Of a stretch of 35,106 bases of DNA, positions 1-35,106 are shown in pieces. This DNA comes from Marine Group I thaumarchaeote (GTDB lineage Archaea; Thermoproteota; Nitrososphaeria; Nitrososphaerales; Nitrosopumilaceae): contig JACAST010000003.1 in assembly GCA_013390765.1 (NCBI GenBank), forward strand, positions 1 through 35,106, read 5' to 3'. A model generated the notes under the pieces. That model saw nothing but the letters and a program-made list of their open reading frames with translations, was not told the DNA's origin and ran no database searches. The translations under genes were made by a program, and so were the position numbers. Numbering within the stretch: position 1 is the stretch's first letter; each line of letters starts with the position of its first letter.

Positions 1-1
1 A

Positions 2-430
2 AATGCAGAAATAATAGGTTTAAGATATTTCAACGTATTTGGTACAGGGCAGACACTAGATTATGCTGGAGTGATAACTAAATTTTTAGACCGAATACGT
101 GTGGGAAAAGCTCCAATAATTTTTGGTAAGGGTTCACAAATTCGTGATTTTATTCATGTGAACGATGTTGCAAGAGCTAATTTATTGGCGATGGAAAGTA
201 ATAGTTCTAATTTAATAGTAAATATTGGTACAGGAAATGCAATATCGATTTTAGATCTTGCAAATATGATTATTAGTACGTCTGGATTAAAAACCAATCC
301 AATATTTGCGGAAGCACTTAAAGGCGATATAGAAAAAAGTCATGCAGATATATCACAGGCAAAGAAACACTTCAATTGGGAACCAAAAATTGAACTTCAA
401 GACTGGTTAATGGAAATTTTGAAAAAATGA
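2..430 (+). CDS. NAD-dependent sugar epimerase/dehydratase (SDR), C-terminal part
   Basis: This is the C-terminal part of an extended short-chain dehydrogenase of the UDP-glucose 4-epimerase/dehydratase type; the N-terminal Rossmann half lies outside the window. The frame is open from base 2, well before the first possible start (GTG at 71), and reads GLRYFNVFGTGQ, which follows the catalytic YxxxK helix in this family. Further on are YAGVITKF, the QIRDFIHVNDVA motif and the closing substrate-domain segment, all typical of nucleotide-sugar epimerases. It likely makes an NDP-sugar for glycan assembly. Its stop overlaps the start of the next glycosyltransferase (ATGA at 427-430), so the two are translationally coupled. 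The exact sugar substrate cannot be told from this fragment. Confidence 0.88.
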   Translation, partial: NAEIIGLRYFNVFGTGQTLDYAGVITKFLDRIRVGKAPIIFGKGSQIRDFIHVNDVARANLLAMESNSSNLIVNIGTGNAISILDLANMIISTSGLKTNPIFAEALKGDIEKSHADISQAKKHFNWEPKIELQDWLMEILKK

Positions 431-1488
431 AATTATTAATTGGTGGATCAAGTTCAAAAATTTTTCATCTCCAAGAATTTGTTAATGCGTTAGAGAAATT
501 AAATGTAGAATGTAAATTAGTTTTTGATGCAGATTATGCAAATGGATTTCCAAGTAGAAAGTTAGGAACATGGCTTACTACTAACAGTAAGTTTAATGAT
601 TTGATTTCAAATTTTAAACCCGATGTAATTTTTGTTGATAGACAACGCCATTTTGGTCTGGAGGCTATAAAAAAAGAAATACCCTTGCTTGTTCATCTTA
701 GAGGAAATCACTGGGAGGAGATAAAAATGGCCAGAGAAACTCTGTACAAATCTCTACCAAAAAAGATAGCCCTACAAAAATGGGAAGAAATTTCTGAAAA
801 ATGCTTTGAAGGCTCGAAAATAATTTTGCCCATTTGTAATTTTCTTAGTGATATAGTAACCAAACGATATCAGAATAAACCAGTTGAAACCTTGTATCAA
901 GGAATTTCACCATCAAACTGGTATCATACTGATGGCATGAAATTAAAGCATCCATGTGTTGGATTACTTCAAGGCGCTACAATTTGGGATAAAACAAAAG
1001 AGATGTTAGTCTTACCAAAAGTTTTAGAGAAAATGCCAAACGTTACATTCTACTGGGCGGGTGATGGTCCTTATCGTGATAAAATTATTCCAAAATTGGA
1101 AAAATTCAAAAATTTTCAGTGGCTTGGTGCACTTGAATATCCTGGAAAAGTTAGACAGTTTCTTAGTGAGATTGATGTTTATGCCTTGCTTAGCGGTATT
1201 GACATGTCACCCTTAACGTTGCAGGAAGCACAGCTTATGCAGAAACCCGTTGTTGCAACAAATGTAGGCGGCATACCTGAACTTATGAGAAACAACAAAA
1301 CTGGATTTTTAACAAAAAAAGGAGATCATGATGAATTATTTAAAAAACTTGAAATTCTAATAAACGATGAAAAAATGTCACAAAAAATGGGAAATGCAGG
1401 CAAGGAATTTATCTCAAATAACTTTAGTTGGGAAATAATTGCAAAAGATTTTAAAGCTAAGGTAGAGAAACATTTGGATTTATCTTAA
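427..1488 (+). CDS. GT-B fold glycosyltransferase (GT4/GT1-like)
   Basis: A 353-aa glycosyltransferase of the GT-B fold that probably adds a sugar from a nucleotide donor to a lipid-linked glycan on the cytoplasmic face. The N-terminal half has a short beta start (MKLLIGGSS) and a variable acceptor domain. The C-terminal half shows the Glycos_transf_1 pattern: a GLLQGATIWDK-like strand, FYWAGDGPYRDKI, WLGALEYPGKV, then DVYALLSG...TLQEAQLMQKPVVATNVGGIPELM near residues 255-290, which is the donor-binding region. No membrane segment is evident. The ATG overlaps the stop of the upstream epimerase. Which linkage it makes is unknown; the glycosyltransferase call itself is firm. Confidence 0.87.
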   Translation: MKLLIGGSSSKIFHLQEFVNALEKLNVECKLVFDADYANGFPSRKLGTWLTTNSKFNDLISNFKPDVIFVDRQRHFGLEAIKKEIPLLVHLRGNHWEEIKMARETLYKSLPKKIALQKWEEISEKCFEGSKIILPICNFLSDIVTKRYQNKPVETLYQGISPSNWYHTDGMKLKHPCVGLLQGATIWDKTKEMLVLPKVLEKMPNVTFYWAGDGPYRDKIIPKLEKFKNFQWLGALEYPGKVRQFLSEIDVYALLSGIDMSPLTLQEAQLMQKPVVATNVGGIPELMRNNKTGFLTKKGDHDELFKKLEILINDEKMSQKMGNAGKEFISNNFSWEIIAKDFKAKVEKHLDLS

Positions 1489-1551
1489 CATAAATTATTT
1501 ACGTAAACTGTATCGAAAAATCTAAGTAATGTTCAAGGCAAGGTTTCATAC

Positions 1552-2196
1552 TTGAAAAATTGGGAGGATGGAAAACCAGATAAAAAACTGTTTTATAAAA
1601 GAATGAATGCTGTTATCACATTTTTAGAAAAACGAGTAGATATTGCAAAACTTAATGCGCTAGAAGTATTTGGTCGAGCTGGTGATTGGCATACAATAGT
1701 ATATGCCAACAGAGTTAAATCATTGCAAGTTTGGGGAATAGATAAAAAATGGAAAAATATTCTGAAAAAGAATCTTCCAAATGCAAAAATCAAAATTCTA
1801 GATTCGATAAAAACCATAGTTGAAAATTTAGAGCCATCAAAATTTGATTTAATAGTAATTGATAATCCCATGAATACGTGGGGTACTAAAAAGGAACCTG
1901 ACTTTTATTGCGAACATTTTGATTTCATTAAACATATTGGAAATATTATAGATAAAGAAGCAATTTTAATTTTCAATATAAATAAAAATCCGTTTGGCTA
2001 CGATAAATTTCCAGAATGGAAAAAACGTAGAGAAAAATTTTATGAAAGAAAAAGAACGTCAAAATTAAGCTTACGGTTTTTAATATTGTTTTACAAAAAA
2101 CTGTTCCTTATGATCGGTTACAAAACGATTTTTCAAAAAATATTTAAACGAAATGAATACATGGATTATTTCGTTTTCTTTCTGAGAAAAAATTAG
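1552..2196 (+). CDS. Probable class I SAM-dependent methyltransferase-like protein
   Basis: A 214-aa protein with a Rossmann-like pattern. ALEVFGRAGDWHTIVYA around residues 37-53 resembles methyltransferase motif I, an acidic residue follows the next strand (VWGIDKKW), and FDLIVIDNP near residue 100 resembles motif IV. The rest is Lys- and aromatic-rich and matches nothing I recognise. A role in modifying a sugar or other metabolite is inferred from the glycan neighbourhood. The start is TTG at 1552; the first in-frame ATG (1603) would remove 17 residues. The gene is very AT-rich, more so than aglB, and is followed by a spacer rich in inverted repeats, so it may be a transferred accessory gene. 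Enzymatic activity is not proven by the motifs. Confidence 0.55.
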   Translation: MKNWEDGKPDKKLFYKRMNAVITFLEKRVDIAKLNALEVFGRAGDWHTIVYANRVKSLQVWGIDKKWKNILKKNLPNAKIKILDSIKTIVENLEPSKFDLIVIDNPMNTWGTKKEPDFYCEHFDFIKHIGNIIDKEAILIFNINKNPFGYDKFPEWKKRREKFYERKRTSKLSLRFLILFYKKLFLMIGYKTIFQKIFKRNEYMDYFVFFLRKN

Positions 2197-2465
2197 GCTG
2201 TGAAGCTAATTCGTAATTAAAAACTTAATTACTCTCTTTTAGTAATTTTACAAATAATAAATCAGCCTACTTGTCCTGAGCAACCGGTAATTAGTAATTT
2301 AGTCAAGTTAGTAACTCACTCCTATAATCAACAGAAATCGCAGTTTCCTAGAACTACCGAAATTGTATAATCGTTGCTCTGAAGCCAACAGCCTTGCTTG
2401 AAAATATAGCCTAATTATTCTTTTGAGTAATTCATCCGTTGGAAGTAAAAAAAAGAATAAAACGA
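2197..2465. other. 269-bp spacer between convergent genes, rich in inverted repeats
   Basis: This non-coding stretch separates two converging genes and shows no credible ORF. Several inverted repeats can be read directly: AATTAGGCT (2191-2199) with AGCCTAATT (2408-2416); TAGGCTG (2194-2200) with CAGCCTA (2263-2269 by eye); GAGCAACCGGTA (2278-2289) with TACCG (2355-2359) and GTTGCTC (2373-2379); and a perfect 8-bp hairpin at 2213-2232. It could be a two-way terminator, an expressed structured RNA or decayed sequence. These cannot be told apart by eye. Confidence 0.4.
2213..2240 (+). terminator. Hairpin followed by T-rich tract
   Basis: GTAATTAA pairs perfectly with TTAATTAC around an AAAC loop (2213-2232), followed by TCTCTTTT. 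It lies 17 bases after the stop of the upstream methyltransferase-like gene. Archaeal termination depends mainly on T-rich tracts rather than the hairpin, so the T-run is the stronger part of the evidence. Confidence 0.35.
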
Positions 2466-3401
2466 TTAAAAATTATCAAAACTTTTGAATGCTTGTTCAT
2501 AATATGGAATTGTCTCCTTTAATCCCTTTGTTAGATCCCATTTAAGTTCGTAATCTAAAAGATCTTTCAACTTTTTATTGTCTAAAACAATTTCAGTTGG
2601 AGTTTCCCCAGATCTCATTTTTACATACTCCTTTTCGATTTTTCTATCCCAGCATCTTTCAAGAGTTTCAATGATGTCGTTTACAGAATAATTTTTATTT
2701 CTTCCAACATGAATGATTTCGCCGCCTAAGTTTTTCTCAGTTTTCAAAGCCCTAACAAATGATTCTACTACATCGTAAACGAAGATATATTCTGATTTTT
2801 GATTTCCATCACCAAAAATTTTTACTGGATTGCCCCGAAGCGTTTCAATTAGAATAGTTGGTATTAGAAACTGATAGTTAAATGGCGATCCCATAGTGGC
2901 ATTTAACCAGCGTTCACGTGGACCATAAATTTTACCAAACTTTAAGGCAATGGTTTCTACATCATATTCTTTATTGAAAAGTTGGCTAAATTTTTCAGTT
3001 GTCTGTTTTGTAATCGAGTAGGGATTTAACCAAGTCACATCTGGTGAAGTAGGAAAAACCACCCTTGGAACACTGAATTTTCTTGCAGCTTTAAGTATCC
3101 TAATCGTACCAACTATATTGACTAAGGCTACTTGTTCAACATCATATGTTGTAATTGATTCACTTATACCTAAAATAGCAGCCATGTGAACTATTCGATC
3201 CTTATCTTTTGCGATTGATGGAAGAATATTGTCATCTAGAATAGAACCTTTTACAAAATGATAAAGCGGATTGTTGTTATGACAAACAATATCTTGACTC
3301 TCCCACAAATCTAAAACTGTCACTTGATGATTTTCTTCTAATAATCTATCAACCAGATGACTTCCAACAAATCCCGCACCGCCTGTCACTAAAACATTCA
3401 T
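2466..3401 (-). CDS. NAD-dependent epimerase/dehydratase (extended SDR)
   Basis: A complete 311-aa nucleotide-sugar epimerase/dehydratase. The NAD-binding glycine motif TGGAGFVG is at residues 6-13, the acidic residue after beta-2 is D31, the active-site YSITK is at 128-132 with T118/S119 before it, and the substrate half carries KFGKIYGPRERW, VKIFGDGNQKSEYIFVYDVV and a C-terminal KWDLTKGLKE segment. It likely interconverts or dehydrates NDP-hexoses for the surface glycan. In place of the usual SSSxxYG stretch it has TSPDVTW, so it is not a textbook GalE. It is divergent from the glycosyltransferase at 3527, and a TATA-like ATAAAATAG about 20 bases before the ATG suggests a leaderless mRNA. 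The exact substrate is unknown. Confidence 0.87.
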   Translation of the reverse strand: MNVLVTGGAGFVGSHLVDRLLEENHQVTVLDLWESQDIVCHNNNPLYHFVKGSILDDNILPSIAKDKDRIVHMAAILGISESITTYDVEQVALVNIVGTIRILKAARKFSVPRVVFPTSPDVTWLNPYSITKQTTEKFSQLFNKEYDVETIALKFGKIYGPRERWLNATMGSPFNYQFLIPTILIETLRGNPVKIFGDGNQKSEYIFVYDVVESFVRALKTEKNLGGEIIHVGRNKNYSVNDIIETLERCWDRKIEKEYVKMRSGETPTEIVLDNKKLKDLLDYELKWDLTKGLKETIPYYEQAFKSFDNF

Positions 3402-3526
3402 AATAGCTGGAGCCTATTTTATGGAAATTAAAGTATTACTGTAATTAATTTTATTAGAAGAATTTTCTATAAGTAATTGATTAATTAATACAATATCTTT
3501 TATTCCATTAATCTGATTTTTTTCCA

Positions 3527-4546
3527 ATGAAGATACTATTAATTTCACCAACCTCTGGAGGGATTGGTGGAATAGCACAACTTGTAGATGGGTTATCACA
3601 ATTTTTAACCGGATTAGGTCATGAAGTTGAAATTATATCATCAGCAAATACCTTTACTATACCAATTAAACGTCTAAAAAATCCAAGTTTTATGTTTTCA
3701 TCGTTTTTAAAAACTAAATTCAAAAAGGGCAAGGACATTGTTCATGCACATCACATTGCTGGCGCCCTAGCTATGAAAAATGTTTCCTGTAAAAAAATAT
3801 TATCTATTCATGGTGTTTATTCAAAAAATATAGCCCAACTTTATGGTAAAACTACCTCAGACATATCAAAAAAATATGAAAAGGCAGCATTAAGTTTGGC
3901 AGATGCTATTACTGTCAATTCCAAAGAAGGGTACAATTATTACACTGAAATGGGATTTAATGTTGTCCAAATTCCAAATGCCATTGATCTTAATCTTATT
4001 CCAAAAAAATCTACCAAACAATTTGAAAATCAAATAATTTTTGCGGGACGTTTGTCTAAAGAGAAAGGAATTGAAATTCTGCTTGAAACCGCAACACAAT
4101 TACCAGATAACTATCATCTTCTTATTGCTGGATCGGGTCCGCTGGAAGAAAAAGTTCGAAATCTAGCTGATAAAAAAATAAATGTGCATTATCTGGGATA
4201 TCAAGCAAAGCAAAATTTGCTTTCTCTTATACGAGGATCAGATTTACTCGTTCAGCCATCTTTGGAAGAAGGAATGAGTTCCACACTTCTAGAAGCAATG
4301 GCATGTGGTACGTGTATTTTAGCTAGTAATATAGAAGGAATTAGTGAGATAGTTGAAAATAATAAAAATGGATTACTTGTGGAGCCGAATAACAGTGATG
4401 AACTATTAAACAAAATTCTAGACTTGTTGCCAAAAAAAGAAAAAAGATTGATGATGGCTAACGAAGGACTTGAAATAGTTAAAAAATACGATTGGAAAAG
4501 AGTTGGAAACCTTTATCTTAACTTCTATGAATCTCTTCTAAATTAA
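3527..4546 (+). CDS. GT-B fold glycosyltransferase family 4
   Basis: A 339-aa GT4-type glycosyltransferase. The N-terminus MKILLISPTSGGIGGIAQLVDGL has the glycine-rich loop after beta-1 that is common in this family. The middle contains HAHHIAGALA, ILSIHGVY and VTVNSKEG. The C-terminal donor domain has FAGRLSKEKGIEILLE, LLIAGSGPLEEKV, VHYLGYQAK and the signature LLVQPSLEEGMSSTLLEAMACGT around residues 240-265, including the E-x7-E arrangement expected for a retaining enzyme. It probably extends the lipid-linked oligosaccharide that AglB, encoded next, transfers. The start ATG lies about 30 bases after a TATA-like AATACAATATC. Donor and acceptor sugars cannot be named. Confidence 0.9.
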   Translation: MKILLISPTSGGIGGIAQLVDGLSQFLTGLGHEVEIISSANTFTIPIKRLKNPSFMFSSFLKTKFKKGKDIVHAHHIAGALAMKNVSCKKILSIHGVYSKNIAQLYGKTTSDISKKYEKAALSLADAITVNSKEGYNYYTEMGFNVVQIPNAIDLNLIPKKSTKQFENQIIFAGRLSKEKGIEILLETATQLPDNYHLLIAGSGPLEEKVRNLADKKINVHYLGYQAKQNLLSLIRGSDLLVQPSLEEGMSSTLLEAMACGTCILASNIEGISEIVENNKNGLLVEPNNSDELLNKILDLLPKKEKRLMMANEGLEIVKKYDWKRVGNLYLNFYESLLN

Positions 4547-4604
4547 TTAAGCATATTACTCAAATTCCATAAAAAGAGTATTAAGATGGCTATTTTGATT
4601 TAGC

Positions 4605-6995
4605 TTGTTGCAATTAGATAAAGGATTAGTTAAAGTTGAAAAATCATCGCATTATGTGCGTTATCTACTAATAATTGGAATACTTGTTATTTGCTTTTCA
4701 TTATCGTCCATGATACGAATGCAGCCTCTAGAATATGGTTTTGAATTAAATGAATTTGATCCATTTTTCAATTACAGGGCAACCCAGTTTATGATAGAAA
4801 ATGGTTTGCCAGCATATTTGGAATGGCGTGATGATTTGAGTTGGTACCCACATGGAAGGGACGTTTCAACCACCTCACAAGTAATGCTTCATACTACTGC
4901 TACAATGCTTTACCAAATTTTTGGTATGGGTACAAGTCTATATGATTTTACCATATGGTTCCCAGTAGTTATCGGCTCGCTTACAACAATTGTTATTTTT
5001 GCACTGGTTAGAACAATTGGAGGTACTACAGCTGGGCTTTTTGCTTCGCTCTTCTTTGCCATCTCTCCTATAATCATTATGAGAGGTTCGATAGGCTGGT
5101 TCAAGTCTGAACCGCTGGGTCTTTTTTACGGATTATTAGCTGTTTACCTACTTCTTAGCGCTATAAATTCAGACAAGGGAAAAGTGTCTCTCGCAAAGAT
5201 TGTAGGAGCTGGTATCTTTCTAGCCTTTGGTCTTGCTTCATGGGGGGGCGCCCAGTTTTTCATATTACCAATAGGCCTTTTTTTCCTGGCATTACCATTT
5301 CTGAGAAAAGATTACAAGTTCGTCATATGGACTTCTGTTATTTTCACATTTGTTTTCCTTTTGGTAACTGTAGCATACGAAGATATTATTGTAAATGAAG
5401 AAAATAAGGGAACTGGTATTTTGTTTCTTCTAAGCCTAAATGGGTTTTTCCTAATTGGATGTACTGCATTTCTGGTAGCGCTTGTCATAATCAGGAGGAT
5501 ATTGGGCAAAAACCAATTACGTAATGGCCTCGCACTCTTAGGTGGTGCTATAATAGTAGGAATCGCAATGCTCTCTTCCGGCATTATCAGTTTGCCGGCG
5601 TTTAGATATCTTAACGCAGCAAATCCCTTTTTCATTACAACTGACATGCTTATAGATTCTGTATCAGAGCATGCAACAACAACCATCGATATTTCATTTT
5701 TCTTTTTCTCAATTTTGATGGTCTTTGCAGGAATAGGAGCATGGTTGCTCTTCCAAAAAAGGGTAAACCGTTCTTTGAAGATTAAAGGCGAAATGGCTGC
5801 ATTTGCTCTCATAATAGGATTTCTTGGAATCTATTTCAGCTCTGCATTTGTACGATTAGAAGTGTTTGGTGCAATCTCAGTTATAATACTATCATCAATA
5901 GGCGTATCAATTCTAATATCAAAAATCCTAAAAGAAGAACATAAACCTACAAGTGTTGTAACTAAAATTTCTTTTCTTGCGATAATTGTAGCCTTGTTAG
6001 TGCTACCTATGGCTTATCCTGAAAAACTAAACTGGACAAATAGCAACTCAGGAACCCCTATTTCCATACTGAATAGTGGCACTCAATTCAACATTTCCAC
6101 AAATGATTGGTTAGATGCCATGCAATGGTTAAAGGAAAATACCCCTGAAGATGCCGTTATTGCAGCTTGGTGGGATTATGGATACTGGATCAGCACCCTT
6201 GGTGAGAGAAAAACTTTAGCTGATAATGCTACACTGATAGATTGGCAGATTAGAAAATTAGCATCGATGTTTATGAGCACGCCAGACCATGCTTGGCAAA
6301 TTTTAACGACTGATGCAGAAACCGATGTAGGTTCATACTATGTAAGTTTGCCAGATGATATTTTACATCCAACCCGGCAAATAGATGATGTTGTTTATGA
6401 TCCAAAACAAAATAAACTTGATGGTTTCAAAGGTTGGAAAGATGATTCTTCGCCAGGAAAAATATACGATCCTGATATAGCTGACAATTATCCCACATTA
6501 TTTGATTATTGGGAATCAGAATTATATAATCCTCCACCAATAATAACTGGTTTAGATGCTGACTATGTTCTGATAAATCTTGCAGCAGAAAAACTGTCTG
6601 AGGATAACATATTGGATTTGTATGTGCTTAACCAAAAGGGTGGTGATGAAACTAAGGCTTTTTGGTTTTTGAAAATAGCGGATTTGCGTGTTTTGGATTA
6701 TTATAACCAAGAATTATCGGGTTATACTGATAAATTCTGGAATGAGACATTTTTCGCAAAATTGATACCGTTTACGTCTGTACTTTATGTAGACCCTGAT
6801 AATCCTGAACGTCAATCAGAAACTTTCAAGCCGGGTTATGTTGCCATCTATCTAAAAGACATCAAGTTTCCTTTAGACGAACCAGGCCCATTTCAATTGG
6901 TATACGTCTCACCATCATTTGAGAGAGATGACACTGGTCCACTAACTGGTCCTCTAATTTATAAAATAAACAAGGAGTATAATCCAAACCAATAA
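4605..6995 (+). CDS. aglB: AglB/STT3 archaeal oligosaccharyltransferase
   Basis: The catalytic subunit of N-glycosylation, moving a lipid-linked oligosaccharide to Asn in N-x-S/T sites on the outer face of the membrane. It has 796 aa: a multi-pass membrane domain to about residue 470, then a globular domain. The STT3 hallmarks are present. FDPFFNYR with D52 is the first acidic motif, GWFKSEPLG with E169 matches the second, SVSEH with E355 matches the SVSEQ/TIxE loop, and WWDYG at 522-526 is followed by the DNAT...QI segment. The start is ambiguous: TTG at 4605 or TTG at 4608; the protein clearly begins before the first membrane helix. It is the core of the glycan locus, and its composition looks less AT-rich than its neighbours. 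Confidence 0.95.
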   Translation: MLQLDKGLVKVEKSSHYVRYLLIIGILVICFSLSSMIRMQPLEYGFELNEFDPFFNYRATQFMIENGLPAYLEWRDDLSWYPHGRDVSTTSQVMLHTTATMLYQIFGMGTSLYDFTIWFPVVIGSLTTIVIFALVRTIGGTTAGLFASLFFAISPIIIMRGSIGWFKSEPLGLFYGLLAVYLLLSAINSDKGKVSLAKIVGAGIFLAFGLASWGGAQFFILPIGLFFLALPFLRKDYKFVIWTSVIFTFVFLLVTVAYEDIIVNEENKGTGILFLLSLNGFFLIGCTAFLVALVIIRRILGKNQLRNGLALLGGAIIVGIAMLSSGIISLPAFRYLNAANPFFITTDMLIDSVSEHATTTIDISFFFFSILMVFAGIGAWLLFQKRVNRSLKIKGEMAAFALIIGFLGIYFSSAFVRLEVFGAISVIILSSIGVSILISKILKEEHKPTSVVTKISFLAIIVALLVLPMAYPEKLNWTNSNSGTPISILNSGTQFNISTNDWLDAMQWLKENTPEDAVIAAWWDYGYWISTLGERKTLADNATLIDWQIRKLASMFMSTPDHAWQILTTDAETDVGSYYVSLPDDILHPTRQIDDVVYDPKQNKLDGFKGWKDDSSPGKIYDPDIADNYPTLFDYWESELYNPPPIITGLDADYVLINLAAEKLSEDNILDLYVLNQKGGDETKAFWFLKIADLRVLDYYNQELSGYTDKFWNETFFAKLIPFTSVLYVDPDNPERQSETFKPGYVAIYLKDIKFPLDEPGPFQLVYVSPSFERDDTGPLTGPLIYKINKEYNPNQ

Positions 6996-7118
6996 TTGTA
7001 AATTATAGATTACAAAAAATATTCTTAACAGTAAAAATCTGTGATAACAGACCGTCTCAACATTTAAGGAAAGAGTTGTGAACATGCCTTAAATAATATT
7101 GCTTAAAATTTGAAACAA

Positions 7119-7781
7119 ATGAAAAAAGTTGTAATTTTTGGAACGGGTGAACTTGCTCAGAGAATTTTCTTTTATCTTAAGGATAGTGATGACCAAGTGA
7201 TTGCATTTTGTGCAAATAAATCAAAAATTGATAAAGAAGAATTATTAGGTTTGCCAGTTATTGCGTTTGAGAATATTAAAGAAACGTTTCCGCCAACTGA
7301 ATTTTCTATGTTTATTGCATTGGCATATTCTGAAATGAATAAGAAACGTACAAAATTCTTTAATGAGGCAAAAAACAAAGGCTATGAACTATACAGCTTT
7401 GTTCATCCTTCAACAAAAATTTGGGACGAGTTTGAAATGGGAGAGAATTGCTTTATTTTAGCAAATAATGTGATTCAGCCTTTTGTGAAGATCGGAAATA
7501 ATGTTTTGATCGGTAGTAATAATTTGATTAGTCACAATACTACAATTGGAGATAATTGTTTCATTACTTCAAATGTTACTATGGGTGGTCATATTACAAT
7601 GGGCAAGAATTGTTTTGTTGGATTAAGCGCTACTATTAATCAAAAAATTAAGATTGGAGATGAATGCATTATTGGTGCTGGCACCATTATAACAAAAGAT
7701 GTCAATGACAAGGAAGTGTACGCTGAAAATTCATCAAAAAAACTTCCTCAGTCCAGTGAACACATTGGCGATATAATTTAG
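7119..7781 (+). CDS. NeuD/PglD-type sugar O/N-acetyltransferase
   Basis: A two-domain acyltransferase of about 220 aa that uses acetyl-CoA to acetylate a sugar or nucleotide sugar. The N-terminus is a PglD_N Rossmann-like domain (KKVVIFGTGELAQRIF, then a CANK strand). From about residue 95 onward there are left-handed beta-helix hexapeptide repeats (IGNNVLIGSNNLI, IGDNCFITSNVTMGGHITMGKNCFVGL), with H139 in the place of the catalytic base in PglD-like enzymes. ATG 7119 gives the family's usual MKKVVIFG start; a TTG at 7110 would add three residues. It ends nine bases before the next gene, so the two probably form one unit acting on the glycan. The target sugar is unknown. Confidence 0.85.
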   Translation: MKKVVIFGTGELAQRIFFYLKDSDDQVIAFCANKSKIDKEELLGLPVIAFENIKETFPPTEFSMFIALAYSEMNKKRTKFFNEAKNKGYELYSFVHPSTKIWDEFEMGENCFILANNVIQPFVKIGNNVLIGSNNLISHNTTIGDNCFITSNVTMGGHITMGKNCFVGLSATINQKIKIGDECIIGAGTIITKDVNDKEVYAENSSKKLPQSSEHIGDII

Positions 7782-7790
7782 AAATTACAA

Positions 7791-8558
7791 ATGCAATACA
7801 TTTTTTTGAGTCATGATGTAGATTGGAGAAAACAAGGACCTCCTTTAGAACACATTTTATCTAGAAAAGATAGGTTTGAACCAGAATTATTTGAAAAAAC
7901 CAAGCCAGAAGATCTGTATCGTAATATCCCTGAATATATGGAAATAGAAGAAAAATTTGATATTCGTTCTACATTTTTCTTTAGAACATTTTATGAAAAT
8001 GGTGATGTATTAGATTATGAGGATGACATCAAACAATTACAGAAATCAAATTGGGAGATTGGATTACATACAGATCCGTCTTCTATAGATGATTTAGATA
8101 AGATTCGTTTAGAGAAAGAAAAGCTTGAATCGATAACTGGCAAGCAAATAATTGGTAATAGAGTACATTTTCTAAATTATAATCCGGAATTACCAAATAA
8201 ATTAGAAAAATTGGGTTTTAATTATGATTCATCTCTAAGACATTCAAAAGATAGAATTGATGAAAAAGAGATGGGTTATTCAAGAATACACGGAATAATT
8301 GAGTTCCCTGTAACATTGATGGATGCATACTTGTTTACTTATATGAAAATTCGGGAAGAGAAAATAATTTCTGAATTTCAAAAAACCCTAGATCTTGGGC
8401 GTAGTCTTTCAGAAAATAATGTAATTAGTGTAATCTGGCATGAGAACGTTCTAAAAATGAAAGGTGGACGGGTGTATAAACAAATTTTAGAATTTCTTAC
8501 ATCTCAAGATGATGTTGAAATAAAACGTGGAATTGATCTTGTTAAAATTTTAAAATAA
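7791..8558 (+). CDS. Polysaccharide deacetylase-fold (NodB-like) protein
   Basis: A 255-aa protein of the NodB/CE4-like deacetylase superfamily, expected to hydrolyse N- or O-acetyl groups on sugars. Visible motifs are HDVD at 8-11 (metal/base Asp pair), STFFFRTF at 60-67, IGLHTD at 90-95, GNRVHF at 122-127, YDSS at 145-148, FPVTLMD at 172-178 and WHE at 216-218. The second motif keeps only the first histidine: the usual HxxxH reads HTDPS, a variant I recall in some archaeal and O-antigen relatives, so metal binding may differ from textbook chitin deacetylases. No signal peptide is seen, so it should act in the cytoplasm. It is tightly coupled to the upstream acetyltransferase. Confidence 0.78.
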   Translation: MQYIFLSHDVDWRKQGPPLEHILSRKDRFEPELFEKTKPEDLYRNIPEYMEIEEKFDIRSTFFFRTFYENGDVLDYEDDIKQLQKSNWEIGLHTDPSSIDDLDKIRLEKEKLESITGKQIIGNRVHFLNYNPELPNKLEKLGFNYDSSLRHSKDRIDEKEMGYSRIHGIIEFPVTLMDAYLFTYMKIREEKIISEFQKTLDLGRSLSENNVISVIWHENVLKMKGGRVYKQILEFLTSQDDVEIKRGIDLVKILK

Positions 8559-8572
8559 TTTTCAAAAAATAT

Positions 8573-10240
8573 TTACGTTGTTGCTTGTGATGCTTCATGG
8601 AACATCTGGCTCTTTGCACAGCCTGCTGCAAGATCGTCTCCTGCACCTCTTCTCATAAGACCTCTGTAAAGACCATCTTCAAGTTTTTCACCCTCTCTTT
8701 CTTCCCATTCCTCAACGGTAATGGAATATTTCTTTTGGATTCTATCTCTATACCACTCCGGAATTACATTAAATGCACAGAATGGTATGATTCTAAGGTC
8801 AGGTGTCACATAATGAATGTCACACCTTTGTAATCTTTCAAGATCTTCATTGTATTTGTCCTGAAAGTGCATCATGCCCAAGAACATTCCTTTGACATGG
8901 AAGGCTCCCATTGAATCAAAGGATCTTTTCATTAGTATGGTTGAAAACATTTTTGCCAAATCCAGACCCGCTGGTTGCTTGTCTTTGTCAATGAAGCCTT
9001 TCAGTTTTCTTACTACTTCTAACATTGTAAAGTACTTGTTAGCACCAGAGCGAATTTGTTCTGATTTATCCTCAAATAATTCCAGCATTCCTTGAAGGTC
9101 ACAGAATCGTGTCATAGGAACAAATTTCTTTGTATCTGCATCTTCAAAAATATATGTGCCTGCGCCACAAGCAAAATGAATTGACAGCTCATACTTTGGT
9201 TTACTTGAAAATGCCTCAATCACATTTGTAAGTGGCATACAGCTTGGTACAGGATACCAGTCATCAACTGTTACCTGACCTTGTGTCTGCTCCTCTATTC
9301 TCTGGATACAATCAGGGATAGTAATTCTGTACTTTTCTCTTTCAGTTTTTCCCATTCTTCCAGTTAGTGATACGGGTTGGAAGTTTACTGCGTGTACAAC
9401 ATCCATATTCTTTTGTGCATATCTAATAATGCCACCAAGTTCATGATCGTTAATTGATTTAATTACAGTAGGGACAAAGACTACAGTAGTTCCTATTTTT
9501 CTACAAGTATCCAGTGCATATGGAATTTCCCAGTGGTTTTTTGGATTGGTTCTTGCTGTTACACCATCAAAACTAAGATAAAGATTGTTACATCCTGCCA
9601 TTCTTACATCTCTACCAGCTTCTGGGTCAAGTGCATGACGTATTCCATTGGTATTCATTTGTATATGGTCAACGTGCTCTTCTTTCATTATTTTGATTAA
9701 ATCTGTGATGTCTTCTCTTAACATTGGCTCACCGCCAGTAATCTGCATAGAGTTTCCGGGGATTGGTCTTTCTGCCCTAAGTGTTTTCATCATAGCGCGT
9801 ACTTGATCTTGAGTTGGCTCATACATGTAAGCGCCCTCAAGACCCTTCTTTACATAAAAGAAACAATACCAGCATGTAAGATCACATCTGTTTGTTACTA
9901 TGATATTTGCCAGACCGCTATGAGAAAGGTGGTTGGTACAAAGCCCACAGTTATTTGGACACGAACATTTGTCTTGCATCATAACGTTTGGTGCGTGGGC
10001 TCCCTTTCCATCTACCCAATAAGTACTAAATTTCTTGTACATATCATAGGAACCGAAATACAGTTCCTCACATTCTCCGTGTGTTGGACAAACCTTTGAC
10101 ATGAAGACTTGATCATCTCTTTCAAATACCTCAGCATCTAGAATCATATTACAATCAGGGCAAATGCTTTGAGTAAAACGGATAGTAGCCTTTTTGCTTA
10201 ATGATTTAGTTGATTGATTGGAAATCTGAATTAATGCCAT
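8573..10240 (-). CDS. tes: Radical SAM protein, tetraether lipid synthase (Tes)-like
   Basis: A 555-aa radical SAM enzyme of the MJ0619/Tes type, which joins two archaeol-lipid tails C-C to form GDGT membrane-spanning lipids. The N-terminus has a rubredoxin-like set of Cys (C27PDC30, C51, C57), then C92xCxxxCxxC101. The radical SAM core follows with CDLTCWYC (C119, C123, C126) and ITGGEP at 167-172. Further Cys occur late in the protein (HFACGAG, TRFCDL, QRCDIH, PFCAF), fitting extra Fe-S clusters. This cysteine layout and length match Tes as I know the family; other MJ0619-like radical SAM enzymes are the main alternative. It is divergent from a TrmB regulator, with a TATA-like GTTAAATATC about 28 bases before the ATG. 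Confidence 0.72.
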   Translation of the reverse strand: MALIQISNQSTKSLSKKATIRFTQSICPDCNMILDAEVFERDDQVFMSKVCPTHGECEELYFGSYDMYKKFSTYWVDGKGAHAPNVMMQDKCSCPNNCGLCTNHLSHSGLANIIVTNRCDLTCWYCFFYVKKGLEGAYMYEPTQDQVRAMMKTLRAERPIPGNSMQITGGEPMLREDITDLIKIMKEEHVDHIQMNTNGIRHALDPEAGRDVRMAGCNNLYLSFDGVTARTNPKNHWEIPYALDTCRKIGTTVVFVPTVIKSINDHELGGIIRYAQKNMDVVHAVNFQPVSLTGRMGKTEREKYRITIPDCIQRIEEQTQGQVTVDDWYPVPSCMPLTNVIEAFSSKPKYELSIHFACGAGTYIFEDADTKKFVPMTRFCDLQGMLELFEDKSEQIRSGANKYFTMLEVVRKLKGFIDKDKQPAGLDLAKMFSTILMKRSFDSMGAFHVKGMFLGMMHFQDKYNEDLERLQRCDIHYVTPDLRIIPFCAFNVIPEWYRDRIQKKYSITVEEWEEREGEKLEDGLYRGLMRRGAGDDLAAGCAKSQMFHEASQATT

Positions 10241-10263
10241 TGTTACTGATTTTTTTTAAGATT

Positions 10264-10273
10264 GATATTTAAC
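10264..10273 (-). promoter_or_regulatory. TATA-like box of the tes-like gene
   Basis: On the minus strand this reads GTTAAATATC, centred about 28 bases before the ATG at 10240, the spacing expected for a leaderless or near-leaderless archaeal transcript. Confidence 0.45.
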
Positions 10274-10285
10274 GGCTTTCATACT

Positions 10286-10310
10286 TTACACCGTTGGAAT
10301 AGGAGTGTAA
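10286..10310. promoter_or_regulatory. Inverted repeat between divergent promoters, candidate operator
   Basis: TTACAC (10286-10291) and GTGTAA (10305-10310) form perfect 6-bp arms around 13 bases. The element sits between the TATA-like boxes of the tes-like gene and of trmB, about 10 bases upstream of the latter. It could bind the TrmB-family or the DtxR-family protein encoded just downstream. No binding evidence is possible from sequence alone. Confidence 0.35.
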
Positions 10311-10319
10311 TTTATAGTG

Positions 10320-10327
10320 TATATAAT
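10320..10327 (+). promoter_or_regulatory. TATA box of the TrmB-family gene
   Basis: TATATAAT centred about 22-25 bases before the two adjacent candidate ATG codons (10345 and 10348), consistent with an almost leaderless mRNA. Confidence 0.55.
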
Positions 10328-10344
10328 AACAAATCAAAGCGAGA

Positions 10345-11118
10345 ATGATGAGTATTTCCGATCAAACACGAAAATCTTTGGAAAAAGTTGGTCTAACGGG
10401 CTATGAAATCAAGACTTTTACCTCACTGCTAAAAACTGGTGAGCTTACTGCTTCAAATTTAAGTCAACAATCTGGTGTTCCATATTCAAAGATTTACGAA
10501 GTTTTGAGTGCACTAGAGGAAAAAGGTTGGGTTGGTTCCGATAAATCAAGACCGACAAAATATTTTTCTAAATCTCCTAATTCTGCACTACAAACAACAA
10601 AACAAAGGATCGAGGAAGATTTTGCAAAAAATGAGAAAATAATCCTAAGCGATCTTAACCCAATATACAAAAAAAGTGGTACAACAGAACGACCTGATAT
10701 CTGGGTTCTAACAGGAACTATGAATATAGCAACCAGGATTCTTGAGATGATTGAAACGTGTAGAAAAGAAGTGTTAATTGCAATTCCAAAAGCTGGAGAA
10801 GAATTGATAAAACAGGCATTACCAAAACTAAGACAGTTACATGACAAGGGAGTTAAAATTACAATTCTCACATCTGACAGATTTGATAAAGATGCCCTCA
10901 AAGGATTAACTCGACTTGCTACCGTAAAAATGAAGAAAGGACTCTTTGGCGGTGGTTTAATTTCAGATAAACATAATGTTGTAATATTGCTTGGCCCAGA
11001 AATTAGTCATTCAAATGCTTCAGAAATTATAGCAATATGTACAGATCATGCTGAGCTATCTGGTTTTGCAAGAGAATATTTTGAATATTTATTAAAAGAT
11101 ACATCGAAGGTTAAGTGA
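10345..11118 (+). CDS. TrmB-family transcriptional regulator
   Basis: A 257-aa TrmB-type DNA-binding regulator. The N-terminal winged helix (residues about 1-80) reads LEKVGLTGYEIKTFTSLLKTGELTASNLS...GVPYSKIYEVLSALEEKGWV, the classic TrmB HTH with the recognition helix at PYSKIYEVLSALE. The rest (IWVLTGTMNIATRILEMI, VLIAIPKAGEELI, KITILTSDRF) resembles the PLD-like regulatory domain found in shorter TrmB proteins; I see no extended sugar-binding domain. It is divergent from the tes-like gene, with a candidate operator between them, and its stop overlaps the next start (TGATG), so it is cotranslated with the DtxR-type gene. The ligand is unknown. ATG 10345 or 10348 are both possible starts. 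Confidence 0.83.
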   Translation: MMSISDQTRKSLEKVGLTGYEIKTFTSLLKTGELTASNLSQQSGVPYSKIYEVLSALEEKGWVGSDKSRPTKYFSKSPNSALQTTKQRIEEDFAKNEKIILSDLNPIYKKSGTTERPDIWVLTGTMNIATRILEMIETCRKEVLIAIPKAGEELIKQALPKLRQLHDKGVKITILTSDRFDKDALKGLTRLATVKMKKGLFGGGLISDKHNVVILLGPEISHSNASEIIAICTDHAELSGFAREYFEYLLKDTSKVK

Positions 11119-11567
11119 TGGGTTCGTCTGATGATGAAGTTCTTTTTGTGGGAACCGCTGATGCTGAACATGTTGAGATGTATCTGAAGGCAATTTGGCA
11201 TATAAAAGAAAGAAACGAACCCGTAAAAATCAGCACAATTGCGAGGATGCTCAGCGTAAGACAGCCAAGCGTTGTTCAAATGTTAAAAAAACTAAATCTA
11301 CAACAACTTGTGGAATATAATAAAGCTGGAGTTTTTCTTACTGAAAATGGTGAAAAAGTCGGTTCAACTATGATGAGAAATAGTAGGCTAATGGAAGTTT
11401 TGATGGATAGTACACTTAAGGTAGAGATTGATGAGGAGATGGTATGTGGAATTGAACATCATATGAGCAAACAATTTACAAATGCCATGTGCACTATGCT
11501 AAACCATCCACGAAAATGTCCGCACAATCACAAAATTCCTGAAGGAGAATGTTGCCAAAAAAACTAA
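11118..11567 (+). CDS. DtxR/MntR-family metal-dependent regulator
   Basis: A 149-aa regulator of the DtxR family, which represses metal uptake or other genes when bound to Fe(II) or Mn(II). The winged helix spans residues about 17-80 (VEMYLKAIWHI, ISTIARMLSVRQPSVVQMLKKL, GVFLTENGEKVG). By alignment to DtxR, the primary metal ligands are all kept: M21 (as M10), C110, E113 and H114 (as C102, E105, H106 in CxxEHxM). The ancillary-site histidines are not (S89 and E106 in their places). The Cys ligand favours an iron-type regulator over MntR. The tail has extra CPH, H and CC residues and no SH3 domain. ATG 11118 overlaps the trmB stop; GTG 11115 is the alternative. Confidence 0.85.
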   Translation: MGSSDDEVLFVGTADAEHVEMYLKAIWHIKERNEPVKISTIARMLSVRQPSVVQMLKKLNLQQLVEYNKAGVFLTENGEKVGSTMMRNSRLMEVLMDSTLKVEIDEEMVCGIEHHMSKQFTNAMCTMLNHPRKCPHNHKIPEGECCQKN

Positions 11568-11590
11568 CTCGGACTAAATCTAATTCATTT

Positions 11591-11600
11591 TATTATATAT
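11591..11600 (+). promoter_or_regulatory. TATA-like box before the 54-aa Cys-rich gene
   Basis: TATTATATAT lies about 38-47 bases before the ATG at 11638, so the mini-gene probably has its own promoter with a short leader. A second AT-rich stretch (AATATACAATG, around 11609-11620) is an alternative. Confidence 0.4.
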
Positions 11601-11637
11601 GCCAATGAAAATATACAATGTATAGGTTAATTGTAAT

Positions 11638-11802
11638 ATGACATGCTTTTGTGGATGTAACGATTTTGAAAAAAATCCAAATGGTCAAATCCTTGGATGT
11701 GTAAAGTGTAGTCATGGACGCCAAAATCATGATGATAAATTTAGAGAATCTGCAAGAATGAATGAAGGACAGTCACAAAAACGTGATGTTGATTTTGGTT
11801 AA
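11638..11802 (+). CDS. Cys-rich mini-protein, probable zinc-binding
   Basis: A 54-aa ORF read directly from the sequence (ATG 11638, TAA 11800-11802). The protein begins MTCFCGCNDF with Cys at residues 3, 5 and 7, then CVKC at 21-24 and H26 and H31, followed by a polar charged tail ending DVDFG. The spacing suggests a single zinc ribbon or another small metal site. I do not recognise the family. It has its own TATA-like element, stands apart from the upstream DtxR gene by 70 bases, and shows sensible codon use for this genome, so I judge it real. A role as a small nucleic-acid- or protein-binding adaptor is only a guess. Confidence 0.6.
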   Translation: MTCFCGCNDFEKNPNGQILGCVKCSHGRQNHDDKFRESARMNEGQSQKRDVDFG

Positions 11803-11966
11803 TTTGTTATTCATATAATTACAAAAAGGATTAGCAGGCTCAGAACTCAAGATCCTCATCATCAAGTCAAAGGGATAAGCTCATCAATGCCTGCATATTA
11901 TCTTTAAAGAAATACTAAATGAATCTTTCAAGAAGCTTGATAAATGACAGTTAACATTAGTACATA

Positions 11967-12362
11967 ATGGTACAAATAGATACCCCAGCATCAATGGAAA
12001 GTTTTAGAACATTCGTAATGGTCAGTACGTGTAGTTCATTCGCTCCACAAAGTTATGCGGATGATACGGAAGTTTTTCCAGAGCGAGAGGAAAATCTTGG
12101 TTCTATATACGTTGAAGCCGCAGATAAGGTAACTTTAAAGAAAATTCGGGACATTACATTTGTAAATGCAAGAGATGTATTAGGAATAATCTATAACTCT
12201 AGGAGTGGAAATACAAAACTAAATTGGCGTCAGATTAGACGCAATAATGGCAAGGTGACAGGTGAGGCTTCATCAAATTCTCTTGTAAACCTGGCACAAA
12301 GTGGAGTAATTACCCTTGATTGGGTAGAAAACTATGTTCGAAAGAAAACTCAAGAAAATTGA
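11967..12362 (+). CDS. Conserved-looking 131-aa protein of unknown function
   Basis: I do not recognise this protein. It has 131 aa, no membrane segment, and one Cys near the N-terminus (STCSSFAPQSYADD). The central part alternates strands and charged helices (LGSIYVEAADKVTLKKIRDITFVNARDVLGIIYNSRSG), then a basic stretch (LNWRQIRRNNGKVTG) and a C-terminal ITLDWVENYVRKK helix. The basic patch would fit nucleic-acid binding, but that is a guess. The first 20 residues look less structured, so the true start could be the ATG at M10 or M18 instead of 11967. It is separated from pelA by only 30 bases and may share its transcript. Confidence 0.6.
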   Translation: MVQIDTPASMESFRTFVMVSTCSSFAPQSYADDTEVFPEREENLGSIYVEAADKVTLKKIRDITFVNARDVLGIIYNSRSGNTKLNWRQIRRNNGKVTGEASSNSLVNLAQSGVITLDWVENYVRKKTQEN

Positions 12363-12392
12363 CATGTTTTTATTTTCGCAATAAAAAAAGAT

Positions 12393-13448
12393 ATGCTAAC
12401 TAAAATTATTCATGAAAATTCAATTTCATGTATACCAGAAGATTCTGACGATCTAATTATTCTTCGTAGGGTTATCAACAAGGGAGATAAAATTGTTGGA
12501 GAGACTGTTCGTGTTGTTAAACAGGAAAAAGATTTTGCAAGACCAGATAAGGGAGAACGTGTTAAGATTAGGCTATCGCTGGAAGTTGAAAAGATATCGC
12601 TGGATAACGTACTAGATAGAATACGAGTTAGCGGAATAATCAAAGAATCCAATAATGAATTAGTTCCTCATGGCTCACATCACTCATTTATCATCAAAAT
12701 TGATCAGCCGTTTAATCTACTCAAAAAGAAATGGACACCGACAGAAAAAAAACTTGTGATAACCAAAGATCGTAATCTAACATTCATCTTAATTGCGATA
12801 GATACTAGCGATTGTGGTATTGGAAAACTAAAAGGAACACATCTGCATATAATGCCTAACATCTATTCTGGATCAAGTGGAAAACGATACAAAACTAACT
12901 TTAAAATCGAAAACTTCTTTGAAGAAATTTCAAAAGCTTTGTTACCCATTGTAAAAGCAAATTATCAGCTCATAGTATTTGGTCCAGGCGAAACAAAAAA
13001 GAAATTTGTAAACTTTCTAGCAAAAACACAGATTGGTCAACATAATGAAATCAAAATGATTGAAGGGGTGGATTCTAGCGGTGAAGATGGTATTCATATA
13101 TTTACCAAATCTAAATCAATGAAAGAGATAATATCAAACAGCAAGCTTGCAAAAGTTTCTGACATTATCGATCAAGTGATGTTTCTTGCAAACAAAAAAA
13201 GCCGTAAGTTCACAATGGGTCTGGAAGAGACTAGGAAAGCAAATGAATATGGTGCGATAGACTCACTAATTTTTTCTGAGAAGGCAATCCAAAGTCATGA
13301 TGAACAAGAGGTTATCGACTTCTTAAACGATGTAGAATCAAAAGGTAGCAAGGTATACAGTGTTGATGCAACTACTGATGCAGGTCTCAGAGTTACTGGA
13401 CTTGGTGGTATTATTTCAATTCTAAGATTTGCAGTGGAAGCTAGTTAG
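12393..13448 (+). CDS. pelA: Pelota/Dom34, ribosome rescue factor
   Basis: Archaeal Pelota, an eRF1 paralogue that enters the A site of stalled ribosomes with aEF1A or ABCE1 and splits them without peptide release. At 351 aa it has the family length. Domain 1 (residues 1-130) shows the Sm-like pattern ILRRVINKGDKIVGETVRVVKQ...RPDKGERVKIRLSLEVEKI. Domain 2 (about 130-260) contains LVVFGPGETKK-like LIVFGPGETKKKFVNFL, and domain 3 closes with ESKGSKVYSVDATTDAGLRVTGLGGIISILRF. As in Pelota and unlike eRF1, no GGQ motif is present. It converges on and overlaps cutA by eight bases. Confidence 0.93.
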   Translation: MLTKIIHENSISCIPEDSDDLIILRRVINKGDKIVGETVRVVKQEKDFARPDKGERVKIRLSLEVEKISLDNVLDRIRVSGIIKESNNELVPHGSHHSFIIKIDQPFNLLKKKWTPTEKKLVITKDRNLTFILIAIDTSDCGIGKLKGTHLHIMPNIYSGSSGKRYKTNFKIENFFEEISKALLPIVKANYQLIVFGPGETKKKFVNFLAKTQIGQHNEIKMIEGVDSSGEDGIHIFTKSKSMKEIISNSKLAKVSDIIDQVMFLANKKSRKFTMGLEETRKANEYGAIDSLIFSEKAIQSHDEQEVIDFLNDVESKGSKVYSVDATTDAGLRVTGLGGIISILRFAVEAS

Positions 13449-13752
13449 TAGAATCCACAAGCCATTTCATATATGGTTGATTAATGGATTCGACATTAAT
13501 TTCTGCAATTTCTGGCACGTCGTATGGATGAAGTTTTTTTAATTCTTTTTTTAGAGTAAGTTGGTTTTTTTTGGTAGTTTTGAAAAGTGCAAGATACTCA
13601 TCCTGGTTTTCAATTTTTCCCTTCCAAGTATAAACAGACGAAATCTTTGTGATATTGACACAAGCAGCTAGTTTCTTCTTTACTATCTGATTGGCAATAC
13701 TTGTGACTGACTGTTTACTAGGAAATGTTGATACAATAATCACGGGTTTCAC
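13441..13752 (-). CDS. cutA: CutA1 family divalent-ion tolerance protein
   Basis: A 103-aa CutA1 protein, a small trimeric ferredoxin-like-fold protein linked to divalent metal tolerance, with its biochemical role still unclear. Family markers are IIVSTFPSK at the start, KKLAACVNI (residues 26-34), YTWKGKIENQDEYLALFKT and HPYDVPEIAEI, all in the normal order and spacing. The last eight bases overlap the end of pelA on the other strand, a compact convergent arrangement. A metal link with the DtxR regulator nearby is possible but not shown. Confidence 0.93.
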   Translation of the reverse strand: MKPVIIVSTFPSKQSVTSIANQIVKKKLAACVNITKISSVYTWKGKIENQDEYLALFKTTKKNQLTLKKELKKLHPYDVPEIAEINVESINQPYMKWLVDSTN

Positions 13753-13795
13753 AGTAACCGATAAATTTACGTGAATAAAAAAAGTACCAATAGAT

Positions 13796-14995
13796 TTGGC
13801 TCTTGATTTCCTTACTGATAATGCGATAATTTACGTCTTGATAGCCTGGGTTGTTATCTTAATTATTGCAAAGTCTCTAAAACTGGAAAAACATGGTTTT
13901 AAAATAACTGCCTACAGCCTTACCTACAAAAATACTCAGGTCCAGTCTGCACTTTCAAAAATGCTAACTAGAACCAAGCGTGGAATTCAGGTTTTTGCAG
14001 ATGTTAGCGTTGTTTCAGGATTTCTGATGATGGGATTTGCATTCTGGTTTTTGTTAAACAACCTCTTGAACTTTTTTGTAGAACCAACTGAATTTTCCGA
14101 GTTAACAGTACTGATACCGGGTGTTACACTAACTTCTGCTCCGGCTATAATGTATTTTCTGTTATCCATTCCAATTGTTCTTGTCATTCATGAAGGTGCT
14201 CATGGTATAGTGGCTACTCTGGAAAAAATAAAGATCAAGACAGGAGGATTTGCAGTTTTTATCGCATTATTTGCTGGGTTTGTAGAACCGGACGAAAAGG
14301 AATTTGATAATGCAAAAAAAATATCAAAGCTTAGGGTCATAGGAGCAGGTGCAACTTCAAATGTAATCTTTGCATTTGCTTTAGGAGCATTATTATTAAC
14401 AAATCCAATTTTTGCATTGATTGTACCAGAACCAATCCTGGGATGGTTTTACGAAGCGCCTGACGGTGTGCTCATTATTTCAATTATCGAAGGCAGTGGT
14501 GCAGAAAAGGCAGGTTTACAAAAAGATGATTTGATAACAGGAATAAATGGTGTGGTAATAGTAACTCCATTTGATTTTCAAAAGGTTGATCTGAAACCTG
14601 GAGATACTGTTACTGTTACAGTTCAGAGAGATGGACAACATCTGCAATTACCTGTGGAGATTATGCCTTCTCCTGATGATCCTGATAGAGGTTTAGTTGG
14701 GATCATGAGAGATAATGCAATGTCTTACAAACCAATCTTGAATTTCATAGAATGGGATCCTCAGATATCGATGTTTCTTCTTTGGCTATGGATGATTTCA
14801 TTTTTCATTGGAATTATCAACATGCTTCCCTTACCTATACTGGATGGGGGGAAGTTTATCTATACCATTATTGAGAAAAATACTTCGGAACAAAAAATTA
14901 AGATAATAATGTGGTCTGTCTATGCTTTTACTTTCATTGTATTTGCTCTCAATATAGCATTGTCTTATGTAAAATCTGGATGGTTTACTATCTAA
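13796..14995 (+). CDS. Site-2 protease-like M50 membrane metalloprotease with PDZ domain
   Basis: A 399-aa intramembrane zinc protease of the S2P/RseP type, which cuts membrane-embedded regulators. Membrane segments occur at about residues 7-25, 65-90 and 110-135. The HExxH motif is HEGAH at 132-136 inside VLVIHEGAHGIVA. A PDZ domain spans about 220-290 (VLIISIIEGSGAEKAGLQKDDLITGINGVVI). The third zinc ligand is D350 in LPLPILDGGK, followed by a last helix pair. All catalytic residues are present. The start is TTG 13796, about 20 bases after an AT-rich box. Substrate unknown. Confidence 0.9.
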   Translation: MALDFLTDNAIIYVLIAWVVILIIAKSLKLEKHGFKITAYSLTYKNTQVQSALSKMLTRTKRGIQVFADVSVVSGFLMMGFAFWFLLNNLLNFFVEPTEFSELTVLIPGVTLTSAPAIMYFLLSIPIVLVIHEGAHGIVATLEKIKIKTGGFAVFIALFAGFVEPDEKEFDNAKKISKLRVIGAGATSNVIFAFALGALLLTNPIFALIVPEPILGWFYEAPDGVLIISIIEGSGAEKAGLQKDDLITGINGVVIVTPFDFQKVDLKPGDTVTVTVQRDGQHLQLPVEIMPSPDDPDRGLVGIMRDNAMSYKPILNFIEWDPQISMFLLWLWMISFFIGIINMLPLPILDGGKFIYTIIEKNTSEQKIKIIMWSVYAFTFIVFALNIALSYVKSGWFTI

Positions 14996-15062
14996 GGTAA
15001 CAAAAACAATGAACTTGATTTACGTTAAAACATAAATTACTAAAAAATTAATTAGAAAATAT

Positions 15063-15971
15063 ATGATTTGTGACAAATGCCAAAGGCAAGCAACTTATTC
15101 AAGAAAGTATTCTGGAGAAACACTTTGTTCCGAATGTTTCTCTAATTCGATTTTACACAAGGCGGCTAAAACAATCTCAAAGTACAAAATGATTAAAAAT
15201 GATGAACTTGTTTGCGTTGCAGTTTCTGGTGGAAAAGATTCTCTAGTATTATTAGATGTTTTAAATAAAATGTCAAAAACTCACAATTTTAGACTATTCG
15301 CTGTAACCATTGACGAGGGAATTCCTGGATACCGAGATGAGGCGCTAAAAATTGTTGAAAACTTTTGTGCACAATTGAAGATACAACATAAAGTTTTCTC
15401 GTACAAAAAACTCTTTGATCTGACATTGGAGGAATCATTACAGCTAAGAAATGACCAGAAACCTTCTTCCTGTTCAATTTGTGGCACATTTAGGCGAAGA
15501 GCATTAGATCATGCAGCAAAATCAATAAACGCAGATGTCATTGCAACAGGTCATAACTTAGATGATTTTCTCCAAACGTTTCTAATAAACACGCTTTCTG
15601 GAGATACTACTAAAATTGGTTGGATGGACCCGGATACATCTTCAAATAAACTGAGAAAGATTAAACCGTTATCTGAGATCTACGAGTCTGAAATTGTATT
15701 CTATGCGTTTACAAATAACCTTCCTTTTCAAACAGAACCATGCCCACACATGAATGAGGGAATCAGAACAGAGATTCGTGAATTTCTAAATTTGCTTGAA
15801 TCAAACCATAATGGAATAAAAAATAATATGTATAACTCAGTTTTGAAAATTTCCCAATTTACTAAGAAGGCAAATCATAAAGAAAAACGGAATTGTTTAG
15901 TTTGTGGCAATGAATGCAGTGGTAAGATTTGTTCTGTGTGTAAGATGATAACACGTTTGACTAGTAAATGA
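15063..15971 (+). CDS. ncsA: tRNA 2-thiolation enzyme, NcsA/TtuA family
   Basis: A 302-aa PP-loop ATPase that thiolates tRNA uridines (Ncs6/CTU1/TtuA group; U34 or U54). An N-terminal zinc motif (CDKC...CSEC, residues 3-24) and a C-terminal one (CLVCGNECSGKICSVC) flank the catalytic core. The PP-loop SGGKDS is at 55-60. Three Cys correspond to the TtuA [4Fe-4S] ligands: C137 and C140 (CSIC) and C227 (EPCPH). ATGHNLDD follows the expected second motif. Sulfur probably comes from a ubiquitin-like carrier, by family analogy. Whether it acts on position 34 or 54 cannot be decided here. Confidence 0.9.
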   Translation: MICDKCQRQATYSRKYSGETLCSECFSNSILHKAAKTISKYKMIKNDELVCVAVSGGKDSLVLLDVLNKMSKTHNFRLFAVTIDEGIPGYRDEALKIVENFCAQLKIQHKVFSYKKLFDLTLEESLQLRNDQKPSSCSICGTFRRRALDHAAKSINADVIATGHNLDDFLQTFLINTLSGDTTKIGWMDPDTSSNKLRKIKPLSEIYESEIVFYAFTNNLPFQTEPCPHMNEGIRTEIREFLNLLESNHNGIKNNMYNSVLKISQFTKKANHKEKRNCLVCGNECSGKICSVCKMITRLTSK

Positions 15972-15980
15972 CCCTAATTC

Positions 15981-15990
15981 AAATATAACA
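15981..15990 (+). promoter_or_regulatory. TATA-like box of the SRP RNA gene
   Basis: AAATATAACA is centred about 23 bases before the predicted 5' end of the SRP RNA at 16008, the usual distance for archaeal transcription start. Confidence 0.55.
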
Positions 15991-16007
15991 CTAGTTTGAA
16001 TTATGAG

Positions 16008-16325
16008 CGGTAGTAGGTAGGACTGGGGTGCTAGCCGTGCCCTATTCTGAAACCGGCTATACGCAGAGGTCAGCAACTGCTGGGTAAATCTCTAGAATGG
16101 TGATTCCCACTTGGTGTGCGGAAATGAAATCACGCCGAGGCGGGTGGTTGTAGGACTAGAATTATCCGAAGGGATAATTTCTAAGACCGAACGATTGAAA
16201 GGGATCAGGTCCGGGAGGGAGCAGTCCTAAGGTCGAACATTCACGCTTCCTCGTCAACGTGGCGGATCTTGTATGCCTTGAAATGGGGCTATCGATCTAG
16301 TCTGGAACCAGCAGGTCTACTACCG
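16008..16325 (+). ncRNA. ffs: Signal recognition particle RNA (7S RNA)
   Basis: An archaeal SRP RNA of about 318 nt. The SRP54-binding helix 8 is clear: ATCAGGTCCGGGAGGGAGCAG at about 16205-16223, with a GGGA tetraloop and the conserved GAGCAG internal side, closed by GTCCTAAGGTC. The ends pair perfectly: CGGTAGTAG (16008-16016) with CTACTACCG (16317-16325), matching the archaeal helix 1. It is far more GC-rich than its surroundings, has its own TATA-like box, and ends in an AT-rich tract. Ends are set from the helix 1 pairing, so the true transcript could differ by a few bases. Confidence 0.95.
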
Positions 16326-16341
16326 TATTAAATTTTAAAAA

Positions 16342-16620
16342 TTAGTACAAAACCTCAAACGTTGAAAATTCATTTTTAAATTCTTCATTGATAACTTCAA
16401 TATCGTCTACACGTGAATTTGCAGGACCAATACGTGTCCATTCAATAACCGAATTGATAGATTTACTATCACCTTCAAATACTGCTTCTACACGTCTATC
16501 TTTTAGATTTCTAACCCAGCCTGATGCATTATTCTTTTTAGCAATAACTTTTAGAGCTTGTCTAAAAAAAACTCCCTGCACATTACCACTTACCAAAAGA
16601 CGTACACGTTGTTGTTTCAT
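16342..16620 (-). CDS. acyP: Acylphosphatase
   Basis: A 92-aa acylphosphatase that hydrolyses acyl-phosphates such as acetyl phosphate or carbamoyl phosphate. The family signatures are present: VSGNVQGVFFRQ at about residues 10-21, with the phosphate-binding Arg at R20, and GWVRNLKDRRVEAVFEG at about 34-50, with the catalytic Asn in RNL. The length is typical. It stands between the SRP RNA and the uL2 gene on the minus strand and could be cotranscribed with uL2 (45-base gap). There is nothing unusual in the sequence. Confidence 0.93.
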   Translation of the reverse strand: MKQQRVRLLVSGNVQGVFFRQALKVIAKKNNASGWVRNLKDRRVEAVFEGDSKSINSVIEWTRIGPANSRVDDIEVINEEFKNEFSTFEVLY

Positions 16621-16665
16621 AGATATACAAAAATAAAGATGTTAATCAGTTTTAGGAAAATAAGA

Positions 16666-17400
16666 TTATTTCTTTCTTTCCTTAATTCTTGCTCTTCCAG
16701 TTTTTCTAGCTGCAATGCTTCCAACCTTTGCTCCTGGTGGCGCATTACGTGAAACAGTTGAGCTTTGACCAACATGTTGATGTCTACCACCACCATGTGG
16801 ATGATTATATGCTCCCTGAGCTACACCTCTAACAATTGGATATTTTTGTCCCCTAGATCTAAATCGTCTCCAAGCAACTCCTGCACGCATTAATGGTCTA
16901 TCGCCAGCACCACCACCAGCCAAAGTTCCTATCATTGCTCTATTTCTTGGATTAAGAGTAGTAAATTTTCCAGAGGGAAGTTTTATTGTAACGCCCTTAT
17001 CTTCATGTGAAAACACTGTGGCATTTGTACCAGCAGATTTGATAAAAGAGCCTCCATCCCCAAATTGTTTTTCTACATTGCATATAGTTGTGCCATCAGG
17101 AATATTTTGAATGCTTATTACATTACCATCAGCAATTTTAGATTTTAATCCAAACTGAATCTGTGAACCTATTTTAGCACCAATCACTGCTGGGATAAAT
17201 GAAATAGAACCATCGTTAAATCTAACTTTTGCCAATGGAGCATTGCGACCTCGTTCGTGAACAAGATCTATGAGCTCTCCATCATGATTCTCTGAGAGTT
17301 CAAAACTAGGATATTTTGCAGGTGCAACCTTTCCTGTGGCAGATACTCTAAATTGCATCCCTCCACGACCGCGCCTTCTAACAAGAGGTCTTTTTCCCAA
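16666..17400 (-). CDS. rpl2: Large-subunit ribosomal protein uL2 (L2)
   Basis: A 244-aa ribosomal protein uL2, a core 50S protein at the peptidyl-transferase centre. It begins MGKRPLVRRRGRGGMQFRV and contains AAGTNATVF-like SAGTNATVF, LPSGKFTTLNPRNRAMIGTLAGGG and the highly conserved VRGVAQGAYNHPHGGGRHQHVG, whose His is essential for activity in bacterial L2, then a basic tail. Sequence and length are normal for archaea. It stands alone between acyP and cdc48, away from the S10-type ribosomal operon where L2 normally sits in many archaea. Confidence 0.97.
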   Translation of the reverse strand: MGKRPLVRRRGRGGMQFRVSATGKVAPAKYPSFELSENHDGELIDLVHERGRNAPLAKVRFNDGSISFIPAVIGAKIGSQIQFGLKSKIADGNVISIQNIPDGTTICNVEKQFGDGGSFIKSAGTNATVFSHEDKGVTIKLPSGKFTTLNPRNRAMIGTLAGGGAGDRPLMRAGVAWRRFRSRGQKYPIVRGVAQGAYNHPHGGGRHQHVGQSSTVSRNAPPGAKVGSIAARKTGRARIKERKK

Positions 17401-17478
17401 TGTGAAAATTTTTGACTACTTTACAGATTTTAAGCTTTTGATTAAGTAAAATATTCGTAGATAAATTCAGCGACAAAG

Positions 17479-17487
17479 GTATAAACG
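17479..17487 (+). promoter_or_regulatory. TATA-like box of cdc48
   Basis: GTATAAACG is centred about 26 bases before the ATG at 17509, which predicts transcription starting at or next to the start codon and supports this start. Confidence 0.5.
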
Positions 17488-17508
17488 AAACATATAGAGT
17501 GAATAATT

Positions 17509-19767
17509 ATGAGTGAAACTGAGATCTCTCTCAAAGTTTTGGAGGCATATACACGGGACGTTGGGCGTGGTGTGGCAAGGATTGACTACGATTCTATGGA
17601 TACGCTAAGTGCATCAACAGGGGATGTTATTGAAATGAAAGGCAAACGAAGAACTGTTGCAAAATGTTTACCTCTTTACCCATCAGATGAAGGAAAAGGC
17701 ATTATCAGAATAGATGGGTTAGGACGAAACAATTCCGGAATAGCAATTGGAGACAGTATTTCGGTAAAAAAGATCAAAGCTATAGCAGCAGAGAAAATTA
17801 TTGTAGCACCACTAGAAGCCATACCACCGATTGATGAGCGATATCTTGCAGACGCTTTAGAAAGTGTGCCTTTGATTAAGGGTGATAATGTAATGGTGCC
17901 ATATTTTGGTGGTAGGTTAACATTTCAGATAATTGGAGTAACGCCTAATGCTGATGCCGTACTTGTAACACAAAAAACAATTTTCACTATAGCTGAAAAG
18001 GGAGAGACACTAAGAGGTGTTCCACAAGTTTCTTATGAAGACATTGGTGGTTTGACTGACGAAATTAAGAAAGTTAGGGAAATGATTGAACTTCCACTAC
18101 GCCATCCAGAAATATTTGAAAAATTAGGAATAGAAGCACCAAAAGGAGTGTTACTTTATGGACCTCCTGGCACAGGAAAGACGTTGTTAGCAAAAGCAGT
18201 AGCAAATGAAAGTAATGCACACTTCATTAGTATTTCTGGTCCTGAGATTATGAGCAAGTTCTATGGTGAAAGTGAAGCTAGGCTACGAGAGATATTCAAG
18301 GAAGCAAGAGAGAAGGCACCGTCAATTGTTTTCATTGACGAGATTGATTCTATAGCGCCTAAGCGAGAGGAAGTTACTGGCGAAGTTGAGCGAAGAGTTG
18401 TATCACAAATGCTTTCACTTATGGATGGATTAGAGGCAAGGGGTAAGGTAATAGTAATTTCTGCAACAAACAGACCAAATGCAATTGATCCTGCCTTAAG
18501 AAGACCAGGAAGATTTGATAGAGAGATTGAGATCAAAGTTCCTGACAAAAAGGGAAGGAATGACATTCTAACTATTCACACACGAAATATGCCATTGGCT
18601 GATGATGTAGACATTAAACGTATAGCTGCAGTTAGCCATGGATATGTAGGTGCCGACTTAGAATACTTGTGTAAGGAAGCCGCAATGAAGTGTTTACGTA
18701 GACTGTTGCCTGAGATTGATCTAGACCAAGAAAAGTTACCCCCTGAAACACTTGACAAGTTAATTGTAAATGGAGAGGATTACAAAAAAGCATTGATTGA
18801 AGTTTCACCGTCTGGTTTGAGAGAAGTATATATTGAAAACCCAGATGTAAAATGGGAAGAAGTTGGCGGTCTAGATGATACCAAGCGAGAACTTCAAGAG
18901 GCAATTGAATGGCCAATGAAATATCCTACACTCTATGACAAGTTAGGACATAGAATGCCACACGGTATTTTGCTTCATGGCCCAAGTGGTACAGGAAAGA
19001 CAATGTTAGCAAAGGCAGTTGCTAGTGAAAGTGAGGCAAACTTTGTTTCTGTACGAGGTCCCGAATTGTTATCAAAGTGGGTAGGAGAATCTGAGAGAGG
19101 AATTAGGGAGATTTTCAGAAGGGCAAGACAGTCATCTCCATGTGTAATATTCTTTGATGAGATTGATTCAATAGCGCCAATTAGAGGAATGGGTGCAGAG
19201 ACGCAAGTAACTGAAAGAGTTGTAAGTCAGTTATTAACAGAACTAGACGGCATGCAAGACATGCATGGTGTTGTAGTACTTGCTGCGACAAACAGGGCAG
19301 ACATGATTGATCCAGCCTTGCTTAGACCTGGCAGATTTGATAAAATTATACAGATTCCTATGCCAGATAAGGAGTCCAGAAAAAAAATATTGGAGATCAG
19401 TACGGTAGATGTTCCAATCATAAAAGATGCTAACAGTCCAGACTATGTGAATTTTGGTAAATTAGCAGAGGCAACTGATGGATTTAGCGGTGCAGATGTA
19501 GCAGCTATAGCGAATACTGCTGTATCTTTTGTCATTCATGAATTTCTTGATAAATATTCAATGGCTGGTATGCATACTAAGAAAGATGCAACTACAGAAG
19601 AAGAACGTAATGCAGACGCATTGCAGGTAAAGGAAGTTGCAAAAATTGAAAAATCTGCTGAGAATGCTAAAATTACAATGAAGAATTTTGAGGATGCTGT
19701 GAAGAAGGTAAGAGAGCAAAAAGACTTGAAGATAACACAGAAAGTTGAACTTTCAGCTTTCAGGTAG
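17509..19767 (+). CDS. cdc48: Cdc48/VAT AAA+ unfoldase
   Basis: A 752-aa double-ring AAA+ ATPase of the Cdc48/p97/VAT family, which unfolds proteins, probably feeding the proteasome. An N-terminal substrate domain (residues about 1-180) is followed by D1 with Walker A GPPGTGKT at 218-225, Walker B IVFIDEID and [16 protein letters not shown]2 has Walker A GPSGTGKT at 491-498, Walker B VIFFDEID and [13 protein letters not shown]. Pore residues and both arginine fingers lie in their usual places. The C-terminus (KVELSAFR) lacks an obvious HbYX proteasome-docking motif. It is divergent from rpl2. All catalytic motifs are intact. Confidence 0.97.
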
Positions 19768-19798
19768 TTTTAATAAAATAACTGCTTAAACCACCTCA

Positions 19799-21085
19799 AT
19801 GTCAGACGACAAAGGATATTCTGGTAATGCCCTTGACTGTTTGAAAAAAAATAATGTAAAAGTAGGCGATTCAATCAAGATTACGGCTGATTTAACATAC
19901 TCTGGGATTTTAATGCCTAGGTACGAGTCTAGTGATGATAAGCATCTAGTAATCAAATTAGGAAGTGGTTACAATGTTGGAATTGATGTTGATGAGATTC
20001 AAAAAATTCAGGTCGTTTCTAGTCCTGAAGTAAAACCTGAGCAAAGCCAAGAAAGAAAAGAGAATCCAACACTTCCGAAAATTTTGCTTCTTTCTACGGG
20101 AGGAACAATTGCAAGTAAGGTTGACTACAGAACTGGCGCTGTTACACCTGCGCTTAGTGCATCTGATATTAATGAAGCGGTTCCAGAGCTTGGGAAAATT
20201 GCTAATATTGACGCGGAAGTTTTGTTCTCGGAATATTCAGAAAATTTACAGCCGGACCACTGGACACAAATTGCAGAAAAACTTGATTCGCTTGCAAACT
20301 CTGACTACAAGGGGATACTAATTGCGCATGGGACAGACACCATGCACTACACATCTTCTTTTTTGTCTTTTGCACTAGCTGGATTTCCTATTCCCGTTGC
20401 GCTTGTCGGTTCACAGAGATCATCTGACAGACCATCATCTGATGCGGCACCAAACCTGATTGCAGCTTCAAAATTTCTTGTTGAATCCAATACAAGGGGT
20501 ATTTTTCTTGTTATGCACCATAATGATAATGATCAGACTGTTGCATGCCATGTGGGAACCAGGGTTAGAAAAAATCATACAAGCAAGCGTGGAGCGTTTG
20601 AAACAGTGGGAGGTGACCCCGCGTTCATAGTTACGCCAACATTGAAAATTCAGAAAAATATACAGGGTGATTTTTTTAAAGATGCAAAATACAACCCGAG
20701 GATGAAGATTGACACAAATGTCGCTCTTGTAAAATATCATCCTGGTTATGATCCGAAGTTAATTGAAAACCTTATACAAACAGGGTGTAAGGCAATAATT
20801 TTTGAGGGAACGGGGCTGGGTCATGTTGGACGTACAATGTACGATGTTATAAAAAATGCAAAGGAAAATGACCTGTTTTTGGGAATGACATCACAATGTA
20901 TCGATGGAAGGGTTAGGATGACAGTCTATGAAAGCGGCAGGGATTTGTTGGAATTAGGAATTACACCTCTTGAAAATATGACTCCAGAAACTTCACTTGT
21001 AAAAGCAATGTGGACCTTAGGAAATTCAAAAAATGTCGATGAGATGAAGTCATTAATGCTAGAAAATATTGCTTCAGAGTTTTAA
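19799..21085 (+). CDS. gatD: Glu-tRNA(Gln) amidotransferase subunit D
   Basis: The glutaminase subunit of archaeal GatDE. It frees ammonia that GatE uses to turn Glu-tRNA(Gln) into Gln-tRNA(Gln). The 428 aa comprise an N-terminal beta-barrel AnsA-like-appended domain (residues about 1-85) and an L-asparaginase-type core. Catalytic motifs are STGGTIA with T100, and HGTDT at 177-181. The C-terminal half carries the MTSQCIDGRV and YESGRDLLELGI segments of GatD. It is followed after two bases by gatE, clearly one operon. A probable tRNA-Gln gene, the substrate, lies about 8 kb downstream. Confidence 0.95.
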   Translation: MSDDKGYSGNALDCLKKNNVKVGDSIKITADLTYSGILMPRYESSDDKHLVIKLGSGYNVGIDVDEIQKIQVVSSPEVKPEQSQERKENPTLPKILLLSTGGTIASKVDYRTGAVTPALSASDINEAVPELGKIANIDAEVLFSEYSENLQPDHWTQIAEKLDSLANSDYKGILIAHGTDTMHYTSSFLSFALAGFPIPVALVGSQRSSDRPSSDAAPNLIAASKFLVESNTRGIFLVMHHNDNDQTVACHVGTRVRKNHTSKRGAFETVGGDPAFIVTPTLKIQKNIQGDFFKDAKYNPRMKIDTNVALVKYHPGYDPKLIENLIQTGCKAIIFEGTGLGHVGRTMYDVIKNAKENDLFLGMTSQCIDGRVRMTVYESGRDLLELGITPLENMTPETSLVKAMWTLGNSKNVDEMKSLMLENIASEF

Positions 21086-21087
21086 TT

Positions 21088-22974
21088 ATGGCGGAAATTG
21101 ATTTCGAAAAAATTGGTTTGAAGGTTGGATTAGAGATTCATCAACAGTTGAATACGAATAAAAAACTGTTTTGCAAATGTAGACCAATAGAGAGTGATGA
21201 ATATACCGAAAAATTTTCTAGAAGATTAAGAACTGCAAAAAGTGAGCTTGGTGAATTAGATCCAGCTGCATTATTTGAGAAAACAAAATCAAAGAAAATC
21301 AGCTATTATGCAAATTCTCAAAGTAGTTGCCTAGTTGAAAAAGATGAAGAGCCTCCTCATGATCTAGATTATGATGCAAAGAAAATTTCATTATTGATTA
21401 GCTGTATGCTTGAATCAAAAATTTTTAGCGAGATTCACGTTATGAGAAAGACGGTCATTGATGGGTCTAATACGGCTGGCTTTCAAAGAACCATGCTTGT
21501 TTCCCAGGGAGGAAATCTTAATGTGAATGGAAAAAAAATTGGAGTTCAGGCAATTTGCCTTGAGGAGGATGCGGCAAAACTTCTCAAGGATGAACAAGAC
21601 CAAAGGAATTACAGTCTAGATCGTTTGGGCATACCATTAGTTGAAATTGCTTTAGAACCTGTTACCGCTAAACCTACTGAAGTTAAAGAAATTGCGTTAA
21701 CGCTTGGAAGATTGTTAAGGGTTACAGGGATGGTAAAAAGAGGGATTGGTTCAATCAGACAGGATGTAAATATTTCAGTTATGAATAGTGGAGTTGTAGA
21801 AGTGAAGGGTGTACAGCAGCTAGACCAACTTGAAAAAATAATTGATTATGAAGCTAAAAGGCAATATGGATTAATTCTAATTGCTGAGAAACTCAAAAAA
21901 CTATCTATTACAATATCAAAGGAAGATGTTTTTGATATTACTGAAGTTTTCAAAGATTGTGAATCAAAAATAATTCAAAATGCATTAAAATTAAAAATAA
22001 AAATTAAGGCGATACTGGTAAGAAACTTTTCTGGGATGTTTGGTTTTGAGCCGTATCCTGGAATTAGATTAGGAAAAGAAATTGGACAACTCGTAAGATT
22101 TTTTGGCGTTGGAGGAGTTTTTCATTCGGATGAGCTTCCTAATTACGGAATTAATGATTCTGATGTTGATAATGTAAAAAAATATCTTAAATTGGTGGAT
22201 GGAGATGGTTTTCTAATTATAGCTGGTGAAGATTCAAAGTTAGATTATGCTATAGATTCTATAATAAATAGAATTAAAGATGCAACGCAAGGGGTTCCAG
22301 CTGAAACGAGAGGTGCTACACAAGACGGCGAAACCATTTTTCTTAGACCGCGTCCAGGTGCGTCCAGAATGTATCCAGAAACTGACATCCCTTCCATTAG
22401 TGTGTTGCCTGAAGAAATAAAACTTGCAAAGGAAAATATTCCAAAATCATGGAATGATTCAATAGCTGAAATTCAACAAAAATATAGCCTAAATTCTCAA
22501 CTGTCAGAACAGATTTTTGACTCGGAATACTTGGAACTGTTTGAAAAAATTTGTAAAAATAAAAAAAACTCTCCAAATTTTGTTGCTTCAATACTTTGTT
22601 CTAGTATAACAAACTTACAAAGGAAAGGATTTGATGCCATCCTATTGAAACCTGAACACGTTATAGAATCATTTGAACTATTAGCATCTGATAAAATACC
22701 CAAAGAATCACTAGAAATTATTTTCGAAAGCATCATGTCGGGCAAATCAGAAAATGTTTCAATTGCTATGCAAAGTACAGATGTTTCAAGTATGGGTGAA
22801 GATGAGTTAAATGATATTTTAGATAAAATAATTCAAAATAATATGGATCTTGTTAAGGAACGGGGAGAAAACGCATTAGTTACCCTAATGGGAATTGCCA
22901 TGAAAGAAGTTAGGGGTAAAGCTTCTGGAAAAATGGTTAATGCTCTACTACGAAAAAAAATCTTAGAATTCTAA
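21088..22974 (+). CDS. gatE: Glu-tRNA(Gln) amidotransferase subunit E
   Basis: The kinase/transamidase subunit of GatDE, which phosphorylates Glu on tRNA(Gln) and amidates it. At 628 aa it has the family length. The cradle domain opens with GLKVGLEIHQQLNT and includes VMRKTVIDGSNTAGFQRT, CLEEDAAKLL, LDRLGIPLVEIALEP and the GSIRQDVNISV motif. An AspRS-like insert, characteristic of GatE and absent in GatB, occupies roughly residues 270-410, and the C-terminal YqeY-like tail domain (ELNDILDKIIQNN...LMGIAMKEVRGKASGKMVNALLRKKI) binds the tRNA elbow. It starts two bases after gatD stops. Confidence 0.96.
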   Translation: MAEIDFEKIGLKVGLEIHQQLNTNKKLFCKCRPIESDEYTEKFSRRLRTAKSELGELDPAALFEKTKSKKISYYANSQSSCLVEKDEEPPHDLDYDAKKISLLISCMLESKIFSEIHVMRKTVIDGSNTAGFQRTMLVSQGGNLNVNGKKIGVQAICLEEDAAKLLKDEQDQRNYSLDRLGIPLVEIALEPVTAKPTEVKEIALTLGRLLRVTGMVKRGIGSIRQDVNISVMNSGVVEVKGVQQLDQLEKIIDYEAKRQYGLILIAEKLKKLSITISKEDVFDITEVFKDCESKIIQNALKLKIKIKAILVRNFSGMFGFEPYPGIRLGKEIGQLVRFFGVGGVFHSDELPNYGINDSDVDNVKKYLKLVDGDGFLIIAGEDSKLDYAIDSIINRIKDATQGVPAETRGATQDGETIFLRPRPGASRMYPETDIPSISVLPEEIKLAKENIPKSWNDSIAEIQQKYSLNSQLSEQIFDSEYLELFEKICKNKKNSPNFVASILCSSITNLQRKGFDAILLKPEHVIESFELLASDKIPKESLEIIFESIMSGKSENVSIAMQSTDVSSMGEDELNDILDKIIQNNMDLVKERGENALVTLMGIAMKEVRGKASGKMVNALLRKKILEF

Positions 22975-22986
22975 AATTATATAAAA

Positions 22987-23071
22987 TGCGGGAAGTGGGA
23001 TTTGAACCCACGAACTCCTAGGAGATAAGGACCTGAACCTTACGCCGTTGACCAGGCTGGGCGACTCCCGC
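22987..23071 (-). tRNA. tRNA-Leu (CAG)
   Basis: A class II tRNA of 85 nt on the minus strand. The acceptor stem GCGGGAG pairs with TTCCCGC, the discriminator is A, the T arm is GTGGG-TTCAAAT-CCCAC, and the anticodon stem TAAGG/CCTTA closes the loop TTCAGGT, giving anticodon CAG. The long variable arm has a CTCC/GGAG stem, as expected for Leu. No intron is seen and CCA is not encoded. It lies just after gatE, on the opposite strand. Confidence 0.93.
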
Positions 23072-23149
23072 AACAAGAAAGAAAAAACGTAGAATAAGTT
23101 TCTTTTTCGTGAGTAAAACACAAAATAGCCGAGTATATCTATTAAATTA

Positions 23150-23320
23150 ATGGAATTTAGTGAGATATATTGCAATGATTGTAAGAAAGTGCTTGCTAGA
23201 TACAATATAAAATATTACTCAGAAGACATGATTGCCGAGTTAATTCAGACAATCCATGTTGTTCATACTCGTGCTGGACATCATGTAAAAATTCATAAAA
23301 TAAAATCTGGGAACAGTTAA
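23150..23320 (+). CDS. 56-aa CxxC mini-protein of unknown function
   Basis: A short ORF read directly (ATG 23150, TAA 23318-23320). The 56-aa product MEFSEIYCNDCKKVLARYNI... has a CxxC pair at residues 8-11, a Tyr-rich middle (YNIKYYSED), a helix (MIAELIQTIHVVH) and a His-rich end (HTRAGHHVKIH). CxxC plus several His could bind zinc. A TATA-like GAGTATATC ends about 12-20 bases before the ATG. It converges on dnaJ with nine bases between the stops, the compact packing expected of a real gene. I do not recognise the family. Confidence 0.58.
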   Translation: MEFSEIYCNDCKKVLARYNIKYYSEDMIAELIQTIHVVHTRAGHHVKIHKIKSGNS

Positions 23321-23329
23321 AATTTAGTG

Positions 23330-24439
23330 TTAATTAAACGAGTCTTCTAATTCCTTTAACAATTCTTTTTGGTGCTTGCTTAGTTTCTTTGGAATATTAA
23401 TCACAAATCTTACATATTGATCTCCTCGGCCTCTAAATCCACGTCCTGGCAAGCCTTTTCCTTTAAGTTTGATTATCGCATTTGGTTGACTGCCAGGTTC
23501 CACAGTAATTTTACTGAATCCTTCTAGTGTGGGAACTTCCAAATTTTTTCCTAAGCTTGCATCCATCATTGATATCTGGGCATCATAAAAAATGTCTCTG
23601 TCATCACGTTTGAATTTCGGATGAGGTTGAACGTTGACCCTTATTATTAGATCGCCACTGATGCCGTCTGGTATTGACTCGCCCTCACCAGTTATTACAT
23701 AATCGCCGTTGTCTATACCAGCCGGAAGCTCAAACGATATGTGTTTTATGCCTTTCACTTTTCCTAACTTGCATTTTTTACATGGCTTTTCTATCATCAT
23801 TCCCTGTCCACCACATTTTCTGCATGGCTGAACAGTTACAAAAGTGGAAAACCCCATGTTCCGACTTATCCTTACTTGTCCCTGACCATGACAGTCTGAA
23901 CATTTTATTTTAGATGTACCGGGAAAACATCCAGAACCATTGCAATCAGGGCAGTCTACATTTTTTTGTAAATCAAGCTCCATTCTTTTCCCATCAAGCA
24001 CGTCTTCAAGCGAAACAAAAGTTTCATGTAACATATCAGAACCTCTTTGCCTTCCAAAACCGCCAAACCCTTGTTCTCTCCCTCCAAAAAGATTTTCAAA
24101 AATAGAATCAAAGCCACCTGTTGTTCTTCTACCTCTTCCTCCAAACAAACCACTAAGAATGTCATCAAAGTTAGCTCCAGCTCCTCTAAAAATATCTTCA
24201 GTACTGTATCTTCCATCTACACCGGCATGACCATGTTGATCATAAAGCTGACGTTTTTTTGGATCTGACAAAACTGCATATGCTTCTGAAATTTCCTTGA
24301 AATGTTCAGCAGCTTCAGGTGATTTGTTTCTATCCGGATGAAATTTTAAAGCTGATTTTCTATATTGAGACTTGATCTCATTTAGTGCAGCATTTTTTGA
24401 AACGCCTAAAACTTCATAATAATCACGTTTTGCGCTCAT
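23330..24439 (-). CDS. dnaJ: Chaperone DnaJ (Hsp40)
   Basis: A 369-aa type I DnaJ, which delivers clients to DnaK and triggers its ATPase. The J domain has HPD at 34-36; the Gly/Phe-rich region covers about 85-135. Zinc-binding Cys pairs are C163/C166, C180/C183, C206/C209 and C220/C223; the fourth repeat (CKKCKLGK) is degenerate in its glycines, but its Cys are intact. The C-terminal substrate domain follows ([31 protein letters not shown]). It lies 71 bases after dnaK in the same direction, with its own TATA-like CTATTTTATAC about 25 bases upstream of the start. Confidence 0.96.
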
Positions 24440-24510
24440 GCTATAATCAAACAGTTCATTTGTATAAAATAGATAATGTATTCATTTTCAAATAATTTGG
24501 GTTTTCGTTT

Positions 24511-26361
24511 TTATTTAGACTGCTCTTCACTTGGTTCAGATTCTGGTTCTGGCTCAGGCTCTGATTTTTCTTCAGATTTGGTTTCATCTTTCTGCTGGTC
24601 TGCCCCTGGTGGAGGAGTGACATTTTTGTATAATTCAGTAGTTATTTCATTTACTATTGCTTTTAGTGCATCTAGTTTTGTTTTAATTTGGTCTACGTCC
24701 TGACTTAGAACTTCCTTCAGCTCCTTTATTGCATCTGTAACCTTAATTCCCTGTTCCTGCGATATTTTGTCTTTAAGATCTTGGTTAACCAATTTTTCTG
24801 TCGTGTAGATGTAGCTTTCTGCCTCATTTTTGATGTCTACTGTCTCTTTTTTCTTCTTGTCATCTTCTGCGTGCTTTTCTGCATCCCGCTTCATGTTTTC
24901 TACATCTTCATCTGATAGTTTTGTAACAGATTCTATTGTAATTTTATTATCCTTTCCAGTTCCAAGATCCTTTGCTGTTACGTTTATGATACCATTAGCA
25001 TCAATGTCAAATTTTACATTGATTTGTGGGACTCCTCTAGGAGCCGGAGGAACATCAGTCAGGTTAAAACTTCCCAATGAAACATTGTCAGCAACCATTG
25101 GTCGTTCTCCCTGAACCACGTTTATTGTAACTGCGGTTTGATTATCAGCAGCTGTTGTGAAAGTCTTGTCTTTGGATGTAGGTATTGTAGTGTTTCTCTC
25201 AATAATTGGTTCACGCACACCGCCTAGTGTTTCAATTCCTAATGTCAATGGAGTTACATCTAGTAACACAATGTCACTTTCCACCTCTCCAGCCATAATA
25301 CCCGCCTGAATGGCAGCACCAAAGGCAACAGCCTCCATTGGATCAATTCCCGATTCTGGGTTTTTTCCAATTGCGTCTCCAACAAATTTTTTTACTATTG
25401 GCATTCTAGTGGGCCCACCTACGAGTACAATTTTGGTGATGTCTGAAGTAGATATTTTTGCATCCTCAAATGCTTTGTCAATTGAGGGCTTACATCTTTC
25501 AACTAGTGATGTTACAAGACTCTCTAGTTTAGCTCTTGTTAGTTTCACTTCAAGCGCAGTCTTTTCATGAATGTATGGTAAGTTTATTTCTGTTTCCATT
25601 ACGCCTGAAAGTTGAATCTTTGCCTTTTCACAAGCCTCTCTGAGTCGCTCCATGGCTTTCTTGTCACTTGAAAGATCAACACCCTCTTTTTTTCGAAATT
25701 CTTCTTTAACATAGTCCATTATTACTATATCCATATCAGTGCCGCCCAGATGAGTATCACCAGAAGTGCTCATTACTTCAAAAACGCCACCACCCATTTC
25801 CATTAATGTGACATCGAGTGTACCACCACCAAAGTCAAATACCAATATCTTCATGTCCAGCGTTGCTTTGTCAAGACCAAAAGCGAGAGAGGCTGCGGTA
25901 GGCTCGTTGATAATTCGTATTACCTCAAGCCCAGCGATTGTTCCAGCATCTTTGGTAGCTTGCCTCTGTTCATTATTAAAATAGGCAGGAACTGTAATTA
26001 CTGCCTTGGTAATCTTATCACCAGTAAATGCTTCAGAATCTTTTTTAATTTTTTGTAAAATAAACGCAGAGATTTGTTGTGGTTTGTATTCTTTACCTTG
26101 AATTTTGTAAACATAATTTGTGCCCATCTTTCTCTTTGCTTTAGTAATAGTATTTTCAGGATTTGTTACAGCTTGGTTTACAGCAGGTGTACCAACAAGC
26201 ATAGCACTACCATCTTTTGGGAATGCAACGACAGACGGAAATGCTTTGCCATGTGCTGTTTGGCCTTCAGCTGAAGGAATTATTGTTGGCTTACCACCTT
26301 GAATAATTGCGGCAGCTGAGTTACTTGTTCCAAGATCGATACCAATTATTCTTTCAGCCAA
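24511..26361 (-). CDS. dnaK: Chaperone DnaK (Hsp70)
   Basis: A 616-aa Hsp70. The ATPase domain shows [15 protein letters not shown] at the start, [50 protein letters not shown] and [10 protein letters not shown]. The substrate domain includes [14 protein letters not shown] and the interdomain linker. The C-terminal lid ends in an acidic, Pro/Glu/Ser-rich tail (about 30 residues, with PEPEPE-type repeats), different from the EEVD of eukaryotes. The start lies eight bases after grpE. Archaeal DnaK systems are generally regarded as acquired from bacteria. Confidence 0.97.
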
Positions 26362-26369
26362 ATTTTCAC

Positions 26370-26942
26370 CTATTTTTTAATTAATTTTTTCGAAACACAT
26401 ACTTTCGAGTATTTGAATACCTTGCCACGAATAATATATCCTTTTGCGATCTCTTTTACAATTGTGCCTTCCTCATGATTGTTATCCTCAATCTCTTGTA
26501 CTACTTCATGCAACTTGGGATCAAGTTTCTTTCCTTCAGCTTCAATAGGTTTTACTTCATAATGATCCAAGATAGATTCCATGTTTTTTATGATACTGTT
26601 AAGACTGTCTACGTTTCCTCCCTCTTTTTTATATGCATTTTTTGCACGAATAAAATCTTCATACACAGTTAAGAAATCTAGAATTATTTTGTCTCCTCGT
26701 GCATTGATTCGATCAGTTGTCTGTTTTCCCAGATTTTGGTAATCTGCAAGTAAGCGTAAAGATTTTTGTTTTTCTTTTTCTAAAAGCTCATTTAACTCAT
26801 CTATTTTTTGTTGATAATGCACTGATTGCGATTTTTTAATTTCTATTTTACTGTCGGTGTTATTGTCAAAACTGCTATCGTTCTGTTCTACATTTTCTTG
26901 AGATTCAATTAATGAACTATCATCTTTTTCGCCTTCAGACAT
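26370..26942 (-). CDS. grpE: Nucleotide-exchange factor GrpE
   Basis: A GrpE of about 190 aa that releases ADP from DnaK. An acidic, low-complexity N-terminus (residues 1-35) is followed by a long coiled coil ([29 protein letters not shown]) and the beta domain ending [41 protein letters not shown], which is the GrpE signature region. ATG 26942 is chosen; a TTG directly before it is the other option. It is the first of the grpE-dnaK-dnaJ series, and an AT-rich element (ATAAAATTATC) around 26960-26975 on the minus strand may be its own promoter. Confidence 0.93.
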
Positions 26943-26974
26943 CAATCTTTCTAATTTTTTAGATAATTTTATCT

Positions 26975-28105
26975 TTATGACTGGATTTCACATAGAGGGT
27001 TTGCTTTTATCACAAAAACATCCTCAGCTTTTTGACTTTCTTTTATTTCGTTATAATCAGAACTAGAACAACATACCACTATTGTTGTTTTGTCATTATG
27101 AAACAAGTCTACTGAACCAGTTGATGTTTCTACATCACCAATATAATCACGCAGCTTAGAGGTAATAATATTTAACATTTCAATCTTATCTCCTCTCATC
27201 TCATTTATATCCAATGTCCAAGCCAATACAATTTTTGTCTTACTAGCTTTTAGCTCATTTTTTTTCAAAGTTATTCTAACGGTATCAATTAATCTCTTGA
27301 TATACCCATTAATTCCTCTAATGCTTCCATTAATAAGATACATCAAAGTTTGTGCGCTTTCAAATGAGGCAGCAAGCATATGCAGGTCATAAAGGCCAGT
27401 TGTCATATCGTCAAGGTAAATATTTTTAAAATCATTAAATAATGTGGTACGTTTTGTATCATTTTTTACAAATTTACAAACCTCTAAAATGCTACACAAA
27501 CTAGAAAATCTTTGTATAGTGTTAATGGCATGTAAATACTCTGCCGAAGAAATATCCACAAATTTTTTTTCTTTTTTATCAATTTTTAAAAGTGATAAAA
27601 GATTTTTTTCATCAGGTTTTTTTAGCGAACCAATTGCCTCAGGTATTTTGTTTAAATCGTGTATTGGAAAATAAAAGTAAGAAATTAATTTTCCAGCCTC
27701 AAACCCAGTAATATGTTTTAAAAGTGAGATATTTTCGTTATTTCCATTAAATCCAGTTGGAAGGCAATTAATGACTGAGCTGCCTTTCTTCAATTCTGCT
27801 ACTGCATCTTTGAACTTGGAATTTACTTCTGCTTTTAAATCATGGCCAGTTTTCCTTATTCGTGGTGTAAAGAAAAGATATTGAGCTTTTGAAATTGCAA
27901 TATTACTTGGTTCCATAGAAAGTAGAGGTTCATCTTCTCTAAGCGATGTCACATTTGAATAGGTTTTTGCAATTTCAGGTGTTAACAATATTGCAGATGC
28001 TTTTGCTTCATCGATTATCCGTACGTCTGCGCCATTAATAGCCATCTGGCTAGCAAGATAGTATCCTTCCGTACTTAGTCCAAAAAATACAACTTTTTCT
28101 TTCAT
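26975..28105 (-). CDS. Rossmann-fold protein resembling UDP-sugar dehydrogenases, function unknown
   Basis: A 376-aa protein I cannot assign. The N-terminus VVFFGLSTEGYYLASQMAINGADVRIID (residues 4-31) is a dinucleotide-binding start with an acidic beta-2 end. KAQYLFFTPRIRKTG and KKGSSVINCLPTGFNGNNE match the NAD-binding half of UDP-glucose/GDP-mannose dehydrogenases. The central helical part (about 190-290) matches the dimerisation helices only loosely. I do not see the usual catalytic Cys motif of that family, so it may bind a nucleotide without being a dehydrogenase. It lies 32 bases upstream of grpE on the same strand. C-terminal CC (residues about 350) is unexplained. Confidence 0.55.
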   Translation of the reverse strand: MKEKVVFFGLSTEGYYLASQMAINGADVRIIDEAKASAILLTPEIAKTYSNVTSLREDEPLLSMEPSNIAISKAQYLFFTPRIRKTGHDLKAEVNSKFKDAVAELKKGSSVINCLPTGFNGNNENISLLKHITGFEAGKLISYFYFPIHDLNKIPEAIGSLKKPDEKNLLSLLKIDKKEKKFVDISSAEYLHAINTIQRFSSLCSILEVCKFVKNDTKRTTLFNDFKNIYLDDMTTGLYDLHMLAASFESAQTLMYLINGSIRGINGYIKRLIDTVRITLKKNELKASKTKIVLAWTLDINEMRGDKIEMLNIITSKLRDYIGDVETSTGSVDLFHNDKTTIVVCCSSSDYNEIKESQKAEDVFVIKANPLCEIQS

Positions 28106-28144
28106 AATATATACATCTTAGATATCTAGGCTAAGAAATACTTA

Positions 28145-29209
28145 TTGCGGTTTGGAATTAAATTAAAATACTTGAAGATTTGGTTTGATGTTTTAACTCC
28201 AAAACAGATTCTTTTTTTTGAATCCATGATCAAACGCATTAAAAGAAATCATACTGTGTTATGTACTTCACGCGATTATGACCAAGTAACACAATTAGCA
28301 AAAATAAGAAATCTTAAGTTGGTAATAGTAGGAAAGCATGGAGGATCCAAAAGGCATGATAAGCTAAATGCTAGTCTACGTAGGGCAAAATTACTATCTA
28401 CAAGAATAAAGGGATTTTCACCTGATATCACGATAAGCTTCTGTTCACCTGAAGCAGCAAGAGTTTCCTATGGATTAAACATTGATCACATATGTTTTTC
28501 TGATTCACCACATGCCAATGCTGTTATGCGGCTTGTTATACCTCTAGTTCAAAAACTGTTGATCCCATGGATTATTCCAAAAAAGGAATTCACAAAATTT
28601 GGAATTAATAGCAAAGACATTATAAGTTACAGAGCAATTGATGCTGCAATAATAGCGAAACGAAAGGTTTCAAAAAATAGTAAAAAACTAGTTAAAAAAA
28701 GTAAAAGAAAAGTGATTCTGGTTAGGGTTGAAGAGGAATATGCTTCTTATTCAACAAAAAAAAGACCTGCAATTCCCATAATCAAAGAAATCATAAAAAA
28801 TTTTAGTGATCAAGAAATCATTGTAATGGGACGGTATACTTCTCAAGTAAGACACTTAGATCAAACTTTTGGCAAGAAAATCAGAGTGTTTAACAAAATT
28901 GTTGATAGTAAAATATTGTTAGAAAATGCTGACGTTTTCGTTGGATCTGGCGGAACAATGACCGCCGAATCTGCACTGCTTGGTATTCCTACAATTTCAT
29001 ACAATGCTGTTCCAAATATTATAGAAGCCTATCTTGTCAGGAAAAAATTGGTGATAAGAGAAACAAATCCTAAACAGGTAGTAATATCAATCAGGAAGAT
29101 TCTTGGATCCTCCAATTTAGAAATAAAAAAGAAATCTAAAAAGATGCTAAATTCTATGGAAGATCCTTATCCCATTCTTGTAAAAACAATGAAATCTGTA
29201 TTAAAGTAA
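28145..29209 (+). CDS. DUF354 family protein (GT-B-like)
   Basis: A 354-aa DUF354 protein. The family has a MurG/UDP-N-acetylglucosamine epimerase-like GT-B fold but no established role. It shows the DUF354 opening (LKIWFDVLTPKQILFFESMIKRI, HTVLCTSRDYDQVTQLA), HGGSKRHDKL, PDITISFCSPEAARVSYGL, ICFSDSPHANAV, a KKRKV-rich linker and the C-terminal ADVFVGSGGTMTAESALLGIPTISYNAVPN, a nucleotide-sugar-like binding loop. Two starts are possible: TTG 28145, or TTG 28172, which gives the more usual KIWFD beginning. A TATA-like AATATATAC at about 28107-28115 favours the former. It is divergent from the Rossmann gene. Confidence 0.82.
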   Translation: MRFGIKLKYLKIWFDVLTPKQILFFESMIKRIKRNHTVLCTSRDYDQVTQLAKIRNLKLVIVGKHGGSKRHDKLNASLRRAKLLSTRIKGFSPDITISFCSPEAARVSYGLNIDHICFSDSPHANAVMRLVIPLVQKLLIPWIIPKKEFTKFGINSKDIISYRAIDAAIIAKRKVSKNSKKLVKKSKRKVILVRVEEEYASYSTKKRPAIPIIKEIIKNFSDQEIIVMGRYTSQVRHLDQTFGKKIRVFNKIVDSKILLENADVFVGSGGTMTAESALLGIPTISYNAVPNIIEAYLVRKKLVIRETNPKQVVISIRKILGSSNLEIKKKSKKMLNSMEDPYPILVKTMKSVLK

Positions 29210-29210
29210 T

Positions 29211-29217
29211 ATTATAA
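29211..29217 (+). promoter_or_regulatory. TATA-like box of the tRNA-Gln gene
   Basis: ATTATAA is centred 28 bases before the tRNA 5' end, the canonical distance, and lies just after the stop of the DUF354 gene. Confidence 0.5.
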
Positions 29218-29241
29218 GGGGAAAGTGAAAAAATGTACTGA

Positions 29242-29313
29242 AGCCCGGTAGTGTAGTGGCAAGCATAGGGGCCCTTGGAGCCTTTGACCTCGGTTCGAGT
29301 CCGGGCCGGGCTA
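29242..29313 (+). tRNA. Probable tRNA-Gln (TTG) with C at position 33
   Basis: A 72-nt class I tRNA. The acceptor AGCCCGG pairs with CCGGGCT, discriminator A; the D stem is GTGT with GCAT; the T arm is CTCGG-TTCGAGT-CCGGG. The anticodon stem GGGGC/GCCTT (two G-T pairs at the base) closes a 7-base loop CCTTGGA, so the anticodon is TTG (Gln) and the base before it is C instead of the near-universal U33. The other possible loop settings break the stem. No intron, no encoded CCA. Confidence 0.8.
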
Positions 29314-29321
29314 TTATTTTT

Positions 29322-30083
29322 TTAAAAATCCATTTTAGTTAACAATTTTGTTGCGATAACAAAAAGAATAGATGCCAATACTATCAAAACTACCATTTCT
29401 AAAATAACAAACTCTGTAATTGTACCAAAAATTCCAGCCCTAATTATGTCAACAAGGTATGTTAATGGATTAAGATAAAATATAGTCGCAAGAGGTTGTG
29501 GAGAACCAGCAGCAGGATAAAATGCTGTACTTACAAACGCAAAGAAAATAAAAACTGTGTTAATAATTACATTAAATCCCTCACTTGAACGCAGTTTCGC
29601 GGAGATGATTGAAGCAATGGAACCAAATAATATTGCGCCAACTATTGAGCTGAAAACTATGAGTGGAATTGTGACTAGGCTAAATTCTGCTGATTGAAAA
29701 AATACTGGATAGCCAACTGCCGCAATTAACGCCGCACTGACTAGACCGACTATTGCAATAGTGGTAATATTGCTAAGAATATAGTTTGATCTTGTAAATG
29801 GACCTGACATTATTTGTTCAAACATTCCATGCCGTCTATCATTCCAAATTATAATTCCAGAAATGAGAGTGCTGTTCATAATGTTAAAACCGATCATCCC
29901 AGAAGCTAAGAATGCTGGGTAGCTTAGATTCTTGGTTCCAAAAGATACTTCATCTATCAGTGAAGTGTACGCAAAACCGGCTACAAAAATCCAAATCAAG
30001 GGAAAAATCACCTGCCAGATTAAAAAACCTGGATTTACTGAGATGGTAATATTTCTATTAACTAATCTGATTATCGGATGCAT
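29322..30083 (-). CDS. ABC-2 type transporter permease
   Basis: A membrane permease of about 253 aa of the ABC-2/DrrB/NodJ type, with six predicted helices (for example LIWQVIFPLIWIFVAGFAY, IGFNIMNSTLI, ITTIAIVGLVSAALIAAVGY, VVLIVLASILFVIA). A conserved short DRRHGMFEQIMSGPFTRSNYILSNI stretch follows the second helix, as in multidrug and polysaccharide exporters. ATG 30083 is preferred; a GTG at 30092 would add three residues. Its start overlaps the end of the ATPase gene by about 26 bases, so the two genes form one exporter unit. Substrate unknown; lipid, drug or polysaccharide export are all possible. Confidence 0.9.
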   Translation of the reverse strand: MHPIIRLVNRNITISVNPGFLIWQVIFPLIWIFVAGFAYTSLIDEVSFGTKNLSYPAFLASGMIGFNIMNSTLISGIIIWNDRRHGMFEQIMSGPFTRSNYILSNITTIAIVGLVSAALIAAVGYPVFFQSAEFSLVTIPLIVFSSIVGAILFGSIASIISAKLRSSEGFNVIINTVFIFFAFVSTAFYPAAGSPQPLATIFYLNPLTYLVDIIRAGIFGTITEFVILEMVVLIVLASILFVIATKLLTKMDF

Positions 30084-31011
30084 TAGAATCACTTACAACT
30101 TTAAGAAATATTTCTTCAAGATTTGTTGGTATTGCAGACAAATCATCTATAGCTATATTGTTTTGATTTAAAATTTTTAGAATGTTCATTAAAACAAGTT
30201 CAGAATCAGCAGAATGTATTATGATTGTAGCTCCTGTATTAAATTCAATTTTACAGTCCTGAATGTTTTCTAAAAGACTTCCTAATGTTTCAGTGTTAGA
30301 TGAAACATGAATTTTGATTGTTTTTTCATGCCCAAATCTTTTTTTAAGTTCATTTGGTGAGTCAACAGTAATTATTTTGCCTTTGTTAATAATTGCAATA
30401 TTATCACAGAAATATTCTGCCTCGGTCAGCACATGTGTGGTGTAAAATATTGTTAGGTTTTTTTCCTTTACTTTATTTTTTAAAAAATCTAATAATTGCC
30501 TTCTAGCAGTTGGATCCAGTCCGACAGTAGGTTCATCTAAGAACAACAAATCCATATCGTGCATGAACTCACGGGCAACCTGAACTCGTCTTCTCTGACC
30601 GATAGAAAGATCCTCATTTTTTTTCTTTCTAATTTCAACTAGATTAAAGGTGGTAAGAAGTTCTTCTGTTTTATCCATTCTAGTTTTTTTGTCAAGGTTC
30701 CACATCATCCCATATTTTTCAAGTGATTTTTCTACTGAGAGTGTGGGTTCGTAACTTGGTTGTTGTAAAACCACGCCAATTTTTTTTCTTATTCGCAATG
30801 GTTCCTTTGCAGAATCAATTTCTAGAACTGAAATTTTGCCACTAGTTGGCTGGATCAATGTGGTTAACAGTTTAATCACGGTTGATTTTCCTGCTCCATT
30901 TGGTCCTAGAAAACCAAAAATTTGTCCCTCATCGACATCAAGATCTATACCATCTACTGCGTTTATTCCATCATACGATTTGAAGAGCGATCGGGCAAAA
31001 ACAGATTTCAT
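30058..31011 (-). CDS. ABC transporter ATP-binding protein (DrrA/NatA type)
   Basis: A 317-aa ABC ATPase that powers the ABC-2 permease. Walker A GPNGAGKST is at 36-44, the Q-loop LQQPSY near 88, the ABC signature LSIGQRRRV near 135, Walker B LLFLDEPTVGLD near 155-166, and the switch His in YYTTHVLTEAEYF-like YTTHVLTEAEY. A C-terminal extension of about 90 residues is typical of DrrA-type ATPases. It is divergent from the RPA gene, with a short spacer between the starts. All catalytic motifs are intact. Confidence 0.95.
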   Translation of the reverse strand: MKSVFARSLFKSYDGINAVDGIDLDVDEGQIFGFLGPNGAGKSTVIKLLTTLIQPTSGKISVLEIDSAKEPLRIRKKIGVVLQQPSYEPTLSVEKSLEKYGMMWNLDKKTRMDKTEELLTTFNLVEIRKKKNEDLSIGQRRRVQVAREFMHDMDLLFLDEPTVGLDPTARRQLLDFLKNKVKEKNLTIFYTTHVLTEAEYFCDNIAIINKGKIITVDSPNELKKRFGHEKTIKIHVSSNTETLGSLLENIQDCKIEFNTGATIIIHSADSELVLMNILKILNQNNIAIDDLSAIPTNLEEIFLKVVSDSNASDNQIS

Positions 31012-31078
31012 GTTTCTTGAAATCCTAGACTCCTTAAATGTTAATAAGAGCTAAAAAGAAGAAATTGAAGGGAGCAAC

Positions 31079-32473
31079 TTGTCAGAGTTTGAAGAATTAT
31101 TAGAAAAAATTCAGGAACAAAAACCTGAATTAACTAAGCAAGATATTGAAGATAGGATTAAACAAAAAAAGGAAAAGATAGGTACAGGTTATTTGACAGA
31201 TCAGGGAGCTCTTTTTCTTATTGCGTCAGATCTAGGAATATCATTAAAGCAGACTTTGAAAGTTGAAATGAACCTAAAGGATCTTTACGTAGGCGCTAAG
31301 GATGTATCAGTTGAAAGTAGGGTGCTGAACATTTCACCTGTAAAGCAGTTTTCTAGAAAAGATGGCTCTCCTTTCCTACTTAGAACCATGACGGTTTATG
31401 ATAATGATTCTGCTGTAAGTGTTAAGCTTTGGGATGAAAAAGCTAACCTGGCAGGGATTGAAGATCTGAAACCTGGTGATTTGATAAAAATAATCAAGGC
31501 TTATGTTAAATCGGATCTTAATGGCAGTCCAACGATAAATGTTGGTTCGGGATCTAATATCGAGTCAACCAATAAAGAAAGTGAGATTTGCCCAATTGAT
31601 GATCTAACTATTGACGCCAGTGAGATTAAGGAAAATCAAAATAATCTGGTTGTTTCAGGTAAAATAGATGGCGGTATAACTACACTAGAATTTACGAACC
31701 GGCGTGGCGAACCAGGAAAGGGACTTAGAATGAGATTGAAAGGGAATGATGGTACTACAAAAGGAGTGGTGATATGGGGAAAAGATGAATCGTTCTTACC
31801 GAAAGTTATTTCCCAGAATGCAAAAGTTAGGCTCTTGGGTGTTAGAACAAAGGTAGGAAACCAAGGTCTTGAGATTCATGGAAATGAGGCAACACTGATT
31901 GAAATTGAAGGGGGAAAAGAGTTAGAACCTGTTATTGTACGTATTGCTACAAAAAGAAATGAAGGAGAAAAAACGGTTGCCATAGGTATAGACATTAAGA
32001 AAAACATGGTATACGTGTCAGATTCTTCAAAGATGCTAGATTCGGTTAGTACAGGAGATGTTATAGAATGTATGCCTTCAAAAGTTTTTGGTAGTTCTAT
32101 AACAATAAACCATGATTCGTTTCTAAGAAAAATTGATGATGATAAAAGCATACCACCATTATCCAGTCTGAGAACAAAAATTTCCGAGGTTAAATCTGGA
32201 AATGATTACTGTGTTGAGGCCATAATTTTGAAAGAGCCAGAAAGGCGAGAAGTTCAAACAAAAACTGGAGAAACAATTTTGTTATCTGAAATGTTTGTTG
32301 AAGATGACAGTGGTCAGATTTGGATTAAGGGGTGGAGAAACCAAGCTGTTCTTTTAGATGGGCTTTCTGTGGGCGAGATAATTTCTGTGACTGCAGTTAA
32401 CGCAAAAGCTGGACTTGAAGGAAGAACAGAATTGTTTTTAACTCCATTTTCAGCTATTGTAAAAAAGAACTAG
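31079..32473 (+). CDS. rpa: Replication protein A-like ssDNA-binding protein
   Basis: A 464-aa OB-fold protein of the archaeal RPA (RPA1/RPA41) type, which coats single-stranded DNA in replication and repair. A helical N-terminus of about 65 residues precedes three to four OB folds. The first (about 70-165) reads VESRVLNISPVKQFSRKDGSPFLLRTMTVYDNDSAVSVKLWDEKANL; the second (about 185-275) contains GLRMRLKGNDGTTKGVVIWGKDESF; the last (about 365-455) contains LLSEMFVEDDSGQIWIKGWRNQA. I see no C-terminal zinc finger. The start is TTG 31079. Its stop is shared with the converging helicase gene (CTAG at 32470-32473). Confidence 0.9.
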   Translation: MSEFEELLEKIQEQKPELTKQDIEDRIKQKKEKIGTGYLTDQGALFLIASDLGISLKQTLKVEMNLKDLYVGAKDVSVESRVLNISPVKQFSRKDGSPFLLRTMTVYDNDSAVSVKLWDEKANLAGIEDLKPGDLIKIIKAYVKSDLNGSPTINVGSGSNIESTNKESEICPIDDLTIDASEIKENQNNLVVSGKIDGGITTLEFTNRRGEPGKGLRMRLKGNDGTTKGVVIWGKDESFLPKVISQNAKVRLLGVRTKVGNQGLEIHGNEATLIEIEGGKELEPVIVRIATKRNEGEKTVAIGIDIKKNMVYVSDSSKMLDSVSTGDVIECMPSKVFGSSITINHDSFLRKIDDDKSIPPLSSLRTKISEVKSGNDYCVEAIILKEPERREVQTKTGETILLSEMFVEDDSGQIWIKGWRNQAVLLDGLSVGEIISVTAVNAKAGLEGRTELFLTPFSAIVKKN

Positions 32474-35106
32474 TCCCAAAAACCTCTTGTCATTACATAC
32501 TGTCTTTCAGCTTCGTAAATTTGTTTATACATAAGCTCTTGATCAGTCATATTTCGTAAAATTCTTGCGCCAGTGTCAGCACCAACTCCATAACCTGATA
32601 AGACAATTATAGCATTCTTGCCAAAAGTTTCAATCAATGAGGCAACTTTCCAGGCTCGTTTAAATCTGTGATTTTCTTCGGCAGAAAGTTTTTTGCCACT
32701 GTATTTTTTCTGAATGATTTTAATCAAATCATAATCTGAATAAAATGTGGTTGTAATTTGCCTGCTTTTACAGTATTTACAATGAAGGTTTTTCTTTACT
32801 TCTTTTGTAATAACAGCTAGTTGCCATTTGCCACAACGAGCACAAATTAGACGATGTTTCGCTTTCAACAATCGCTTTTTTACTAAATCGAGAATTGCCT
32901 TATCAACATTTGCTGGAGATGCATAATATTTTGTAGTGTGATCTAAGAGTGGTTCTGCTAATTTTGAAAACTTGTTAACATCAACCCATTCAATCTGGAT
33001 TTCTTTATTTCTAACTCTGTTTAAAATGATTTCAGTGCCTTTTAGATCAAACTTGTCATGAAATAACTCTCTTAGCGCTTCTCCAACAACTGGCGTGTTT
33101 TTATACCGCTCATAAATAAAATGACCAGATTTTCTATCATAAATAGCTCCACGGCCTACCATTCCAAATTTTTTGGCAACGCACCATGTTCTCCAATTAA
33201 CATTATGCGTTCCAATCAAAGATGCAGATACAACACTTACCAGATCAAATTTCTCCATTAAAGTTTCAACAAAGATCTTCTTGCTAATTCTTGCGTTGGA
33301 CTCCAAAACAATTCTGTAGGCATCTGATCTTGATTGAATAACATATCCAAGAGTAGATTCTAGTAGTGAAGAAAGTATAGTTGCCAAAGTTGAATTAATT
33401 TTTGTACCAAAACATGCATGGATAACAATATTACGATCTGTTCTTACAGATTCAATTACAATAGTTTTCTCATCAGGTATAATGTTAAAATCTAGTTCCA
33501 AAATAATTTTATTAATCATTGATAACGAACCACGCTTTACTTTATTTCTGAATAGTCCAACTTTTTGTGCAGTATCATAATCGACTGGAATATTTTCGCC
33601 CTCCCAGTAAGGTACCTTGTTTTTTTGACCACTAATTGGTTCAACATTTATTTGCAAAGATTTTTCATCAATGTTTAGTATTCTCCACTGCATTCCACGA
33701 AGAACAAAGATGTTTCCTGCTTCACCATGATCGCCTACAAACCTTTGATCTAAGGATCCTATGATTTTCTTTCCAACTGAATCAAATACCTTAAATTTTA
33801 AAATGTCTGGAATTGTTGAAAGGTTCTCAAAATAATATCTAAATGCTTTTCTTTTCTTCCAAAATTTCATTTTTTTCTTGTCAAAATACAAAATATAGAT
33901 CTGGTCTAAAATTTCTAGAACATTACAAAATTCATCTAATGTTAAATTTCTAAATGGATATGCCTGTTTAATTATTTTATACGCAAAATCAACAGATATT
34001 TCTCCCATCTGTAGTGATAGACCTACTAGATGGTGAGCCAAAACATCTAGAGATTCGTTATGAATTTTTTGTTCTTCAATAGAACTATTTTTTATTCTAT
34101 CAAGAATTGCTTTTGTTTCAAATTCATCATCAGGACTATTTGTGATGATTAGCCCTCTTGCAGAAGAATTTCTAAAATGTCTACTTCTGCCTATTCGTTG
34201 CATTAATTTTGATACTTGGCGTGGTGAACCATAATGAATTACAAGTTCCACCGAACCAATATCTAATCCTAATTCAAGAGATGATGTGCATACAACTATA
34301 CCACTTGCCCCACTTCGAAGTATACTCTCTGTTTCTTCTCTAACTTGTTTTGATAATGAGCCATGGTGTAACTCTATATTCATCAAAGTCTTTTCCCTTA
34401 GGATTGAAGCTAAAAATTCAGATTCACCTCTAGTGTTAGTAAACAAAAGAACTGGAGAATTTATGTCTGATTTTTCAATATATTCAATAATTGAATCTGC
34501 CACTTCAGAAATTGAGCCTTTCACAAATTTTACTTCAACATCATATTTCCTAATTGATTTATCTTGAATTATCTTACATGGTTTCTTTGTTCCAGCAAGA
34601 AAGTGCGCAGCATCCTCAATATTTCCAACAGTGGCTGATAAGCCAGTTCGTATGATTTTCTGATTTGAGTTAAGTTGTAGCCTTTCTAGGCTTATTGATA
34701 GTTGAGAACCTCTTTCACTTGACAAAAGCTCATGCACTTCATCAATTATGACTCGCTCCAGTTCAGAAAGTGCCGTTAACATTTTCTGTTGGGTAAGAAG
34801 AATAACAAGCGTTTCTGGTGTTGTAATTAATACATCAGGCGGTGAGTCTGAAATTTTTTTTCTAAGTGATTGGGGTGTATCACCATGTCTAACTTGAATT
34901 GTTAGATCTTCTTGTTCAGCATATTTGGTTATTCTTCGAAAAATATCTCGGTTAAGTGATCTTAATGGTGTAACGTAAAGCACCTTGATCTTTCCCTGCT
35001 TTTTTGTTTCTTTTATCTGTGAGAAAATAGGAATTACAATACATTCTGTTTTACCAGAACCAGTTGGTGCTATAACCAACGAATCAATTTTTTTTGACAA
35101 ATTATT
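32470..35106 (-). CDS. lhr: Lhr-type superfamily 2 helicase, N-terminus outside the window
   Basis: About 878 residues of an Lhr-like DNA/RNA helicase; the frame stays open to the window edge, and the Q-motif side is missing. Motif I APTGSGKTE is right at the edge; motif Ia VTPLRSLNRDI, DEVH (IIDEVHELL), LSATVGN (III), LLFTNTRGESEFLA (IV), VCTSSLELGLDIG (V) and QRIGRSRH (VI) follow. After the RecA lobes comes the Lhr winged-helix/C-terminal core, then a late Cys4 ribbon (CARCGKW...CKYCKS) near the last 110 residues. Lhr enzymes act in DNA repair or RNA metabolism. It converges on rpa with stop codons sharing the four-base palindrome CTAG. Confidence 0.9.
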   Translation of the reverse strand, partial: NNLSKKIDSLVIAPTGSGKTECIVIPIFSQIKETKKQGKIKVLYVTPLRSLNRDIFRRITKYAEQEDLTIQVRHGDTPQSLRKKISDSPPDVLITTPETLVILLTQQKMLTALSELERVIIDEVHELLSSERGSQLSISLERLQLNSNQKIIRTGLSATVGNIEDAAHFLAGTKKPCKIIQDKSIRKYDVEVKFVKGSISEVADSIIEYIEKSDINSPVLLFTNTRGESEFLASILREKTLMNIELHHGSLSKQVREETESILRSGASGIVVCTSSLELGLDIGSVELVIHYGSPRQVSKLMQRIGRSRHFRNSSARGLIITNSPDDEFETKAILDRIKNSSIEEQKIHNESLDVLAHHLVGLSLQMGEISVDFAYKIIKQAYPFRNLTLDEFCNVLEILDQIYILYFDKKKMKFWKKRKAFRYYFENLSTIPDILKFKVFDSVGKKIIGSLDQRFVGDHGEAGNIFVLRGMQWRILNIDEKSLQINVEPISGQKNKVPYWEGENIPVDYDTAQKVGLFRNKVKRGSLSMINKIILELDFNIIPDEKTIVIESVRTDRNIVIHACFGTKINSTLATILSSLLESTLGYVIQSRSDAYRIVLESNARISKKIFVETLMEKFDLVSVVSASLIGTHNVNWRTWCVAKKFGMVGRGAIYDRKSGHFIYERYKNTPVVGEALRELFHDKFDLKGTEIILNRVRNKEIQIEWVDVNKFSKLAEPLLDHTTKYYASPANVDKAILDLVKKRLLKAKHRLICARCGKWQLAVITKEVKKNLHCKYCKSRQITTTFYSDYDLIKIIQKKYSGKKLSAEENHRFKRAWKVASLIETFGKNAIIVLSGYGVGADTGARILRNMTDQELMYKQIYEAERQYVMTRGFWD

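Follow-up and report, generated by a model that had tools for sequence, protein, structure and literature searches.

A conserved element adjoins the upstream side of the BRE/TATA of tes, the tetraether lipid synthase gene, in the spacer that separates tes from the divergent gene of a TrmB-family regulator in a Marine Group I thaumarchaeote and its relatives, and this element tends to come and go with TrmB. We consider it likely that tes has a dedicated, local regulator in the TrmB ortholog, which would bind the element as a dimer and most likely activate the gene.

The tes locus

The window analysed here, a stretch of 35,106 nucleotides, is one contig of an 884-kb archaeal assembly that is 63% complete. 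The features of the locus are the following:

8573..10240, minus strand: tes, tetraether lipid synthase, radical SAM (NF045702, 686 bits, cut-off 450; PDB 7tol, E 7e-123)
10266..10272, minus strand: TATA box of tes, TATTTAA on the plus strand, by sequence reading; its conserved column block adjoins the element
10278..10303, no strand assigned: conserved element upstream of tes, predicted TrmB operator (EM motif; co-occurrence with TrmB)
10320..10329, plus strand: TATA-like sequence of trmB-dtxR, TATATAATAA, by sequence reading, some 20 bp ahead of the trmB start
10345..11118, plus strand: gene of a TrmB-family regulator, 257 aa (PF01978, 75.9 bits)
11118..11567, plus strand: DtxR-family gene, 149 aa (PF01325, 53.4 bits; PF02742, 69.8 bits)

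The coordinates and the profile matches confirmed that tes is divergent from a trmB-dtxR operon, as the initial annotation had it. The spacer between tes and trmB (10241-10344) is 104 bp long, and the dtxR ATG at 11118 overlaps the trmB stop codon by one base (TGATG). The tes TATA box is located about 26 bp before the start codon, which suggests that the tes transcript is leaderless. The true start of TrmB is probably at 10348, since the first Met of the annotated protein has no aligned residue in 91 of 99 unique relatives. A GATC-containing repeat precedes trmB in many spacers of family f1, to which the window belongs, and is absent from the window spacer.

The Tes, TrmB and DtxR proteins

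The radical SAM gene of the window, which encodes 555 aa, is identified as Tes by its score against the curated NCBIfam equivalog 'tetraether lipid synthase Tes' and by its match to the solved Tes structures (PDB 7tol and 7tom). Ten Cys columns were invariant in 92 of 92 Tes sequences, three of them in the radical SAM CxxxCxxC motif (C119, C123 and C126 of the window Tes) and seven elsewhere (C27, C30, C51, C94, C98, C101 and C358). Enzymes of the Tes family contain several Fe-S clusters and a rubredoxin-like iron.

The window TrmB shares 96% identity with a Marine Group I record and 86% with a Nitrosopelagicus MAG, which places the window in a lineage of marine ammonia oxidizers. Its winged helix was matched by PF01978 well over the cut-off of 25.6 bits. 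The effector domain profile PF11495 scored 31 bits against a cut-off of 22.2, yet the match covers only profile positions 2-117 of 233; with its 257 aa, the protein stops short of the second half of the effector domain that sugar-sensing TrmB members have in full. The score against the TrmB equivalog profile was below its cut-off (82 versus 600 bits), and the HxK-x4-D motif was absent from 98 of 99 unique TrmB sequences. The predicted structure, a low-confidence model (pLDDT 66.2) of which only the coarse fold match was used, was closest to TrmBL2 and then to TrmB and PLD-superfamily domains, and on this model the C-terminal domain appears PLD-like.

Both DtxR-family profiles matched the DtxR protein over their cut-offs, which places it in the family. 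The primary site of DtxR/IdeR is formed by Met/Cys/Glu/His and the ancillary site by His79, Glu83 and His98. The iron-type ligand set M21, C110, E113 and H114 was as initially annotated, and these primary ligands were invariant in 74 of 74 unique orthologs. The column aligned to the SloR/ScaR His, which corresponds to His79 of DtxR, holds Ser in 68 of these orthologs (Ser89 in the window), Thr in 6 and His in none; Glu93 is kept in all 74, and the loop in which His98 of DtxR lies has two residues fewer than its SloR counterpart. Only the primary site is thus complete, ancillary ligands of DtxR/IdeR being absent. Three extra cysteines (C125, C145 and C146) were invariant, and no profile matched a further C-terminal domain. 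A structure model of the DtxR protein (pLDDT 69.6, low at the C-terminus) was too weak and was set aside. The window's genome encodes a second DtxR.

Conservation of the gene order

Matches to the three proteins were sought in 200 genomes of the class; linkage was counted among the matches listed (about 150 places per gene), with the window genome included and its Tes interval approximate, and family and genome labels were transferred by hand. Among the matches listed, Tes and TrmB were less than 2 kb apart in 121 of the 125 genomes with both, in divergent orientation in 115 and in tandem in six, the tandem cases belonging to families f13 and f15. The remaining four comprised one divergent pair at 2.4 kb and three genomes with the genes unlinked (G103, G082 and G197). 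In the best 80 of 373 stretches, all from close relatives, Tes was divergent from TrmB in 76 of the 76 named loci with Tes in reach, and DtxR was downstream in 80 of 80 and within 300 bp in 79. The TrmB profile matched 8 of 52 loci, most of them with about 1.5 kb of flank, in f4, f8, f13 (two), f14, f16 and one f29 genome, the last outside the class, L013 and L137 being the same place; f14, f16 and the f29 genome thus also have TrmB beside Tes.

Adjacency of TrmB and DtxR (less than 300 bp), again among the matches listed, was found in 99 of 100 placed f1 genomes, in 1 of 6 of f2, in 7 of 25 of f3 and in the single genome of f5. The other f3 genomes had DtxR within 2.5 kb (one), far away on the same contig (four) or on another contig (13, a number that contig breaks may inflate). 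Seven further families had TrmB without DtxR among the matches listed, and 17 genomes with a listed TrmB had no DtxR among them, four of which (G166, G171, G020 and G029) had weaker DtxR-family matches, from 9.5e-41 to 4.6e-14. TrmB is the more constant partner of tes, and DtxR is an optional companion. The linkage of the three genes in relatives, whose absence would have refuted the initial annotation, was borne out for Tes and TrmB and only in part for DtxR. A joint absence of Tes, TrmB and DtxR from several near-complete relatives was dropped as evidence because a long stretch reads N in the one genome checked.

A conserved element at the tes promoter

A motif search by EM on 148 tes upstream regions, of which 70 were retained below 72% identity, gave a common 26-bp motif with a log-likelihood of 421, compared with 77-84 in four shuffled sets, whose runs had fewer starts and iterations than the real one. 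The motif was located 9-13 bp from the start of the TATA match in 50 of 58 confident rows; seven rows had no TATA match by pattern and one was at 21 bp. The information was near zero on the trmB side past column 31 (58 rows). The window copy at 10278-10303 scored 14.9, while the 99.99% quantile of the background was 6.3. Two pairs of half-sites were recognized by eye in the window, ACT (10283-10285) with AGT (10304-10306) and TTACAC (10286-10291) with GTGTAA (10305-10310). The consensus at the best dyad centre, also drawn by eye and read from tes to trmB, was ACY-N4-CA-N5-TGAAT-RGT; a rival centre was nearly as good (0.404 versus 0.432), and dyad covariation beyond the consensus was weak, 94 of 2000 permutations reaching the observed value.

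We then held out each family as a whole from the training of the model, with 95% of the shuffled scores as the pass mark. The sequences of f2 (4 of 4), f4 (3 of 4), f7 (2 of 2) and f13 (2 of 4) passed, as did the single sequences of f5, f6, f8, f10, f14 and f16. Only the TrmB-bearing G055 passed among the eight sequences of f15, and the one sequence of f9, where no TrmB was found, did not pass. The single f12 sequence passed, but at an unlike place. G021, which has a distant TrmB only, passed at a place unlike the others. In f1, 8 of 28 passed, with the best match in register in 21 of 28 and within one base in 22; two of the six misses were without TrmB. In f3, 4 of 12 passed, three of these out of register, and the best match was in register in 8 of 12. 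Because the f1 and f3 scores were low while the best matches mostly kept their register, our reading is that of one family of sites whose half-sites would have drifted between families.

A pattern for the f1 site, built from the f1 spacers themselves and allowing up to three mismatches, was found in the tes/trmB spacer of 18 of 18 f1 genomes and once elsewhere, with one match in the reversed control. It replaced a first pattern that was one base out of register, which had matched 10 of 15 genomes and two places off the spacer (G007 and G160). The f3 pattern was rejected as regulon evidence, having matched 4 of 12 genomes, at tes only in G072 and G082 and elsewhere in G070 and G093, with one reversed-control match. 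A scan of viral_contigs with a 16-base core gave 5 matches against a rough chance estimate of about 28 and was dismissed. In the 30 Tes loci scanned outside the class, a high-scoring site was found only in L294 (f29, 14.7).

Co-occurrence of the element with TrmB

Co-occurrence was counted in 116 genomes with one tes upstream region each, a TrmB ortholog being a match with E below 1e-50 and the element a score over a threshold of 7, picked after the background had been seen. With a matrix trained on part of the sequences scored and with shared ancestry ignored, the element was present in 96 of the 100 genomes with a TrmB ortholog and in 2 of the 16 without. These two genomes (G008 and G027) have a more distant TrmB divergent beside tes, and the four below the threshold despite an ortholog were G089, G163, G026 and G029.

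In G151, the sole Tes over the cut-off is of the Methanocaldococcus-like type, with 37% identity to the window Tes and a score against 7tol of 554 bits, compared with 414 bits for the window Tes. Both TrmB and an element scoring 15.5 are nevertheless present at this tes, an apparent in-place replacement of the enzyme. In its relative G192, whose Tes is 88% identical to that of G151 and is cut by the contig end, neither TrmB nor the element was found; the element was entered by hand as none, the best matches within 1.6 kb (one of 7.2 some 0.8 kb ahead of tes and one of 6.2 close to the start) both being away from promoter distance.

The initial annotation had proposed an iron- or redox-sensing circuit, taken here as one in which DtxR would be the key regulator and would control tes through the spacer. 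The near-constant place of DtxR within 300 bp after trmB in f1, its invariant primary ligands and the Fe-S nature of Tes would fit such a circuit. Of the 17 genomes that have a TrmB ortholog but no DtxR among the matches listed, however, 14 carried the element (11 of 13 once the four having weaker DtxR matches are set aside), and so did none of the three with DtxR where no TrmB was found (G159, G177 and G181, drafts 89-91% complete, in which TrmB could be missed). DtxR thus does not track the element. The low adjacency in f3, the lack of His in the ancillary column of all 74 orthologs and the second DtxR in the window's genome also argue against the circuit. We consider it improbable, because DtxR is without the ancillary ligands, is adjacent in only part of the group and does not follow the element. 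The more general claim that tes is controlled from this locus stood, with TrmB in place of iron: control by TrmB is well supported at the level of sequence, since the Tes-TrmB linkage is conserved and a conserved element, its predicted operator, is located at the tes promoter in the spacer.

Autoregulation is common in such regulators and the element lies between both promoters, so it might serve trmB alone, tes being a bystander held adjacent by slow rearrangement. This is very unlikely, since tes retained the element where TrmB is unlinked (14.2 in G103, 11.9 in G082 and 12.4 in G197), while the 300 bp upstream of unlinked or tandem trmB genes scored 3.2 at best, which is no site, in G082, G197, G026 and G043, and 6.1, a weak site, in G103; TrmB is also found near tes in the other, tandem, orientation in f13 and f15. 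Least probable of all is that the element is an extended, BRE-like core promoter feature with no dedicated regulator. In favour of this, it adjoins the BRE and its spacing from the TATA box hardly varies; against it, its f1 form occurs just once outside the spacer in 18 genomes (at up to three mismatches, with one reversed-control match), and the tes promoters of four genomes in which no TrmB match was obtained (G159, G177, G181 and G192) are without it.

Proposed regulation of tes

The simplest reading would be that TrmB activates tes. A TrmB dimer would bind the inverted-repeat-like element, which directly borders the tes BRE/TATA on its upstream side, and would most likely activate the gene by helping TBP/TFB to bind. 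We propose activation because TrmBL1/Tgr sites upstream of BRE/TATA go with activation and downstream ones with repression, as described in PMC4706686 and PMC4158304; in the former, two of three templates with upstream sites were activated in vitro and one was not. PMC4158304 also places the sugar residues G320 and E326 in the effector domain of TrmB. In the TrmB of the tes locus, the PLD-like C-terminal domain has neither the latter half of the sugar-binding domain nor a complete HKD motif and may respond to a ligand other than a sugar, perhaps a lipid precursor. Where it shares an operon with trmB, as in part of the group, DtxR may contribute a metal signal.

Like TrmBL1/Tgr of the Thermococcales, the window TrmB has a winged-helix TrmB domain and a dyad-like site, to which binding is predicted here, positioned relative to BRE/TATA. 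TrmBL1/Tgr are broad regulators of sugar metabolism whose sugar-binding domain is complete and whose palindromic TGM site reads TATCAC-N5-GTGATA, whereas the window TrmB is shorter, has a different predicted site and appears to serve one gene. It resembles TrmBL2 of Pyrococcus in its length and as its best structural match, on a weak model, and is unlike TrmBL2, a chromatin protein by PDB titles, in that the f1 site hardly recurs in the genome. The DtxR protein shares with DtxR/IdeR/SloR the HTH and dimerisation domains and the primary-site ligand set of DtxR, and differs from them by the missing C-terminal domain match and His79-position His and by its extra invariant cysteines.

No report of a regulator of Tes was found in the open-licence papers searched. 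PMC10465181 reports that tes is upregulated in cold early-stationary S. islandicus and PMC12542715 that GrsA increases when carbon is limiting in N. viennensis; neither 'TrmB' nor 'DtxR' occurs in the main text of the latter.

The fullest version of this regulation, a dedicated ancient switch in which TrmB uses its PLD-like domain to sense a membrane-lipid precursor and sets the level of Tes and hence monolayer versus bilayer, with a co-operonic DtxR adding metal status in many ammonia oxidizers, is speculative and rather unlikely as a whole. Tetraether lipids are a hallmark of archaeal membranes and underlie the TEX86 temperature proxy, and a candidate tes regulator concerns archaea that rank among the most abundant on Earth. 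The conserved trio of regulator, operator and target, with apparent natural losses, is a specific and cheaply testable candidate for bilayer-to-monolayer control; if true, the sensing of lipid precursors by TrmB would let cells adjust their monolayer versus bilayer content.

Tes, TrmB and the element in variant loci

A strong match to the element, the predicted TrmB operator, was found upstream of Tes outside the class, with a score of 14.7 (L294, genome G213 of family f29). No TrmB was found within the Tes flank examined in G213 and G307, and in G257, an f29 relative of G213, TrmB is divergent from Tes.

The Tes of family f6 is a Methanocaldococcus-type enzyme, apparently a replacement, at these two loci:

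L140, 2776-5135 (G151): region with the Methanocaldococcus-type Tes
L321 (G192): Methanocaldococcus-type Tes

TrmB and the element are both retained in G151, and neither was found in G192. Within the window's family f1, no TrmB ortholog and no element were found in three genomes that carry tes (G159, G177 and G181; L112, L148 and L149), whose assemblies are 89-91% complete.

G089 (L099) carries a pair of tes genes that are separated by about 8 kb and have near-identical upstream sequences; trmB adjoins only one of them, and the element score upstream of these genes was 6.5, under the threshold of 7. The site pattern search returned an additional site in G088:

L199, 3568-3590 (G088:C3:100067-100089): second f1-type site

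This site sits inside a 198-bp copy of the tes-trmB spacer (74% identity) with a 76-aa ORF downstream, and the surrounding ORFs look mobile-element-like.

DtxR proteins of the window's genome

In the window DtxR (11118-11567, +), the additional cysteines C125, C145 and C146 are invariant (74/74 orthologs), and H130 and H136 (71 each) and C134 (67) are mostly conserved. These extra residues possibly form an additional metal or redox site. The genome encodes a second family member:

L001, G000:C73:8335-8505: second DtxR-family gene (PF01325 match)

The PF01325 score of this second DtxR was the higher one (71 bits versus 54.8 bits), and it is a candidate general metal regulator.
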